Assembly: GCF_001029505.1 (NCBI RefSeq) | Contig: NZ_LEKH01000003.1 | Coordinates: forward strand, 1-64,000 | DNA from: Rubrobacter aplysinae | GTDB taxonomy: Bacteria > Actinomycetota > Rubrobacteria > Rubrobacterales > Rubrobacteraceae | Direction of reading: 5' to 3' | Length of the DNA: 64,000 nt | In this document: positions 1 through 64,000 of the stretch, one piece after another | Layout: every line of letters begins with the position of its first letter | Numbering within the stretch: position 1 is the first letter of the stretch | The notes under the pieces: model-generated | What the model was told of the DNA's origin: nothing | Databases searched by the model: none | What the model saw: the letters and a program-made list of their open reading frames with translations, nothing else | Position numbers and translations under genes: made by a program

Positions 1-62
1 CCGGGTAGCAGATCCTCTATCTGGTGCCATTGCTTGTCTGTAAGCTCGTAGCGTTTAGGCAT
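1..62 (-). CDS. IS5-family transposase, N-terminal fragment (cut by window edge)
   Basis: Reading from the ATG at 62 toward the window edge gives MPKRYELTDKQWHQIEDLLP, the typical opening of IS5/IS427-group transposases (a short basic start, then LT-x-x-Q-W, then a leucine-rich LLP). Only about 20 codons lie in the window, so the catalytic DDE residues cannot be seen and the gene may be intact or broken. It lies 71 bp downstream of mrpE, in the same direction, where mrpF and mrpG would be expected. The terminal inverted repeat should lie between about 63 and 133, but cannot be fixed from one end. Confidence 0.75.
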   Translation of the reverse strand, partial: MPKRYELTDKQWHQIEDLLP

Positions 63-133
63 CTCTACCTCACTCGGTCTCTTGTCCGCGAGTGAAGTGA
101 TGCTATCTCAAATGTCGATTTACCCTAGGGGAG

Positions 134-667
134 CTAGGGAAAGACCTTCTTCTGATAACGCTGGTACATCTGCTCCAGGGAGTCCCGTACCTCGTCCGGG
201 TCCCCGGCCTCTATGGCGTGGATCAGCATTACTCCCTGCTCGTGATCCACCGCAACCAGGAAGGTGCCCGGCGAGAGGGTCGTGGCCAGCGTCGAGACCG
301 CAATCCCGACCGGCGTGCGCTCTCCTATCGGGACCGCGACTATCCCAGGGCTCCTGAGTTCCCTTATCCCCAGGGTGTAGAGTGAGACGGTCCAGGTGCC
401 CTGGATCACGTCCCACACCACCGCGCCCGCGTACACGGGGAAAGCCGCCAGCCGCCGCAGAAAGCCGCCCCGCACGCTCCCGCTCCAGCCCCGCTCGGGG
501 AACAGGAACCGGCTCAACCCGAAGACCAGGGCGCCAGAGACCACAGCCCCCACGAGCAGATCCATCGGCTTAAAGCTCGAAAGCACCATCGCGTAGACGA
601 GCGTCAAAAATGCTATGGCAGGCAAGGCCCGGCTCAAGGGTGGCCCCCGGACATCCTCATCGGCCAC
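134..667 (-). CDS. mrpE: Na+/H+ antiporter subunit E (MnhE/MrpE)
   Basis: 177 residues. The N-terminal third has two hydrophobic segments (about 14-55), followed by the PVYAGAVVWDVIQGTW region and a soluble alpha/beta tail containing the TLSPGTFLV stretch that is a hallmark of MnhE. In the Mrp complex, subunit E is a small membrane subunit that helps assemble the multi-subunit sodium/proton antiporter. The start overlaps the 3' end of mrpD by 11 bp, so the two are translationally coupled. The gene is followed by insertion-sequence DNA instead of mrpF, and the last residues (YQRYQKKVFP) could have been affected by that insertion. Confidence 0.9.
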   Translation of the reverse strand: MADEDVRGPPLSRALPAIAFLTLVYAMVLSSFKPMDLLVGAVVSGALVFGLSRFLFPERGWSGSVRGGFLRRLAAFPVYAGAVVWDVIQGTWTVSLYTLGIRELRSPGIVAVPIGERTPVGIAVSTLATTLSPGTFLVAVDHEQGVMLIHAIEAGDPDEVRDSLEQMYQRYQKKVFP

Positions 668-2135
668 CCCCCATCGAGGCGGCAGGGTCTGATGGGGCTG
701 CTGGGGCTGATGGGGCAGACAGCGCCTCGGCCGCGCCCTGGCTCAGTACCAGTAGCGGCTCCGGCCACAGGCCCAGCGCGACCACCAGACCCGCGACCAC
801 TATCAAAAGCCCCCGCACAACCGCCGGGCTCGGCTTGCCGCCGCGCTCTATCGTCGGGCTGGCCTCCCCCGGACGCCGGGCCGGAGACTCCCCGGGCCTC
901 ATGTACACCCGCTGGTACACCTGGAAAGAGTAGAGAAACGACAGGACGCTGCCCGCGAAGACCAGCGCGACCAGCACCACGCTGCCCCACAGCGACTCCA
1001 GCCCGATGCTCGCCTGAAAGAGGGAGAGCTTGCCCAGGAACCCGACCGCCGGCGGCACGCCCGCCACGGAGAACGCCCCTATCACGAAAGCCGCCCCCAC
1101 CAGCGGCCCCCGCAGCCCGGTCGCCAGGAACAGGAGCAGCTTGTTCAGCGAGTTCACGAACGCGTACAGCGTCGCCGCCGCGAACCCCAGAGGGCCGCCT
1201 ATGCCGAGCGCGACCAGTATGTATCCCACCTGGCCTATGGACGAGTAGGCCATAACCTCGACCGGCGAGCGGCGCGAGATCGCCTGCAACGCGCCGTAGA
1301 TTATAGAGAGCGTGCCGATCACGAGCAGCACCACCCGGGCCTCGGCGAGCTGCTCGGGCAGTATGCCGCCGCCGAAACGCAGCAGCCCGTAGCTCCCGAT
1401 GTTCGCCAGCGCCCCCGAGAGTATCGCCGCCACCGGGGCGTGCGAGCCGACGTAGACCGCCGGCAGCCAGAAGTGAAACGGAAACAGCCCCAGCTTGAGC
1501 CCGAACGCCACGAAGATCGCCGCCGCGATAAAGATGGTGGGCGCGATCCCGGCGTCGCCTATCCTCGCCGCGACCACGTCCATGTCCAGAGAGCCCGTAA
1601 GGTGATACAGGCCGGCGACCGCGATCACGAATATAACGGACCCCAGAAGGTTCACCACCGCGAAGATAAACGCCGCCCGCACCTGATAGTCCCGCTCCCG
1701 GTAGCCCGTTAGCACGTACGAGGCGGTCATGGCTATCTCGAAGAACACGTAGAAGTTGAAGATGTCACCGGTGAGGAAGATGCCCATGAGGCCGCTGTTC
1801 AGGAACAGAACCAGCGCCGGGAAGGTCCTGGAGCGCACCCCGCCGAGCACCTCGTAGGTAAGCGAGATCAGGATAACCGCCCCCGAGATGAGCGCGAACG
1901 TTACCCCGAGCGCGTCGGCCCGCAGCGCGATGCCCACCCCTTCGGGCCACCCGCCCGAGATCATCTCTATCTCCCCGCCGCGCACGACCCGCACGGCCAG
2001 CGCGACCGTGGCGGCGAAGCTCGCCGTCATGCCCGCCACCGCGAACCACCCTACCACCCGTTTGTGCCCATCCAGCATGGCGAGCACCGCGGCGAACACC
2101 CAGGTTATGAGGATGGGGGCCGCCAGCAGCGCCAC
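657..2135 (-). CDS. mrpD: Na+/H+ antiporter subunit D (MnhD/MrpD)
   Basis: 492 residues with about 14 hydrophobic segments, and the proton-antiporter core motifs of the NuoL/M/N superfamily: the FEIAMTASYVLTGY segment near 135, the GLKLGLFPFHFWLPAVYVGSHAPVAA-type region near 215-240 with its conserved lysine, and AISRRSPVEVMAYSSIGQVGY near 285. It is one of the two large ion-translocating subunits of the Mrp antiporter. The GTG start shares one base with the mrpC stop codon (TAGTG), so translation is coupled. The tail beyond about 430 is proline- and arginine-rich before a last membrane helix. Confidence 0.95.
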   Translation of the reverse strand: MALLAAPILITWVFAAVLAMLDGHKRVVGWFAVAGMTASFAATVALAVRVVRGGEIEMISGGWPEGVGIALRADALGVTFALISGAVILISLTYEVLGGVRSRTFPALVLFLNSGLMGIFLTGDIFNFYVFFEIAMTASYVLTGYRERDYQVRAAFIFAVVNLLGSVIFVIAVAGLYHLTGSLDMDVVAARIGDAGIAPTIFIAAAIFVAFGLKLGLFPFHFWLPAVYVGSHAPVAAILSGALANIGSYGLLRFGGGILPEQLAEARVVLLVIGTLSIIYGALQAISRRSPVEVMAYSSIGQVGYILVALGIGGPLGFAAATLYAFVNSLNKLLLFLATGLRGPLVGAAFVIGAFSVAGVPPAVGFLGKLSLFQASIGLESLWGSVVLVALVFAGSVLSFLYSFQVYQRVYMRPGESPARRPGEASPTIERGGKPSPAVVRGLLIVVAGLVVALGLWPEPLLVLSQGAAEALSAPSAPAAPSDPAASMGGGR

Positions 2136-2614
2136 TAGTCCCCCATCCCTCTACCGCCGCCCGGGTGGGGGGCGGACTCTTCCGGGGTCTCCCGCTCGGG
2201 GTCTTCGGAGCCGGTTCTCGGCTCCTCTTCTCGGGTCACGGGCCGGGAAGAGCCATCCTCTTCGAGGGCCTCGGCGGCCCGGATCTCGGCCCTGGAGAGG
2301 TCGTTTATGTCCACGGAGCCGTGGGCGCGATACAGCCTGTAGACCAGCGCCAGAAGTAGCGCGGTGATGCTGGAGCTGATGACTATGGCCGTCAGCACCA
2401 TCGCCTGCACCAGCGGGTCGCTCGCCGTCTCCCCCTCGGGTATGGGCACTATCGGGGTGACGCCGACGGAGAGCCCGGAGGCGATGATAAACAGGTTCGC
2501 CGCGTTGGAGATCAGGACGATCCCCACCACCATCCGCACCAGGTTCCGCTGGAGCATCAGGTAGGAGCCGGTGCCGAAGAGGATGGCCACGGTCAGCGAG
2601 ATGGCGAATATCAC
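2135..2614 (-). CDS. mrpC: Na+/H+ antiporter subunit C (MnhC/MrpC, NuoK-like)
   Basis: 159 residues. The first 110 form three membrane helices of the NuoK/MnhC type, with the LVRMVVGIVLISNAANLFI segment and the PLVQAMVLTAIVISSS motif. The last 45 residues are a hydrophilic, glutamate- and arginine-rich extension (EEDGSSRPVTREEEP region) that the core family does not need; it is probably disordered and cytoplasmic. The gene sits between mrpB (7-bp gap) and mrpD (1-bp overlap) in the operon. Confidence 0.92.
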   Translation of the reverse strand: MIFAISLTVAILFGTGSYLMLQRNLVRMVVGIVLISNAANLFIIASGLSVGVTPIVPIPEGETASDPLVQAMVLTAIVISSSITALLLALVYRLYRAHGSVDINDLSRAEIRAAEALEEDGSSRPVTREEEPRTGSEDPERETPEESAPHPGGGRGMGD

Positions 2615-2621
2615 GAGCCGC

Positions 2622-3215
2622 TCACAGCGTCCGGCCCTCTTTGAGCCTCTCTACCGGGCCGACCTCGTAGGTCTTCTCCTCCACGTCCGCCACGGTGGGG
2701 TCGCCCATGACCCTCGACACCAGGCTTATAACGCCGGTGCCATACCCGAGCACCAGTAGGGCGATGCCGCAGTCGAAGGCGACGGCCGTTATCAGCTCGA
2801 TGGTGCCGATGTAGATGACGTCCGAGCCGGGCGCGGGGTAGTGGGTAAAGACCGGATCTCCCATGAACAGCGGCACTATGGCGACCGTCAGCGCGATCAG
2901 GAGCCCAACGTAGGAGAGCTTGCCGATGCCCCGCACCGGGAGCGTCCGCTCTACCTCGTCGCGCCCGAAGGCCAGATACTGCATGAGTAAGCCGAGCGCG
3001 GCGACCACCCCGGCGGAGAAACCGTCTCCGGGCTGGGCGTAGCCTTTCACGATGATCGCGACGGCGGCCACCAAAGTCGGCGCGAGCAGCAGCCGGGCGA
3101 CCACCCGCGTCATGATGCTCGTCACCTCTTCGGCGGTGCCGTTGATTCCAGAGTTTGCCTTACCCGCTTTATCCACGCCCTCTCCGGGGCGCCGGTTGTC
3201 GCGCCTGGCGCTCAA
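2622..3215 (-). CDS. mrpB: Na+/H+ antiporter subunit B (MnhB/MrpB)
   Basis: The MnhB domain begins at about residue 35 (MTRVVARLLLAPTLVAAVAI) and continues through the GDGFSAGVVAALGLLMQYLAFG signature and four membrane helices. The TTG start at 3215 overlaps the mrpA stop (TTGA), which suits translational coupling, but it adds about 34 hydrophilic residues that most MnhB proteins lack. An internal ATG start at codon 35 would give a normal-length protein of about 163 residues. Either start is possible. Confidence 0.9.
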   Translation of the reverse strand: MSARRDNRRPGEGVDKAGKANSGINGTAEEVTSIMTRVVARLLLAPTLVAAVAIIVKGYAQPGDGFSAGVVAALGLLMQYLAFGRDEVERTLPVRGIGKLSYVGLLIALTVAIVPLFMGDPVFTHYPAPGSDVIYIGTIELITAVAFDCGIALLVLGYGTGVISLVSRVMGDPTVADVEEKTYEVGPVERLKEGRTL

Positions 3216-5503
3216 GGCAGCCTCCCCCGGGCGAGCAGCGTCGCCACCCCGAGCAGCACCAGGGCGACGACCGAGATCTCACCCATCGTATCTAGCCCCC
3301 GGAAGTCGGCGAGTATCACCGTCACCACGTCCTTGCCGTGGGCGTCCGGTGTGAGGGCTATGTGGCGCTGGGCCACGCTACGGGGCGAGGACGGCTGCGA
3401 TAGCGTACTCCACGAGATCGCCATCGCGAAACACCCGGCGACCACGGCGACGAAGGCCTTGCGCCGCACCGCCTTGATGGGGATGCGGGCCCCACTTTCG
3501 AGCGTCTTGCGCGGGATGAGACGCAGCATCCCGAGCAGCACGAGGGTGACTATCGTCTCGACGAGCACGGCGACCAGCGCGACGTCCGGCGCGCCGAAGA
3601 AGGCGAACGCCACCGCCACCGAGAAGCCGGAGCTCGATAGCACCAGGGCGATGGTCACGTGCTTGCGGGCGAACGCCGTCGCAATGGTCGCGAGCGAGGC
3701 CGCCACGAGCGCGAACAGCAGCGGCCAGTCTTGGGCGTCAATGGACCCGAACCTGTAAGTGCCGCCCTGCACGGTGGCCAGGAACCCGATCCCGACCAGC
3801 ACCCCGGCGGGCAGGAGTATGGCCGCGACCCGGCTCCGCATGTCCCGCACCTCTATGTTGTGCATCACCGTCGAGAGCCGGTTCAGTCCGTCCACGCTCG
3901 CGTTGTAGGCCCTCTCCGGTCCGGCCACCTCTCCCGCGCGGGCGAACAGCGAAGCCGCCCCCTGCCAGTACGGCCGCGTCAGGATTAAAAGAGCCCCCAG
4001 CGCGAAGGTCGCCAGCGCAAGCAAGTTCTCGGGCCGGGCGTCCAGATGATAGGCGGGCTCCACGCTCTTTACCGCTCCCAGGTACGAGGCCGCCCCGGCC
4101 GCCCGTGCCAGGTCCGCGAAAGGACCGACCAGCACGCCACCAAGGATCGTAAGCGCGCCGAGGCCCAGGATCGGGCCGGTCATCATCCCCGAGACCGGCT
4201 CCGCGGCGGTACGGTACGGGCCGAGGAACACCCCGCTCCAGAAGCGCCAGGTGTAGGCGAGCGTCAGGATGGTCGCCGCGAGCGCGAGAAAGGCGAACGG
4301 CGCGCCCCGCTCGAACGCCGCCCCGTAGAATAGCTCATCCTTGAAGAACCCTATCGTGAAGGGGAACGCCGCGAGCCCGGCGGCCGCCACCCCGCTGCCG
4401 ACCGCGAGAGCCGGCATTCTCGGCGCAAGGCCTCCCAGGCGCGAGAGCCGTGTCTCGCCCGTTGCCTCGGAGGCGGCCCCGGCGGTCAGGAAGAGCGCGC
4501 TCTTCGCGAGGGCGTGGGCGATCACGTACAGTGCGGCCCCGACCGCGCCATATTTCCCGCCGAGCCCGTACATGAACACCACGTATCCGTACTGCGAGAT
4601 CGTGGAGTACGCCAGGAGCTGCTTCAGGACGTCCCGGGTGAGCGCCAAGATGCCGCCGACCGCTATCGAGAGCAGCCCGACGACCATCAGCGCGGTGAGC
4701 AGCGTCTCGCTCTTTTGCAGGAGCGGGTAGACGCGCCCGATCAGGAGCACCCCGGCGGCGACCATCGCCGCCGAGTGCAGATAGGCGCTGACCGGGGTCG
4801 GCGCGGCCATAGCCCGCGGCAGCCAGAACTGGAACGGCACCTGGGCGCTCTTGGCGAGCCCGGCGATTGCGATCAGGCCCCCCGCCACGGTCAGGAGCGG
4901 CCCGGGCTCGGTGAGACGCGCGAGCTCCGGGATGGAGAAGGTCCCGTGCGCACCATAGAGCATGAGCGCCCCCACCAGCAACAGCACGGCGGTGGAGCCG
5001 GTCACCACGAGCGCCATGAGCGCCGAGGCCCGGGAGTCCTCCTTGTGACGGTCGAAGCCGATGAGGAAGTAGCTCGCTATCGCCGTGAGGTCCCAAAACA
5101 AGAAGACCAGGATGAGATCCTGCGCCATCGCCAGCCCGACCATCGAGCCCATAAACAGCGCCATGAACGCGAAGAACCTTACCCCGTGCTCGTGCTCGGG
5201 CTTTCCGGCGTGCGACTCGTGCTCCAGGTGGAGCGGCAGGTAGCGCCAGGAGTAGACGAACACCGCGAACCCTATACCGGTCGCCAGCAGCGAGTACAGC
5301 GCCGCCAGACCGTCCAGCTCCAGCGAGAAACGGAGGTCTAGCGCCGGTGCCCAAGCCACGTCTACAGACCCGCCGCCCGAGTACCATCCGAAGAGCGTGG
5401 CCAGCGCCGCCAGCCCGGCGAACAGGGCGGCGGTCGGGGCCGCCAGCGCCGGACGAGCCAGGCCAGAGAGCGCGGCCACCCCGGAAGCGCAGAGCGCGAG
5501 CAC
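3212..5503 (-). CDS. mrpA: Na+/H+ antiporter subunit A (MnhA/MrpA)
   Basis: 763 residues. Residues 1-480 form the NuoL-like channel, with the SYFLIGFDRHKEDSRASAL region, the FQFWLPRAMAAPTPVSAYLH motif near 225 and LKQLLAYSTISQYGYV near 290. The C-terminal part carries the extra helices and the MrpB-like domain found only in Mrp-type A subunits (DWPLLFALVAASLATIATAFA, then GAPDVALVAVLVET). It is the largest subunit and the first gene of the minus-strand operon. The GTG start at 5503 lies inside the first hydrophobic helix. The reading frame stays open back to 5549, but no better in-frame start is visible. Confidence 0.93.
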   Translation of the reverse strand: MLALCASGVAALSGLARPALAAPTAALFAGLAALATLFGWYSGGGSVDVAWAPALDLRFSLELDGLAALYSLLATGIGFAVFVYSWRYLPLHLEHESHAGKPEHEHGVRFFAFMALFMGSMVGLAMAQDLILVFLFWDLTAIASYFLIGFDRHKEDSRASALMALVVTGSTAVLLLVGALMLYGAHGTFSIPELARLTEPGPLLTVAGGLIAIAGLAKSAQVPFQFWLPRAMAAPTPVSAYLHSAAMVAAGVLLIGRVYPLLQKSETLLTALMVVGLLSIAVGGILALTRDVLKQLLAYSTISQYGYVVFMYGLGGKYGAVGAALYVIAHALAKSALFLTAGAASEATGETRLSRLGGLAPRMPALAVGSGVAAAGLAAFPFTIGFFKDELFYGAAFERGAPFAFLALAATILTLAYTWRFWSGVFLGPYRTAAEPVSGMMTGPILGLGALTILGGVLVGPFADLARAAGAASYLGAVKSVEPAYHLDARPENLLALATFALGALLILTRPYWQGAASLFARAGEVAGPERAYNASVDGLNRLSTVMHNIEVRDMRSRVAAILLPAGVLVGIGFLATVQGGTYRFGSIDAQDWPLLFALVAASLATIATAFARKHVTIALVLSSSGFSVAVAFAFFGAPDVALVAVLVETIVTLVLLGMLRLIPRKTLESGARIPIKAVRRKAFVAVVAGCFAMAISWSTLSQPSSPRSVAQRHIALTPDAHGKDVVTVILADFRGLDTMGEISVVALVLLGVATLLARGRLP

Positions 5504-5857
5504 CAGCGGAGCGAGTACGGCCAGCGCCGTCAGCGGCCAGCCCCTATCTTACGCCTCTTCTTACGCCTCCTACGCCCGGGGATTCCGAGTGCCCCGTTCC
5601 AGGGCTCCCGCGAGTTGGGCCCGTGCTGTCTCAAATCGTCAAATACTCCCCTCTCGACGGGGGCTACACTGGATAATCAGCTCCAATCAGCCCGGAGACC
5701 CGCAGCCCCACCGGCCGAAACAAGTACTGTAACAGGATAAACCAAACGTCCAGACCTCGTCGGAAGCCCCACGCCTCGGCCTCCGGCGGCCCGGCGGTCC
5801 GTGTGATCTATATGGTTCCCGTTTAAAACGCCGTATGGGTGCCGTGTGGGAGATACA
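5504..5857. other. Intergenic region between the divergent mrp operon and moaA
   Basis: About 350 bp without a convincing gene. It must hold the promoters for mrpA (leftward) and moaA (rightward). The stretch at 5622-5645 (tgctgtctcaaatcgtcaaa) resembles the sequence next to the transposase at 101-120, which could mean an old IS end. I looked for a molybdenum-cofactor riboswitch upstream of moaA and could not match one. A ribosome binding site GGGAG at 5848-5852 lies 5 bases before the chosen moaA start. Confidence 0.4.
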
Positions 5858-6892
5858 ATGATGGTGGAAGCTAACCCAGGGGTAGAGATGGCACGCACGT
5901 CACAGATGGTTCAGCTAACCGACAGCTTTGAGCGCAAGATGGATTACCTGCGCATCTCGGTCACCGACCGGTGCAACTTCCGCTGCCAGTACTGCATGCC
6001 GGAGGACATAAAGTTCGAGAACCCAGAGCTCCTGCTTTCGCTGGAGGAGATGCTCACCTTCGCCGAGGCCTGCCTACAGCTCGGAGTAACCAAGGTCCGC
6101 GTCACCGGCGGCGAGCCGCTGGTGCGCAAGGGTGTGGTGGGGTTCATAGGCCAGCTAAAGGCGATGGGCTTCGAGGACGTCACCATGACCACCAACGGTT
6201 TCCTCCTCAAGGAGAACCTGGAAGGCCTGGTGGATGCCGGGCTTGACCGGGTAAACATCTCCATAGACACCCTCCAGCCCGAGAAGTTCCAGTTCATCAC
6301 CCGCCGCAATCACTTCCAGAAGGTGTGGGACGCGATCATGGCGGCCCTAGAGACCCCGCTGTCTCCGGTAAAGCTAAACGCCGTGGCGATGCGGGGCGTG
6401 AACGACGACGAGATAGTGGACATGGCGAGGCTCACCCAGGAGCACGCCCTGCACGTGCGCTTTATAGAGCTCATGCCCCTGAATGGCGACACCGACGGGG
6501 TAAGGTTCAGGAAGCTCTTTATCTCGGGTAAGGAGATCCTGGACCGGGCGAGGACGGAGCTTGGGGATTTGAAGCCCGTGGAGAAAGACGACCCCGCGGC
6601 CCCGGCGGACGAGTTCAAGTTCGACGGCGCGCCGGGTAACTTCGGCGTGATAACGCCGGTATCGGAGCCGTTCTGCGCCAGGTGCTCCAGACTGAGGCTA
6701 ACGGCGGACGGCAAGATCCACCCCTGCCTGCTAACCGACCTCGACGTGCCGGTGATGGACGCCATACGCTCCGAAGAGCCGATAACCGAGATACACAAGG
6801 TTTTGTGGGAGACGGCCCGGGTGAAGCCGGCCGCCGGTTTGACGCTCCCCGAGGAGTCCCGAAACCGCACCATGAGCCAGATCGGGGGCTAG
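5858..6892 (+). CDS. moaA: GTP 3',8-cyclase MoaA (molybdenum cofactor biosynthesis)
   Basis: A radical-SAM enzyme that converts GTP to 3',8-cyclo-GTP, the first step of molybdopterin synthesis. Visible features from the ATG at 5858 (344 residues): the N-terminal 4Fe-4S motif CNFRCQYC (Cys39, 43, 46); the TGGEPLVRKG SAM-binding region; the second cluster motif FCARCSRLRLTADGKIHPCL near the C-terminus; and the C-terminal Gly-Gly (MSQIGG) needed for activity in this family. A GTG at 5846 would add four residues, but GGGAG sits best for 5858. No other moa genes are adjacent. Confidence 0.95.
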   Translation: MMVEANPGVEMARTSQMVQLTDSFERKMDYLRISVTDRCNFRCQYCMPEDIKFENPELLLSLEEMLTFAEACLQLGVTKVRVTGGEPLVRKGVVGFIGQLKAMGFEDVTMTTNGFLLKENLEGLVDAGLDRVNISIDTLQPEKFQFITRRNHFQKVWDAIMAALETPLSPVKLNAVAMRGVNDDEIVDMARLTQEHALHVRFIELMPLNGDTDGVRFRKLFISGKEILDRARTELGDLKPVEKDDPAAPADEFKFDGAPGNFGVITPVSEPFCARCSRLRLTADGKIHPCLLTDLDVPVMDAIRSEEPITEIHKVLWETARVKPAAGLTLPEESRNRTMSQIGG

Positions 6893-6917
6893 AAAAGGGC
6901 TAAAGAAGTAGAGGGCT

Positions 6918-7283
6918 CTAATCGGGCTCTATGGTGGCGATCAGGCCTCTGGAGCGGAGCCCTTCCTCGTACATCTCGGCGAGCTCCTTGTGGCAGCGTT
7001 TGGCTACCGCTTTACCCTTGGTATGGGCCTCCAGCATGATCGTGACGGCCTTTTCCTGGGTCATCTTGGGTATGACCTGTTGTAGGGACTGCACGACGTG
7101 CTCCATCGGGTTGCTGCTGTCGTTGTGGAGGATCACCTTGTAAGTCGGCTCCGGAGTGGCCTTGCTTTTCGTGGGGGTCTCGGGCTTCTTTACCGGGGCC
7201 TCGGTGGCCAGGATAACCTGCGGTAACTGCGTTATCCCGGCACCGGCTCGGGTAACCCGCCGGGTGACGATCTCCTCGCTCAT
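6918..7283 (-). CDS. clpS: ATP-dependent Clp protease adaptor ClpS
   Basis: 121 residues: a variable 45-residue N-terminal extension, then the ClpS fold starting at YKVILHNDSSNPMEHVV and running through MLEAHTKGKAVAKRCHKELAE to the end. ClpS delivers N-degron substrates to the ClpC/ClpA unfoldase. The usual N-D-D is H-N-D here, but the substrate-binding Asn-Asp pair and following Met are kept. It is convergent with moaA. A purine-rich GGGAGG lies about 13 bases upstream of the ATG. A separate Clp-N-domain protein is encoded at 58762. Confidence 0.93.
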   Translation of the reverse strand: MSEEIVTRRVTRAGAGITQLPQVILATEAPVKKPETPTKSKATPEPTYKVILHNDSSNPMEHVVQSLQQVIPKMTQEKAVTIMLEAHTKGKAVAKRCHKELAEMYEEGLRSRGLIATIEPD

Positions 7284-7429
7284 AACGGTGCTTCTACCTC
7301 CCTGTGGACGCCCGACCGCCGGGCTCTCTCGGGTCTTACGAGTGCTCGCGGACCTTACCGGGAGATATTCTAACCGAGCGGTCCCGGATTGCGTAGCCGG
7401 AGTTCACAGAGATCTGGCTACGCCCGGTC

Positions 7430-8602
7430 TCATTTTATTAGCGGCAGCACCTTCTCCAGGACCTCCTCGACGGTGCGGCGGTTGCGGTCCGCTATAGACG
7501 AGGCCCGGGGGCCCGGCGGATACTCCTCGGCCAGGTCGTGCATCAGGCGCGGCAGCTCCACGGGGCACTCGCGTTGCCAGCGGGAGATCCAATCCCCGGC
7601 CGTTTTCTCGGGCAGCTCTGCATGAGAGACGACGGCCCAGAGCGCGGTCCAGGCCCTGGGCACGACGCGCCACCAGTCGTAGCCGCCGCCCCCGGTCGCG
7701 ACCCACTTCCCGCCGCAGAGGTCGTGGGCGAGGTCGTGGACGCGGCGCGGGACGTGCTCGTACAGGCGGGTCGTGGCCGCGAGATGGGTCAAAGGGTCCA
7801 GCCGGTGACCGTCACAGCCGTTCTGGGAGATGATGATGTCCGGGCCGAACGCCCGCAGGGTCTCGGGCACGACCTCCTCGAAGCACGAGATCCAGGACTC
7901 GTCCCCGGTGTAGGGCTCGAGGGGGACGTTGACCGAGTAGCCTTCTCCCTCTCCCCGGCCCCGCTCCCCGACGCCGCCGGTGCCGGGGAACAGATACCGC
8001 CCGGACTCGTGCATGGAGATGGTGAGCACCTCGGGGTCCTCGTAGAACATCCACTGCACGCCGTCGCCGTGGTGGGCGTCCGTGTCCACGTAGGCGACGC
8101 GGATACCGGGGTAGTCCTTCTTGAGCCGGGCTATCGCGGCCCCGGCGTCGTTGTAGAAGCAGAAGCCGCTCGCCTGACTCCTGAGGGCGTGGTGCAGGCC
8201 GCCGGAGACGCACATGGCGTGCTCGGCCTCACCGGCCATGACCATCCGGCTCGCCTCCATCACCGCGCCCACCACGTGGGAGCACGCCTCGTGTACGCCC
8301 GGCACCACGGGGTTGTCCGGCGTACCGATACCGTAGCGCATGAGCTCCGCGGCCCTCACCGGGTCCAGCATCCCCCCTCCGCCGGCCTCCTGTACGCTAC
8401 GCACGTAGGACAGGCTGTGGACGGCCAGGAGGTCCTCCTCAGCGGCCGGCTCCGCCCCGACCATCTCAACCCCGTCGAACAGCCCGAGCTCTTCGCACAG
8501 CTCGATGGTGAGCCGGATGCGCAGGGGATTGAACGGGTGGTCCTCGCCAAAACCATAGGACTCTAACGCCCTGTCGTGAACCATTACCGGGTGACCGCTC
8601 AC
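7430..8602 (-). CDS. acuC: Histone-deacetylase-family protein AcuC
   Basis: 390 residues of the class I HDAC/AcuC fold, a zinc-dependent deacetylase that in Bacillus acts on acetyl-CoA synthetase and acetoin use. The active-site elements are visible: GGLHHA (His137-His138, proton relay), the zinc ligands in VDTDAHHGDG (Asp175 and His177), the third ligand in NGCDGH, and the catalytic-face GGGGYDWW near 305. The GTG start at 8602 has AGGGGAG upstream. It stands alone, without the acuA/acuB genes seen in Bacillus, so the substrate is not known. Confidence 0.9.
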   Translation of the reverse strand: MSGHPVMVHDRALESYGFGEDHPFNPLRIRLTIELCEELGLFDGVEMVGAEPAAEEDLLAVHSLSYVRSVQEAGGGGMLDPVRAAELMRYGIGTPDNPVVPGVHEACSHVVGAVMEASRMVMAGEAEHAMCVSGGLHHALRSQASGFCFYNDAGAAIARLKKDYPGIRVAYVDTDAHHGDGVQWMFYEDPEVLTISMHESGRYLFPGTGGVGERGRGEGEGYSVNVPLEPYTGDESWISCFEEVVPETLRAFGPDIIISQNGCDGHRLDPLTHLAATTRLYEHVPRRVHDLAHDLCGGKWVATGGGGYDWWRVVPRAWTALWAVVSHAELPEKTAGDWISRWQRECPVELPRLMHDLAEEYPPGPRASSIADRNRRTVEEVLEKVLPLIK

Positions 8603-8930
8603 GGACTACTCCCCTCTGTACGACGCTCTTCTCCGTATCTCCGGTGAGGAGACTAGAGGCCTCCTGCTGGCTCCGGCGGACGGTCCGCCAGGACGGGCAG
8701 CTGGCGTATCCGCCGCGCTTTCGGCCCGGCGCGGGCCCCGTAACCTCCGTAGCCTCTGTGACCTCTCCTCTACGCGATCCTCGACGTCCGGCATCCGCCC
8801 TCTCCCGCTTCTGAGCCTCCAGGCGCTACCGCTCGTCACCCAGGATTATATAACCCGCCGGAGCGGGGCTGCCGTGGCAAGGAGGCGTAAGGCGGGTATG
8901 ATGCGGCCATGATGGAGGTGTGAACGGGCC
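8603..8930. other. Intergenic region, no gene seen
   Basis: About 330 bp between divergent genes. A leftward open frame covers much of it but is arginine-rich, matches nothing I know, and has no good start. A possible -10 element TATGAT lies at 8897-8902 ahead of the rightward gene at 8931. GGAGGTG, 10 bases before that ATG, is a clear ribosome binding site. Confidence 0.35.
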
Positions 8931-9308
8931 ATGTCAGAGCAGATAAGCCAGTATCTGGCCGACCAGGCGACGATGCTGGTCCGGGAGAGCTTTACCGGGG
9001 TGCGGGCCGAGTGGTGGTGGGAGCGCCGCATAGGCGGCGGTATCGAGGTCTGTCAGGAGCTTGATCCGGACCGGGCCGGGCGAGACCTTTCCAGACAGCT
9101 AGACGTCTCCCGGGAACGGGCGACGGAGGCCGTGCTCTCGGAGCTGGGCGTGGACGAGGCCGAAGAGCCGGAGGCCGTGGTGCTCACCTTCGAGATACCG
9201 GGCGACGCCACCGCCGACGAAGCCTCGAAACTCCTTTCGGATCGTTCGGCCACTCCGGAAGGGCTCGCCGCCCCCCTGTACGAGAGGGTGAGGGCCAGGC
9301 TGGGGTAG
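8931..9308 (+). CDS. Hypothetical protein, 125 residues
   Basis: I do not recognise this protein. It is soluble and acidic, with a helical N-terminal part containing an unusual Trp-Trp-Trp cluster (VRAEWWWERR, about 24-33). A second half (LSRQLDVSRERATEAVLSELGV) looks like a small helical domain, followed by a VVLTFEIPG strand. The start is supported by GGAGGTG upstream, and the codon use matches the neighbours. It stands alone between the acuC promoter side and a convergent rhodanese gene. Confidence 0.7.
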   Translation: MSEQISQYLADQATMLVRESFTGVRAEWWWERRIGGGIEVCQELDPDRAGRDLSRQLDVSRERATEAVLSELGVDEAEEPEAVVLTFEIPGDATADEASKLLSDRSATPEGLAAPLYERVRARLG

Positions 9309-9365
9309 CCCGGCGTGCCAGCCCCACGGGCCGGACGCCGCAAACTTCCGAGCCACTAGACGGCC

Positions 9366-9719
9366 TCAGTAACGGGGCACCTCGGGGTCGGCGGCGGAGT
9401 AGGAGTCGAGGCCGCCTTCGAGGTTCAACACCCGCTCGAATCCGGCGCTCCCGAGGAGACGCACGATGTGGGCGCTGCGCACGCCGTGGTGGCAGATCAC
9501 CACGGTATCCCGCTCGCCGTCGGGCTCCGGCATCCCCTCCTCGGCGATCACGGACATCGGGGTCAGCACCGAGCCTTCGATGCGAGCCCGCTCGAACTCC
9601 CAGGGTTCCCGCACGTCGAGTAGCTGCAGGCTCTGTCCGGCGTCCCCGGCGTCGAGGCGGCGCTTCAAGTCGGCCGGCGTTATGTTCGGCAGGCCCTCTT
9701 CTCCGAAGCTCCGGTCCAT
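9366..9719 (-). CDS. Rhodanese-like domain protein
   Basis: 117 residues, a single rhodanese domain: LLDVREPWEFERARIEGS at about 33-50, and the active-site loop CHHGVRS near 75, with the catalytic cysteine followed by His-His-Gly-Val-Arg-Ser. Such proteins move sulfur from persulfide carriers, or act as a thiol or redox relay. It is the last gene of a three-gene minus-strand operon behind the Dabb and NTF2-like genes (gaps of 13 and 2 bp). The acceptor cannot be told from the sequence. Confidence 0.92.
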   Translation of the reverse strand: MDRSFGEEGLPNITPADLKRRLDAGDAGQSLQLLDVREPWEFERARIEGSVLTPMSVIAEEGMPEPDGERDTVVICHHGVRSAHIVRLLGSAGFERVLNLEGGLDSYSAADPEVPRY

Positions 9720-9732
9720 GTTCTGTAAAATC

Positions 9733-10029
9733 CTAGGTCTCTGGCTCGTAGTCCACGACTATGCGTCCGGTCGTCCTCTGATCCAGCTTCTCCACGACCG
9801 CGAGGTGGTCGGGGTGCTGCATGTAGCCCTGGAGGTCGTCGCGGGTGCGCAGCCTGACGACCAGACCGTGGGTGTAGCCCCCGGAGCGTCCGCTGAAGTC
9901 CTCTCCCACGCTAAGGTCCACGACGCCGGGCACGGACTCCTCCAGGGCGTTCAGGGAGCTTATAAGGTCCCGCGTATCCTCGCCGGATACGTCATCCCGC
10001 ATGGTAAACAGCACGACGTGCTCCACCAA
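9733..10029 (-). CDS. Dabb (stress-responsive A/B barrel) domain protein
   Basis: 98 residues, almost entirely one Dabb domain: MVEHVVLFTMRDD at the start, a helix (DLISSLNALEESVPGVVDL), the GEDFS segment, GGYTHGLVVRLRTRDDLQGY and HPDHLAVVEK. This ferredoxin-like fold forms dimeric barrels. Plant members are stress proteins and bacterial ones are mostly uncharacterised. The start is TTG at 10029 with GGGAG six bases before it, or GTG one codon later. It follows the NTF2-like gene by 2 bp, so both are on one transcript. Confidence 0.88.
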   Translation of the reverse strand: MVEHVVLFTMRDDVSGEDTRDLISSLNALEESVPGVVDLSVGEDFSGRSGGYTHGLVVRLRTRDDLQGYMQHPDHLAVVEKLDQRTTGRIVVDYEPET

Positions 10030-10031
10030 CT

Positions 10032-10475
10032 CTAGCTCCCTTCCCGAGCGACCCCGATGCGGCGCTCGGACTCGTGTATCTCATAGTCGTTTATCGAGGC
10101 GTCCCGGCGGCGCATGAGGCCGTTATCGTCGAACTCCCAGTGCTCGTTGCCGTGGCTGCGCCACCAGCGGCCTTCCGCGTCCCGGGACTCGTACTCGAAG
10201 CGCACGGAGATGCGGTTGTCCTCGTAACACCACAACTCCTTCATCAGCCGGTAGTCGAGCTCGCGCGACCACTTGCGCTCCAGAAAGGCGACTATCTCGT
10301 CCCGACCCTCGAAAAACTCGTCGCGGTTACGCCACCTGGAGTCCACGGTGTACGCCTTGGCAACCTTCTCGGGGTCGCAGGTGTTCCAGGCGTCCTGCGC
10401 CAGCTTCACCTTCTGGCGGGCCGTCTCCTCGTCGAACGGCGGCGTCGGCGGCCTCGGCTCCTCGTCCTGCTGCAA
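10032..10475 (-). CDS. NTF2-like protein of the DUF1348 type
   Basis: 147 residues from the TTG at 10475, chosen because GAGAGGAG lies 5 bases upstream; the open frame reaches 10550, but the extra residues are not family-like. The body matches the DUF1348/NTF2-like fold: [20 protein letters not shown], then [39 protein letters not shown] and a final [19 protein letters not shown]. The fold is a cone-shaped alpha/beta pocket used by many small enzymes and binding proteins; the ligand is unknown. It is the first gene of the operon with the Dabb and rhodanese genes, and divergent from the selenoprotein gene. Confidence 0.88.
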
Positions 10476-10517
10476 GGATGCTCCTCTCTGACTCTCCAAA
10501 ACTCCCCAAAGCCGTGC

Positions 10518-10570
10518 ATTAACCGTATTAACCGTACACAAGCTATGCACATCTTATCTAACTTATCTAA
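10518..10570. repeat. Two tandem 9-bp repeats in a divergent promoter region
   Basis: ATTAACCGT occurs twice in a row (10518-10526, 10527-10535), and CTTATCTAA twice in a row (10553-10561, 10562-10570). They lie between the NTF2-like operon (leftward) and the selenoprotein gene (rightward), where both promoters must be. They could be operator half-sites for one regulator of both transcripts. TTATCTAAC also occurs in other gaps of this window (13358, 22564, 22586). Confidence 0.5.
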
Positions 10571-10583
10571 CGGATATTCGACC

Positions 10584-10611
10584 CGCCACGCCGCTTTCTG
10601 GAGGCGTGGCG
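10584..10611 (+). promoter_or_regulatory. Leader hairpin upstream of the selenoprotein gene
   Basis: cgccacgcc (10584-10592) pairs perfectly with ggcgtggcg (10603-10611) around a 10-base loop, a 9-bp GC-rich stem. It ends 31 bases before the AAAGGAG ribosome binding site of the gene at 10657. There is no T-run, so a simple terminator is unlikely. It may be an mRNA leader structure or a protein binding site. Confidence 0.45.
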
Positions 10612-10656
10612 TATCTGTTACCGTCACCCTGGGAATACAGAGAAAGGAGAGACGAG

Positions 10657-11259
10657 TTGGCGCGCATACCCATCATGCACGAGGATGACCCCTCTACCCC
10701 GCGGCAGACGCGGGAGCTTCTGGGGGAGATCGGCGAAAGGCGGGGGCAGGTGCTCAACATATACCGGGCGATGGCCAATCACCCGCAGCTTGCGAAGCCT
10801 TTTGTGGAGTTCTACGTGACCGCGAGAGAGGGCGGGCTTACGCAGGCCGAGTGCGAGCTCGCGTACCTTTCGGCGACCGTCGCGAACGACTGTCACTACT
10901 GAATACCGACGCACGTGATGCTCGGTCGGAGCGTCGGACTCAGCGAGGACAAGATCCACCACGTCGGCGACGATGACCCGCCGGAGGACGTCTACGAGCC
11001 TTCGGAGCGGGCGATAGTGCGTTACGGCCGCAGGTCCACTCTGGAGATAACCGTGGACGAGGAAACCTACGGGGCGCTCACCGAACACTACGCCCTGGAG
11101 CAGGTCATGGAGATCTGGGCCCTGGTCGGCGTTGCGAACATGGTGAACCGCTTCCACGCCACCTTCCACACGGACGTGGACCCGGAGACCCTACAGGCGG
11201 TGGAGGCCGGAGACCAGGAGGCAGGCTCGTGCCCCCTGCCGATGCCGGATAAGCCCTGA
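10657..11259 (+). CDS. Probable selenoprotein, AhpD/carboxymuconolactone-decarboxylase-like (CxxU)
   Basis: Read through the TGA at 10900-10902, this is a 200-residue protein with selenocysteine at residue 82. The TGA falls exactly on the second position of the CxxC redox motif of the AhpD-like family (NDCHY-U-IPTHVMLG). Homology continues in the same frame on both sides: ELAYLSATVAN before; ALTEHYALEQVMEIWALVGVA and NMVNRFHATFHTDVD after. AhpD-like proteins are thiol peroxidase/reductase partners, and selenocysteine in place of cysteine is known for this family. The TTG start at 10657 has AAAGGAG seven bases upstream. A SECIS-like hairpin lies 14 bases after the TGA. No sel genes are in the window. 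A plain nonsense mutation is the alternative, but would not predict the hairpin. Confidence 0.85.
10917..10935 (+). promoter_or_regulatory. Bacterial SECIS-like hairpin after the in-frame TGA
   Basis: gatgctc (10917-10923) pairs with gagcgtc (10929-10935), seven pairs including one G-U, around the loop GGTCG (10924-10928). The loop begins 21 bases after the TGA, within the range seen for bacterial SECIS elements, and its GGTC matches the GGUC of the Escherichia coli fdhF loop contacted by SelB. An alternative stem, ccgacgc (10906-10912) with gcgtcgg (10931-10937), would compete with it. The hairpin is inside the coding frame, as expected in bacteria. Confidence 0.75.
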
Positions 11260-11292
11260 GCCCCCGGCTTTCCTAACCGCCCCTGGCCGCCC

Positions 11293-12177
11293 CTAGCCGC
11301 CGTCGCTGGCGCGGCTGCGCCTCGAGGTGTAGCGCCAGAGCTCCCAACAGACGTAGGCCACGACCACGCCGCCGATCACCATCCAGGCCACGGGCCCCAG
11401 GTGGAGCAGGTTGCCCGCCAGCACGGAGACCACGACTATCGGGATGATGCCGAGCGCGGTGGTCCAGGTAAACTTCCAAAATGGGACCTTCAGCAGCCCC
11501 ATCGCGAGGTTCAGGAGGCTAAAGGAGACCACTGGCACGAAACGTATCGCCACGAGTTGCCAGGTGGAGCGGCGCGCGGTCCAGGCTTCCATCCTCTCCA
11601 GGCGTTCGCCGGAGGTTATTTTGTATGCCAGCGGCCGGGCGAACCGGGTGGTGGAGTACCCGACCCAGGCCGAGAGGATCATGCTGAACCAGGTGATGGC
11701 GATGCCGCCCCAGGCGCCAAAGACCAGTCCGTTCGCGAGCGCCAGTATCTCCAGGGGGAACGGAAAGTACGTGTGCAGTATCATCAGCCCTACGGAGGCG
11801 AGCGGCGCGGCAGGCCCGATATTCTGGATGGCCTGGCGCATGCTCTCCGTATCCAGGCTGTTCTCGAACCTGATGGCCTGTGTGATCAGACCGCTGTAGA
11901 TCAACCACCCCAGCACCGCCGCGAAGGCCAGCCCGACCACGACGTAGATCCAGCCCCCACGCCGCCGGGGCTTCTTCGCCGCCGGTCGCTTACTGCCCTC
12001 CGTCTCCTCCGGGCCACCAGGGGCGGGAGACTCCTCCCGGGACCCGGTGGTGTCTACCGGCTCCCGCTCTTTGGAGCTTTTGAGGCTTCTGGGGCTTTTA
12101 GAGCTTCTCCCGTTCAGCGGGCGTTCCTCTCCGGTCTCGTGGCCGGGTAGATGCGGCGGCGGGCATGGTCTTCCCAC
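11293..12177 (-). CDS. TVP38/TMEM64-type membrane protein (VTT/DedA-like domain)
   Basis: 294 residues. The first 75 are charged, low-complexity and probably disordered (serine-, lysine- and glutamate-rich), followed by a membrane helix (WIYVVVGLAFAAVLGWLIY). The VTT domain then runs to the C-terminus, with the signature FPFPLEILALANGLVFGAWGG, RFVPVVSFSLLNLAMGL, and two closing helices. Members are proposed lipid scramblases or transporters in the cytoplasmic membrane. The start is uncertain: several downstream codons would shorten only the disordered part. It stands alone on the minus strand. Confidence 0.88.
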   Translation of the reverse strand: MGRPCPPPHLPGHETGEERPLNGRSSKSPRSLKSSKEREPVDTTGSREESPAPGGPEETEGSKRPAAKKPRRRGGWIYVVVGLAFAAVLGWLIYSGLITQAIRFENSLDTESMRQAIQNIGPAAPLASVGLMILHTYFPFPLEILALANGLVFGAWGGIAITWFSMILSAWVGYSTTRFARPLAYKITSGERLERMEAWTARRSTWQLVAIRFVPVVSFSLLNLAMGLLKVPFWKFTWTTALGIIPIVVVSVLAGNLLHLGPVAWMVIGGVVVAYVCWELWRYTSRRSRASDGG

Positions 12178-12384
12178 GCCCGGAGGCCGTCTGTGCCGGG
12201 GTAACCCCGGTAGCCCATATCTTCATACCCGCTTTTCATATCCGCTTATCTCGTCGGAGACGACGCGTCTAGCGTGTAATCGAGGCCGCCAGGCTCCGTG
12301 TCCCTACCCTCGGAGGATACCGCACATTCCGGCTCTACCTCGGTATATCTCGGCCTACCCCGACAGACGTAACGGCGTCCGGGC

Positions 12385-13305
12385 CTACGAAGCTTTGCCC
12401 GCTCTCCTGCGGTTCACCAGGTAGATGCCCGTCACGATCAGGGCCGCGCCCAGGATCAGGGAGTAGCTCAACTCTTCGCCCAGAAACACCGCCCCGAGGG
12501 CGACCGAGACCAGTGGCACGAAGAAGATGTAGGCCGAGACCCGGCTCGCTTCGCCCGCCGAGACCAGCCGGAGCCAGAGCACCCAGGCCATCGCGATCCC
12601 GGCAAAGGAGGTATACAAGAGGCTCGCGACGAACCCGGTGTTCCAGATTATCTCGGACAACGGGTCGGCCACCAGCCCGCAAAGCGTCAGCACCAGCCCG
12701 CCACAGAGGAACATGAGGGCTACAAACCACAGCGTCGAGCCCCCGTCCTGCTGACGCTTGAAGTATACGGTGCCGCCGGCCCAGGAGAGCGCCGAGACCA
12801 CGCCGAGCAACACTCCCACCGGCGACAACCCGCCGGAGAGGCTCCCGGAGCTAACCGCCACCACCCCGGCAAACCCGAGCAGGAGCCCCACGGACTTGAG
12901 GGGCGTGAGAGCCTCCCCGAGGAAAGCCCAGGCCAGGAGCCCGGTGAGTATCGGCTGCAGGTAGATCAGCACCGCCGCGGACCCCGAAGGCAGCCGCATC
13001 ACCGCTAGGGTCTGGAACCCGATAAAGAAGACCACGTTCAACGCCGTGGCGACCGCCAACACGCCCAGCATCCCCGACACTCCCGGCATGCCTCGTCCGG
13101 GCGAAGCATCCTTCCCCCACACCGCCGCGGCCGCCGCAATGAAAACCCCGCCGAGCAACGTCCTCAACCCGGCAAAGAGTAACGGCGGCGCGTGATCCAA
13201 CCCGACCTTTATGGCCGGGAACGAGGACCCCCAGACGACCACCAGAAAGCAGAAAGCGAGCACCGTCCGCCGGCGTCCGCTACCAATGCCGCCAGAGTCA
13301 CCCAA
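12385..13305 (-). CDS. EamA-family (DMT superfamily) transporter
   Basis: 306 residues with ten hydrophobic segments in two EamA repeats. The first repeat has FLVVVWGSSFPAIKVGLDHAPP and LRTLLGGVFIAAAAAVWG. The second has VGVLLGVVSALSWAGGTVYFKR and GIAMAWVLWLRLVSAGEASRVS, ending in a FLGEELSYSLILGAALIVTGIYLVNRR-type helix. These are drug/metabolite exporters such as YdcZ or RhtA relatives; the substrate cannot be told. It is monocistronic, with about 200 bp to the next gene on either side. Confidence 0.92.
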   Translation of the reverse strand: MGDSGGIGSGRRRTVLAFCFLVVVWGSSFPAIKVGLDHAPPLLFAGLRTLLGGVFIAAAAAVWGKDASPGRGMPGVSGMLGVLAVATALNVVFFIGFQTLAVMRLPSGSAAVLIYLQPILTGLLAWAFLGEALTPLKSVGLLLGFAGVVAVSSGSLSGGLSPVGVLLGVVSALSWAGGTVYFKRQQDGGSTLWFVALMFLCGGLVLTLCGLVADPLSEIIWNTGFVASLLYTSFAGIAMAWVLWLRLVSAGEASRVSAYIFFVPLVSVALGAVFLGEELSYSLILGAALIVTGIYLVNRRRAGKAS

Positions 13306-13712
13306 ACCCTACCCCACACAACGCGCCCATCCAATTAACCTGACTAACCTGGATCACTTATCTAACCCGGGCTCCGCTCGCATCCACCCGCCGAGTGTAA
13401 CCCGGTCCTACCACACTCCCCTGAAAGCGCCGCTCGTGGGCCTCGTTACCGCCCCCGAACCACACCCAGACCGGCCTCACACAGGCTTTATATTAAAAAT
13501 TGTTAAAATTGCCATAACGGACTTTCGGGCCGCTTTTACTATTTGTAAAGGGTTTTTCCCTACCCAATGTTCTGTGACTCTGACATAACCCGTTACGTTT
13601 TTGTTGCGTCGGGGTTTCGAAAAGGTTACTATGCCGCGCTTGAGGAGGGGGGCTCCTTAATTTTTCGAGGATTCCCTGATGATGTAAGCGAGTTGGAAGG
13701 CGGATATGTAGC
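13306..13712. other. AT-rich intergenic region upstream of the NlpC/P60 gene
   Basis: About 400 bp, clearly more AT-rich than the surroundings around 13490-13640. It holds TTATCTAAC at 13358, a promoter candidate (entered separately), and a small hairpin AGGAG-GGGGG-CTCCT followed by TTAATTTTT near 13650-13675 that could end or attenuate transcription before the gene. Because cell-wall peptidase genes in this phylum often carry a c-di-AMP riboswitch, I looked for its conserved segments and did not find a convincing match. Confidence 0.4.
13604..13632 (+). promoter_or_regulatory. Candidate sigma-70-type promoter for the NlpC/P60 gene
   Basis: TTGCGT (13604-13609), a 17-base spacer and TACTAT (13627-13632), in the AT-rich gap about 80 bases before the start of the secreted peptidase gene. 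Four to five of six bases match the consensus in each box. Confidence 0.45.
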
Positions 13713-14177
13713 TTGTCTACTTTGTCTACTAGCATGACGTCCAGGGTAGTTCTAGCCATCGTTCTGGTGGCGCTCATGTGCGTGGCGGCGGCCTCGGTAT
13801 CGTCGAAGCCGGCCCACGCCCAGTCGGGTCAGGCCGTGGTCAGGGAGGCCGAGTCGTGGCTCGGTACGCCGTACGTCTGGGGCGGCACCAACCGGTACGG
13901 CGTGGATTGCTCGGGTCTTATACAGGCCGTGCACCGCAATCTCGGCGTCTCTATGCCGCGCACCACGTGGTCACAGTGGTGGGCCGGGGGCCGGAGCTGG
14001 TGGAACGGAGCCAATCCCGGCGACATGGTCTTCAGCAACTACGGCTATGGCTGGGCCTCGCACGTCGGCATCGCGACCGGCACGGGGTACACGATCAACG
14101 CCCCGTATCCCGGCACGGTGGTGCGCTACGACCCCATCTGGTGGGGCTACGTGAACGGTATCCGGGACATATTCTAA
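13713..14177 (+). CDS. Secreted NlpC/P60-family peptidase
   Basis: 154 residues: a signal peptide (hydrophobic VVLAIVLVALMCVAAASV, cleavage likely after AHA) and then one NlpC/P60 domain. The catalytic cysteine is in YGVDCSGLIQAVH and the histidine in WASHVGIATG; AESWLGTPYVWGG and NPGDMVFS are typical. Such enzymes cut D-Glu-diaminopimelate bonds in peptidoglycan stems. It is short, with no separate wall-binding domain. The frame opens at TTG 13713, but ATG 13734 gives a cleaner signal peptide; neither has a strong ribosome binding site. It stands alone and is followed by a terminator. Confidence 0.92.
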   Translation: MSTLSTSMTSRVVLAIVLVALMCVAAASVSSKPAHAQSGQAVVREAESWLGTPYVWGGTNRYGVDCSGLIQAVHRNLGVSMPRTTWSQWWAGGRSWWNGANPGDMVFSNYGYGWASHVGIATGTGYTINAPYPGTVVRYDPIWWGYVNGIRDIF

Positions 14178-14244
14178 TCTCGGCCGGATCCGTATAGAGC
14201 TGTGTAGAGTCCTATAGAGCTTACATAGCGGCTCCGGGACATGC

Positions 14245-14283
14245 ACGAGAGAGGGCTACCCTTCACGGGTAGCCCTCTCTCGT
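14245..14283. terminator. Strong bidirectional hairpin terminator
   Basis: A perfect 17-bp stem (14245-14261 with 14267-14283) around the loop TTCAC. It lies between the convergent NlpC/P60 and PP2C genes and would fold on both strands. There is no long T-run, which is common in GC-rich actinomycetes. Confidence 0.8.
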
Positions 14284-14359
14284 ACGGTTCTCGGTTGTTC
14301 CACTTCTTCACGCTCCACGCGGGCCCTGGTTATCCTTACTTAACGCTGCTTAACGCTGT

Positions 14360-15550
14360 TTACGAGAAAGGCTGCGGGAAAGGCGGCAGGTCCACGCAGA
14401 CGATGGTTACGTCGTCCTCGATACCGGACTCACTGTACTCCTCGACCTTGCGCATCAGGAAGCTCAGGGCGTCCATTTTTACGAGATGCCGGGCCTCTTC
14501 TATGTAGCCGAGCAGGCCCTCGATGCCCAGTTGATGGCCGGTCTCATCGCGGCGCTCGGTAGCGCCGTCGGAGACGAAGATCACCCGCGCTCCCGGCTCC
14601 AGGTCGTAGCGGCAGGAGACGTACTCGGCGTTCTCCTCGAAAGCCCCCAGCGGCGGGTAGGAGTGGCTCGGGAAGAGCACTTGCGGGGGGCCGGCTCCCA
14701 CAGGCGGGACCATTATCGGGTCGGGATGGGCGGCGCTTATCAGGTCCATCTGGAGCGTGGTGAGGTCTATGCTCGCGAGTATCAGGGTGGCGAACTGCTC
14801 ATAGTTGGTCGCGGAGATCAACGCCCCGTGCGCAAACTCTGCTATCTCCCCGAGCCCACCGCCGCTTTTGCGGGCGTTGCGGACCGCACCGAGGGTAACG
14901 TACGAGATGCTCGCCGCGGTCAGACCCCTCCCCACGCCGTCGCAGACGGCGATGAAGAGCCTGTCCGGGTCCAGCGCGTAGTCGAACCAGTCCCCGCCCA
15001 CGTCGTAGACGGGCTCTATTCCCCCGACCACCTGCGCCTCGGGCGTGTACAGCGCGCGCGGGGGGAGCTGGTTGCTCTGGAGCTCGGCGGCTATCGAGGG
15101 TGTCTTCCGGCGGCGCCTCGTCTCGACCACATCGGTGTACCGGTCGGCGACGTTGATGGTTATACCGGCTTTCATCCCCAGGCTCTGCAGGTCGGCGAGC
15201 CGCCCCTCCGCGGGCACGGCCTCGCTCCCCAGGAACAACGCGCCGATCGCCTCGTCCCGGAGCTTTATGGGGGCGGCGGAGAGGTAGGGAGATCGTAGCG
15301 GCTGCAACTGCCATCCAGAAGCGGGGGCATGGACGACCTCGTGGCCCTGCGCGACCTTCTTGAGAAGCCCCTCCTCCACCACGATCGGGAGCCGCCGGGA
15401 CAGCTCCGTACTACCCGGATGGGCGTGGGTCAGGCAAAAATTCACCAGGTCGAGATGATCGAACAGCACCAGACATACGGGGCCACCCAGTGCCGACTCG
15501 CTACGGCGCACCACCAGGTCGAAGACCGAAGCCGGAGAGCCTTCTAGCAA
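14360..15550 (-). CDS. PP2C-type (SpoIIE-domain) serine phosphatase with N-terminal sensor domain
   Basis: 396 residues. Residues 1-140 look like a GAF-type sensor (LFLGSEAVPAEGRLADLQSLGMKAG-like end). From about 165 the SpoIIE/PP2C phosphatase follows: VGGIEPVYDVGGDWFDY (metal-binding Asp), FIAVCDGVGRGLTAA, RVIFVSDGATERRDETG and ESGIEDDVTIVCV, which together keep the metal-ligand aspartates. In actinomycetes these enzymes dephosphorylate anti-anti-sigma (STAS) proteins to release sigma factors. A STAS gene lies 114 bp upstream in the same direction, so the pair probably forms a partner-switching module. The matching RsbW-type kinase is not in the window. Confidence 0.92.
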   Translation of the reverse strand: MLEGSPASVFDLVVRRSESALGGPVCLVLFDHLDLVNFCLTHAHPGSTELSRRLPIVVEEGLLKKVAQGHEVVHAPASGWQLQPLRSPYLSAAPIKLRDEAIGALFLGSEAVPAEGRLADLQSLGMKAGITINVADRYTDVVETRRRRKTPSIAAELQSNQLPPRALYTPEAQVVGGIEPVYDVGGDWFDYALDPDRLFIAVCDGVGRGLTAASISYVTLGAVRNARKSGGGLGEIAEFAHGALISATNYEQFATLILASIDLTTLQMDLISAAHPDPIMVPPVGAGPPQVLFPSHSYPPLGAFEENAEYVSCRYDLEPGARVIFVSDGATERRDETGHQLGIEGLLGYIEEARHLVKMDALSFLMRKVEEYSESGIEDDVTIVCVDLPPFPQPFS

Positions 15551-15664
15551 CTCCTCTATACCCGGTACGTCGTTCAGCGGGCACCTCCGGGAGTCAACCC
15601 GGAGAAGCGGACATGGGCGGGTAGAAGGCTACCTAGCCCGTCTAACCCATCCGACGATCCGGTT

Positions 15665-16039
15665 CTAGGATAGACCATCGGTCCGGCCAGATAGCGCGGC
15701 CTCCCGGCTGTCGTAGACCCCGAGCACGTCATCGAGGTGGGTGATGCGCAGTATCTTCATGGCGGCTTCCCCGGCGACTATCCTGAGGCCGCTCCCGGAC
15801 TCACAGAGCTCCCGGTGGTAGCCTATGAGCACCCCGAGACCGCTGGAGTCCATGAAATCGACGTCGCTGAGGTCCACCAGCACAGGGCTCTGCGGGCTCA
15901 CCCCGGCGCACGCGTCCCGCATCGCCGAGCGGAACCTGGGAACCGCGTACAGGTCTATCTCGCCCGCCACCGAGACCACCGGCACGCCTTCATACTCGGT
16001 GACCAGCACGGTGAACCCGGATGTCCTGCCACTCTCCAA
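15665..16039 (-). CDS. STAS-domain anti-anti-sigma factor
   Basis: 124 residues, one STAS domain. It has VVSVAGEIDLYAVPRFRSAM at the start and the phosphorylation-site region VDLSDVDFMDSSGLGVLIGY, where the first serine of D-S-S-G is the residue normally phosphorylated by an anti-sigma kinase. It then ends with a regular alpha/beta stretch. It lies directly upstream of the PP2C phosphatase, in line with stress sigma-factor control by partner switching. The start at 16039 is an ATG; no sigma factor is nearby. Confidence 0.93.
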   Translation of the reverse strand: MESGRTSGFTVLVTEYEGVPVVSVAGEIDLYAVPRFRSAMRDACAGVSPQSPVLVDLSDVDFMDSSGLGVLIGYHRELCESGSGLRIVAGEAAMKILRITHLDDVLGVYDSREAALSGRTDGLS

Positions 16040-16200
16040 CCGCTCAGCGCCCCCTCTCCGTTCTCCCGAGGTCCCAGAGGAACCAGCCCAACAACCAAAT
16101 AACGATCGGACGCATAGACTCTAACGTAAAAATCGTCTCCCGACCACACCAATGAGGGGACCAGCGAAGCGGCTGCGTCGCAGAGAGGAACTTATTTATA

Positions 16201-16263
16201 GGACACGTAGGACACACGGGCGCCACGCTCACGCTAGACACCTACTCGCATGTGATAACCGGT
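16201..16263 (+). pseudogene. Tyrosine integrase C-terminal fragment (remnant outside the element)
   Basis: Translation reads GHVGHTGATLTLDTYSHVIT, matching the end of the intact integrase in this window (LGHAGITLTLDTYSHVIPG), including the catalytic tyrosine. Nothing upstream or downstream continues the gene. It lies about 70 bp outside the left repeat of the element at 16334, so it is likely debris from an older element at the same tRNA site. Confidence 0.75.
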
Positions 16264-16333
16264 AATAGCCCCCGACGGATAACCAGAGACTTTTGTATGT
16301 TCGTCGTATTCCCTTTATATAAGCAGATTGGGG

Positions 16334-16380
16334 AAGTGGCGGGACACGGATTCGAACCGTGGACACCGTGAGCTTCAATC
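16334..16380. repeat. Left attachment repeat (displaced 3' part of tRNA-Phe)
   Basis: 47 bases identical to 29099-29145, which cover the anticodon loop, T-arm and 3' end of the tRNA-Phe gene. The match stops at the base after 16380 and before 16334. This copy has no tRNA 5' half beside it, as expected when an element integrates into a tRNA gene and restores the gene at the other end. Confidence 0.92.
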
Positions 16381-16798
16381 TCTCCAAAAGTGTCTCAGCC
16401 TGTTTCCTGTTGTGTGCTTTTTCCTTTATCTAAGGCGATTTTTCCTCGCGATGTTGCAGGCAGTTCCAGCTGGTGTGTACGGGTTAGAGTCAAATTAGAG
16501 TCAGATTTATCATGCTTCTCATTCTTGCGCCTGTGCTTGCACGCTTCACTACACTATTAGACACTTCGATTGTAAGTAAGACGTCGATCTTGAGTAGGAT
16601 ATTGTATGAGGCACGTTCTGGCACTTGACCATGTCGCAAATAGGAAACTTCCGCTAATCCCGACAGGGTAGAGTATAAGAAATGGACCGACCCTATAACC
16701 GTACACTTTGGTTTTAGTTGCCCGCTACGGAAGGCACGCTGAAACTTGCCTAGGCTGCTCGGGCATTTGTGAGATAAGTTCTAGATAGGAGTATTCGC
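16381..16798. other. Gap inside the left end of the element
   Basis: About 420 bp without a gene. It contains the paired motif tagagtcaaattagagtca at 16485-16503, repeated near the right end, and the promoter region of the 581-residue gene, whose TTG start has TAGGAG seven bases upstream. I see no RNA gene. Confidence 0.4.
16485..16503 (+). repeat. Candidate integrase arm site, left
   Basis: TAGAGTCAAA followed directly by TTAGAGTCA, two copies of TAGAGTCA with a 10-bp period. The same arrangement, in the same orientation, is at 29010-29028 near the other end. The left copy is 105 bases inside its attachment repeat. A 10-bp period (one helix turn) suits binding of a recombinase N-terminal domain. 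Confidence 0.5.
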
Positions 16799-18544
16799 TT
16801 GTCTGAAACTACGCTTGATAGGCCGGAGATCGTCACCTTCGATGTCCCATACTCAGCTTATGGTCAATTACGAAATGAAGGCTACAACGTTCAGCAAGCT
16901 AGTTTTGGTGCTCCATATGAGGTCCCTCAAAGTGATGGATTACTGCCAGTAATTCCGAACTCATTTCTTCCAGAGAACCTCATAGAACAGGACATTCTGC
17001 TGGTCGATTTAAACCCACAGGATTTCAGATCAAGTGCAGAGGGCGGGAAGGTTGTATCCGACGCAGAGTTAGATGTATGGGCATCGTGCTATCGAGGATT
17101 TATAGATCCTCGGCCAAGGGCTTGTGATTTTGCAGCCTCGCAGATGAATCGCGTACTTGAGGGTGGTGGTGCCTTAGTCATATTTGCGGCACCGTCTCTG
17201 CCTCAAAAGCAGTTTATCGGTCGAGGGCGTGGTTACTATCCCCTAGAGTCATACCAACTTCGCGAAAAGTCGCCTTATCCCCGAAACTGCTGGTCTTTCT
17301 CAAACATATCAACTACTTTAGAAGTTAAACCTAGTAAGGGACGAGACCTAATAATAAAGGACTCACAGAGAGATTCACTACAGTTTCTCTTGGAAAGATA
17401 TGCAGCCAAATCTCAATTTGAATGCACCATACAACCGCCCCCATCTCTTAAGGGGTATTGGCAAATTCTCGCAACTAACCGCTTTGATGAGTGCGTTGGC
17501 GCGATGATCCACGATGAGGAACATCCGGGTTTGATTCTTGTACTCCCGCAAGTTGGCGATAAGTCCGGCTTTCTATCCGAGCTAATGAAAGATGTACTTC
17601 TGGAACTGAAACCGAAGCTGTTCCCTGAGAGTGAAAAAGGTAGGTGGCTAGAGCATCCCGAGTATGAGGCTATTGTCATTAGCAAGCTCAAAAGGGAGAT
17701 AGAGCAAGTCCAAAGAGAAGCCGAAAATAGGATAGAGAAATTATGGGAGCAGGTAGATACCGAAAGAGACAAAGTACAGCATCACTATGATTTACTTACC
17801 GAGACAGGGGATTCGCTAGTTACATCAGTTAAAAAGTGTCTAGAGGAGCTCGGTTTCGAGCAGGTCGTCGATGTAGACGAGAACGTTGACGCCACCGAGA
17901 GCGAACGACGGGAGGATCTTCAGATCCTCGATGAGGAGCCCTTCTTGATTGCAGAGGTTAAGGGCATAGCCGGTATTCCTAGAGACGAAGATGCTCTAGC
18001 GGTTGGTAAATACCTTGTCCCCCGTTTAAAGCAGTGGAAGCCTAAAGATGTTCAAGGGCTATCTGTAATCAATCATCAGAGGAACATTCCAGCACTTGAT
18101 CGTGAGTTCCCTTTCCGGGATTTGGTGGAAGATAACGCTAGAGATCAGAGCATTGGGTTGCTTTCTACATGGGAACTATTCAAGCTACTACGAGGTTTCC
18201 ACATGTGGGGATGGGACAAGAAAAGTCTGAAGCCCTTGTTCTATAGAACAGGGATTATCGAGGGAATACCCGAGCACTATGCGCATGTCGGTACTGTGGA
18301 ACGGTATATGGAGAAAGAGGGAAAGCGTATTGTGGGTATTAGGATAAAGGCAGAATTAAATCGTACAGATCGTATAGCTTTTGCTCTTCCTACTGAGTTC
18401 TACGAGCAGGACATTCAGTCGCTCCAAATACAAAACAGGGATATAGAGACGGCTACAGCAGATGATATTGTAGGCACCATCACTGAGTTAACCAGGGAAC
18501 AGGCGAAGGAGGGGTTAAGGATATTCAAAGTGCGTGGGTCGTAG
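16799..18544 (+). CDS. Unrecognised 581-residue protein: coiled coil, probable PD-(D/E)XK nuclease, translation-factor-like barrel
   Basis: I cannot assign this protein to a known family. Residues 1-250 form an alpha/beta region (LIEQDILLVDLNPQDF, GGALVIFAAPSL). About 295-340 is a charged heptad-like helix (KLKREIEQVQREAENRIEKL), probably a coiled coil. About 350-470 fits a restriction-endonuclease core: CLEELGFEQVV, then Asp373 (EDLQIL) and Glu386-Val-Lys388 (FLIAEVKG), with a basic stretch after. About 495-570 resembles domain 2 of translation GTPases and the U32-peptidase barrel (GTVERYMEKEGKR, NRTDRIAFALP, YEQDIQSLQIQNRDIETATA). The TTG start has TAGGAG upstream. It is monocistronic and AT-rich, next to the left attachment repeat. 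The location and nuclease core suggest DNA defence; this is inference. Confidence 0.85.
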   Translation: MSETTLDRPEIVTFDVPYSAYGQLRNEGYNVQQASFGAPYEVPQSDGLLPVIPNSFLPENLIEQDILLVDLNPQDFRSSAEGGKVVSDAELDVWASCYRGFIDPRPRACDFAASQMNRVLEGGGALVIFAAPSLPQKQFIGRGRGYYPLESYQLREKSPYPRNCWSFSNISTTLEVKPSKGRDLIIKDSQRDSLQFLLERYAAKSQFECTIQPPPSLKGYWQILATNRFDECVGAMIHDEEHPGLILVLPQVGDKSGFLSELMKDVLLELKPKLFPESEKGRWLEHPEYEAIVISKLKREIEQVQREAENRIEKLWEQVDTERDKVQHHYDLLTETGDSLVTSVKKCLEELGFEQVVDVDENVDATESERREDLQILDEEPFLIAEVKGIAGIPRDEDALAVGKYLVPRLKQWKPKDVQGLSVINHQRNIPALDREFPFRDLVEDNARDQSIGLLSTWELFKLLRGFHMWGWDKKSLKPLFYRTGIIEGIPEHYAHVGTVERYMEKEGKRIVGIRIKAELNRTDRIAFALPTEFYEQDIQSLQIQNRDIETATADDIVGTITELTREQAKEGLRIFKVRGS

Positions 18545-18646
18545 TTCTTCTACTAACTTAATAAGCTTCTTTGTTTCAAACGGTTTCTAGTAGACTGCCA
18601 CCTATCTACGGTGACGGTCTAATATGCACTCGCTAGGCCTAGTGGG

Positions 18647-19735
18647 CTATCCGTTTATCTTAAACCTTTCCGCTAGCCGATCGAGAGTGAACCGGTTACG
18701 TAGCTTACAGGCCGAATGCTGGCTCGCAAACATGCCTTTTTCCCACACTGCGTCCCCCACGGGTACAGTTGTCTCCCACTCTACGCGAACCGCATACTCT
18801 GAGAGATTTGGATCGTCAGCGTCTTCTCCCATTTGATCTGCTCTATGTGGAGCTTCTAGTATTGACAGTATTTTACCGTCTACCTCTACGGTAAAGTCTC
18901 TTATCGGAACTACTTCTTCAATAACAGTGCCGATCCCCACATAACCTTTGCCCGGGACGTTAACGGATACGCGAGCCCCGGGAAAGAGATTCCCAAGCGT
19001 TGCACTATACCAGCGCCCGCCTCCAGCAGATACAAACCCGTAACTCCGGCAGTCCTCCCAGTTTCTACGATGATCTTCCCCTAGAGAAACGTAGAAGTCC
19101 CTACCGTTCCACGGTTCCTTGCTGGATTTGGTAGGTGCTACAAGGCTAGCTTGTGACTCAGCCTGATTAGGATCTATGAGCCACGTGCGAGCTAGGTACT
19201 CGCTTTCACCATCTTTGAAATATCTGAAAAACACGCCATTGATAGGCACACCATAGTTGGTGGACAAGTAATCTATGATTCGCTCCGTGCTGCTGTCCAA
19301 CTCGGAAGCAACTATCAGGAGTCTGTGGCTCTCATTAAGGCGTTCGGGGAGTTCCTCTGTGTCAAACTGCTCGGAAAAAGCCTGCTCGAATGGCTTACCA
19401 GAGTGTTGCTCCGTGTAGATGTCAGTTATCCGCTCATACGTAAGACCCTGTACCCAAGAGGCGTAGTCGAGGACCTGAGCTGCTACCTCTCGCGGCGTCA
19501 TATTCCTCTTTAACTCTATAACGGTTACATCACCGTCACCATCAATCGCGAGTAGATCTATTCTGCCGCCATGATCGGTTTGCACCTGACTGCCTATGAG
19601 CATCAGCGTGGGGTCTAGTATTCCGATGTCGCTCTTGAGTATGTCCTCCAACCGGGATTCGGCTTCTATGGAAGTAAAGCGCAACCTTTCGGGCTCACCA
19701 TTGTTTACCCTCCATACTCCAACCTCTACCGGCAT
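18647..19735 (-). CDS. NucS/DUF91-type endonuclease domain protein
   Basis: 362 residues. The nuclease core lies at about 25-95 and has the PD-(D/E)XK residues Asp60 (GGRIDLLAI), Glu74 and Lys76 (VTVIELKR), followed by the helix EVAAQVLDYASWV. This pattern is that of the NucS/DUF91 and RecB-like families, which cut structured or mismatched DNA. The rest (200-362) has two small domains, one ending in WNGRDFYVSLGED and one beta-rich (GARVSVNVPGKGYVGIGTVIEE); I cannot name them. The start has GAAGGAAG upstream. It is convergent with the 581-residue gene. A defence or DNA-repair role is inferred from its place in the element. Confidence 0.85.
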   Translation of the reverse strand: MPVEVGVWRVNNGEPERLRFTSIEAESRLEDILKSDIGILDPTLMLIGSQVQTDHGGRIDLLAIDGDGDVTVIELKRNMTPREVAAQVLDYASWVQGLTYERITDIYTEQHSGKPFEQAFSEQFDTEELPERLNESHRLLIVASELDSSTERIIDYLSTNYGVPINGVFFRYFKDGESEYLARTWLIDPNQAESQASLVAPTKSSKEPWNGRDFYVSLGEDHRRNWEDCRSYGFVSAGGGRWYSATLGNLFPGARVSVNVPGKGYVGIGTVIEEVVPIRDFTVEVDGKILSILEAPHRADQMGEDADDPNLSEYAVRVEWETTVPVGDAVWEKGMFASQHSACKLRNRFTLDRLAERFKING

Positions 19736-19823
19736 GGAAGCTTCCTTCTCACTGGATTAAAGACTCTCCTCTTACTCAATCGTAGTGTACTCTGTACATG
19801 CTATTGTCGTGTCGTTAATCAGG

Positions 19824-20816
19824 CTAGACGCTAGGCAGCTTATTCCGGAGACCGTGAACGTCGGGTAGTTTTTCTAGCGGCTTAATTATCGCCTTGAATG
19901 CCGCTTTGTACGCTTTCTCAAACTCCCTTCTCCTGCTAAATGTTTCGTCGGGATGTCTCTCATTCCAGAGCTTTCTCAACTCATTCAGGTCGGGGAGCGT
20001 ATCCTCTTGCAGTACATTATTGAGTACCGTACGCAGCACCCTCACTCCTTTGGGTTGCGTCGCACCGGAACGTCCTGATCGTTGCCGTAACTCTCGGTAA
20101 AAGTCGCTCACGGTTTTGGCGGACACGTAAGGCGAGGTGTAGATACTGATAGTGTCCAAACTACGCTTACCCGTAATAGCCGGGATGAGGGAATGCTCCC
20201 CAGTGAGTATGAAATGAATGGCTTCAGCCTCGTGCCAGCCGTACTCTCCTGCAAGCAACGAGCCTACAGACTTTAACCTCCTGAAGTTGGAGCCTTGAGA
20301 CACCGTAACCGTTGCTATACGGCCCTCTGCATCTAGATATTCGAGGTCGATTCCCTCAGAGGTCGCGTTCGTTGCCAGTAGCTCTCGGGCTTCCTCCGGG
20401 GAGAGGAGCGAGTTTGGCAAAAGCCTTTCTCTTAAAAGCCGGACTTGAGGACGCCAAGTAGCAGCAAGTGCGTAATACTCGCTCACCGCATACATGCACT
20501 CCAACTCGTAGTCGGTTAGATCCGCTTCTGGTGACCGTACTTCCTCTCCCCGTTGTGGTCCCGGAGGCAGAGTAACGCGTTCGCTGCTTCGGGCAAGGTT
20601 CCTCTGCGCCACCTTGATCTTCTCAAAATCCGCCACAAGGTCTTCATAGTGGTAAGCCTCACGTTCGTACTCGTCCAAAACACCCAGTTCCCGTAGCGTT
20701 TCCATGCCCGCGTCGAAGTCTGGTAACGCTCCAACATCTGTCCGCAACCTTTCCCGCAGACGATCTTCTGATGTGACTTCTGACCTATCCATAAAGCCAC
20801 ACGGTATCACATCCAT
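19824..20816 (-). CDS. Hypothetical protein, about 330 residues
   Basis: The frame stays open to 21026, but the upper part overlaps the well-supported gene at 20853 on the other strand, so I start at the ATG at 20816; ATG 20792 is also possible. Neither has a clear ribosome binding site. I do not recognise the protein. It is soluble and rich in charged helices; the middle has a beta-rich piece (GIDLEYLDAEGRIATVTVS), then ERL-type helices and a basic C-terminus (KLWNERHPDETFSRRREFEK). It is divergent from the excisionase-like operon, as regulators in integrative elements often are, but no helix-turn-helix is obvious. Confidence 0.65.
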   Translation of the reverse strand: MDVIPCGFMDRSEVTSEDRLRERLRTDVGALPDFDAGMETLRELGVLDEYEREAYHYEDLVADFEKIKVAQRNLARSSERVTLPPGPQRGEEVRSPEADLTDYELECMYAVSEYYALAATWRPQVRLLRERLLPNSLLSPEEARELLATNATSEGIDLEYLDAEGRIATVTVSQGSNFRRLKSVGSLLAGEYGWHEAEAIHFILTGEHSLIPAITGKRSLDTISIYTSPYVSAKTVSDFYRELRQRSGRSGATQPKGVRVLRTVLNNVLQEDTLPDLNELRKLWNERHPDETFSRRREFEKAYKAAFKAIIKPLEKLPDVHGLRNKLPSV

Positions 20817-20852
20817 GTAGTTCAGGAACGGCAGGCGAACAGAGGAGAAAAG

Positions 20853-21110
20853 ATGAACGAGAAGATCGAACCTACATGGCTCACCTATGAGGAGGCGGGC
20901 CGCCTCGTAGGTTTGGGACGCACGACACTGTGGCGGCTGGCCCGGAACGGCGACATCAAGACCGCTCGTGTGGGGCGTGCCGTCCGGATCGAGAGGCAGA
21001 GCTTGGAAGCGTATTTGAGGCTCCAAGCCCGAGACTTTGAGGTCGATAACCAGAAGGCTCGGTCACTAATCGAGCGCGAGGGAGTACGGAGGTATCCTGA
21101 TGGAGCATAA
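20853..21110 (+). CDS. Excisionase-like helix-turn-helix protein
   Basis: 85 residues with a MerR/excisionase-type winged helix: WLTYEEAGRLVGLGRTTLWRLARNGDIKTARVGRAVRIERQSLEAYL-type order, in which the LGRTTLWRLARNG turn and the VGRAVRI wing are standard for this family. These proteins bend attachment-site DNA to direct excision, or act as small regulators. AGAGGAG lies six bases before the ATG. It is the first gene of a tightly coupled set: its last codons overlap the next gene (21100). Confidence 0.88.
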   Translation: MNEKIEPTWLTYEEAGRLVGLGRTTLWRLARNGDIKTARVGRAVRIERQSLEAYLRLQARDFEVDNQKARSLIEREGVRRYPDGA

Positions 21111-21288
21111 GGCCGAAACCACACTTTTGAGCGTGGTGGCAATCTTCGATCTTCGCCAGCAAGACGCCGTAAGGCGTTTACACAGTGAGCGGTCTGGGTG
21201 GCGTGGATACGCCGAGATAGAGATGCTCGACCAAAACCATGCTGCTCTCATTATGCGTCCCGGCGGGGCGGCGAGGAGGTGTGTATGA
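21100..21288 (+). CDS. Small hypothetical protein, 62 residues
   Basis: The start overlaps the end of the excisionase-like gene by 11 bp and the stop overlaps the start of the ATPase gene (ATGA), so it is translated as part of a coupled operon. GGAGG lies eight bases before the ATG. The product (VVAIFDLRQQDAVRRLHSER near the middle) has no motif that I recognise. Its size and position suit an element-specific regulator or replication accessory, but this is only context. Confidence 0.65.
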   Translation: MEHKAETTLLSVVAIFDLRQQDAVRRLHSERSGWRGYAEIEMLDQNHAALIMRPGGAARRCV

Positions 21289-22271
21289 GCCCCTACGATA
21301 GCTTCCAAAACGCTTACGAGAGCACGCACAGCGGGGCGGCGACATTTAGTGCGGTGGGACTCATGGCCATGGATCTCCCCCCTGTGCAATGGTGCGTGCC
21401 GGGTCTGTTGCCAGAAGGGGTAACGATACTAGCTGGCAAGCCGAAGCTAGGTAAGTCGTGGCTATCCCTCAACCTCGCGCTCGCCGTCGCCTCTGGTGGA
21501 CTGGCTCTAGGAGCACGGCAGGTAGAGCGCGGTGAGTGTCTGTATATGGCCCTTGAGGATAACCAACGGCGGCTACAGAAGCGGCTCTCTAAACTCCTAG
21601 GTGGTGACGATCCGCCGGGGGGCCTACATATGGCTACATCGTGGAGAACGATGGACGATGGCGGCGCGGAAGACCTCGATAACTGGCTGCAGGACCATCC
21701 TCAGTGTCGGCTCGTGGTCGTAGACGTACTGCAGAAGGTTAGACCTCACGCTGCGGCCAGTCAGGCTGTCTACGCGAGCGACTATCGCGCTCTACAAGCC
21801 CTGCACGAAGCCGCTGCGAAGCATAGCGTGGCAGCACTGGTGGTCCACCATCTCCGAAAGGCCGAGGCCAATGATCCGCTAGACGAGATCAGCGGCTCCA
21901 CCGGACTCTCAGGCGCGGCAGACGGCATGCTTGTATTGAAGCGTGACCGTGGTCGTAGTGAGGCTTACCTACACGTGGACGGGCGAGACATAGAGGAACC
22001 TGCCGAGCACGCCCTGATGTGGGACTCCGAAAGCTGTAGTTGGACACTCGCCGGAGATGCTGAAGAGTTCCGCATTAGCCGGGAGCGAACCGAGATTCTC
22101 CGAGTATTGGAGGAATCTCCCGCAGGCATGACGCCTACTGAGATCGCTGACGCTTCAGATAGAAATCCAAACTCCACGAAGAAGCTCGTCTGGAACATGA
22201 GCCGCGATGGTCAAATTACTTCGGATAGCGGACGGTACTATCCGGTAACCCGTAACCTTGGTAACCCGTAA
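21285..22271 (+). CDS. AAA ATPase (RepA/RecA-like), 5' part of a frameshifted gene
   Basis: From the ATG at 21285 (GAGGAGG upstream, ATGA overlap with the previous stop) the first 320 codons encode an AAA_25/RepA-like ATPase: Walker A GKPKLGKSW near 50, Walker B LVVVDVLQKV near 150, VHHLRKAEANDPLDEISGST, which are sensor-like residues, and a winged-helix end (TPTEIADASDRNPNSTKKL). Such ATPases act as replicative-helicase loaders or hexameric helicases in plasmids and integrative elements. The frame ends early at 22271 because of a 16-bp tandem duplication at 22245-22276; the following segment is listed separately. Confidence 0.85.
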   Translation: MSPYDSFQNAYESTHSGAATFSAVGLMAMDLPPVQWCVPGLLPEGVTILAGKPKLGKSWLSLNLALAVASGGLALGARQVERGECLYMALEDNQRRLQKRLSKLLGGDDPPGGLHMATSWRTMDDGGAEDLDNWLQDHPQCRLVVVDVLQKVRPHAAASQAVYASDYRALQALHEAAAKHSVAALVVHHLRKAEANDPLDEISGSTGLSGAADGMLVLKRDRGRSEAYLHVDGRDIEEPAEHALMWDSESCSWTLAGDAEEFRISRERTEILRVLEESPAGMTPTEIADASDRNPNSTKKLVWNMSRDGQITSDSGRYYPVTRNLGNP

Positions 22272-22284
22272 CCTTGGTAACCCG
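22245..22284 (+). repeat. 16-bp tandem duplication that breaks the ATPase frame
   Basis: gtaacccgtaaccttg occurs at 22245-22260 and again at 22261-22276, followed by a partial third copy (gtaacccg, 22277-22284). Sixteen is not a multiple of three. Removing one copy joins the ATPase frame to the frame of 22258-22533 without a stop. Confidence 0.9.
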
Positions 22285-22533
22285 GTAACCGAGCTACGGG
22301 AGCCAGTTAACGCTGAGCCAGAACCCGGTAACTCTAGTGGTAACGCTCAAAATCCGAGCGAGGACAGGGTTAGCGGCACTCCGAGTTACTCGGTTACCGA
22401 AGTTACCAGTTACCCTGACAATAGCACCGCCGACCACGGGAGACGGCTGACCGCAGACGAAGTTGCTCGCGTCCAGCGCCGCATACGGGAGGGTATAGAA
22501 CCTTCCCTTGCCCGGCGTGAGGTTCTAGGGTAA
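22258..22533 (+). CDS. C-terminal tail of the AAA ATPase, out of frame
   Basis: Residues after the duplication read VTELREPVNAEPEPGNSSGN, then a serine- and threonine-rich linker and a last helix pair (RRLTADEVARVQRRIREG and EPSLARREVLG). Similar tails with an L-T-x-E-E-x-x-R-V-x-R-L pattern end the ATPases of related actinomycete elements, so this is most likely not a separate gene but the end of the preceding one. If one 16-bp copy is removed, the joined product has 410 residues. It has no clear ribosome binding site of its own. Confidence 0.6.
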   Translation: MVTRNLGNPVTELREPVNAEPEPGNSSGNAQNPSEDRVSGTPSYSVTEVTSYPDNSTADHGRRLTADEVARVQRRIREGIEPSLARREVLG

Positions 22534-22723
22534 GGGAGTTTATATGAGGGTTCGAGAAACCCTTTATCTAACCTTTGCCTACCCTTTATCTAACGGTTGC
22601 CAATGATTTATACGAATGGGCATGGGTGAAAGGGCAATCGCGTAGAGTTCGGCCCCTCCTCTTGTATGTTTCAAATGTCCGGTTAAATATGAAAAACGTC
22701 ACGCGCATTTCGGAGGTGTGGGT

Positions 22724-22768
22724 ATGGCTTCTATAGGCCAATATACTCACGTCCAAATCCCCGAATAG
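22724..22768 (+). CDS. Very short open frame, 14 codons, possible leader or start of a lost gene
   Basis: GGAGGTG lies five bases before an ATG that opens MASIGQYTHVQIPE and then stops. The ribosome binding site is as strong as any in the element. It could be a leader peptide, or the surviving start of a decayed gene; there is no downstream homology to decide. Confidence 0.25.
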   Translation: MASIGQYTHVQIPE

Positions 22769-22847
22769 TGGTAGTAGTATGGACTAAAAGCTCCAGTACA
22801 GCCTGAGATTTCAGCTGATACGCGAGATTTTCGAGCCCTATCTAATG

Positions 22848-22875
22848 TTGCAAATGTACGATTATGTGCTAGAAT
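22848..22875 (+). promoter_or_regulatory. Candidate promoter for the gene at 22947
   Basis: TTGCAA (22848-22853), a 16-base spacer and TAGAAT (22870-22875), about 70 bases before the GTG start of the next gene. It is the best sigma-70-like match in this gap. Confidence 0.5.
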
Positions 22876-22946
22876 GTATTTAGTCACATAAAGATGGCCC
22901 CGGCGACGCGCCAACGTCCCGAGGCCCGGACCACAAGGGGGATCTT

Positions 22947-23153
22947 GTGATCGAGCAGAGTCTAGCGCGGGAGCCGCGCATCCAACAGGAACCGGTCGCT
23001 GAATACACCACCCACGAGCAAAGGCTTATCCGGGCCTACCTCGAAGGCGCGGAGAGTGGGATGGTGGAGGCTCGCGGGTACGGCCTCACCGAAGACGAGC
23101 GGCGCGACGCGGAGCGCCAAGCTCACGCTCTGTATGGCAAGGACGTTGATTAA
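22947..23153 (+). CDS. Small hypothetical protein, 68 residues
   Basis: A GTG start with AAGGGGGA upstream. The product is hydrophilic and helical (TTHEQRLIRAYLEGAESGMV, then LTEDERRDAERQAHALYG), without a motif that I can name. It is followed by a hairpin terminator and then a second helix-turn-helix gene. Its size and charge suit a small element-encoded regulator or inhibitor; the function is unknown. Confidence 0.65.
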   Translation: MIEQSLAREPRIQQEPVAEYTTHEQRLIRAYLEGAESGMVEARGYGLTEDERRDAERQAHALYGKDVD

Positions 23154-23168
23154 GAGAGTGGGGTATCC

Positions 23169-23195
23169 GGGCCGAAGGGTTACACCCTTCGGCCC
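23169..23195 (+). terminator. Hairpin terminator after the 68-residue gene
   Basis: GGGCCGAAGGG (23169-23179) pairs perfectly with CCCTTCGGCCC (23185-23195) around the loop TTACA. It lies 16 bases past the stop at 23153 and before the ribosome binding site of the next gene, so it would end or reduce transcription between the two. Confidence 0.65.
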
Positions 23196-23216
23196 TCCCC
23201 CGAGAAGGAGACAGAG

Positions 23217-23438
23217 GTGGCGATCAAGATCAGCGAGCTTGAGGAGCATTGGCTAACTGTGTCGCAGGCTGCGCACAGGCTGGGGATGACCCGCCAGCAG
23301 ACCTACAGGCTCACTCAAGATCAGAGACTGAGAGCCGCGCACGTGGGCCGGGATGCACCCGGCGGGCGCGGGGTTCTAGTTGTGGATTCCGCATCTGTCG
23401 AGAGGTACGCACGAGAGCAAGGCTTGTCCGCGACGTAG
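23217..23438 (+). CDS. Helix-turn-helix protein, possible excisionase
   Basis: 73 residues: WLTVSQAAHRLGMTRQQTYRL is a standard excisionase/MerR-type helix-turn-helix, followed by a wing-like AAHVGRDAPGGRGVLVV and SASVERYAREQG. The GTG start has GAAGGAG upstream. It lies 61 bp before the integrase, the usual place for a recombination directionality factor, so this may be the true xis and the 20853 gene a regulator, or the reverse. Confidence 0.82.
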   Translation: MAIKISELEEHWLTVSQAAHRLGMTRQQTYRLTQDQRLRAAHVGRDAPGGRGVLVVDSASVERYAREQGLSAT

Positions 23439-23499
23439 TTGGGCGTTGAGTCTCCTAGTCGGCTTCTGTAGAGGGCAGTTATCTTAAGAGGAGAGCAGC

Positions 23500-24621
23500 G
23501 TGAGTAAGAGACGTGGCAACAATGAGGGAACCATCTCGAAGCGGAAAGACGGGCGTTGGTACGGGCGCTACACCGTACAGACTCCGGATGGCCCCAAGCA
23601 GAGAAGCGTGTATGGCAAGACTCGGGCTGAAGTCTCTGAGAAGCTAACTAAGGCTATGGCCGATAGGGACTCGGGGCTAGTCTTCGACTCGGAGAATGTC
23701 ACAGTCGAGGAATATCTCAACCGCTGGCTTACCGATAGTGTCCGGGATACGGTGCGCCGGTCTACGTACGACAGCTACAAGCGAATGGTGGATAATCATC
23801 TCGTACCCGGCGTAGGGTATGTGAAGCTCTCGAAGCTCAAGCCAGATCATCTCCGGCAACTCTACCGCCAGAAGCTGGATAGCGGGCTATCTACCCGGAG
23901 TGTTCAGTACATGCACACCATCGCTAAGAAGGCGCTCAAAGATGCCGTTAGGATGGAAAGAGTACCCCGCAACCCGGCAGACGCCGTTGATCCTCCGAAG
24001 CTCGTGCAGGACGAGATACACCCGCTCTCAGCCGCTCAGGTTCGAGCGCTACTGGCGGCTACGGAGGGGGAGCGAATACAACCTCTCTACACCGTGGCGG
24101 TACACACTGGCATGAGGCCCGGCGAGATGCTCGCCCTACGTTGGGAGGATGTAGACCTCGACACCGCCGCAGCGAGAGTAAACAGGGCACTCTCGGATAG
24201 CGGTGAGATGAACGAGCCCAAGACGGCCAAAAGTCGCCGTCGTATAGAGCTATCCGCCGCTGCCGTTTCCGCTCTCAGGGCGCACCGCAAGCGCCAGCTA
24301 GAGGAACGAATAGAGAAGGCTGGTCTCTGGGAAGATTACGGTCTCGTGTTTCCCTCAGAAGTAGGTACGCCTATGAACCGCCACAACCTTAGCCGGACAT
24401 TCAAGAAGCATCTACGCAGGGCGGAGCTTCCCGAGACCTTCCGGCTCTACGATCTCCGCCACACGTGCGCTACGCTCCTGCTCTCCCGCAACGTACACCC
24501 CAAGTACGTTCAAGAGCTACTAGGACACGCGGGCATAACGCTCACGCTCGACACCTACTCACACGTGATTCCCGGCATGGACGGAGGTACGGCCTCCGCG
24601 ATGGATGAGGCGCTAGGCTAG
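23500..24621 (+). CDS. Tyrosine site-specific recombinase (integrase)
   Basis: 373 residues in three parts: an N-terminal AP2-like arm-binding domain (GTISKRKDGRWYGRYTVQTP), a SAM-like core-binding domain (about 60-165) and the catalytic domain. Catalytic residues are visible: Arg in HTGMRPGEMLALRW, Lys in the PKTAKSRRRIEL region, His-x-x-Arg in LYDLRHTCAT, the second histidine in LLGHAGI, and the nucleophile Tyr in LDTYSHV. It probably inserts the element into tRNA-Phe. The GTG start has AAGAGGAGAG upstream. It is convergent with the type IIG gene (11-bp gap). Confidence 0.96.
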   Translation: MSKRRGNNEGTISKRKDGRWYGRYTVQTPDGPKQRSVYGKTRAEVSEKLTKAMADRDSGLVFDSENVTVEEYLNRWLTDSVRDTVRRSTYDSYKRMVDNHLVPGVGYVKLSKLKPDHLRQLYRQKLDSGLSTRSVQYMHTIAKKALKDAVRMERVPRNPADAVDPPKLVQDEIHPLSAAQVRALLAATEGERIQPLYTVAVHTGMRPGEMLALRWEDVDLDTAAARVNRALSDSGEMNEPKTAKSRRRIELSAAAVSALRAHRKRQLEERIEKAGLWEDYGLVFPSEVGTPMNRHNLSRTFKKHLRRAELPETFRLYDLRHTCATLLLSRNVHPKYVQELLGHAGITLTLDTYSHVIPGMDGGTASAMDEALG

Positions 24622-24632
24622 ACGCTGTACCT

Positions 24633-27530
24633 CTACGTAGTCCAACCGTATGTGGTTATGCAGTCAGCAGTGACAAGATGGCTATCTTTGTCTACGCTCG
24701 AAGGGAGGCCGGGGCCAGTAATAGGCTGGCCTTCCTTCTCCTGTTCAACAAGGTTGCCGTTCAGAGCCAACAGGAACGTGAGAGGATCTTCTTGCCGGTC
24801 CATGCCGTAGGCTGCCCTCACCGCTTGGTCGAGTCGGGTGTGAGCTTCTTTCAACGGGTTAGCTCCGGGTAATTCTAAAGTACGGTAAAGTTCCCGGAAG
24901 TTCCAACTATTTTTGCTCATAACAGACCGACGCAGTTCCCGGAGAGAAACCGCTGCTTCCGCAACAGAATCTATCTTTTCTACTGAGGGTTGCTGGGGCC
25001 AAGGGAAAGAGTCGAAGACTGTATCAGAAGTGTAACGGAAGTCTCCTTTCAGTGTAGAGCACCTCTCCACAAACCACAGCCAGTGAATGTCAGATTGGAG
25101 GATGCCGAAAGAATAGTCGTCCGGCAACGGGAACACTTGCAAAGCATCGTTAGGCCGCACATTACTGCTTACAAACTCAAAGATCGGACGCTTAGTAACG
25201 CGTCCACAGACGATATAACGGGTCATCTCGCTAACCCTTTGGATCAACGGCTCCCGCACATAGGACATTAGCCACCACCTATTCAAAAAGTTACGGTGGT
25301 GCTTGTTAACTTTGGCCTTTGGATTCTCCGCTAATGTTGTCTTATTGCGCCGTTCTTCTTTATCAGCCTTTTCTTGACGTGCGGGCAGCACCATGTCTTT
25401 GAGCCTGCCAAAAGGCTCGGAATACCTCGTAGCGGATAGCTGATCCTGTGGATGGAAGTCTATTGCGTACCGACGGGGAGCCGGAGGTATATTTCCAAGT
25501 AAGTCATCCGCGATCAAATACGGAAATAGCACTTCGGAGCTTTCGGATGAGTGTTCGATCATCTGCTGCGCTTCGTCGGGAGTGAGCAAAAACCCTTCGT
25601 GGCCGTGAGTCTGTCCCTGATAGCAAGCGGGCGCGTCAGCGTTGGTCACTAGCTTCTCTGCACTCGTCACGTCAAACTTGCCAGAAAGCGCGGCATTTAT
25701 ATGGTCCAGTTCCACCATCTCGAAGTTGCTATCCCGTCTGTCTCCAAGCTGCCTGTATAGACGCTTCGTGCCAGACTCTTCACCTTTGATCCAATTCACG
25801 ATAGAGACGTGGACTGCGGCCTCCCCAGACCACACCTGAGTAGAGACTGCTTCGGTGATAGTTCCACCATTCTGGGAGATATGGTCGAGGCTGCCTTCAC
25901 GAGAATCATTTTGGCGAATAGTATTAGTCCCGACCAACCCTGCTCTCTGACCGGCGGCAAGCTCATCGTGAGCTTTCCTGAACCAGTACACACAGTAGTC
26001 TGCCTTGCCAGACACTTCGGGGTAGCGGCTACGCACAAGATTCGCATAGGCCGCGCCAAACTCGTCTTGCAGCTTGTTCTTGGATTGATACGGAGGGTTG
26101 CCCACTATGGCGTTGACTTTGGGCCACTCGTGGAAAAGGGCGTCGTCACAAATGATATTTCGCTCAAGATTATCCAGTGGCAGCGGCGCGTCGAAGTCCA
26201 GCGGCAGATCTATATGCTGCTCCTTGAGCATGTCTTGCGTTTCTTTCAACGCAAGCTCTTTACCGAGTACCATCGTAACCTTTGCTAGCTCCGCTCCAAA
26301 GGGATTCTTTTCGATTCCGAAGAACTGTCGTGGACTCAGAACAGAAGCCTGAGCCTGTTGAGAAGAGAACTTATCGTGTATCTTCGCGAGTAGATCTATC
26401 TCGATGCGCTTGAGTTCACGGTAGGCGATGTACAGAAAGTCTCCCGCTCCACAAGCCGGGTCCAGCACCTTGAATTCCAGAAGTTCTCGCCTGAGCGACT
26501 GCAACTCCCTAAGAGTGTCGGCTGCTTCCACACGCTCCCGCCACGGGCGCACGATAGTGGGTGTAATGATCTTCTCTATATCTGCCTCGCTCGTGAAATG
26601 AGCACCGTAAGCGTGGCGCTCTTCTTTGCCCATACTGCTCTGAAAAAGCGTGCCGAAGATTTGAGGCTGCACCTTTCCCCAGTTCTCGGCTGCTGACTCC
26701 GCTAACAGCTCGATTTCTTCAGAGTTCAGATCCATCGGCTCTACAACCTGAAAGATACCGCCATTAAAATAAGGTATTCCCTTGTAGCGCCCGGCCTTCG
26801 CCGGGGACTGAGTTCCCATCTGTCGGAACAAGTTTCCGATAAGATCGTAGGCACTCTGCCCGTTGCGGCAGTCCTCTATGATCTCGGTAAAGAAGCCTCT
26901 GGGCAAAAGATCGAAGTCTTCAGAGAATAGAGCCACTACACATTGGAGCACGAACCGCTGCGCCTCGCTCTGCTCTTCACCTCGGCTTACTAGAGAGTTG
27001 AAGACCTGAGCCACTTTGTCAGCAGCAGCCTGCGTTACCGCTACACGGTCGTTACCAAACTGCGGTCTTCTCTTATCTGGGTCGGCAGAGAGAAAATTCA
27101 GAGCCATATAGCGATTAGGTAGCTCTTCAAGGAGCACCTTGTCTACCGGCTCTTCTAGTTGCTTGTCGAAGTCGTAGATCCAAAACTCATCAAAGTTACA
27201 AAGCACGACGTATTTGGGGCGCTGCGGTACTAGACGTAGCCAGTATTCAAAGATCTGACGATAGTGCCGTTCTAGCTTCTCTCCACGCTTTTTCATCTCC
27301 AATAGCAAATGCGGACGCCACAGGAGATCAGCAAACTTCGTACTCTTCCCGGTATGTCGGATGCGGTACTCTTGGATAGCCCCCGCTTCCTTCAATCCCT
27401 CATGCCCGAACGCTCTAAACAGGCGCTCGCAGAAGACAGGAGCCTCGCCCTTCTCGTCTCCAGTCAGGCTATGCGCGTATGCCACAAAGTTACGGAGATT
27501 CTCAATCGTCTGCTTTGTCGAAGCCTGCAT
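24633..27530 (-). CDS. Type IIG restriction-modification enzyme, MmeI-like
   Basis: 965 residues in one chain. The N-terminus is a PD-(D/E)XK nuclease: Asp68 (KFADLLWRP) and Glu78-x-Lys80 (LLLEMKKRG), followed by the QIFEYWLRLVPQRPKYVVLC region typical of MmeI relatives. A helical linker ends in GTLFQSSMGKEERHAYGAHF. The N6-adenine methyltransferase has motif I DPACGAGDF (357-365) and motif IV NPPY (478-481). The last 300 residues should hold the target-recognition domain. One protein cuts and methylates, so no separate S or R subunit is needed. GGAGGAG lies six bases before the ATG. The recognition site cannot be read from sequence alone. Confidence 0.93.
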   Translation of the reverse strand: MQASTKQTIENLRNFVAYAHSLTGDEKGEAPVFCERLFRAFGHEGLKEAGAIQEYRIRHTGKSTKFADLLWRPHLLLEMKKRGEKLERHYRQIFEYWLRLVPQRPKYVVLCNFDEFWIYDFDKQLEEPVDKVLLEELPNRYMALNFLSADPDKRRPQFGNDRVAVTQAAADKVAQVFNSLVSRGEEQSEAQRFVLQCVVALFSEDFDLLPRGFFTEIIEDCRNGQSAYDLIGNLFRQMGTQSPAKAGRYKGIPYFNGGIFQVVEPMDLNSEEIELLAESAAENWGKVQPQIFGTLFQSSMGKEERHAYGAHFTSEADIEKIITPTIVRPWRERVEAADTLRELQSLRRELLEFKVLDPACGAGDFLYIAYRELKRIEIDLLAKIHDKFSSQQAQASVLSPRQFFGIEKNPFGAELAKVTMVLGKELALKETQDMLKEQHIDLPLDFDAPLPLDNLERNIICDDALFHEWPKVNAIVGNPPYQSKNKLQDEFGAAYANLVRSRYPEVSGKADYCVYWFRKAHDELAAGQRAGLVGTNTIRQNDSREGSLDHISQNGGTITEAVSTQVWSGEAAVHVSIVNWIKGEESGTKRLYRQLGDRRDSNFEMVELDHINAALSGKFDVTSAEKLVTNADAPACYQGQTHGHEGFLLTPDEAQQMIEHSSESSEVLFPYLIADDLLGNIPPAPRRYAIDFHPQDQLSATRYSEPFGRLKDMVLPARQEKADKEERRNKTTLAENPKAKVNKHHRNFLNRWWLMSYVREPLIQRVSEMTRYIVCGRVTKRPIFEFVSSNVRPNDALQVFPLPDDYSFGILQSDIHWLWFVERCSTLKGDFRYTSDTVFDSFPWPQQPSVEKIDSVAEAAVSLRELRRSVMSKNSWNFRELYRTLELPGANPLKEAHTRLDQAVRAAYGMDRQEDPLTFLLALNGNLVEQEKEGQPITGPGLPSSVDKDSHLVTADCITTYGWTT

Positions 27531-27609
27531 AGCTCTCTCCTCCCCTACAAAGACCCCACTACTCGGCTAGCCAAATAAACAAACCAAAGAAGTGAATGTA
27601 ATCCTAACA

Positions 27610-27657
27610 GGCATGGACGGCGAGACCGCAGCCACCATGGACTAGGCGCTAAGATAA
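27610..27657 (+). pseudogene. Integrase C-terminal fragment inside the element
   Basis: Translation reads GMDGETAATMD, then a stop and ALR, closely matching the last residues of the intact integrase (GMDGGTASAMDEALG). Only this tail is left, in the gap between the type IIG gene and the small protein of the TIR operon. It marks the end of an earlier integrase gene, so the TIR operon probably arrived with a different element and this one was joined to it. Confidence 0.7.
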
Positions 27658-27734
27658 CTCCCCACGCTTTGTTAGAGTGGAGGCTACCCTGCTTCTGCTT
27701 TAGCAGTCTTTGACATAGCCATTTACAGACGAGA

Positions 27735-28016
27735 TTAGCTTGCGGATACTTTTCTTATAGCGTCTACAAAAGGCTCGTCCTGAGCTTGTACATTGGCCGA
27801 TAGATTAGCGAAAGGCACTATAGATTCGTGGGCGGGATTACTCTGGCTCATCCACGCGGACCAAGCATCATGCACATCCTTAGCTTCCACCTTTTGGCCT
27901 AGAGTCAGTGCAAGAACAGCATATAAACGGAACAGGAGTTCTGAGTCTTCGTTAGGATAGAGATCCTTAGGGAGTGCTTGTTTAATCTGCTCGGCTATTT
28001 GATCTATGTAATTCAT
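27735..28016 (-). CDS. Small conserved-type protein of the TIR operon, 93 residues
   Basis: Third gene of the operon. The sequence is soluble and helical, with the pattern LLFRLYAVLALTLGQKV, then VHDAWSAWMSQSNPAHES and PFVDAIRKV. I recall similar small proteins beside TIR and membrane-protein genes in actinomycetes, but I cannot name a function. It follows the membrane protein by 24 bp. The ribosome binding site is weak (TAGAAG). It could be a regulator, a sensor, or a cofactor of the effector. Confidence 0.72.
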   Translation of the reverse strand: MNYIDQIAEQIKQALPKDLYPNEDSELLFRLYAVLALTLGQKVEAKDVHDAWSAWMSQSNPAHESIVPFANLSANVQAQDEPFVDAIRKVSAS

Positions 28017-28040
28017 CTTCTAAGACTATAACCTACGTAC

Positions 28041-28538
28041 TTAGAGAAAGAGAACAGCTAAATACAAGAGCAAGAAAACCAACGGAACGAGAGTCTCTAC
28101 GACAGTAAACTCTAAATATCGCTGTATGAAGTTGCGCCATCTCTTTGGATGCTCTTGTTTAATTATCTGCCACTCATCGTAGTAAATCTTGAGAGGTAGT
28201 TTTTGCTCAGCGTTATTTATGACCGTGAATTTTGCTGCGTTTAGATTTCTGTAGCTCCTAATAAGAAGAGCCCAAGTAAATGACACGATGATCCCGGCTA
28301 CCGCAACTGGCCATACAGTTTGGAGCTCAGCCACACCCAAGAAGGACAACAATGCGGTGTTGACAGTAACGAAGAAAGCGTTTGTGCTTACCCGACGAGC
28401 GGACATTCTGTCCGTCATTTCCACTGCCAGCTTGTACAACTCCATATACTCCGCCGAGAGAGGAGCGCTTCCCTCTAGCTCAGCGGATTGCTCCGAGCCA
28501 AGGTCTTCTCCGCTCTCCTCGTGAGCTCCTTCAGTCAA
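28041..28538 (-). CDS. Membrane protein of the TIR operon (RipA-like), probable effector
   Basis: 165 residues: an acidic N-terminus, a conserved-looking helix (YMELYKLAVEMTDRMSARRV), two membrane segments (about 51-90; NAFFVTVNTALLSFLGVAE and PVAVAGIIVSFTWALLI), a soluble stretch (RSYRNLNAAKFTVINNAEQK), and a final membrane segment (VVETLVPLVFLLLYLAVLFL). This layout matches what is annotated as RipA-family membrane protein, often found beside TIR genes. The TTG start is 4 bases after the TIR stop, so the two are probably coupled. A membrane protein beside a TIR enzyme suggests a membrane-disrupting effector; this is inference. Confidence 0.78.
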   Translation of the reverse strand: MTEGAHEESGEDLGSEQSAELEGSAPLSAEYMELYKLAVEMTDRMSARRVSTNAFFVTVNTALLSFLGVAELQTVWPVAVAGIIVSFTWALLIRSYRNLNAAKFTVINNAEQKLPLKIYYDEWQIIKQEHPKRWRNFIQRYLEFTVVETLVPLVFLLLYLAVLFL

Positions 28539-28542
28539 GCTG

Positions 28543-28923
28543 CTACAAGCCGTCTATGAATTCCGCTATGTCGCTCTGATCCCACTTGATCTTCTTCACC
28601 CCGTTCATCTCGGAGGGAGAAGACGAGTCATTGGAGTGTATGTGGACCCCGATTAGAGGTACACCCTCGTCTTTTGCACAGGTGATCTCCCACTTCTCTC
28701 CGTCCGAACTCATGGAGTTACTACTGAGCAGAGCGATCACCCCATCGCAGCCCTTGATCCTAGTGCGGCAGTTTGTCTTCCATGAGTTATCCCACGGCTC
28801 CTTAGCCGACATATCTATGTAGTTAGGGAGGGAATTCGTATTAAGAGACTGCCCTTTTAAGAAGTCACGAGAATTCCTGTCCTCAATGGCAAACGCAATA
28901 AAGATCCGCTTGTCGTCACTCAC
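28543..28923 (-). CDS. TIR-domain protein, Thoeris ThsB-like
   Basis: 126 residues from the GTG at 28923, chosen because AAAGGAG lies six bases upstream; the frame opens 20 codons earlier. It matches the DUF1863/ThsB-type TIR fold: RIFIAFAIEDRNSRDFLKGQ, YIDMSAKEPWDNSWKTNCRT, RIKGCDGVIALLSSNS, and EKWEITCAKDEGVPLIGVHI, where the glutamate of W-E-I is in the position of the catalytic residue of TIR NADases. In Thoeris, such a protein senses phage and makes a cyclic NAD-derived signal that switches on an effector. No ThsA is present; the next gene encodes a membrane protein instead. Confidence 0.85.
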   Translation of the reverse strand: MSDDKRIFIAFAIEDRNSRDFLKGQSLNTNSLPNYIDMSAKEPWDNSWKTNCRTRIKGCDGVIALLSSNSMSSDGEKWEITCAKDEGVPLIGVHIHSNDSSSPSEMNGVKKIKWDQSDIAEFIDGL

Positions 28924-29009
28924 TGCCCTCTCCTTTCTGAGGCTCTTATCGGGCAGCGAAGTTGCAAAAATCCTCGCAACCAAGCTGTAGAGCCAGTCTA
29001 CCCACTCGC

Positions 29010-29028
29010 TAGAGTCAAACTAGAGTCA
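29010..29028 (+). repeat. Candidate integrase arm site, right
   Basis: TAGAGTCAAACTAGAGTCA, differing in one base from 16485-16503 and in the same orientation. It lies 70 bases inside the right attachment repeat. Paired motifs at both ends of one element are best explained as recombinase or accessory-protein sites. Confidence 0.5.
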
Positions 29029-29098
29029 AGTCTCTTTCAGCTACCAAGACGGGACTCCTTGAAACTCGCTATAATCCCCTTAGATATGCGGATTAATT

Positions 29099-29145
29099 AA
29101 GTGGCGGGACACGGATTCGAACCGTGGACACCGTGAGCTTCAATC
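29099..29145. repeat. Right attachment repeat, within tRNA-Phe
   Basis: Identical to 16334-16380 over 47 bases. It covers the anticodon loop to the 3' end of the complete tRNA-Phe gene, plus three bases past the end. Confidence 0.92.
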
Positions 29146-29174
29146 ACGTGCTCTACCTACTGAGCTATCCCGCC
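29102..29174 (-). tRNA. tRNA-Phe (GAA)
   Basis: 73 nt, cloverleaf complete: acceptor GGCGGGA with TCCCGCC, D-arm GCTC/GAGC, anticodon stem CGTGA/TCACG with loop TTGAAGC (anticodon GAA), T-arm CACGG/CCGTG with TTCGAAT, discriminator A. CCA is not encoded. The 3' part is the attachment site of the integrative element, and the gene is restored intact at this junction. Confidence 0.95.
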
Positions 29175-29211
29175 GTCTCATCTGGCTCTTTGACCCGAGC
29201 CACCGGGCGGG

Positions 29212-29285
<74 letters not shown>

Positions 29286-29384
29286 GCGCGAGGAGGAGTG
29301 TATCAGACGGTTTGCGGCTTTGCTAACCTTTGCAGCACTTTGTAGTAGAGAGGTCCGACTGCCCTGGGAGCCGCCCTTCGGGGG

Positions 29385-30998
29385 CTATGCAGAGATGCCG
29401 GATAACGAGACCAATAGCCCTTCATCCGGCCTTACGCCAAGGCTGTTGAGGCCCACCTCTCCGTCGCGGTCCAGGTGAGTGGAGCAGAGCACCTCGCCGG
29501 ATGGCCCGGATCGGCTGAGATCCAGGGTCGCGGCTTCCGGGCCGAGGTTGAAGATCGCCAGCACCCGTTGGCCGCCGCACTCGCGCACGTAGGCGAAGAT
29601 CCCGTCCGCCCCGACGTTCAGTGGATGGTAGGAGCCCGCCTCTAGCGCCGGGGTCTGGTGTCTGAGGTGTATCAGGCGCCGTACCAGGGAGAGCGTGGAG
29701 CGCGGATCCTGGCTCTGGGCGCGTACGTTGGCCGAGTCCGATTCGGGGAGCGGCAGCCAGGGCTCGACGTCGGGGGGGCAGAACCCGGCGTTTGGCGAGT
29801 CGTCCCACCGCATCGGGGTGCGCGCGGGGTCGCGGTTGTACTCCGGCGTGTGGATGCCTTGCGGATCCCGGGTCATCTCTGGTGGGATCTCGGCGTCCAT
29901 CATACCGATCTCGTCTCCGTAATAGCAGGTCGGGCTGCCGCGCAGGGTTAGCAGCAGCATCTGGGCGACCCTGGTCCCGGCCTGTCCCAGGCGGGTGGCG
30001 AGCCTCGGGTTGTCGTGGTTGCCGAGCACCCAGTTCGGGGACGCCCCCTCGGGGAGCGCGGCCTCATACTCCTCGACGAGCGATTCCAGGGCCCCGGCGC
30101 TCCACTCCGGGATCTGGACGAGGCCGAAGTTGAACGGCAGGTGCAGCCCGTCGAGCTCAGTACCGTAGTAGCGCATCAGACGCCCCAGGGGCAGGTAGAG
30201 CTCGCCTATGAGCACCCTGTCCCCCTCGTACTCGTCGGCTATGCTCCGCATCCGCCGCACCACGTCGAGCACCTCGGTCTGGTCGTCGGTGTATACCCTG
30301 TGCTGGCGCTGGGAGGCCGGGTCTCCCGCTCTCCAGTCGGGGTTTGGCGGGTTGTCCCGGAGCCCCTCGTCCTTGAACAGCGAGGAGAGCGCGTCTATGC
30401 GGAAGCCGTCCACGCCGCGGTCCAGCCAGAATCGTAGGACGCCGTACATCGCCTCCCGGACCTCGGGGTTGCGCCAGTTCAGGTCGGGCTGGCGGGTGTC
30501 GAAGGTGTGCATGTAGTACTGCCGCGTGGCCTCATCCCAGGTCCACGACCCGCCGCCGAAGATGCTCTCCCAGTTGTTCGGCGGCCCACCGCCGGGGGCC
30601 GGGTCGGCCCAGATGTACCAGGCCCGTTTCGGGCTCTGCCGGGAGGAACGGGCCTCCACGAACCAGGGATGCTCGTCGGAGGTATGGTTCGGCACGTAGT
30701 CCAGGATCACCCGTATCTCGCGCCGGTGAGCGCCCTCCAGCAACTCGTCGAAGTCTGCGAGCTCTCCGAACAGTGGGTCCACGCCGCAGTGGTCGGCGAT
30801 GTCGTAGCCGAAATCCGCCATCGGGGACGGGTAGAATGGAGAGAGCCAGACGGCGTCCACTCTCAGCCACCGCAGGTAGTCGAGCTTCGAGACCACGCCG
30901 GGCAGGTCTCCCACCCCGTCGCCGTTCGCGTCCATGAAGCTGCGCGGGTAGATCTGGTACACCACCCCGCTCTCCCACCAGAACGTGGGCCGACTCAA
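29385..30998 (-). CDS. GH13 alpha-glucosidase (oligo-1,6-glucosidase-like)
   Basis: 537 residues from the TTG at 30998, chosen because GAGGGGGGA lies four bases upstream; the frame reaches 31028. It is a full (beta/alpha)8 GH13 enzyme: WWESGVVYQIYPRSFMDANG at the start, region I DYVPNHTSDEHPW, nucleophile Asp in DGFRIDAL, acid/base Glu in LIGELYLP, and the third catalytic Asp in LGNHDNPRLATR. A C-terminal beta domain follows. It probably hydrolyses alpha-1,4 or alpha-1,6 glucosidic bonds in intracellular oligosaccharides or trehalose-type sugars. It lies between tRNA clusters and has no sugar transporter beside it. Confidence 0.94.
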   Translation of the reverse strand: MSRPTFWWESGVVYQIYPRSFMDANGDGVGDLPGVVSKLDYLRWLRVDAVWLSPFYPSPMADFGYDIADHCGVDPLFGELADFDELLEGAHRREIRVILDYVPNHTSDEHPWFVEARSSRQSPKRAWYIWADPAPGGGPPNNWESIFGGGSWTWDEATRQYYMHTFDTRQPDLNWRNPEVREAMYGVLRFWLDRGVDGFRIDALSSLFKDEGLRDNPPNPDWRAGDPASQRQHRVYTDDQTEVLDVVRRMRSIADEYEGDRVLIGELYLPLGRLMRYYGTELDGLHLPFNFGLVQIPEWSAGALESLVEEYEAALPEGASPNWVLGNHDNPRLATRLGQAGTRVAQMLLLTLRGSPTCYYGDEIGMMDAEIPPEMTRDPQGIHTPEYNRDPARTPMRWDDSPNAGFCPPDVEPWLPLPESDSANVRAQSQDPRSTLSLVRRLIHLRHQTPALEAGSYHPLNVGADGIFAYVRECGGQRVLAIFNLGPEAATLDLSRSGPSGEVLCSTHLDRDGEVGLNSLGVRPDEGLLVSLSGISA

Positions 30999-31363
30999 TA
31001 CATCCCCCCTCAAACTCTCACCTTCCAAGAGGATTTCCCCGGATGGAAATCCTCTGCCGTGGCTTTCAGTGTCTATCCAGGACGGTATCTTCGGAATCGT
31101 TATAGTAGACCCGTACGCCGGTAGCGTCCAGCCCGTGGGGCGCTCTTACAGTGGCGGGCGAGGCGGAGTTACACGCTACGCGCGTGGCGAGGTTACGAAC
31201 GGAGGCTCAGAACCTCGATGGATGGCGTGACCGTAAATTGACCGTCACCGCCTCGCAAACAGCGGCACGTCACGGAGCAATTCCGGGGTCGAGGCGCTAG
31301 TGGCGGGATTCTGAGAACAAGATTCCGAGAGAAAGGAAATCTTTACCTATCTGCTTTATGGAG
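30999..31363. other. Gap upstream of the GH13 gene
   Basis: About 365 bp between the alpha-glucosidase and tRNA-Val. Apart from the leader hairpin at 31029-31054 I see no gene or RNA. It should contain the promoter of the GH13 gene and be the downstream side of the tRNA transcript. Confidence 0.4.
31029..31054 (-). promoter_or_regulatory. Leader hairpin directly upstream of the GH13 coding frame
   Basis: GAGGATTTCC and GGAAATCCTC form a perfect 10-bp stem around a 6-base loop. On the mRNA it sits immediately before the upstream TTG at 31028 and 30 bases before the better start at 30998, close enough to the ribosome binding site to affect translation. Confidence 0.5.
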
Positions 31364-31435
31364 TGGGCGATGCTGGAATCGAACCAGCGACATCTTCCTT
31401 GTAAGGGAAGCGCTCTACCGCTGAGCTAATCGCCC
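31364..31435 (-). tRNA. tRNA-Val (TAC)
   Basis: 72 nt including discriminator A. Acceptor GGGCGAT/ATCGCCC, anticodon stem CTTCC/GGAAG with loop CTTACAA (anticodon TAC), T-arm GCTGG/CCAGC with TTCGATT. CCA is not encoded. Confidence 0.95.
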
Positions 31436-31451
31436 TCGTATTCGGCCGCCG

Positions 31452-31527
31452 TGGTGCCCCCAACGGGATTCGAACCCGTGCCGCCGCCTTGAAAGGGCGG
31501 TGTCCTGGGCCACTAGACGATGGGGGC
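31452..31527 (-). tRNA. tRNA-Glu (TTC)
   Basis: Acceptor GCCCCCA/TGGGGGC, anticodon stem CCGCC/GGCGG with loop CTTTCAA (anticodon TTC), T-loop TTCGAAT, discriminator A. A CCA triplet follows in the DNA (31452-31454), so the 3' end is encoded, unlike its neighbours. Confidence 0.95.
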
Positions 31528-31613
31528 CCGTATGGCGCTCGTGGTGCTTGTGGCGCGCACGACGCGTGTGACGGTACTCTAACAGGCTACGGCGGTATCC
31601 ACCCGGCCGCCTG

Positions 31614-31686
31614 TGAGCCAGGAAGGAATCGAACCTTCGACACGAGGATTAAAAGTCCCCTGCTCTAACCACTGAGCTACTGGCCC
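31614..31686 (-). tRNA. tRNA-Lys (TTT)
   Basis: 73 nt including discriminator A. Acceptor GGGCCAG/CTGGCTC (one G-U), anticodon stem GGGGA/TCCTC (one G-U) with loop CTTTTAA (anticodon TTT), T-arm GAAGG/CCTTC with TTCGATT. It is the first tRNA of the Lys-Glu-Val series. Confidence 0.95.
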
Positions 31687-31752
31687 GAAGCTCAATACGC
31701 CACTCTACTCCGGCGAGAGTTTATCAAATGGGAGCGGGCTTTCTACGACTCT

Positions 31753-32226
31753 CTACGCCCCGTTCAGGGACTCCCTGTTGGCCTTCCGGTTGAAATACAG
31801 CGCCGCCGAGAGCGCGACGACGAGCGCGGTGAGCACGCCGAGCTCTATCAGGAGGTCCCGGAACTCCGGCGTGCCGAGGCTCTGCTCTATAGAGACGGTC
31901 ACGGCCAGGATGCGCCTTACGACGGCTATGATCCCGATGAGCAGGAAAGGCTCGGCCACTATCTCCCGCTCCCTGACGATGGTGCTTATGGTGGAGAGGA
32001 GCTCGGCGAAGATGAATACCAGGAGCACGCTGTCGAGCACGTTTAGCGCCGTCTTCAGGAGGCCGTTCTGGACCACGGAGAGCACTTCTTTGCCCGCGGC
32101 GGCGAACACCAGCAGTATCATCGCCACCAGGAACAGGGCGGCGACGTAGTACACCACCTTCTCGGCGGCGTCTATTACGCGGGTGATCCGGGGGCTGTTT
32201 CCGCTTCCAGAGTCCATAGCTCCCAA
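31753..32226 (-). CDS. PsiE-like membrane protein (phosphate-starvation-inducible E family)
   Basis: 157 residues with four membrane helices and the PsiE pattern: AEKVVYYVAALFLVAMILLV, then LDSVLLVFIFAELLSTISTIV, REREIVAEPFLLIGIIAVVRR and LIELGVLTALVVALSAALYF. The role of this family is unknown beyond phosphate-starvation induction in Escherichia coli. It starts 2 bp after the purH stop, so it is probably the last gene of the purine operon. Confidence 0.85.
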   Translation of the reverse strand: MGAMDSGSGNSPRITRVIDAAEKVVYYVAALFLVAMILLVFAAAGKEVLSVVQNGLLKTALNVLDSVLLVFIFAELLSTISTIVREREIVAEPFLLIGIIAVVRRILAVTVSIEQSLGTPEFRDLLIELGVLTALVVALSAALYFNRKANRESLNGA

Positions 32227-32228
32227 TC

Positions 32229-33836
32229 CTAGTGCAGAAAGTGACGCCGGCCCGTAAATACCATCGCTATTCCGCGCTCGGCGGCGGCGGAGATCACCTC
32301 CTCGTCCCTTTTGGAGCCGCCGGGTTGTATGACCGCCGTGACACCGGCGTCTGCGAGTTGCTCCACGCCGTCTGCGAACGGAAAGAACGCATCGCTGGCG
32401 GCCACGGCTCCGCGGGCGGCGTCTCCGGCTTTTCGGGTGGCGATCTTCGAGGAGTCGACCCGGCTGGGCTGTCCGGCTCCTATCCCGACCGTCGCCCCGC
32501 CGCTCGCCAGCACTATGGCGTTGCTCTTGACGCCCCGCGCCACCCGCCAGGCGAAGTTCAGGTCGCGCATCTGAGCCTCGGAAGGCTCACCCGCCACCGC
32601 CCGGTAATCCGAGCCGTCCTCTATCCGGTCACCCTCCTGTACCAGAAGGCCCCCGGTAACCGGCTTCGCAGAGAGCCGGGGGCTCCGGAGCGGCCCGGCC
32701 TGGAGCAGTATCATGTTCGGCTTGGCCTCGAACACCTCCAGGGCGGCGGGGCTGAACTCCGGGGCCACCAGCACCTCGGTAAAGACCCGGGAGATCCCCT
32801 CTGCGAGATCCGCGTCCACGCCCTGGCTGAGCGCCACGATGCCACCAAACGCGGAGACCGGGTCGCCGTCGAAGGCCCACTGGTAGGCCTCGGAGACCCC
32901 GGCGGCGACCGCCGCGCCGCACGGGTTGGCGTGCTTGACGATCACGGCGGCGGCCCCATCCGGCTCCCACTCCGTAAGGTCCGCGAGCACCGAGCGCGCG
33001 GCGTCCACGTCGTAGAGGTTGTTGAAGGAGAGCTCGCGCTCACCGAGCCGCTCCACCCCGGAGAGCAGGTGCTCCCCGCCCGCGTCGGCATAGTAGGCGG
33101 CATCCTGGTGCGGGTTCTCACCGTAGCGCAGGGGCATGAACCGCTCCTGTTCCACCGTGCGGCGCTCGGGGAACGCGTAGGTCTCCCCGTCTCCACCGTT
33201 CCCGTTGTTTCCGTCCCCGTCGTTTCTCTCTCCGCTCGCGAGCCAGCCCGAGATGCTGGCGTCGTACTCGGCGGTGCGGCGGAAAGCGGCGAGGGCGAGG
33301 GCGCGGCGGCTCTCCTCCGATACGTGACCCTCGGAGGAGAGCTCTGAGAGGACCTCATCGTAGTGGTCAGGCCCCGGCACCACCGTGACCGAGCGGAAGT
33401 TCTTTGCCGCCGCCCGCAGCATCGTCGGGCCGCCGACGTCTATATTCTCGATGGCCTCCTTCTCCTCCACCCCGGGGGCGGCGACCGCCTGCTCGAAGCG
33501 GTACAGGTTGACGCAGACCAGGTCCACGGGGGCGATGTCGTGGCTCACGAGCTCGGTGACCTGATCCGGGCTCTCCAGGTCTGCCAGGATCCCGCCGTGT
33601 ATGCGGGGGTGGAGCGTCTTTACCCGGCCTCCGAGTATCTCCGGTGAGCCCGTGACCTGCTCCACGGGCGTTACTCCCATCCCGGCTTCTGAAAGCTCCC
33701 GGGCGGTGCCGCCGGTGGAGATGATCTCGAACCCCATCTCCGAAAGCCGCCGGCAGAACTCGACCACCCCCGTCTTGTCGGCCACCGAGACCAGAGCCCG
33801 GCGCCTCATGGTGCTTACGCCCTGCGAACCCTGCAA
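32229..33836 (-). CDS. purH: Bifunctional AICAR transformylase/IMP cyclohydrolase PurH
   Basis: 535 residues. The N-terminal IMP cyclohydrolase (MGS-like) domain opens with ALVSVADKTGVVEFCRRL and has GGRVKTLHPRIHGG. The C-terminal transformylase follows, with RYGENPHQDAAYYAD, LSFNNLYDVDAA, the active-site VIVKHANPCGAAVA (Lys-His), and VLASGGATVGIGAGQPSRVD. It carries out the last two steps to IMP. The TTG at 33836 (GGGGAG five bases upstream) or the ATG nine codons later could be the start. It is the penultimate gene of the pur operon. Confidence 0.96.
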   Translation of the reverse strand: MQGSQGVSTMRRRALVSVADKTGVVEFCRRLSEMGFEIISTGGTARELSEAGMGVTPVEQVTGSPEILGGRVKTLHPRIHGGILADLESPDQVTELVSHDIAPVDLVCVNLYRFEQAVAAPGVEEKEAIENIDVGGPTMLRAAAKNFRSVTVVPGPDHYDEVLSELSSEGHVSEESRRALALAAFRRTAEYDASISGWLASGERNDGDGNNGNGGDGETYAFPERRTVEQERFMPLRYGENPHQDAAYYADAGGEHLLSGVERLGERELSFNNLYDVDAARSVLADLTEWEPDGAAAVIVKHANPCGAAVAAGVSEAYQWAFDGDPVSAFGGIVALSQGVDADLAEGISRVFTEVLVAPEFSPAALEVFEAKPNMILLQAGPLRSPRLSAKPVTGGLLVQEGDRIEDGSDYRAVAGEPSEAQMRDLNFAWRVARGVKSNAIVLASGGATVGIGAGQPSRVDSSKIATRKAGDAARGAVAASDAFFPFADGVEQLADAGVTAVIQPGGSKRDEEVISAAAERGIAMVFTGRRHFLH

Positions 33837-33905
33837 ATCCTCTCCCTTCCCCTTCGTTCGACGCGTAATTTACCCGGAAGCCTTACCCACGAGCCGACTA
33901 TCCGG

Positions 33906-34529
33906 CTAGCCTGGAGGCCCGTCCGTAAGCCGCTCCCGGAAGTGCATCCGTACGGCCTCGACCAGCAGCCGGTGCTCTACAGGACGTATCCGCTCCATCA
34001 GAGATTCCAGGGTGTCGTCCGGGCGTACCGACAAGCCTTCCTGGAGGATAACGGGGCCGGAGTCCACCTCCTCGGTGACGTAGTGTACCGTCACCCCGGT
34101 TTGTGGCACCCCCGCCTCCAGGACACGCTCTACCGCCCCGAGGCCCTTGAACTCCGGGAGCATCGAGGGGTGGACGTTGATCGTGGCCGGAAACCGGGCC
34201 AGAAACTTTCCGGACAACAACCGCATGTATCCCGCGCCGACCACGAGGCTTACGTCGTACCGGGCGAGACGGTCCGCAAGCTCTGAGTCGTACCCCTCCC
34301 GGTTCCCGGAGCCGTCCGGGGCGACGTGCTCGACGGGTATCCCGGCCGTTCGCGCGCGCTCGAAGGCGTACGCCCCGGCCCGGTCCCCGGCGACGACCGC
34401 GACCTCCTCCGGGTAGGCGTCCACGAGCGCCTGCAGGTTCGTGCCCCCGCCAGAGGCCAGCACCGCGATCCGGCAGCCTTCCGGCAGCCGGAGCCCGCGC
34501 GCATCAGACCGATCAGAGAAGTCAGACAA
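33906..34529 (-). CDS. purN: Phosphoribosylglycinamide formyltransferase PurN
   Basis: 207 residues. It adds the formyl group from 10-formyl-tetrahydrofolate to GAR. Key features: IAVLASGGGTNLQAL near the start, the active-site INVHPSMLPEFKG (Asn and His), VTVHYVTEEVDSGPVI with the catalytic Asp, and the closing RIRPVEHRLLVEAV. The start overlaps the purM stop by 8 bp, which indicates translational coupling. Confidence 0.96.
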   Translation of the reverse strand: MSDFSDRSDARGLRLPEGCRIAVLASGGGTNLQALVDAYPEEVAVVAGDRAGAYAFERARTAGIPVEHVAPDGSGNREGYDSELADRLARYDVSLVVGAGYMRLLSGKFLARFPATINVHPSMLPEFKGLGAVERVLEAGVPQTGVTVHYVTEEVDSGPVILQEGLSVRPDDTLESLMERIRPVEHRLLVEAVRMHFRERLTDGPPG

Positions 34530-35556
34530 ACTCCACCCCGGCGTCCGCGAGTACCTCGCCTATACGCCAGGCGCGGCAGCCAGAGGACCTTAGGGCTTCC
34601 ACGGCCCGCCCGGCCTCTCCCTGCGGCACCACCGCGCACATCCCCACCCCGAGGTTGAAGACCCGGCGCATCTCCGCTTCGGGGACTCTCCCGAGCGACC
34701 GTATCATCCCGAACACGCCGGGCTCCTCCCAGCTCCCGGTCTGTATCCGGGCCCCGAGGCCGCCCAGGACGCGGGGCAAGTTGCCCTGGATGCCGCCGCC
34801 GGTTACGTGGGCCAGCGCGCGCACCTCCACCGTCCCGCGCAACGTCTCGACCTCCCGCACGTACGCCCGGTGCGGCTCCAGGTACTCCTCTCCGAGCGTC
34901 CGCCCGCCCAGCGCCTCTGGCAGATCTTTCCAGGATAGCCCGGCGTCGGCGACGACCTTGCGGGCCAGGGTGTAGCCGTTGGTGTGCAGCCCGCTCGCGG
35001 CGAGCCCGACGATCTCGTCCCCCGGTCTGACACCGGACCCGTCCAGCGCCTCGGTCCTCTCGCAGGCCCCGATACAGCATCCGACCACGTCGAAGTCGCC
35101 GTCGCCGTAGAGCCCGGGCATCTCGGCCGTCTCCCCGCCCATGAGGGCGACGCCATGCCTGCCGCAGGCGTCGGCGGCCCCGCGCACCACCTCGGCCACC
35201 GCCTCCGGGTCAAGCCTGCCGCTCGCGACGTAGTCGAGGAACATCACCGGACGGGCGCCCGTGGCGAGCACGTCGTTCATGCAGTGGTTGGCGATGTCGG
35301 TCCCGATGGAGGCGTAGCGCCCGGTCTCGCGGGCGACCATGACCTTCGTCCCGACGCCGTCTATGGTCGAGGCCAGCACGGGGTCGGTGTAGCCCGCGAG
35401 ACTGTACAGCCCGGCGAACCCGCCCGCGCCGGAGACCACCCGCGGCCCGTGGGTGGCGGCCACCGATTCTTTCATGAGCTCCACCGCCCGCTCCCCGCGG
35501 TCTATGGAGACCCCGGCCTTCTCGTAGCTGTCCCGGGGGCTGTCGCCGGCGCTCAA
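34522..35556 (-). CDS. purM: Phosphoribosylformylglycinamidine cyclo-ligase PurM (AIR synthase)
   Basis: 344 residues from the TTG at 35556, 10 bases after the purF stop; the frame opens further up, but would overlap purF and exceed the family size. Features: DSYEKAGVSIDRGERAVELM, STIDGVGTKVMVA (ATP-binding), GTDIANHCMNDVLATGARP, MGGETAEMPGLY and GLAASGLHTNGYTLARKV. It closes formylglycinamidine ribotide to AIR. It lies between purF and purN. Confidence 0.95.
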   Translation of the reverse strand: MSAGDSPRDSYEKAGVSIDRGERAVELMKESVAATHGPRVVSGAGGFAGLYSLAGYTDPVLASTIDGVGTKVMVARETGRYASIGTDIANHCMNDVLATGARPVMFLDYVASGRLDPEAVAEVVRGAADACGRHGVALMGGETAEMPGLYGDGDFDVVGCCIGACERTEALDGSGVRPGDEIVGLAASGLHTNGYTLARKVVADAGLSWKDLPEALGGRTLGEEYLEPHRAYVREVETLRGTVEVRALAHVTGGGIQGNLPRVLGGLGARIQTGSWEEPGVFGMIRSLGRVPEAEMRRVFNLGVGMCAVVPQGEAGRAVEALRSSGCRAWRIGEVLADAGVEFV

Positions 35557-35566
35557 GTGGCCCCGG

Positions 35567-37081
35567 CTAGCGGCGCACCGCGCCGGATACGGGTGCGCCG
35601 GATACGGGAGCACCGGAGGCTCCCGCTACGCCTTCGAGCGCGTGCTTGCTGGATGAGCCTCCGGTCGGATACTCGCCATCGAAGCAGGCCCGGCACAGAC
35701 GTCCCTTCTCCTGCCGGGTGGCGGCCACCATGCCGTCGGTAGAGAGATAGGCCAGGCTCGTGGCCCCGAGCTGGGCCCGGATCTCCTCTACCGAGTAGTT
35801 CGCGCCCACGAGCTGATCCGGCGTATCCATGTCTATCCCGTAGTAGCACGGTCCGATCACCGGCGGCGAGGACACCCGGAAGTGAACCTCCCTGGCCCCG
35901 GCCTCGAACAGCAGCTCGACCAGCTTGCGCGAGGTGTTGCCCCGCACGATGGAGTCGTCTATCACGACGACGCGCTGGCCCTGGATGACCGAGGGCAGCG
36001 GGTTGAGCTTCAGCCTGAGGCCGAGCTGGCGCATCCCCTCGGTCGGCTGGATGAAGGTACGCCCGACGTAGCGGTTCTTTATGAGGCCCTCGGCGAAGGG
36101 GATGCCGCTTCTCTTAGAGTACCCGGCCGCCGCCGGTATGCCGGAGTCGGGGACCGGGATGACCACGTCCGCCTCGGCCGGGGACTCCTCGGCCAGGATC
36201 TCCCCCATCCTCTCCCGGGAGCCGGCGACCTCCCGGCCCGCGATGTGCGAGTCGGGGCGGGCGAAGTACACGTACTCGAAGACGCACAGCGCATGACGGC
36301 TCTCCGGCGCCTCGACCCTGTAGCTCGTGAGCCCTTCGTCGTCCACTACCAGGATCTCACCGGGCTCCACGTCGCGCACGAACTCGGCCCCGATAATGTC
36401 CAGCCCGCACGTCTCGCTCGACACGACGTATCCTCCCTCCACGCGCCCCAGGCACAGCGGCCTGAACCCGTGCGGATCGCGGAAAGCCACCAGCTTCTCC
36501 CCGATCACCATCCCAACGGAGTACGCCCCCTCCATCCGGCGCATCGCCAGACGCACGGCCTCACCGACCGGCAAAGTCTCGCGCTCCAGCTCGCGCATTA
36601 CGCTCGCCGCAATAAGCGCCGTGTCCGAGGAGGACCTGAACTCGAACCCCTCGGCCACGAGCCAGGAGCGCAGCCCGGCCACGTTTACCAGGTTGCCGTT
36701 GTGGGCGAGCGCCACGTTGTTCTCCCCCCGACCCAGAAACTCCGGCTGGGAGTTCTCCCACGAGGCGGATCCGGTCGTGGAGTACCGCACGTGCCCGAGC
36801 GCGAGATGCCCGCCTTCGAGCGACCGCAGCCGCGACTCGTCGAAGACGCGGCTCACGAGGCCGGTGTCCCGCATTGCCAGCGTGCTCTCACCGTCGGAGA
36901 CGGCTATCCCGGCCGCCTCCTGGCCCCGGTGCTGCAGCGCGTACAGCCCGAAGTACACCCGCTGCGCCAGCTCCCCGGCCAGCTCCCGCGAGCGGATACC
37001 GAAGACCCCGCACTCCTCCTTTGGCTTCTCGTCCGTAATGTCTGGGATTTCGCTGGTAACGCTGCCGGCGGGATCTACCAT
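35567..37081 (-). CDS. purF: Amidophosphoribosyltransferase PurF
   Basis: 504 residues; the committing step from PRPP and glutamine to phosphoribosylamine. A 23-residue leader precedes the catalytic Cys24 (EECGVFGI), as in the processed Bacillus-type enzyme. The glutaminase domain has YFGLYALQHRGQEAAGIAV and GHVRYSTTGSA. The phosphoribosyltransferase domain has GRTFIQPTEGMRQLG and the PRPP loop VVVIDDSIVRGNTSRKLV. Cysteines in RLCRACFDGEYP near the end and in ESRHALCVFEYVYFA suit the 4Fe-4S cluster of that class. It follows purL by 74 bp. Confidence 0.96.
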   Translation of the reverse strand: MVDPAGSVTSEIPDITDEKPKEECGVFGIRSRELAGELAQRVYFGLYALQHRGQEAAGIAVSDGESTLAMRDTGLVSRVFDESRLRSLEGGHLALGHVRYSTTGSASWENSQPEFLGRGENNVALAHNGNLVNVAGLRSWLVAEGFEFRSSSDTALIAASVMRELERETLPVGEAVRLAMRRMEGAYSVGMVIGEKLVAFRDPHGFRPLCLGRVEGGYVVSSETCGLDIIGAEFVRDVEPGEILVVDDEGLTSYRVEAPESRHALCVFEYVYFARPDSHIAGREVAGSRERMGEILAEESPAEADVVIPVPDSGIPAAAGYSKRSGIPFAEGLIKNRYVGRTFIQPTEGMRQLGLRLKLNPLPSVIQGQRVVVIDDSIVRGNTSRKLVELLFEAGAREVHFRVSSPPVIGPCYYGIDMDTPDQLVGANYSVEEIRAQLGATSLAYLSTDGMVAATRQEKGRLCRACFDGEYPTGGSSSKHALEGVAGASGAPVSGAPVSGAVRR

Positions 37082-37155
37082 CGCGGGATCTCTACTCCAG
37101 AGGATCTACTACACTGAACCGAACGTCGTAACTATATTACTTTCGCACACAGGTA

Positions 37156-39349
<2,194 letters not shown>

Positions 39350-39357
<8 letters not shown>

Positions 39358-40027
39358 CCGCGCCCGCCTTCGCCGCCCCCTGCAGAATGGAGCGCAGGAT
39401 ACACAGCCCGTCGTCCAGACCGAGCACCGGGTCCGAGGCCCTCTCCGGGTGCGGCATCAGCCCGACGACGTTACGCGCCTCGTTGCACACCCCGGCTATG
39501 TCTCCCGCAGAGCCGTTCGGGTTCTCCAGGTAGCGCAACACCACCCGGCCCTCCTCCTCCAGCGCGCGCAGCGTCTCCGCGTCGGCATAGTAGTTGCCCT
39601 CGTTGTGCGCCACCGGCAGCGTGAGCTCCGCTCCAGGCTCGCACGCGGCCGTCCACGGCGTCTCCACGCTCTCCACCCGTACGCGGGTCCGGGTACACAC
39701 GAACCTCGTGCTCTTGTTTTGCAACAATGCTCCGGGAAGTAGATGTGCCTCGGCGAGGACCTGGAAGCCGTTACACACCCCTATAACGGGCCCGCCGTCG
39801 CGGGCGAACTCTTCTAGCGGTCCCATGACGCCGGAGAAACGAGCTATTGCGCCGGGGCGCAGGTAGTCGCCGTAGGAGAAGCCGCCGGGGACGAAGACGG
39901 CGTCAACTCCCTTGAGGTCGGCGTCGGCGTGCCACAGCTCGACGGGCTCGGCGCCGACGCGTTCGAGGGCGGAGAGCGCGTCGCGGTCGCAGTTGGAGCC
40001 CGGAAAGATCGGGACACCGACCCTCAA
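39350..40027 (-). CDS. purQ: Phosphoribosylformylglycinamidine synthase glutaminase PurQ
   Basis: 225 residues, a class I glutamine amidotransferase supplying ammonia to PurL. Nucleophile Cys85 in [15 protein letters not shown]; the catalytic His and Glu in [26 protein letters not shown] is specific to PurQ. The start is an ATG at 40027. It is 19 bp downstream of purS and overlaps purL. Confidence 0.96.
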
Positions 40028-40046
40028 CGCGACGCCCCTGACTTAC

Positions 40047-40271
40047 CTACTCGACGATCTCCCACTCGTACTCCTCTATAGTCGGGTTTGCGAGCAGGCG
40101 GCGGCACATACCCTCGACCTCTTCGGCGCTCTCGACCTCCATCTCGACCAACCGGCCGACGTGGACGGACTTCACACCCTCGAAGCCCAGCGCGGGCAGC
40201 GCCCGGCGCACCGCCTCGCCCTGCGGGTCCAGGATGCCCTCCTTCGGGCGCACCATGACGCGGACCTTCAA
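40047..40271 (-). CDS. purS: Phosphoribosylformylglycinamidine synthase subunit PurS
   Basis: 74 residues, the usual size. It begins KVRVMVRPKEGILDPQGEAV and has ALPALGFEGVKSVHVGRLVE, both diagnostic of PurS. It bridges PurL and PurQ in the FGAM synthase complex. It is 4 bp downstream of purC. Confidence 0.95.
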   Translation of the reverse strand: MKVRVMVRPKEGILDPQGEAVRRALPALGFEGVKSVHVGRLVEMEVESAEEVEGMCRRLLANPTIEEYEWEIVE

Positions 40272-40275
40272 GCCG

Positions 40276-40989
40276 TTAGCCCGTCACCCGGCGCAGCATC
40301 TCTGCGTAGGCTTCTTCGACGCCGCCCATGTCGCGGCGGAAGCGGTCCTTGTCCAGCTTCTCGCCGGTCTCCTTGTCCCAGAAGCGGCAGGTGTCGGGGG
40401 AGATCTCGTCCGCCAGCATCAGCTCTCCCCCGGGGTCGCGCCCGACCTCTATCTTGAAGTCCACGAGGATAATGCCCTTCTCGTCGAAGAAGCTCGTTAG
40501 AAGCTCGTTTACCCGTAAACCGAGCTCCTCGCAGAACATGAGGTCATCTTCGGGCACCCCGAGCTCGCGGAAGTGGGCGTGGGTGAGCATCGGGTCGCCG
40601 AGCTCGTCGCTCTTGAGGCACAGCTCGACTATCGGGGCCGAGAGTGGCGTGCCCTCCTCGATCCCGATGAGCCGAGACAGAGAACCCGCCGCGACGTTGC
40701 GCACCACGACCTCCACCGGCAGCATCTGCAAATTCTTGGTGGTTATGGAGGTCTCGTCCTCCTGGCTTATGAAGTGCGTCGGGACGCCGTGCTCTTCGAG
40801 GTACTTGAAGATCGCCGCGCTCATCATCGCGTTGGTGCGGCCCTTGCCCTCCCACGAGCCGCGCTTGGCGGCGTTGTAGGCGGTGGCGTCGTCCTTGTAG
40901 CGGTGCAGCAGGACCTGCGGGTCGTCGGTGGCGAAGACCTGCTTGGCCTTCCCCTCGTACAGTATCTCTCCGGCCTCGTTAGTCGCCAC
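40276..40989 (-). CDS. purC: SAICAR synthetase PurC
   Basis: 237 residues, a single-domain ligase joining CAIR and aspartate. Motifs: ILYEGKAKQVFATDDPQVLL at the start, AKRGSWEGKGRTNAMMSAA, PVEVVVRNVAAGSLSRLIG, GIILVDFKIEVGRDPGGELM and LADEISPDTCRFWD. It overlaps the end of purB by 11 bp. Confidence 0.96.
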   Translation of the reverse strand: MATNEAGEILYEGKAKQVFATDDPQVLLHRYKDDATAYNAAKRGSWEGKGRTNAMMSAAIFKYLEEHGVPTHFISQEDETSITTKNLQMLPVEVVVRNVAAGSLSRLIGIEEGTPLSAPIVELCLKSDELGDPMLTHAHFRELGVPEDDLMFCEELGLRVNELLTSFFDEKGIILVDFKIEVGRDPGGELMLADEISPDTCRFWDKETGEKLDKDRFRRDMGGVEEAYAEMLRRVTG

Positions 40990-42295
40990 TGTCCAGCCTC
41001 TCTCGTAGCTCCTCGACGCGGTCGAAGACCACCCCGATATTCCTCAAAGGATAAGAAGGATCGAACAGGCTGTCGAGACCGTCGCCGAGCCGACTCTGCA
41101 CCTCTTCGCTCTCCCGCAGTACCTCGCGGAAGCTCTCTCCCCCCTCCCAGGCGCGCATCGCCGCCGACTGAACCACCCCGTAGGCGTCGTCGCGGGTCAT
41201 CCCGGCCTCCACCAGCTCCAGCAGTACGCGCCCGGAGAACACGATGCCGCCGCCGGTGTCCAGGTTCTCCCGCATCCGCTCGGCGTCCACCTCCAGGCCG
41301 CGCAGGATGCGGGCGGTGGTGCGCAGCATGTAGAAGGCCACGCCCGTCGAGTCCGGCAGTACCATGCGCTCGGCGGAGGAGTGGGAGATGTCGCGCTCCT
41401 GCCACAGGGCATTGTTCTCGAAGCCCACCGTCGCGTTGCCACGCAGGACGCGGGCCATGCCGCACAGACGCTCGGCCAGGATCGGGTTCCGCTTGTGCGG
41501 CATCGCCGAGGAGCCCTTCTGCCCCTTGCCAAACGGCTCGGCCAGCTCCCGGACCTCGGTGCGCTGGGCACCCCTTATCTCGACCGCGATCTTCTCCATA
41601 GTAGAGCCAAGTGTCGCGAGCGTAGAGAGTATCTCGGCGTGCCGGTCGCGCTGCACGATCTGGGTCGAGGCGAGCGCGGGCGACAGGCCGAGCCCCTCGC
41701 AGGTGATGGCCTCGACCCTGGGGTCCACGTTTGCGTAGGTGCCGGTGGCGCCCGAGATCTTCCCGACGGCGGCGACCTCATGGGCGTGGTCCAGCCTTCC
41801 CAGGTTCCGCTCCATCTCGAACGCCCACACCGCCATCTTGTGCCCGAGCGTGGTCGGCTCGGCGTGGACGCCGTGGGTGCGCCCGACCATCACCGTCTCC
41901 CGGTGCAGGAGCGCCATGTTCGCCAGCAGCGCGGCGAGCTCCCGGGCCTCCTCCCGGATCAGCTCCACCGCCCGCTTTAGCTGCACGGCCCCGGCGGTGT
42001 CCAGCACGTCCGAGGAGGTGAGCCCGAAGTGGAAGTGGCGGGCCACGTCGCCGGCCTGTTCTGAGACGGCAGAGACGAAGGCTATTACGTCGTGGTGGGT
42101 CTCGGCCTCTATCTCCTCTATGCGCTCCAGGGAGAAGTCGGCCTTCTCCGCCAGCTCCTCGACCTCTTCGGACGGGATCTCACCAAGCTCCGCCCGCGCC
42201 CGGCAGACCGCGATCTCCACGTCCAGCATGGAGCGGAACCTCGCCTCCTCGGTCCACAGGGCGGCCATCTCCGGCAGATTATAGCGTTCGATCAC
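40979..42295 (-). CDS. purB: Adenylosuccinate lyase PurB
   Basis: 438 residues of the fumarase/aspartase superfamily. It acts twice, on SAICAR and on adenylosuccinate. The signature loop GSSAMPHKRNPILAERL is present with its catalytic serine, as are VGRTHGVHAEPTTLGHKMA and the FGLTSSDVLDTAGAVQL region. The start ATGA overlaps the purE stop. It belongs to the short bacterial PurB type, distinct from ArgH at 57257 in the same superfamily. Confidence 0.96.
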   Translation of the reverse strand: MIERYNLPEMAALWTEEARFRSMLDVEIAVCRARAELGEIPSEEVEELAEKADFSLERIEEIEAETHHDVIAFVSAVSEQAGDVARHFHFGLTSSDVLDTAGAVQLKRAVELIREEARELAALLANMALLHRETVMVGRTHGVHAEPTTLGHKMAVWAFEMERNLGRLDHAHEVAAVGKISGATGTYANVDPRVEAITCEGLGLSPALASTQIVQRDRHAEILSTLATLGSTMEKIAVEIRGAQRTEVRELAEPFGKGQKGSSAMPHKRNPILAERLCGMARVLRGNATVGFENNALWQERDISHSSAERMVLPDSTGVAFYMLRTTARILRGLEVDAERMRENLDTGGGIVFSGRVLLELVEAGMTRDDAYGVVQSAAMRAWEGGESFREVLRESEEVQSRLGDGLDSLFDPSYPLRNIGVVFDRVEELRERLDSGD

Positions 42296-42738
42296 TTGCG
42301 CTCCTCCAGGGTATGGGAGAGCTCGTCGTCCGAGAGGGCTAGTATCCGGGCGGCGAGCACGGCGGCGTTCGTGGAGCCGTCTACCGCGACGGTGGCGACG
42401 GGGACGCCGGGGGGCATCTGCACCGTGGAGAGCAGGGAGTCGAAGCCCCCCAGCGCGCCGGCGGCTATCGGGACCCCGATAACCGGCAGCGTCGTGCGTC
42501 CGGCCACGGCACCGGCAAGGTGGGCGGCCATGCCGGAAGCACAGATCAGGACCTTCAGGCCCCGGTCCTTGGCGGTCCCGGCGTACTCGGCGACGGACTC
42601 GGGGCTCTCGTGAACCGAGCGTGTCTCAATCTCGTACTCGACGCCGAGCTCTTCGAGGCGGGCGGTGCATTTATCCATCACCTCCCGGTCGGAGTCGCTG
42701 CCGACCAGTATGCCTACTTGCGGGCCCGAGTTGGCCAA
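42292..42738 (-). CDS. purE: N5-carboxyaminoimidazole ribonucleotide mutase PurE
   Basis: 148 residues. VGILVGSDSDREVMDKCTAR, then ETRSVHESPESVAEYA, LICASGMAAHLAGAVAG and PVIGVPIAAGALGGFDSLLS with the QMPPGVPVATVAVDG segment are standard for PurE. Class I PurE normally needs PurK, which is not in this window, so purK is probably elsewhere. It directly abuts purD (no gap). Confidence 0.95.
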   Translation of the reverse strand: MANSGPQVGILVGSDSDREVMDKCTARLEELGVEYEIETRSVHESPESVAEYAGTAKDRGLKVLICASGMAAHLAGAVAGRTTLPVIGVPIAAGALGGFDSLLSTVQMPPGVPVATVAVDGSTNAAVLAARILALSDDELSHTLEERK

Positions 42739-44019
42739 TTAAAAGTCCTCCAACTCCATCGCTTCCAGTGCTATGTCGGTACGGTACTGCATGCCGGGAA
42801 AATGTATCTGCTCCACGGCGGCGTAGGCCCTGGCCCGCGCCTCTATCACGGACTCTCCGGTTCCCACGACGTTCAGGACGCGGCCGCCGTCGGTCTCCAG
42901 GGAGTCCCCCCGCTCGCGGGTCGCGCCGTGGTACACGTAGACGCCCATCGGCAGGTCGTCGAGGCCCGAGATCTCATCCCCGCTCGATGAGGACTCCGGG
43001 TAGCCCTCGCTGGCCAGGACGACGCAGACGGCCTTCTCTGCGGTCCACTCGATCTCATACCCGCCGAGGCTCTCCTCGTCGCAGGCGATCATCATCTCCA
43101 GCAGGTCCGTCTCCAGGCGCGGCAGCAAGGCCTGGGTCTCCGGGTCGCCGAAGCGGCAGTTGAACTCCAACGCCTGCGGGCCGTCCTCGGTGACCATCAC
43201 CCCGGCGTACAACAACCCCGAGTACCGCGCCCCGATCAGGGATAGCTGATCCAGGGTCGGCTTTACTATCTCTTCCAGTATGGCGGCGTAGGTCTGGGGC
43301 TCCATCCAGCCTATCGGGGAGTACGCGCCCATCCCGCCGGTGTTCGGGCCCTCGCCCGCGTCGTATGCTGGTTTGTAGTCCTGGGCCGGCAGAAACGGCA
43401 GGATGTCCTGGCCGTCGGTGATGACGAAGACCGAGGCTTCACGGCCTTCGAGACACTGCTCCAGGAGGACCCGCTCCCCGGAGGAGCCGAAACGTCCGCT
43501 GAACGCCTCCCGCACGGCCCCGGCGGCCTCGTCGCGGTTGCGGGCAACGGTTACACCCTTGCCGGCCACCGGCCCGTCCACCTTGACGACCACCGGGAAC
43601 TCGGTGTCGGTCATGGCCCGGATGCGGGCGAGGGCGGGCTCCGGCATGTCGAAGGCGTCGAACGGTGCGGTTGGGACCCCGGCATTGCGCATGATCTCCT
43701 TGGCGAAGACCTTGGAGCCCTCTATGCGGGCGGCCGAGCGGGAGGGGCCGAATACCTTGAGCCCCTCCTCCCAGAAACAGTCTGTAATGCCCCAGATAAG
43801 AGGATGCTCGGGTCCGACCACGGTGAGGTCTATCTCGTTGTCCCGGGCGAAGTCCCTGAGCCCCGTGAGGTCGTCGGCGGCGATGTCGACCGTGTCGGCT
43901 ATCCGGGCCATGCCGGGGTTGCCGGGGGCGGCGAAAAGCTCCGGCTGCAGCGGGCTACGGGCGAGCGCCTCGAGTAGCGCATGCTCCCGCCCCCCACTGC
44001 CGACGACCATTACGCGCAA
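42739..44019 (-). CDS. purD: Phosphoribosylamine-glycine ligase PurD (GAR synthetase)
   Basis: 426 residues, an ATP-grasp enzyme. VMVVGSGGREHALLEALARS at the start, VVGPEHPLIWGITDCF, VVKVDGPVAGKGVTVARN (ATP-binding lysines), the GPNTGGMGAYSPIG loop and EFNCRFGDPETQALLPRL (metal ligands) are all present. It lies 45 bp after purA and directly before purE. Confidence 0.96.
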   Translation of the reverse strand: MRVMVVGSGGREHALLEALARSPLQPELFAAPGNPGMARIADTVDIAADDLTGLRDFARDNEIDLTVVGPEHPLIWGITDCFWEEGLKVFGPSRSAARIEGSKVFAKEIMRNAGVPTAPFDAFDMPEPALARIRAMTDTEFPVVVKVDGPVAGKGVTVARNRDEAAGAVREAFSGRFGSSGERVLLEQCLEGREASVFVITDGQDILPFLPAQDYKPAYDAGEGPNTGGMGAYSPIGWMEPQTYAAILEEIVKPTLDQLSLIGARYSGLLYAGVMVTEDGPQALEFNCRFGDPETQALLPRLETDLLEMMIACDEESLGGYEIEWTAEKAVCVVLASEGYPESSSSGDEISGLDDLPMGVYVYHGATRERGDSLETDGGRVLNVVGTGESVIEARARAYAAVEQIHFPGMQYRTDIALEAMELEDF

Positions 44020-44064
44020 TAGCTCCTCCTGTGACTCTCTAGACGCTCTACTCTATCCCGCCAT

Positions 44065-45354
44065 CTAGGCCCCCGGCTTCTCGACTATCGCCTGATCCCG
44101 CTCGGGCCCGACGCTAATCATACACAGTGGGGCCCCCACCTCGCTCTCGACGAACTCCACGAAGTCGCGGGCGGCCTCTGGCAGGTCGCCGCGCATGCGG
44201 CAGTGGGCTATGTCCTCGCCCCAGCCGGGCAGGGTCTTGTACACGGGCGTCACGTCGTGCAGGTCGGTCTGGCTCATCGGGTAGCCCTCGACCCGCTCAC
44301 CGCGCACCTCGTAGCCGACACACACCTGGATCTCCTCGACCGCCGAGAGCACGTCGAGCTTTGTAAGCGCGATCTGGGTCACCCCGTTCAGTGCGGCGGT
44401 GTACTTGGTGGAGACCATGTCCAGCCACCCGCAACGCCGCTTCCGGCCCGTGGTCGCGCCGTACTCGTGGCCCACGTCCGCGAGCGTCTCGCCGACCTCG
44501 TCGAAGAGCTCCGTCGGGAACGGCCCGTCGCCCACGCGGGTGGCGTACGCCTTGGTCACCCCGATGACGTCCCCGATCTCCTGCGGCGGTATCCCAGCTC
44601 CGGTTATGGCACCGCCGATGCACGGGTTCGAGGAGGTCACGAACGGGTAAGTGCCGTGGTCATTGTCCAAAAGCGCGGCCTGGGCGCCTTCTAGCAAGAC
44701 CGGCTGGTGGTCGCGCAGGCCGTCGCGCAGGATCATGCCGGTGTCGGCGACCATTGGCTCCATGAGCTCCCTGTAGCCGGAGAGCCACTGCACGAGCTCG
44801 TCCGCGTCGTAGGGCTCCGCCCCGTAGACATTCTCGAACAGGCAGTTCTTCTCGGAGAGCGCCCGGCTTAACTTCTCGCGCAGGGCCTTCTCGTCGAAGA
44901 CGTCCTGCACGCGGATGCCGACGCGGGCGGCCTTGTCCTCATAGCACGGCCCGATACCCCGGTTCGTGGTGCCCAGCTTGTCGTTCTCCAGCGAGCTCTC
45001 GCGCTCCCTATCGAGCGCCACGTGATACGGCATGATCACGTGCGCCCGCCCGTCCAGCTTGAGCCTCTGGCGCACGTCGGTAAAACCGCGCTTCTCCAGG
45101 CTCCCGACCTCCTCGGCCAGCACCTCGGGGCTCACCACGACCCCATTGCCGATGGTGCATACGACCCCTTCCCGGACCGTCCCGCTCGGCAGCAGGTGTA
45201 CGACGAACTCCTCCTCGCCGACCCTTATGGTGTGCCCGGCATTGTTGCCGCCGGAGTACCTCGCGACGTAACTGGAGTCCGCCGCCAGAGCGTCGCAGAC
45301 CCGTCCCTTGCCTTCGTCACCCCAGGCCAACCCGAGTACAACCGTGGCAGTCAA
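44065..45354 (-). CDS. purA: Adenylosuccinate synthetase PurA
   Basis: 429 residues from the TTG at 45354 (GAGAGGGG six bases upstream), the usual family length; the frame reaches 45420. GTP-dependent joining of IMP and aspartate, the first step to AMP. Motifs: VVLGLAWGDEGKGRVCDALA (P-loop), YSGGNNAGHTIRVG, TTNRGIGPCYEDKAARVGIR, and the ITKLDVL-like TQIALTKLDVLSAV. It is the promoter-proximal gene of the operon, which is unusual because purA is often separate. The 5' leader is about 235 bases if the promoter at 45590 is used. Confidence 0.95.
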   Translation of the reverse strand: MTATVVLGLAWGDEGKGRVCDALAADSSYVARYSGGNNAGHTIRVGEEEFVVHLLPSGTVREGVVCTIGNGVVVSPEVLAEEVGSLEKRGFTDVRQRLKLDGRAHVIMPYHVALDRERESSLENDKLGTTNRGIGPCYEDKAARVGIRVQDVFDEKALREKLSRALSEKNCLFENVYGAEPYDADELVQWLSGYRELMEPMVADTGMILRDGLRDHQPVLLEGAQAALLDNDHGTYPFVTSSNPCIGGAITGAGIPPQEIGDVIGVTKAYATRVGDGPFPTELFDEVGETLADVGHEYGATTGRKRRCGWLDMVSTKYTAALNGVTQIALTKLDVLSAVEEIQVCVGYEVRGERVEGYPMSQTDLHDVTPVYKTLPGWGEDIAHCRMRGDLPEAARDFVEFVESEVGAPLCMISVGPERDQAIVEKPGA

Positions 45355-45690
45355 AGTTTCGCCCCTCTCTGAGCTTACTGATCCCTTGCTGATCTCTCGC
45401 TGATCTCGGCCCCGGCGCATTCCAGGGGCCGTGCCCCGACCTCGTCTACCTCACCTACCTCGGCCGCGACACGGCCCCTCCCGATAGCGCCACCGGAGCA
45501 TTAACATGCTTGGCATATCCGGGTAGGGAGAACCGGCATACGACACGCGCCGGCCGCCCTGTGGGAACGCAGCTTTCAACCACCGCCGCAATTTAGCACA
45601 ACACGGTATGCTTTTGAAATGCTTGAACGAGAACCGCAGGTTACATATTTAGAACTACCGAAAATCTACTCAAGGCACGCCCGCGCCGGG
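45355..45690. other. Leader and promoter region of the purine operon
   Basis: About 335 bp between purA and the 3' end of the ParB-like gene. The part near 45590-45690 is AT-rich, the rest GC-rich. A weak promoter match is entered separately. I looked for a purine riboswitch and found none; control could be by a repressor or attenuation. Confidence 0.4.
45590..45618 (-). promoter_or_regulatory. Weak promoter candidate for the purine operon
   Basis: On the minus strand, TTCAAA (45618-45613), a 17-base spacer and TAAATT (45595-45590). Four of six bases match in each box. It sits in the only AT-rich part of the gap. Confidence 0.35.
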
Positions 45691-46488
45691 CTACTCGAAC
45701 ATCACCACCGGCTCGTCGTAGCGGCGGACCCGTCCGCGCCGCAGCAGGCTTTCGACGAAGCGGCCGAGCTCCTCGTTACCTTCTCTCTCTCCGCCCCGCA
45801 TGTACCGCAGCGGGAATCTCACGCCGAGCACCCGCTCGGCGACCCTGAAACGGGTTACCCCCGCCGGGAGCGTCCCGCCTTCCCGCACCACCTCCGCGAG
45901 TTCCGTGAGCGAGAAACGGCGGTGGTAGACGGCCACCCGGTCCTCGGAGGGCTCCACGGGCTCGCCCGGCACCACCCGCCGCACCGCCGCGCCTTCCGGG
46001 TAAGCCTCCTGCAGGGTCCAGAGGGCGCGGGCCTGCTCGGCGGCGGGCCCCACGCTCCCGAGCGCGAGACACCCTTCCTCGGTCTCCACCGCGGCGAGCA
46101 CCCCCAGGGGCAGCTCCCCGCCGCACCTCGCGCCCCGCGCGAGCTCCACGCCCTCCATTCCCGGCTCCAGGGAGCGCAGCCGTCCGGCCAACTTCTCCGG
46201 TATCCCCGGAGCCTCCAGGACGTGGGTCCAGCTCTCCGCCTCGTCCGGGGGCTCAACGGCCTGCACGAGCACGAGGTTACACCCGAGACCGGAGATCGCA
46301 CCCACCCTGTGGGCACCGTCCAGCACCAGATAATCGTCGCCGTGGGGGGCCGCGATCACGGGGTGGCTCTGTACGTCCTCGGCGGCTATCGTCTCCCGCA
46401 GCGCCGCCAGCCGCGCCGGCTCACGGGCCTCGTGCAGGAGCAGCCGGCCGGTCTCCACCAGCCGCAGGGAGTTCATCGGGTGTCTCAA
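45691..46488 (-). CDS. ParB/sulfiredoxin-fold protein, 265 residues
   Basis: The first 100 residues have the ParB N-terminal fold: ETIAAEDVQSHPVIAAPHGD, then YLVLDGAHRVGAISGLGCN, where D-G-A-H-R is the usual nucleotide-binding or phosphate motif of the superfamily (D-G-x-H-R in the SerK/SbnI kinases). The remaining 165 residues lack a ParB DNA-binding domain, so partitioning is unlikely and a kinase or nucleotide-dependent enzyme is more plausible. It is not in an operon with obvious partners. Start ATG at 46488, or a second Met four codons on. Confidence 0.72.
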   Translation of the reverse strand: MRHPMNSLRLVETGRLLLHEAREPARLAALRETIAAEDVQSHPVIAAPHGDDYLVLDGAHRVGAISGLGCNLVLVQAVEPPDEAESWTHVLEAPGIPEKLAGRLRSLEPGMEGVELARGARCGGELPLGVLAAVETEEGCLALGSVGPAAEQARALWTLQEAYPEGAAVRRVVPGEPVEPSEDRVAVYHRRFSLTELAEVVREGGTLPAGVTRFRVAERVLGVRFPLRYMRGGEREGNEELGRFVESLLRRGRVRRYDEPVVMFE

Positions 46489-46553
46489 CGCGGAAAACGC
46501 AAGAGTAGAGAAACCGGGTGCGGGCTAGAGGCTCAAGGAAAGATAAGGAAAGA

Positions 46554-46697
46554 TCACGGGTCGCCGCCGAGACGGTCCCAGATGTAGTCCATCACCACGA
46601 AGCCGCCGAAGAATACGAGCGCGATCACGGTCGCAAAGCCCGTGATTCCGAAGAGCATGATGATCGTATCCAACAGCCTCCTCCAAAAGCCTCGCAT
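46554..46697 (-). CDS. Tiny single-span membrane protein, 47 residues
   Basis: The short frame from the ATG at 46697 reads a basic N-terminus (MRGFWRRLLDTII), one strong membrane helix (LFGITGFATVIALVFFGG), and an acidic end (MDYIWDRLGGDP). The helix and the positive-inside arrangement argue that it is real, although it is too short for routine gene calls. It lies directly after tRNA-Pro, 25 bases past the mature 3' end, with GGCGGA as a weak ribosome binding site. Confidence 0.5.
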   Translation of the reverse strand: MRGFWRRLLDTIIMLFGITGFATVIALVFFGGFVVMDYIWDRLGGDP

Positions 46698-46721
46698 ATC
46701 CGCCTGCAGATCCGCACAGAG

Positions 46722-46795
46722 TCGGGACGGCCGGATTTGAACCGGCGACCACTCGGCCCCCAGCCGAGTGCGCTACCAGACTGCGCCACGTCCCG
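46722..46795 (-). tRNA. tRNA-Pro (GGG)
   Basis: 74 nt including discriminator A. Acceptor CGGGACG/CGTCCCG, anticodon stem CTCGG/CCGAG with loop CTGGGGG (anticodon GGG), T-arm GCCGG/CCGGC with TTCAAAT. CCA is not encoded. Confidence 0.94.
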
Positions 46796-46872
46796 TCGCG
46801 CCTGAGATGATACCAGACGAGCCGGGTTACCGTGCCCGAATACAAGCCCAAGCATGCTATCATCCCGGCCGT

Positions 46873-47256
46873 ATGACGCTCGCGGCAACCTACATCCGCA
46901 CCGACCCCGAGGGCGCCCTCCCTGGAGCGGAGGAGCAGCGGCGGCTGGTCGAAGATTACGCGGCCGGACGGGGGTACGAGATCGTGGCCCGCTACGAGGA
47001 CCCCGGCGCGCCCGGCAAGCTCCTGTACCACAAGCCCGGCCTCAAAGAGGCGATAGACAACATCAAGGAGGCCGAGGACTGGGAGGTGCTGGTGGTCGCC
47101 GAGCCCCGCTGCATCTCCGACGACGAGTCGGCCATAAACGAGCTCGTACACAAGTTCTCCCTGTACGGGAACGCCCTGGAGAGCCCCGGGCGCGACTGGG
47201 AAGAGTTTTTGGCGGCGATGCGGAGCTATCGCCGCTCCCAGAGCCAGAGAGGCTGA
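46873..47256 (+). CDS. Resolvase-like protein lacking the catalytic serine
   Basis: 127 residues from the ATG at 46873 (the frame opens earlier inside tRNA-Pro, which cannot be coding). It resembles the N-terminal catalytic domain of serine recombinases: AATYIRTDPEGALPGAEEQR, then YEIVARYEDPGAPGKLLYHK and KPGLKEAIDNIKEA, WEVLVVAEPRCISDD. In active enzymes the motif is Y-x-R-V-S; here the serine position is Thr10-Asp11, so strand cleavage is not expected. There is no DNA-binding domain. It could be a structural or regulatory relative that is kept for another use. Confidence 0.7.
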   Translation: MTLAATYIRTDPEGALPGAEEQRRLVEDYAAGRGYEIVARYEDPGAPGKLLYHKPGLKEAIDNIKEAEDWEVLVVAEPRCISDDESAINELVHKFSLYGNALESPGRDWEEFLAAMRSYRRSQSQRG

Positions 47257-47503
47257 TCGCCCGCTCCAAAGGTACAGAGCTCCGGAAAGGCCGCCGCCGG
47301 ATCTTCGAGGAGCTTAGGGCTTCAGAACTCCAGCAACCCGTGAGGATCTCCGGAAACCGTGCCGTATCCCCGCTCGTATCCCGGTGTGACGCTTGTTGAA
47401 GAGATGGCCGAGGTGTACCGAGGTGGTGTAAAGGCAGGATCTTCGGTTACCTTATCCGATGGCATAGTCGGGATTGACGGTAGTAACAGAAGAGGAGGCC
47501 CCG

Positions 47504-47749
47504 TTGGGACTACTGAGGACGATACTAGCCCTGATCGTACTGCTGATCCTGGCCCACGCGGGCCTCGCGTACCTGGGCTACGCGCCGGACACGAACCAGG
47601 TTACGAACGCGGTCTTCGGCCTGGCCCGGCTGCTGGAGATACCGGCCCAGATGCTGTTACCCGCCCGCGCTTTCTACACGCAGGTACTGGCGGCGGCCGG
47701 CGGGTACTTCGTGATCTACATCCTCCTCGGGATCGGTAGCCGCGGCTAA
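47504..47749 (+). CDS. Small membrane protein, 81 residues
   Basis: From the TTG at 47504 (GAGGAGG five bases upstream) it encodes two membrane helices, LLRTILALIVLLILAHAGL and TQVLAAAGGYFVIYILLGIG, joined by a polar loop. I know no family for it. It ends 4 bp inside the convergent oxidoreductase gene, so the 3' ends overlap. Confidence 0.68.
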   Translation: MGLLRTILALIVLLILAHAGLAYLGYAPDTNQVTNAVFGLARLLEIPAQMLLPARAFYTQVLAAAGGYFVIYILLGIGSRG

Positions 47750-48888
47750 ACCTCTTCAAGCTCCACAAACCGGGAGTCTATGCGATGCTTGAGCGCGAGC
47801 GCGGCCCGGCCCCGGTACACGAGCGGGCCGTACACGGCGAGCCCGGTGCCGTCGCCCAGGTTCAGGACGTACAGATAATGTCGCTGGGGCTCGTAGGCCC
47901 TCAGCGGCTCCCCCCGCAGGAAAGCCTGGAGGTTGTGGAAGATCACGGGCGCCTGCCGCACCGCGAACACCCCGAGCGTCGGCAGCGTCCCGCCCCGGAA
48001 CGCCACCGAGTCGCCGCCGCCGAAGAGAGCCGGCTGGCTCACGCTCTGCAGATAACGGTTCACCCACAGGCCGCCGTCCGCCCCGGTAAGTAGATCCGCG
48101 CCGAATCGCGCGGAGCGCAGGAACGCGCCCGTGGGCGCGAGCCCAACTGCGGATACGAAGAGGTCATACGGGATTTCGAGCTTCCCGGCCCGCGCCACAC
48201 CCTCTCCCATCCGGCGTACCGGCGACTCCAGCAAGACCTCCGCACCCCGGCCCTCCAGAGAGTCCCGCATCACGCGCCCCGCCCGGGCCGGGGAGTCCGG
48301 CAGCAGGCCTTCCCCGGCCTCGGCCAGCGTTAGCCTTACCCGGCCTTCCGCAACTTTCGTAACTTCTGTAAGGGCGAGGAGGTTTGCCGCGACCTCGCAT
48401 CCGGCGGCCCCGCCTCCCGCAACCAGCACCCGCGGGGCGTCCCCGCTCTGCATCAGGGTGAGCACCCGGTCCCGGATGCGGGCAGCGTTTGCCACGGGCT
48501 TTACCGGTATGACGGCCTCTCCGTCACCGGCGTCGCCGCCATCGTCCGGGGTTTCGCTACCGAGGTTGAAGGAGGCGGCGTCGAAGGACACGCGGCCGCC
48601 ACCTTCGAGCAGCAGCTCGCCCGGCAGCACGCGCTCCACCCGGCCCTCCACGAAACGCCCCCCACCGCCCTCGGCCAGCCGCCGCACGTCTATGCGGGCC
48701 TGTTCCTCGGCATACAGGCCGGAGACCACACCGGTGGCCATCCCCGAGTAATAGAGGTAGGGCGAAGGGTTCACGAGCACCACGTCGAAGCCGCGCCCGG
48801 CCAGCTCCCCGGCGCGGCGCAGCGAGTAGAGGTTCGCGTGTCCGCCGCCCGCGAAGGCTATAGTCGGTTTGCGGGGGCCGGGAGCCAT
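47746..48888 (-). CDS. FAD-dependent pyridine nucleotide-disulfide oxidoreductase (NDH-like, SelD-associated type)
   Basis: 380 residues from the ATG at 48888; a longer frame exists but would run under the divergent opu promoter and start. Two dinucleotide folds are seen: IAFAGGGHANLYSLRRAGEL for FAD, and VLVAGGGAAGCEVAANLLAL for NAD(P)H. PSPYLYYSGMATGVVSGLYA, ARIDVRRLAEG and SFNLGSETP match the oxidoreductases that are fused to the N-terminus of SelD in many bacteria; free-standing copies also occur without selenium metabolism. It probably oxidises NAD(P)H with a quinone or thiol acceptor. Confidence 0.82.
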   Translation of the reverse strand: MAPGPRKPTIAFAGGGHANLYSLRRAGELAGRGFDVVLVNPSPYLYYSGMATGVVSGLYAEEQARIDVRRLAEGGGGRFVEGRVERVLPGELLLEGGGRVSFDAASFNLGSETPDDGGDAGDGEAVIPVKPVANAARIRDRVLTLMQSGDAPRVLVAGGGAAGCEVAANLLALTEVTKVAEGRVRLTLAEAGEGLLPDSPARAGRVMRDSLEGRGAEVLLESPVRRMGEGVARAGKLEIPYDLFVSAVGLAPTGAFLRSARFGADLLTGADGGLWVNRYLQSVSQPALFGGGDSVAFRGGTLPTLGVFAVRQAPVIFHNLQAFLRGEPLRAYEPQRHYLYVLNLGDGTGLAVYGPLVYRGRAALALKHRIDSRFVELEEV

Positions 48889-49078
48889 CTCCAGCGGTAT
48901 ACCACGTGGCGCGAGAGGGTACGGTATGGGCGTGGGGCGGGTACGGAGCGGGCCCGCCCGCCGGGGCGACGTGTGATAACTTACACACCTTCTGGTCTCC
49001 TGCAATATACTTGGGGCTTGTTTCGCTTGGCCGCCATCCAGACACTGGACGCTATCCGCGGAGAGGTACAGGTATACC

Positions 49079-50044
<966 letters not shown>

Positions 50045-50075
50045 GGAAGCCAGGTAGGGTTGGAGGTGATCAGAG

Positions 50076-50762
50076 GTGGATAACGAGTTTACCCTGGAGG
50101 ACGAGAACCCGCCGTTAATAGACTTTGGCTGGATCTCCTCAAACCTCTTTGACGACATACTCCCGGCGTTCTTGCAGCACCTGCTGCTCGCGCTGATCCC
50201 GGTCGTGCTCGCCCTCGCCATAGCCCTGCCCGTGGGCATACTCTGTCACCGCCGGCGTTGGCTGTACCCCCCGACCACCGCCGTCACCGGCATCCTGTAC
50301 ACCATCCCGAGCCTGGCATTCTTTGTCCTCCTGATACCGCTGGTGGGAACGGGTGTAACGCCGGTACTCATAGCCCTCACGGCCTACTCGCTCTTGGTCC
50401 TGATCCGCAACGTCGTAACCGGCCTCGACTCCGTGCCGGACCAGACCATAGACGCCGCCCGCGGTATGGGCCTCACCGAACGCCAGATACTCTTCGGCGT
50501 CGAGTTGCCGCTGGCCCTGCCGGTGATCGTGGCCGGGGTCCGCATAGCGACCGTGACCGTCGTCGGCATCGCCAGCATCGCGGCGTTTATCGGGGGCGGG
50601 GGGCTCGGGACCCTGATCTTCGACGGCATAGACAGCCTGTTCTTTACCCAGATAATCGTCGGGGCCCTGCTGACGGTCGTGATAGCGGTCTCGGCAGACC
50701 TCGGCCTGCACGGCGTCGAGAGCCGCCTCAGGCCCTGGGCCCGGCGGGCGCGGGGCGTCTAG
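50076..50762 (+). CDS. Osmoprotectant ABC transporter permease (OpuCB/OpuCD-like)
   Basis: 228 residues with six membrane segments. The cytoplasmic-loop signature is DAARGMGLTERQILFGVELPLALPVI (EAA-type: Ala/Gly/Leu in the expected places). LIGTGVTPVLIALTAYSLL-like and ASIAAFIGGGGLGTLIFDGI are typical of glycine-betaine permeases. The GTG start has GGAGGTGAT upstream. It is next to a second permease, with a 1-bp gap. Confidence 0.93.
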   Translation: MDNEFTLEDENPPLIDFGWISSNLFDDILPAFLQHLLLALIPVVLALAIALPVGILCHRRRWLYPPTTAVTGILYTIPSLAFFVLLIPLVGTGVTPVLIALTAYSLLVLIRNVVTGLDSVPDQTIDAARGMGLTERQILFGVELPLALPVIVAGVRIATVTVVGIASIAAFIGGGGLGTLIFDGIDSLFFTQIIVGALLTVVIAVSADLGLHGVESRLRPWARRARGV

Positions 50763-50763
50763 G

Positions 50764-51435
50764 ATGGGCGCGTTCGTACGGGAGTTCGTAGAGCAGCTAC
50801 AGAGCCCGGAGTGGAGCCAGGCCGTTGCCCAGCACATAAAGCTCTCCGCGCTCGCGCTCCTGGTGGGGATAATCATCTCGGTGCCGCTGGCCATAGCCGT
50901 CAGTCGCTACCCGCGGACCGCGCTCCTCTCCATAAACGTCGCAAACCTGGGACGCGGCGTCCCGGATCTCGCGCTACTGGCCTTTTTCCTGGTCATCTTC
51001 GGCCTCGGGTTCTGGCCGGCGGAGATAGCCTTGATACTACTCTCCATACCGCCGATCCTCATAAACACCGTGACGGCGCTGAACCAGGTCGAGAACAAGG
51101 TAATAGACTCGGCCCGCGGCATGGGGCTGTCGGAGTGGCAGATACTCACGAGCGTCCAGCTCCCGATAGCGGCGCCCGTGATCTTCGCCGGAATCCGCAC
51201 CTCGGCGGTGCAGGTCGTCGCCGGGGCCACGCTCGCGACGTTTATCGGCGCCGGCGGGCTCGGGGTCTTTATCGTGCAGGGTCTCGCCGGTTTCGGCTAC
51301 CCGACGATGTTCGCCGGGGCAATCCCCGTGGCGGTGCTGGCCATCGCCGCGGAGTTCGCGTTCGGCGGCCTTGAGCGGCTGTCGACGCCGAAAGGCCTGA
51401 AAGTGGCAAAAAAGAGAGCTAAGAGAGGAAGGTAG
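50764..51435 (+). CDS. Osmoprotectant ABC transporter permease, second copy
   Basis: 223 residues, similar in layout to the previous permease: DSARGMGLSEWQILTSVQLP in the coupling loop and ATLATFIGAGGLGVFIVQGL near the C-terminus. The two probably form the membrane heterodimer that contacts the ATPase. The ATG is immediately after the preceding stop. Confidence 0.93.
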   Translation: MGAFVREFVEQLQSPEWSQAVAQHIKLSALALLVGIIISVPLAIAVSRYPRTALLSINVANLGRGVPDLALLAFFLVIFGLGFWPAEIALILLSIPPILINTVTALNQVENKVIDSARGMGLSEWQILTSVQLPIAAPVIFAGIRTSAVQVVAGATLATFIGAGGLGVFIVQGLAGFGYPTMFAGAIPVAVLAIAAEFAFGGLERLSTPKGLKVAKKRAKRGR

Positions 51436-51438
51436 GAG

Positions 51439-52386
51439 ATGATTACCAGGAACACCCCCAGCAATACGAGCGTGAAGAAGCTCAGGATAACGCTCGCCGG
51501 ACTGCTCGCGCTTACCGTGGTCCCGCTGGCCGCCGCCTGCGGGGGGAGTGGCTCCTCCGGCGGCCCGAGCATCACGGTCGGCTCGAAGAACTTTACCGAG
51601 CAGGTGGTCCTCGGCGAACTCTACGCCCAGGTCCTCGAAGAAGAGGACTTCGACGTAAACCGCAAGCTCGACCTCGGCAATGTAACCACCCTGGATCAGG
51701 CGCTGCAGTCCGGCAACCTGACCATGTACCCGGAGTACACCGGCACCTCGCTCGTGCAGGCCCTCGGTGAGGAGGACGCTGATTATCCCTCTCCGCAGGC
51801 AACCTACGACGCCGCCGAGGAAGGCTACGAGTCGCGCGACCCCGCGGCGACCCTGCTGGCCCCGGTGGACTACAACAACAGCTACGCCATAACCGTGCCA
51901 AAGGACGTCGCCCAGGAGTACGACCTGGAGACCGTTGAGGACCTCGCGGGGGTCTCGGACGAGCTCACCCTCGCATCCTTCGGGGAGTGCCAGGAGAACC
52001 CGGCCTGCTTCCCGAACGTGAAGGACAACTACGACGTAAACTTCGAGGAGGTAACCCTGGTAGACAGCCTCGGGCTGCGGTATCAGGCGCTCAAGCAGGG
52101 CGACGCCCAGGCCGCCATCGGCTTCACCACCGACGCCCAGCTCCTCTCCGACGACCTCGTGGTGCTAGACGAGGAGAAGGACATCTGGCCCTACTACTAC
52201 GCGGCCCCGGTCATAGACCAGAGCTACCTCGACGAGCATCCGAGGGTCGCCGACGTAGTGAACCCCGTCTCCGAGTCCCTCGGCGTAAACGACATCCGCA
52301 ACCTCAACGGCCGCGTGGACCTGGACAACGAGGACCCGGCCGACGTGGCCGAGGACTACCTCGAAAATAACGGGTTCCTGGAGTAG
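51439..52386 (+). CDS. Osmoprotectant ABC transporter substrate-binding lipoprotein
   Basis: 315 residues. A signal peptide ends in a lipobox (VVPLAAACGGSG; Cys is lipid-modified). The mature part has the QAT/OpuAC fold: ITVGSKNFTEQVVLGELYAQ, then MYPEYTGTSLVQALG, SFGECQENPACFPNVKDNY and the closing DIRNLNGRVDLDNEDPADVA region. It binds glycine betaine, choline or a similar osmolyte outside the membrane. It is the last gene of the operon. Confidence 0.93.
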   Translation: MITRNTPSNTSVKKLRITLAGLLALTVVPLAAACGGSGSSGGPSITVGSKNFTEQVVLGELYAQVLEEEDFDVNRKLDLGNVTTLDQALQSGNLTMYPEYTGTSLVQALGEEDADYPSPQATYDAAEEGYESRDPAATLLAPVDYNNSYAITVPKDVAQEYDLETVEDLAGVSDELTLASFGECQENPACFPNVKDNYDVNFEEVTLVDSLGLRYQALKQGDAQAAIGFTTDAQLLSDDLVVLDEEKDIWPYYYAAPVIDQSYLDEHPRVADVVNPVSESLGVNDIRNLNGRVDLDNEDPADVAEDYLENNGFLE

Positions 52387-52416
52387 CTCGGGCTATTTTG
52401 AGTTAAGCTGGGCTAT

Positions 52417-52791
52417 ATGAGCACCCCGATAGTCCGCATAAAGCCCGAGGTAATAACCGAGCACCGGATGCGCATCGAGATGTTCAACCTCGAGGAGGAG
52501 GACATCGAGAACACCATCCGGATGAAGGGCTGGGCCTGGGTCCTGGCCCGCAAGGGCTGGGTCTACTCCGGCGAGCCCGACTTCATCTTCCGTCAGGTCC
52601 GGGAGGTCGTCATAACCATCCCGAACATAAAGTTCGACGAGAGCGCCATCGAGGAGTCCGTGAGGACGGTGGAGGAGAAATCCCGCTCCGAGGAGGAGCT
52701 TGCGGAGGGCCGGGACGTGCTGCGCCAGGCCTTCGAGAAGAGCGGCCAGGCCGCCGGCATCGAGTACCTGGACCGGGGGGACCGGAGCTAG
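52417..52791 (+). CDS. Hypothetical protein, 124 residues
   Basis: I do not recognise this protein. It is soluble and acidic, with a hydrophobic patch GWAWVLARKGWVYSGEPDFIF and an acidic helical C-terminal half (VEEKSRSEEELAEGRDVLRQ). It follows the betaine operon by 30 bp, so it may be cotranscribed, and is convergent with the aldo/keto reductase (7-bp gap). Confidence 0.7.
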   Translation: MSTPIVRIKPEVITEHRMRIEMFNLEEEDIENTIRMKGWAWVLARKGWVYSGEPDFIFRQVREVVITIPNIKFDESAIEESVRTVEEKSRSEEELAEGRDVLRQAFEKSGQAAGIEYLDRGDRS

Positions 52792-52798
52792 GCCAGGT

Positions 52799-53635
52799 TC
52801 AGGCGTCCGGGTGAGAGCCGACCCGCCCCTCCTCTCCCCTGTCGAGGAGGGTAATGGCCTCCATGTCGCCGGGATTCAGCTCGAAGTCGAACAGGTCGAA
52901 GTTCTCCCTGATGCGCGACGGCGTGACGGACTTCGGGAAGACGATGTTGGCGCGCTGTATGTGCCACCTGAGGACCACCTGCGCCGGGGTCTTTCCCGTC
53001 TTGCCGGCGACGGCCGTGACGGCGGGCTCTTCGAGCACCCCGCCCCGCGCAAGCGGCGACCAGGCCTCCACGGCGATCCCCCGCTCCCGGCAGTGGTCTC
53101 TTACCCTATCGTTGGTCAGGTACGGGTGCGACTCGATCTGATTCACCGCCGGTACCGTGTCACTCCCGGCGGCCAGCCGCTCCAGGTGGGACGGCTGGAA
53201 GTTCGACACCCCGATAGAACGCGCCCGGCCGTCGGCCCGGAACTCCTCCAGGGTATTCCAGGTAGAGACGAAGTCCCCACCGTACCGGTTCGGCAGCGGC
53301 CAGTGGATCAGGAAGAGATCCACGTAGTCAAAGCCAAGTTCCGAGAGCGTCTTCTCGAAAGCCTTGCGGGCGTCCTCGGGCTCGTGGAAACCGTTATCCA
53401 GCTTGCTGGTAACGTATACGTCGCCGCGCTCCAACCCGGAGGCCCTTATGGCCTCGCCGACCTCCCGCTCGTTGCCGTACATCTGGGCCGTGTCCACGTG
53501 CCGGTACCCGGCCTCTAGCGCCTCGCCTACGGCCCGCCGCGTTTCCTCGGGCTCTACCTTGTACACCCCGAAACCCAGCTGCGGGATCAAGCCGCCGTCG
53601 TGCAACGTAACCCGGGGGACCCCGCTGACAGTCAT
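52799..53635 (-). CDS. Aldo/keto reductase (2,5-diketo-gluconate reductase type)
   Basis: 278 residues from the ATG at 53635, supported by TAGGAG four bases upstream (the frame opens to 53728). It is a (beta/alpha)8 NADPH enzyme: LIPQLGFGVYKVEPEETRRA, GYRHVDTAQMYGNEREVG (catalytic Asp and Tyr), VYVTSKLDNG (Lys), DLFLIHWPLP (His) and IGVSNFQPSHLERL. The C-terminal SVTPSRIRENFDLFDFEL binds the coenzyme phosphate. It reduces a broad range of carbonyls, and is often stress-linked. Confidence 0.94.
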   Translation of the reverse strand: MTVSGVPRVTLHDGGLIPQLGFGVYKVEPEETRRAVGEALEAGYRHVDTAQMYGNEREVGEAIRASGLERGDVYVTSKLDNGFHEPEDARKAFEKTLSELGFDYVDLFLIHWPLPNRYGGDFVSTWNTLEEFRADGRARSIGVSNFQPSHLERLAAGSDTVPAVNQIESHPYLTNDRVRDHCRERGIAVEAWSPLARGGVLEEPAVTAVAGKTGKTPAQVVLRWHIQRANIVFPKSVTPSRIRENFDLFDFELNPGDMEAITLLDRGEEGRVGSHPDA

Positions 53636-53875
53636 CTGGCTCCTAACTCGCCTGGCCTGCGTCGTTTTTGTCCGTTTCGCCTGGCCTGTTTCGTCTATCC
53701 GCTCCGGCAGACGAGACCAAGATAGCATTCCGCACCCTCTTACGAGACCTGTTTTAGACCCTGGCCCATCACAGCCCGGATCTCATAATGACTTCGTAAT
53801 ATTTGACATCTGGCCGTCCGACATTACGATACCCATACTCCCGTAAAGATCCCGTAAAGACTCGCAGGGGTTCGG

Positions 53876-55450
53876 GTGTCGCCAACAGAAGAGGTGCTCT
53901 GCTTGCGGAGAACAGACCGAGCAAAACGAGTAGACCAAGCAGAACGAGCAAAAGATACCAGGGCGTTTGAGATTGGCCCGGTGTTCTACATCTCGCTGGC
54001 GCTCGCGCTGACCTTCGTCGGGTGGGGCACGCTATCCCGGGACAGCCTCTCCAGGGTGACAACGTGGGTGCTGGAGATCGTGCTGCAGACCTTCGGCTGG
54101 GTTTACCTGATCGTGGTGGTCGGCGTGCTGGTCTTCGTCCTCTTTCTCGGTATTGGCCCCGCGGGCAAGCTGCGGCTGGGCGGACGCGAGGAGAGGCCGG
54201 AGTTCGGGTGGCTCTCCTGGGTGGCGATGCTTCTCAGCGCCGGCGTCGGGCTGAGCTTTCTGTTCTGGGGTACCGCGCAGCCCCTGATACACCTCTCCGA
54301 CCCTCCGTACGCGGCGGTGGGGGCGGGCTCCGGGGAGGCGGCCCGGCTGGGGATGCGCTACTCGTTTTTGTTCTGGGGGCTGCACGCGTGGGCGCTCTAC
54401 GCGGCGGTCGCGATAGCCGTGGGCTACGTGAGCTTCAGGCACGGCAGGCCGGTGCTCATAAGCTCCGCGCTGTATCCCCTGCTCGGAGACCGGGTCGAGG
54501 GGCCTCTGGGCAAGATAATAGACGTGCTGTCGGTGCTGGCTATACTCTTCGGCGTCTCTACCTCGCTCGGGCTCGGCACCCGGGAGCTGAACAGCGTGCT
54601 GGATCTCACGCTGGGCGTCCCCGAGGTGTATTACGTGAAGGTGGCGATCATAGCGAGCCTGATGACGGTGTGCGCGATCTCGGCGGCCACCGGGCTCGGG
54701 CGCGGGATACGCATACTGAGCCTGCTGAACGCCGGGGTATGCGGGCTCTTGCTCGTGTTCGTGCTAATCTTCGGGCCGACGCTCTTCCTGATAACGACGT
54801 TCGGCGAGTCCCTGGGCGGCTATCTCTCCGGCATAATCCCCATGAGTCTCCGCTCCGGGGCGCCGGGGAGCCCGGGCTGGGCCGAAGAGTGGACCTTCTT
54901 CTTCTGGGCGTGGTGGATCTCCTGGTCGCCTTTCGTGGGAACGTTCATCGCCCGGATCTCCCGGGGCAGGACGATCCGGGAGGTCGTGGCCGGCATGGTG
55001 CTCGTCCCGAGCGTGGTGAGCTTCTTCTGGTTCTCGGTCTTCGGGGGTAACTCTCTGTGGCTGGAGCTTTCCGGCCGCCAGGACCTCGCCTCGCTCGCCG
55101 GGTCGAGCAAGGCTCTGGTAACCTTCGAGGTGTTCGACACTCTCCCGCTCTCCGGTATAGTCCCGCTGTTTATCGTGCTCGTGATCGGCCTGCTCTTTAT
55201 AACCTCCGCGGACTCGGCCTCTTTCATGCTCGGTAGCACGACCTGCGGCGGGACCCTCTACCCGCCAAAGCTCGTAAGGCTCATGTGGTCGGCTCTCGGG
55301 GGCTGCTTCGCCGCCGTACTCCTGCTGGATAGCGGCAGCCGGTCACTGCAGGGGGCGGCGGTCATAGGAGCGGTGCCGTTCACCGTGATCCTGGCCGGAC
55401 TCTGCGTAAGCCTGGGCAAGAGCATTCTGCAGGACTACGCAAAGCGATGA
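53876..55450 (+). CDS. BCCT-family betaine/carnitine/choline transporter
   Basis: 524 residues with 12 membrane segments. The signature region AWWISWSPFVGTFIARISRG carries the aromatic residues of BCCT carriers; LSFLFWGTAQPLIHLSDPP and FLFWGLHAWALYAAVAIAVG are also typical. It should take up glycine betaine, choline or carnitine with a sodium or proton gradient. The C-terminus is short, so osmotic activation of the BetP type is less certain. The GTG start at 53876 has no strong ribosome binding site. It sits near the OpuC-type ABC system. Confidence 0.94.
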   Translation: MSPTEEVLCLRRTDRAKRVDQAERAKDTRAFEIGPVFYISLALALTFVGWGTLSRDSLSRVTTWVLEIVLQTFGWVYLIVVVGVLVFVLFLGIGPAGKLRLGGREERPEFGWLSWVAMLLSAGVGLSFLFWGTAQPLIHLSDPPYAAVGAGSGEAARLGMRYSFLFWGLHAWALYAAVAIAVGYVSFRHGRPVLISSALYPLLGDRVEGPLGKIIDVLSVLAILFGVSTSLGLGTRELNSVLDLTLGVPEVYYVKVAIIASLMTVCAISAATGLGRGIRILSLLNAGVCGLLLVFVLIFGPTLFLITTFGESLGGYLSGIIPMSLRSGAPGSPGWAEEWTFFFWAWWISWSPFVGTFIARISRGRTIREVVAGMVLVPSVVSFFWFSVFGGNSLWLELSGRQDLASLAGSSKALVTFEVFDTLPLSGIVPLFIVLVIGLLFITSADSASFMLGSTTCGGTLYPPKLVRLMWSALGGCFAAVLLLDSGSRSLQGAAVIGAVPFTVILAGLCVSLGKSILQDYAKR

Positions 55451-55625
55451 TCCAAAGCGACAAGAGCCACCAGGAGGGCGCACCCAGAAGCGATACGGAA
55501 GCGGTACGAGCCGCTGCATCCAGCAGTATCCTCTGTATCGAACACGTAAGTCATGTTGTTCGTGATTTAATGGCGTACAATTAAAATAATTGCCCGACGG
55601 CGGGCACGAGAGCAGGAGGTAATCC

Positions 55626-56060
55626 ATGGCTACGGTAGAGCGTAACGCGAGGATCGTCTGGGAGGGCGACCTGCAGCAGGGCAGCGGCAACGTGAGCGGC
55701 GGTAGCGGGGCCATAGACGAGATGCCCGTAACCTTCGCCTCGCGGGTCCAGAACCCGGACGGCAAGACGAGCCCGGAGGAGATGATCGCCTCGGCCCACG
55801 CGACCTGTTACGCGATGGCGTTCTCCAACGTGCTCAACGAGAAGGGCAGCGCCCCGGACCGGCTCACGGTGGACGCCACCTGCTACTTCGACGACGCGCA
55901 ACTCAAGATCACGGCCGTAGACCTAGACGTGCAGGGTCAGGTCTCCGGGATGGACCAGTCGAGCTTCGAGAGCGCGGCGGGCGAGGCCGAGCAGCTCTGT
56001 CCGGTCTCGAATGCCCTCAGGGGCAACGTCGAGATCCGGGTAAACGCCACGCTGGCCTAG
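55626..56060 (+). CDS. OsmC-family peroxiredoxin-like protein
   Basis: 144 residues. It begins VERNARIVWEGDLQQGSGNV; the two catalytic cysteines are in SAHATCYAMAFSNVL and LCPVSNALRGNVEI, as in OsmC hydroperoxidases. NPDGKTSPEEMIAS is also typical. It reduces organic hydroperoxides and is induced by osmotic and oxidative stress in many bacteria. AGGAGG lies six bases before the ATG. It follows the BCCT gene by 175 bp and is followed by a strong terminator. Confidence 0.94.
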   Translation: MATVERNARIVWEGDLQQGSGNVSGGSGAIDEMPVTFASRVQNPDGKTSPEEMIASAHATCYAMAFSNVLNEKGSAPDRLTVDATCYFDDAQLKITAVDLDVQGQVSGMDQSSFESAAGEAEQLCPVSNALRGNVEIRVNATLA

Positions 56061-56082
56061 CCGCGGGGACGGATACCGTACG

Positions 56083-56112
56083 AAGGGCCGGGGGCTTTAC
56101 CCCGGCCCTTTT
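56083..56112 (+). terminator. Terminator after the OsmC gene
   Basis: AAGGGCCGGGG (56083-56093) pairs perfectly with CCCCGGCCCTT (56100-56110) around a 6-base loop, followed by TT. It lies 23 bases past the stop, in the gap to the convergent metallophosphoesterase. Confidence 0.8.
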
Positions 56113-56127
56113 CGAGACCCCGGACCA

Positions 56128-56943
56128 TCAGAACGGCAGGGTGTCGTAGCGGACGTAGCGGTCGAAGTCCGGGTAGAAGCGGCTGGTCTTTACGGCCTCC
56201 CGGGCGAAGCTCGCCAGGGGCTCCTCACCCGCCGCGCCTTTTCCGGGTTCTCTAAGGGTAATGTCCACGCCCTCGGAGCCGAACTCTATTACGTTATACG
56301 AGGGCGGCATCGAGCCGCGCACGCGCATGCTGGAGGCCGTGCCGGAGTGGACTATGCGCACGCCGGAGATGCTCCACACGTAGGGGACATGCCGGTGGCC
56401 GGAGAGGACCATGTCCACCCCGACCTCGCGCAGTATCGCCATCACGTCCCCGGCGTCGCGGAGGTTGTTCTCGTCGCGGCCGGTCCCGGGCACGGCGAGG
56501 ATGTGATGGTGGACGATGAGTATCTTCGGCCCCCGATCCCAGCCCCGGAACTCGGAGTCCAGCCACGCGTAGTGCTCGCGGCCGACCTCCCCCTCGTCGA
56601 GATCGGGCTTGGTGGAATCGAGCGCGACCACCTTCGCCTCGCCTTCGGGGACCGGGATCACACGCGCCCCCTCGCGCAGCCCGAACAGGTCCTCGAAGCT
56701 CCGGTAGCCGACGTTCTTTGCGTCGTGGTTGCCCATTACGTACACGACGTGCGGGCAGGTTAGCCGGTCGAGATACTCCTTGGCCTCCTCGAACTCCCAG
56801 CTATAGCCCTCCATCGTAAGGTCCCCGGCTATGGCGACGAGATCCGGCTCAATAGCGTTCGCCTCGTCCACCGCCGCCGTCAGTAAATCAGGCCGGAAAA
56901 GCCCGGACCCAACGTGTATGTCGGACATCTGGACTATACGCAT
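56128..56943 (-). CDS. Metallophosphoesterase
   Basis: 271 residues of the calcineurin-like family: RIVQMSDIHVGS (metal-binding Asp and His), LVAIAGDLTMEG, VYVMGNHDAKNVG (Asn-His), ILIVHHHILAVPG and VLSGHRHVPYVWS. These cover the five blocks of the dinuclear metal centre. Substrates in this family range from cyclic nucleotides to phospholipids and nucleic acids, and cannot be told here. It is monocistronic and overlaps the integrase remnant by 10 bp at its start. Confidence 0.93.
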   Translation of the reverse strand: MRIVQMSDIHVGSGLFRPDLLTAAVDEANAIEPDLVAIAGDLTMEGYSWEFEEAKEYLDRLTCPHVVYVMGNHDAKNVGYRSFEDLFGLREGARVIPVPEGEAKVVALDSTKPDLDEGEVGREHYAWLDSEFRGWDRGPKILIVHHHILAVPGTGRDENNLRDAGDVMAILREVGVDMVLSGHRHVPYVWSISGVRIVHSGTASSMRVRGSMPPSYNVIEFGSEGVDITLREPGKGAAGEEPLASFAREAVKTSRFYPDFDRYVRYDTLPF

Positions 56944-57164
56944 ATAAGGCTCCTTCGTGCACTCAGAATGCTAGTCTCTGTAAAATGTTCGCAACGCTCA
57001 AGCGACTGTCCCGGCACCAACGACTCGGTTCGCCCGTAGACTGTCTTACGCTTGAGTCTCTTTAAGGTATAGGCGGTGTACCTCGCCATCCAGCACCCGT
57101 CCTTGCGCTTGATCGGCTTTGAGCCTTCTCCGGCAGCCCTCTTATTCCTCTTCTGACCTGCCAT
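56934..57164 (-). pseudogene. Integrase N-terminal fragment
   Basis: The open frame from 57164 starts with a basic stretch and then reads AAGEGSKPIKRKDGCWMARY and TLKRLKRKTVYGRTE, which matches the N-terminal AP2-like domain of tyrosine integrases (compare GTISKRKDGRWYGRYTVQTP at 23500). After about residue 45 the homology stops; the rest is unrelated. It is a decayed piece of a third integrase, far from the present element, and it has probably not been a gene for some time. Confidence 0.7.
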
Positions 57165-57256
57165 GGAAGCAGTCTACCCGAGCGCATATCCAGACTAAAG
57201 AAACTACCATCGCTCCTTAGATGCCCTTTCCTCTGCCCTCTCTCCCACGCGACCCT

Positions 57257-58648
57257 CTACATAGAACTCAGGAACTCCTGCGCCCTCTCTAGCTGCCGCT
57301 CAACGGAGTCCGGCGAGGTGGAAGCGAGAGATTTCTTGTTCCCGACGCTGCCGTGTGGGGTAAGCACCTCGCGTGGCAGGCTCGCGAGCTCGGGGTGGGC
57401 GGCTGTAAGCTCCTCACCCGTAGCCTCCTCCAGCGTAACGCCGCGCGACTCGCAGCGGCGCACCAGCTCACCGACCGCCCGGTGGGCCTCCCGGAACGGC
57501 ACGCCGCGGGCGGCGAGGTAGTCGGCGAGCTCCGTAGCCAGCGAGAAGCCTCCGGCAGCCGCCCGCATGCGCTCCGGGTGGAATGTTGCCGTGCGCAGGG
57601 TCTCGGGCAACACGGCGAGCATTGCGGCGACGGCGTCCACGGCGTCGAAGATGGGCTCTTTATCTTCTTGCAGGTCCTTGGAGTAGCCGAGCGGCAAACC
57701 TTTCAAGGTGACGAGCAGGGAGTTCAGGTCTCCGATAAGCCGTCCCGACTTGCCCCGCATTAGCTCGTGGGCGTCGGGGTTCTTCTTCTGCGGCATTATC
57801 GAGGAACCGGAGGAGTAGGCGTCATCGAGGGTGACGAAGCCGAACTCGGCGCTGCTCCACAGCACCCATTCCTCCCCGAGCCGCGAGAGGTGTACCCCGA
57901 GCGTGGCGCAGGCGTACAGCAGGTCCAGGGCAAAGTCCCGGTCGGAGACGGCGTCGAGCGAGTTTACCGGCGGCCGCATCCCGAGCTCTCCTGCCACGGA
58001 AGCCGGGTCCGTGGGATGCGGGGTCCCGCCGAGCGCGGCGGCCCCGAGCGGCGAGGCGTCCGCCGCCTCCCGCGCCGCCTCGAACCGCCGCAGGTCACGT
58101 TTTAGGGCTTCGAAATGTGCGAGCAGGTGGTGCGAGAGCAACAACGGCTGGGCGCGCTGGAGGTGGGTATAGCCGGGGATGATCGTACCCCGCTCACGCC
58201 CGGCGACCTCCACGAGTGCCCGCATGGATTCGAGCAGCCCGGCTCTTATCTCATCCGCCGCCTCGCGGCAGAACAGGTGCAGGTCTAGCGCGACCTGGTC
58301 GTTGCGGCTGCGCCCGGTGTGCAGCTTGAGCGCGACGTCCCCCACCACCTCGCGCAGCCGACGCTCGACGGCGGTGTGTACGTCCTCGTCTTCGAGGGTC
58401 CACCGGAACTCGCCGCGGCGCACCTCGGCGAGCACCTCCTCTAGCCCTCGCACCAGCTCCGCGGCCTCCTCCTCGGAGATGACCCCCTGCCGACCGAGCA
58501 TGCGGGCGTGAGCCATGGAGCCCTGTATGTCGTACGGGGCAAGCCGCACGTCGAAGGGTATGGAGGCGTTTATGCGCTGAAAAGCCTCTGCCGGGGTGGC
58601 GCCGAAGCGCCCACCCCACAATGGACCGCTGCTGCGTGAGTCTGTCAT
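57257..58648 (-). CDS. argH: Argininosuccinate lyase ArgH
   Basis: 463 residues from the ATG at 58648 (GCGAGG just upstream; the longer frame adds non-family residues). It splits argininosuccinate into arginine and fumarate. Motifs: LWGGRFGATPAEAFQRINAS at the start, EDVHTAVERRLREVVGD, KLHTGRSRNDQVALDLHLF, YTHLQRAQPLLLSHHLLA, and the signature SSIMPQKKNPDAHELMRGK with its catalytic serine. No other arg genes are adjacent. Confidence 0.96.
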   Translation of the reverse strand: MTDSRSSGPLWGGRFGATPAEAFQRINASIPFDVRLAPYDIQGSMAHARMLGRQGVISEEEAAELVRGLEEVLAEVRRGEFRWTLEDEDVHTAVERRLREVVGDVALKLHTGRSRNDQVALDLHLFCREAADEIRAGLLESMRALVEVAGRERGTIIPGYTHLQRAQPLLLSHHLLAHFEALKRDLRRFEAAREAADASPLGAAALGGTPHPTDPASVAGELGMRPPVNSLDAVSDRDFALDLLYACATLGVHLSRLGEEWVLWSSAEFGFVTLDDAYSSGSSIMPQKKNPDAHELMRGKSGRLIGDLNSLLVTLKGLPLGYSKDLQEDKEPIFDAVDAVAAMLAVLPETLRTATFHPERMRAAAGGFSLATELADYLAARGVPFREAHRAVGELVRRCESRGVTLEEATGEELTAAHPELASLPREVLTPHGSVGNKKSLASTSPDSVERQLERAQEFLSSM

Positions 58649-58761
58649 GGCCTCGCAGTTTAGACCAGCGGGCGGGTCGTCGCGTAACTCGTCGGAGATG
58701 GCAGGAAGCGTGCAATAATAGAAACGCAAGTAACTATATTCCACGCTATCGAGGAGTGGCG

Positions 58762-59238
58762 ATGAGCGAGGTAGCGCACACGTCTGGGCAGCTGCCCGCA
58801 GTAGAGGGTGTCCACCGGTCGGTGGAGATCGCCCGTAAAGAGGCAGGGGGATACAGCAGCGTCCGGGTAGACACTGAACATCTGCTACTGGGGCTTCTCC
58901 AGCACAAGAAGAGACGGAAGAACGTGGTGGCGTGGTGTCTGGGAGAGTTCGGCGTCACCCTGCGCAAGGTTCGGGATCAGGTGGAGGAAACGTGGATACC
59001 GGACCCGCGAGCGGAAGAGGAGATAGAGTTTTCGTTTACGCCGCATTTGAGAAGAGTAGTGGAGCAGGCAAGGCAAGAGGGAAGCAAGCTCGGGCATAGC
59101 GTCATAGATCCGTCGCACCTGCTTTTGGGCCTGTTAGAAGAGCGGGAGGGTGGCGCGTCGCGGATCTTTTATAACCTAGACGTAGATCGGGTACAGGTTC
59201 GCCAATCGGTCTTGCGCCTCTATGGCACAGGAGACTAG
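58762..59238 (+). CDS. Stand-alone Clp N-domain protein (ClpC/ClpA N-terminal-like)
   Basis: 158 residues from the ATG at 58762 (GAGGAG five bases upstream). Two Clp-N repeats are visible: SVEIARKEAGGYSSVRVDTE with HLLLGLLQHKKR, and HLRRVVEQARQEGSKLGHSV with DPSHLLLGLLEEREG. There is no ATPase part, so it is not a ClpC chaperone. It may be an adaptor or a competitor for ClpC substrates, as ClpS is; the clpS gene at 6918 supports a role in Clp proteolysis here. It is divergent from argH. Confidence 0.85.
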   Translation: MSEVAHTSGQLPAVEGVHRSVEIARKEAGGYSSVRVDTEHLLLGLLQHKKRRKNVVAWCLGEFGVTLRKVRDQVEETWIPDPRAEEEIEFSFTPHLRRVVEQARQEGSKLGHSVIDPSHLLLGLLEEREGGASRIFYNLDVDRVQVRQSVLRLYGTGD

Positions 59239-59248
59239 ACAAGGATCT

Positions 59249-59281
59249 CGGCTAACCGATAGACGTATAGTCGGTTAGCCG
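59249..59281. terminator. Hairpin between convergent genes
   Basis: CGGCTAACCGA (59249-59259) pairs perfectly with TCGGTTAGCCG (59271-59281) around an 11-base loop. It lies between the Clp-N gene and the NifU/SufU-like gene, and could act as a terminator for both. Confidence 0.65.
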
Positions 59282-59306
59282 CGGTTCCGATAATAGTGCT
59301 GGTTGT

Positions 59307-59741
59307 CTACGAACAGGCGGCGCCGCTCATCCTCGACGCTTCGGCGTTCGTCTCGCGGCGGTAGCGCTTTACGGCGTTCTTGAGGGTGCTGAGACCGAGG
59401 GTGGCGTTGCGGGTGCGGGAGCCGACGACCTCGCGTCCGATCCCATCCACGAACTCCTCGTAGTCGAGGTCCAGTATCTCCTGCATGCCGAGCCCCTCTT
59501 CGTGGACGCGCTGCATCAGGATGGAGGCGGAGCCCATGCTGATGGTGTCGCCCTCGCCGGTGAAGGAGAGGGCCTCTACACCCTCCCCCTCGCCCTTGAG
59601 GTAGACGGTCACCGATCCGCCGCACTCGGGGCTGCCGCCGGGCTGGGCGACGTCCGCATCCTCCAGCTCGCCCCGGTAGGCGTCGCTCCCCGCGTGTTCC
59701 ACCAGCTTCGCTACACGCTCTTTGCGGTCCGAGGTAGACAA
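59307..59741 (-). CDS. NifU/SufU-like protein with two of three cluster cysteines missing
   Basis: 144 residues from the TTG at 59741, five bases after the sulfurtransferase stop. The fold matches the IscU/SufU scaffold: LVEHAGSDAYRGELEDADVA, then PECGGSVTVYLKGEG with the first cysteine, ALSFTGEGDTISMGSASILM, and RTRNATLGLSTLKNAVKRYR. In working scaffolds the second cysteine is in G-x-G-C-A-I-S and the third in K-C-A-x-L; here these positions are Asp (GDTIS) and Asn (RNATL). One more cysteine is near the end (GAACS). Either it does not build clusters, or it takes sulfur by another route. It forms an operon with the sulfurtransferase. Confidence 0.82.
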   Translation of the reverse strand: MSTSDRKERVAKLVEHAGSDAYRGELEDADVAQPGGSPECGGSVTVYLKGEGEGVEALSFTGEGDTISMGSASILMQRVHEEGLGMQEILDLDYEEFVDGIGREVVGSRTRNATLGLSTLKNAVKRYRRETNAEASRMSGAACS

Positions 59742-59746
59742 CCCCG

Positions 59747-60640
59747 CTACCTCTCGATGGGGGCGCGGACGGCGTTGCCCCACTCGGTCCAGGAGCCGTC
59801 GTAGTTGCGCACGTTGTCGTAGCCGAGCAGGTACTTGAGCACGAACCAGGTGTGAGACGAACGCTCCCCGATGCGGCAGTAGGCTATGACCTCGTCGGAA
59901 CTCTCGGAGACTCCGGCCTCGTTGGCGTAGATCTCCCGCAACTCGTCGGCGCTCTTGAACGTGCCATCGTCGCGGACGGCCCGCGCCCACGGCACGTTCG
60001 CGGCACCGGGGATGTGGCCGCCGCGCAGCGCGCCCTCCTGCGGGTAGTCCGGCATGTGCAGGAGCTCTCCGCTGAACTCGCCGGGCGAGCGCACGTCCAC
60101 CATCCGGGCGCCGTCGCGGCCCTTGTCCTTCAGGTGCTGCTCGACGTCGGACTTGAAGGCCCGTATACGCTCGTCGTCGCGCTCGGGGACCGGGTAGCTC
60201 GCGCTCGGCAGATCGGGCTCGGCCTGGGTGAACTCGCGGCCCTCGGCCTCCCACTTCACGCGGCCGCCGTCCATCACCACGACGTTGTCGTGGCCGAAGA
60301 GCCGGAAGACCCACAGCGCGTAGGTGGCCCACCAGTTGTTCTTGTCGCCGTAGAACACGACCGTGGTGTCGGGGCCGATACCCTTGCGCTGCATGAGCTC
60401 GGCGAAGTCCTCGGGCTCCAGATAGTCGCGGGTTATGGGGTCGTTGAGATCCTCGACCCAGTCTATCTTCACGGAGTTCGGTATGTGCCCCACCTCGTAG
60501 AGGAGCACATCCTCGTCAGACTCCACGATGCGGATGTTCTCCAAGTCATTCAGGTTCTCGGCCACCCAGTCCGTGGTAACCAGGGCATCCGGATGGGCGT
60601 AACCCTTCTCTTTTATGGCCTGCTCCGCTCCCTGCGTCAT
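59747..60640 (-). CDS. Two-domain sulfurtransferase (thiosulfate or 3-mercaptopyruvate type)
   Basis: 297 residues from the ATG at 60640, with AGGAGGA four bases upstream. The two rhodanese domains are visible: an inactive N-terminal copy ([37 protein letters not shown]) and a catalytic C-terminal copy with [33 protein letters not shown] and the active-site loop [20 protein letters not shown]. The loop C-R-I-G-E-R is that of thiosulfate sulfurtransferases. It probably supplies sulfur to the neighbouring NifU/SufU-like protein. Confidence 0.94.
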
Positions 60641-60854
60641 AAGATCCTCCTGTTCGTCCGGCCACCCTGCAGCGGACCGGATCACGGCCTCTAAAGCCTC
60701 TAAGACTCTAAAAACCTCTAAACCAGTAGAAGCCAGTATTCTAACCCATATCCGACAAGGTTTGTCGTGTTTTTCGCGGCCCGGGCGTGGCAGGGTCACG
60801 GTGCGGGTGCGAGACGGGTTTCAGAGGCTTTGCACGCGGGAGTATACTCTCGCC

Positions 60855-63278
60855 ATGATCACGGACTACTCGCATTACACGGCCCTTTTAGACGCCACAG
60901 ACGCCACCTCCAAAACCTCTAAAGACAGCGGCGGGCTCGGCCGGGAGGCGGCCTACGAGCTGGCCCGGCTCGCCACGGAAGAGCCAGAGCCCGCCATGCG
61001 GGAGGCGGTGGCGCGGCGTGACCGGCGTTCGGGGCAGCGCGTCTCCTACTCGCGCAAGGTCTTCATACCGCTGACCAAGCTGTGCCGCGACAACTGCGGC
61101 TACTGTACCTTCGCCCATCCCCCGAAGGAAGGTGAGCGGGCTTTCCTCACGCCCGAGGAGGTGCTGGAGATAGCGCGCTCCGGGGCGGAGGCCGGATGCA
61201 AGGAGGCCCTCTTCACCCTCGGCGACAAGCCCGAGAAACGCTACCCGGAAGCCCGCCGGGAGCTAGAAGAGCTCGGCTTCGGGACGACCATCGAGTATCT
61301 TGCCCACGTGTGCGGGCTGGTGCTCGCGGAGACGGGTCTACTACCCCACGCGAACCCCGGCGTGCTGACCGCGGAGGATCTGCGTCTCTTGCGCGGCGTG
61401 TCTGTGTCGCAGGGGATCATGCTGGAGGAGATGTCGGGCAGGCTGCTCGGGCGGGACATGGCTCACTGGGCCTCACCGGACAAGACCCCGGAGAAGCGGC
61501 TCGAAACGCTGGAGGCCGCCGGGGAGAACCGGGTGCCGTTCACCACGGGCATCCTGATCGGCATCGGCGAGACCATCGAGGAACGGGTGGACACGCTGCT
61601 CGCCATCCGCGACACGCACGAGAGGCACGGCCACATCCAGGAGTGCATCGTGCAGAACTTCCGGGCGAAGGCCGGGACCCGCATGCAGGACGCGCCCGAG
61701 CCCGCCGAAAGGGAGATGCTCGCAACCATCGCGCTCGCCCGGCTTTTGCTGCCAGAAGACGTATCCGTACAGGCCCCGCCGAACCTGGCGGAAGGTGGAG
61801 AAGCGGCCGACGAGCCTCGGGAGCCACGCTACACCCGTTACCTGGACGCCGGCATAGACGACTGGGGAGGCGTCTCGCCGGTCACCCCCGATCACGTCAA
61901 CCCCGAGAAACCGTGGCCCCACCTGGACGAGCTGGAGCGCGCCACGGAGTCGAAGGGCTTCCTGTTGCTGGAGCGGCTCGCGCTGCACCCCGTCTACTCG
62001 CTGGACGCCGGCCGCTGGGTAGACGGGGAGATAGAGAGCCGGGTGCTGGCCGGTACGGACTCGGAGGGTTACGCCCGCACCGAGAGCTGGGCCCCGGGCG
62101 AGGCGGAAGACCAGCCCCGGCACTCTGTGGCGGAGATCCGGGGAGAGCGCCCCTCCAAGCTGCGCCCGGAGTTTTCCAGCGCGCTCGGGGCCGCCGGGGA
62201 GCGGGATCTTACCGTGGAGGAGATAGAGACGCTCTTTACCGCCCGCGGCTCGGAGCTGTACGAGCTATGTAGCGTCGCCGACGGGCTACGCCGGGAGGTA
62301 AACGGCGACGAGGTCACCTACGTCGTCAACCGCAACATCAACTACACCAACCAGTGCTACTTCGGCTGCAGGTTCTGCGCCTTCTCGCGCGGCCCGAAGT
62401 CGCTGAACCTGCGCGGTGAGCCGTACCTGCTGGACAACGAGGAGGTGGCCCGCCGCGCCCGCGAGGCCTGGGAGCGCGGCGCGACCGAGGTAACGATGGT
62501 CGGCGGCATCCACGGCAAGTTTACCGGCCAGAGCTACCTGGACTACCTGCGCGCCGTCAAGGAGGAGGTGCCCGGGATGCACGTCCACGCCTTCACGCCG
62601 CTCGAGGTGTGGCAGGGCGCGACGACGCTCGGGGTGTCGCTGGAGGATTATCTGGCGGAGCTTCGAGACGCCGGTCTGGCGACGCTGCCGGGGACGGCGG
62701 CGGAGATCCTGGACGACCCGATACGCCGCATCATCTGCCCGGAGAAAATAAATACCGAGCAGTGGTCGCGGGTGATCCGGACCGCCCACACCGTAGGGAT
62801 GAGGACGACCTCGACCATAATGTTCGGCCACGTGGACGGGCCGCTGAACTGGGCGCGGCACCTGGACGTTCTGCGCGACATTCAGAAGGACACCGGCGGC
62901 ATCACCGAGTTCGTGCCGCTGCCGTTCGTGCACATGGGGGCACCGCTGTACCTGCAGGGACAGTCGCGCAAGGGTCCGACCTTCGCCGAGACGGTCAAGA
63001 TGCACGCGGTAAGCCGCGTCGCGCTGCACGGTTACATAGACAACATCCAGGCCTCGTGGGTCAAGATCGGGGTCGAGGGCTCCCAGATATGCCTGGAATC
63101 GGGCGCAAACGACCTCGGCGGCACCCTGATGAACGAGACCATCTCCCGCTCGGCAGGCGCGAGCCACGGCCAGGAGATGACCCCCGGGGAGCTTGAGGGC
63201 GTGATCCGCCACATCGGACGTACCCCGCGCCTGCGCAATACCCTCTACGGCGAGCCCGAGCACGCCCCCTCGCCGTAG
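60855..63278 (+). CDS. fbiC: FO synthase FbiC (fused CofG-CofH), F420 biosynthesis
   Basis: 807 residues from the ATG at 60855. Two radical-SAM halves: the CofG-like half has the cluster motif CRDNCGYC in LTKLCRDNCGYCTFAHPP, and the CofH-like half has CYFGCRFC in NQCYFGCRFCAFSRGP. It makes 7,8-didemethyl-8-hydroxy-5-deazariboflavin from a pyrimidine and tyrosine. Fused forms are the rule in actinomycetes. KVFIPLT, HANPGVLTAEDLRLLRG and EFVPLPFVHMGAPLYLQG are further family features. No other F420 genes are in the window. Confidence 0.96.
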   Translation: MITDYSHYTALLDATDATSKTSKDSGGLGREAAYELARLATEEPEPAMREAVARRDRRSGQRVSYSRKVFIPLTKLCRDNCGYCTFAHPPKEGERAFLTPEEVLEIARSGAEAGCKEALFTLGDKPEKRYPEARRELEELGFGTTIEYLAHVCGLVLAETGLLPHANPGVLTAEDLRLLRGVSVSQGIMLEEMSGRLLGRDMAHWASPDKTPEKRLETLEAAGENRVPFTTGILIGIGETIEERVDTLLAIRDTHERHGHIQECIVQNFRAKAGTRMQDAPEPAEREMLATIALARLLLPEDVSVQAPPNLAEGGEAADEPREPRYTRYLDAGIDDWGGVSPVTPDHVNPEKPWPHLDELERATESKGFLLLERLALHPVYSLDAGRWVDGEIESRVLAGTDSEGYARTESWAPGEAEDQPRHSVAEIRGERPSKLRPEFSSALGAAGERDLTVEEIETLFTARGSELYELCSVADGLRREVNGDEVTYVVNRNINYTNQCYFGCRFCAFSRGPKSLNLRGEPYLLDNEEVARRAREAWERGATEVTMVGGIHGKFTGQSYLDYLRAVKEEVPGMHVHAFTPLEVWQGATTLGVSLEDYLAELRDAGLATLPGTAAEILDDPIRRIICPEKINTEQWSRVIRTAHTVGMRTTSTIMFGHVDGPLNWARHLDVLRDIQKDTGGITEFVPLPFVHMGAPLYLQGQSRKGPTFAETVKMHAVSRVALHGYIDNIQASWVKIGVEGSQICLESGANDLGGTLMNETISRSAGASHGQEMTPGELEGVIRHIGRTPRLRNTLYGEPEHAPSP

Positions 63279-63310
63279 ACGACACCCCGACACTCTGGAG
63301 GAGAGCACCT

Positions 63311-64000
63311 TTGACGGACACGAGAGCAGTCCCGGAACGTCCAGAAGCGAGCAGCATGAGCGGCAAGACGGTCGTAATCACCGGCGCAAGCTCAGGCATA
63401 GGGGCGGTCGCGGCCCGGAGACTGGCCGAGATGGGCGCGGACGTCGTGCCCGTCGGACGCTCTCCAGAGCGCACGAGGCAGGTCGCCCGGGAGGTGGAGG
63501 CGGAGCCGATCATCGCGGACTTCGCCAGCTTCGGGCAGGTGCGGGCCCTGGCCGGCGAGCTGCTCGAACGCTGCCCGCGCATAGACGTGCTGGTGAACAA
63601 CGCGGGCGGACTCTTCACGCCGCGTATCGTTACGGAGGACGGCCACGAGAAGACGCTTCAGGTAAACCACCTCTCGACGTTTCTCCTCACAGCGCTGCTG
63701 CGCGGTCGGCTCGTACAGTCCGCAGAGTCCGGCCCGGTCCGGGTGGTCACGACCTCCAGCCTCGGCAATCGTTTCGGCAACGTCCGGCTGGACGATTTAG
63801 AGCGCGAGAAGCGCCGCTGGAACGGCTTCCTGGCGTACTGCGCCACCAAGCTGGAGAACATCCTGTTCACCCGCGAGCTATCCCGGCGTCTCGCGGGCAC
63901 CGGCGTGGAGTCGGTATGCTTCCATCCGGGCAACGTGGCGACCGGCTTCAGCTCCGGCTCGACGTTCCCCGGGGTTTTCTACGGCAACCCCGTGGTGCAG
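63311..64000 (+). CDS. Short-chain dehydrogenase/reductase (cut by window end)
   Basis: 230 codons up to the window edge, still open. The TTG start at 63311 has GGAGGAG seven bases upstream; an ATG 15 codons later is also possible. The cofactor loop is KTVVITGASSGIGAVAARRL; DVLVNNAGGLFTP and the catalytic Y-x-x-x-K in LAYCATKLENILFTREL are visible, as is VCFHPGNVATGF after it. It belongs to the classical retinol-dehydrogenase-like SDRs. It follows fbiC by 32 bp, so it may be cotranscribed and could be F420- or NADPH-linked; the substrate is unknown. Confidence 0.9.
   Translation, partial: MTDTRAVPERPEASSMSGKTVVITGASSGIGAVAARRLAEMGADVVPVGRSPERTRQVAREVEAEPIIADFASFGQVRALAGELLERCPRIDVLVNNAGGLFTPRIVTEDGHEKTLQVNHLSTFLLTALLRGRLVQSAESGPVRVVTTSSLGNRFGNVRLDDLEREKRRWNGFLAYCATKLENILFTRELSRRLAGTGVESVCFHPGNVATGFSSGSTFPGVFYGNPVVQ

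Follow-up and report, generated by a model that had tools for sequence, protein, structure and literature searches.

The window analysed here is a stretch of 64,000 nucleotides from Rubrobacter aplysinae. On its forward strand lies an AhpD-like gene of the CMD family whose reading frame is open from start to stop, apart from a single in-frame TGA at codon 82 in the motif C79-H-Y-(TGA82)-I-P-T-H86. The initial annotation of this DNA had placed the one interruption at the second cysteine of the CxxC motif of the family, and this is where it falls. It had also foreseen that normal annotation would split the gene, and a mechanical ORF finder does list it as two ORFs. The distance from the Shine-Dalgarno-like AAAGGAG to the TTG start is normal, and homologues have ATG or GTG starts at the same position. 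The features of the locus are collected in Table 1. At 29101-31686, the minus strand of the window also has an ordinary cluster of genes for tRNA-Phe, -Asp, -Val, -Glu and -Lys.

Table 1. Coordinates of the AhpD-like gene and its proposed recoding and active-site elements.
Feature	Position	Strand	Description
Predicted AhpD-like (CMD family) selenoprotein gene	10657-11259	+	200 aa including Sec82; TTG start; TGA stop 11257-11259
UGA codon (U82), very probably read as selenocysteine	10900-10902	+	Site of the second catalytic Cys in AhpD; from homologue comparison
Shine-Dalgarno-like AAAGGAG	10643-10649	+	Directly 5' of the TTG start; approximate to 1-2 bases; from sequence
C79 codon	10891-10893	+	First Cys of the CxxU motif; putative resolving role
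E67 codon	10855-10857	+	Predicted proton-relay glutamate, invariant within the subfamily; relay residues per PMC3141380
H86 codon	10912-10914	+	Predicted proton-relay histidine
Putative bacterial SECIS upper stem-loop	10917-10935	+	7-bp stem 10917-10923/10929-10935; loop GGUCG 10924-10928; inside the coding sequence

Reading frame and hairpin around the in-frame UGA

The product read through the TGA matches the Pfam CMD domain (PF02627) with E=2.9e-10 and 40.4 bits (gathering cut-off 23), and the match spans the TGA. When the gene is compared with a 69%-identical Rubrobacter homologue, the differences lie mainly at third codon positions, with 21/15/35 changes by codon position before the TGA and 22/22/54 after it. 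This third-position bias 3' of the TGA indicates that the downstream part is coding sequence under protein-level selection. Both results bear out the claim that homology continues in frame past the stop.

The hairpin that follows the TGA reads GATGCTC-GGTCG-GAGCGTC in DNA, and its loop is spaced 21 nt from the UGA. The published bSECIS model places a stem-loop 16-37 nt after the UGA, with a loop of 3-9 nt, a stem of 4-16 bp, an MFE <= -7.5 and a G within the first two loop positions (PMC13188914). The window hairpin lies within all of these limits, with its 5-nt loop starting with G, its 7 bp and its -16.3 kcal/mol, and the GGTC loop reported at SECIS distance is thus confirmed. On its own, the hairpin is weak evidence, since roughly 2% of the TGA triplets in the window, which is GC-rich, are followed by an equally good one and since its single-sequence folding is unremarkable (z -0.55).

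Conservation and covariation, in contrast, are strong evidence for a SECIS element. Across the Rubrobacteraceae and the first Pseudonocardiales set, the stem is paired in 100% of cases and 4 of its 7 pairs are doubly compensated. None of 500 shuffles is as good as the SECIS pairing, neighbouring (slid) registers fail, and RNAalifold recovers the same hairpin. In a second Pseudonocardiaceae clade (L090-L097), the original register pairs only 33%, while a register one base shorter, with the loop GGUC in place of GGUCG, pairs 97.6%. The RNA hairpin was thus retained there despite its moved base partners. A competing hairpin (10906-10912/10931-10937), almost equally stable in single-sequence folding, was rejected; it is not conserved and, with 75.5% of cells paired, does no better than shuffles.

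Evidence for selenocysteine decoding in the genome and among homologues

The genome (3.19 Mb, 98.9% complete) contains the genes for selenocysteine use that the initial annotation had proposed to look for. Contig C5 carries selA (488.6 bits, cut-off 267.9) and selB (316 bits, cut-off 242), adjoined by a tRNA-Sec with a TCA anticodon, while selD (L062, C22:28730-29647) lies on contig C22 and itself has an in-frame TGA with a hairpin. Two formate dehydrogenase alpha genes (L098, L099; contig C4) have an in-frame TGA in a UH motif, followed in both by a hairpin with GGUC in its loop, like that of the window gene. In addition, a second AhpD-like gene (C5:52452-53036, L056:953-1537) has the motif CTYULSVH, with a TGA at the equivalent codon and a hairpin after it. 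By family search, the genome thus holds at least five selenoprotein candidates, namely the two AhpD-like proteins, SelD and the two formate dehydrogenases; judged from sequence comparison, UGA is recoded in several of its genes.

TGA-bearing relatives of the CTYULSVH gene occur in many Rubrobacteraceae. Another CMD-family gene, L059:1237-1758, lies just upstream of the G032 homologue and has a TGA in AEYUGPHH with a hairpin after it; its first Cys is missing, and where it has TGA, its relatives encode Glu. If real, it would represent Sec without a resolving Cys.

Within the Rubrobacteraceae, 30 of 40 genomes have selB, as do 21 of the 22 near-complete ones; both Pseudonocardiales genomes tested have it too. 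Use of Sec in Rubrobacter xylanophilus was already known (PMC1794560, PMC5330540), and five selenoproteins were listed for it in 2006 (PMC1794560). The caution that selenoproteins are uncommon in ordinary actinomycete DNA does not apply to this lineage.

At the equivalent of codon 82, TGA stands in every one of the 17 homologous loci that extend over the site (the window gene included), from 15 genomes of Rubrobacteraceae and Pseudonocardiales, and Cys stands there in none. The loci of this subfamily are L018, L025, L026, L057 and L060 in the Rubrobacteraceae and L019, L020 and L089-L097 in the Pseudonocardiales, whose members share 39-49% identity with the window protein. A search of 397 genomes of the phylum at E<=1e-20 gave only six matches, all within the window's own family, and no member of Cys form; one of 299 genomes from the family of the Pseudonocardia match at E<=1e-30 gave nine matches, again with no Cys form. 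Cys occupies the equivalent site in distant relatives (CEYC, CNYC, CAYC). No relatives were found in the viral contigs searched, and among the best plasmid records only distant ones, below 31% identity, were seen. A conserved gene neighbourhood was rejected, as neighbours differ among the Rubrobacteraceae loci, and STAS and amidase neighbours are common to two Pseudonocardiales only.

Placement of the TGA is shared by every one of these loci, and its exact position is therefore not due to chance. The initial annotation had argued as much from the coincidence of stop, cysteine site and hairpin; the conclusion stands on the homologues, and the hairpin taken alone is weak support, given the background of similar hairpins in the window. 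Those refuting checks of the initial annotation that were run all favoured selenocysteine. As to decay of the gene in close relatives, which had been named as a sign against a selenoprotein, the TGA is kept at every locus that extends over the site, and two copies look broken. Both come from related Rubrobacter MAGs. L065 is a gene remnant in which an internal deletion takes out the Sec site; in L060 the frame is shifted and the GG of the SECIS loop has become TG. selB was not found in the genome of L060, which is 79% complete. These copies may have decayed, possibly after loss of Sec use, or may reflect assembly errors.

Two readings without selenocysteine have to be set against this evidence. 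If this were an ordinary AhpD-like gene of Cys type, hit by a nonsense mutation or misread in sequencing, a single change from TGC or TGT to TGA would be enough to leave a pseudogene or an artefact, and the two damaged MAG copies might be taken in favour of this reading. It would have to account, however, for an identical TGA in two distant actinobacterial lineages, for a codon-position bias that persists 3' of it, for a covarying SECIS, for complete Sec machinery in the genome and for a window copy that has no further stop or frameshift. The homologous sequences refute this reading for the subfamily, and for the window gene it is very improbable. Still less credible, to the point of being negligible, is a genuine stop that divides the locus into two independent genes, 10606/10657-10902 and 10915-11259. 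Such a pair would agree with the output of the ORF finder, but the CMD domain crosses the junction, the invariant P84, T85 and H86 would fall between the two ORFs, and C79 would be parted from H86 in every homologue.

Together, the TGA in all homologues, the SECIS with its compensatory changes and the Sec machinery support the selenoprotein interpretation put forward at the outset. It can be held with high confidence that UGA codon 82 is decoded as selenocysteine in an AhpD-like selenoprotein. In a tree of AhpD-like proteins, the window subfamily and that of the second paralogue (CTYULSVH) fall in different parts, the latter with Cys-containing 'peroxidase-related' rows. This arrangement suggests that Sec was gained or lost more than once, although the tree has several deep branches of great length and uncertain placement.

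Predicted active site and chemistry

AhpD and PA0269 use a relay of five residues, Glu-Cys-His/Tyr-Cys-His (PMC3141380). The window protein has the complete relay as E67, C79, Y81, U82 and H86, with Sec replacing the second Cys. All five positions are invariant in the 12 aligned members, as are P84, T85 and H86 in the stretch after the recoded codon. The predicted structure matches 2gmy, 7xw1 and 6ohi with a Foldseek probability of 1.0 and E ~2e-4, so that the model, of moderate quality (mean pLDDT 62.9), has the all-helical AhpD fold. Among solved structures, those closest by sequence and fold belong to AhpD, to peroxidase-related proteins and to the debrominase Bmp8 (6ohi/6ohj).

These features present a model for decoding and catalysis. 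The SelA/SelB/tRNA-Sec system would decode UGA82, directed by the downstream GGUC-loop SECIS within the coding sequence, as its conservation suggests. In the all-helical protein, E67, C79, Y81, U82 and H86 would form an AhpD-type proton relay. By homology, the U82 selenolate would attack a peroxide or another oxidised substrate, C79 would then form a Se-S bridge to resolve the product, and a thiol system of the cell would re-reduce that bridge. What is generally known of AhpD points in the same direction, to a selenol peroxidase or thiol-redox reaction in which C79 would be the resolving thiol. Peroxidase-type chemistry is the probable function of the window protein.

A selenoprotein with another chemistry, such as reductive dehalogenation of the kind carried out by Bmp8, or thiol-disulfide exchange, is a possibility of lower standing and rather unlikely. 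The presence of Bmp8 among the nearest solved relatives speaks for it, and no obvious peroxidase partner appears among the scanned neighbours, which vary by lineage. Against it, every residue of the E-C-Y-C/U-H relay known from peroxidase-type AhpD is in place, and plain 'peroxidase-related' entries are at least as close as Bmp8. More speculative, and doubtful, is the proposal that the Rubrobacteraceae and Pseudonocardiales proteins form a Sec-only AhpD-fold subfamily with a specialised reaction that Cys cannot support, for example reductive dehalogenation or that of a dedicated organic peroxidase.

Comparison with known AhpD-like selenoproteins

Selenoproteins of this general kind are not new. 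Work of 2008 found marine metagenomes to be rich in AhpD-like CxxU selenoproteins (PMC2398784), and these are catalogued under TIGR01926, PF02627, NF041047 and NF041238 (PMC13188914), in agreement with the remark in the initial annotation that such proteins had been described. Its description of the gene as new applies to the gene and its subfamily, not to the kind. Searches of the open-licence literature found no report of the subfamily in Rubrobacter or Pseudonocardia. Novelty thus appears to lie in the subfamily, as both the CxxU kind and the use of Sec in Rubrobacter were already known. R. xylanophilus is a genus-level relative that uses Sec, SelD included; the parts of PMC1794560 considered here do not name an AhpD-like member among its five selenoproteins.

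The catalogued families differ from the window protein in measurable ways. The TIGR01926 CxxU AhpD-like selenoprotein, listed in a 2026 review table (PMC13188914), shares the AhpD/CMD fold, a length of ~180-200 aa and Sec where CxxC has its second Cys. The window protein scores only 53.4 bits against that model (cut-off 81.8), and its subfamily stands apart from the entry, with CHYUIPTH/CFYUTPTH and a C-terminal NRFHATFHTDVD. The YciW-related (seleno)protein NF053654 and the AhpD-related CFYUT (seleno)protein NF041238 belong to the same superfamily and are matched weakly by members of the subfamily, with 28.2-28.5 bits against NF053654 (cut-off 310); the window protein has no match to NF041238 at E<=0.001. 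None of the NCBIfam models that the protein matches gives it a score above cut-off. It is therefore most aptly placed in a new subfamily within a known kind, and standard annotation would probably cut its gene in two. A well-supported actinobacterial selenoprotein subfamily is thereby added. The searches turned up no Cys form, and the SECIS register moved while the peptide stayed similar; the subfamily therefore offers a good natural test of selenium retention.

The closest parallel in active-site geometry is with proteins that use cysteine. Pseudomonas aeruginosa PA0269 (2ijc, 2o4d, 7xw1) and Mycobacterium tuberculosis AhpD have the same five-residue relay with identical spacing, which in the window protein, as in PA0269, is E-12-C-2-Y-1-U-4-H with Cys for U in PA0269. 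The Tyr variant of the relay is likewise that of PA0269, despite an overall identity of only ~23%. Both known enzymes have Cys at the second motif position, where the window protein is predicted to have Sec, and Sec82 would be the equivalent of Cys133 in M. tuberculosis AhpD.
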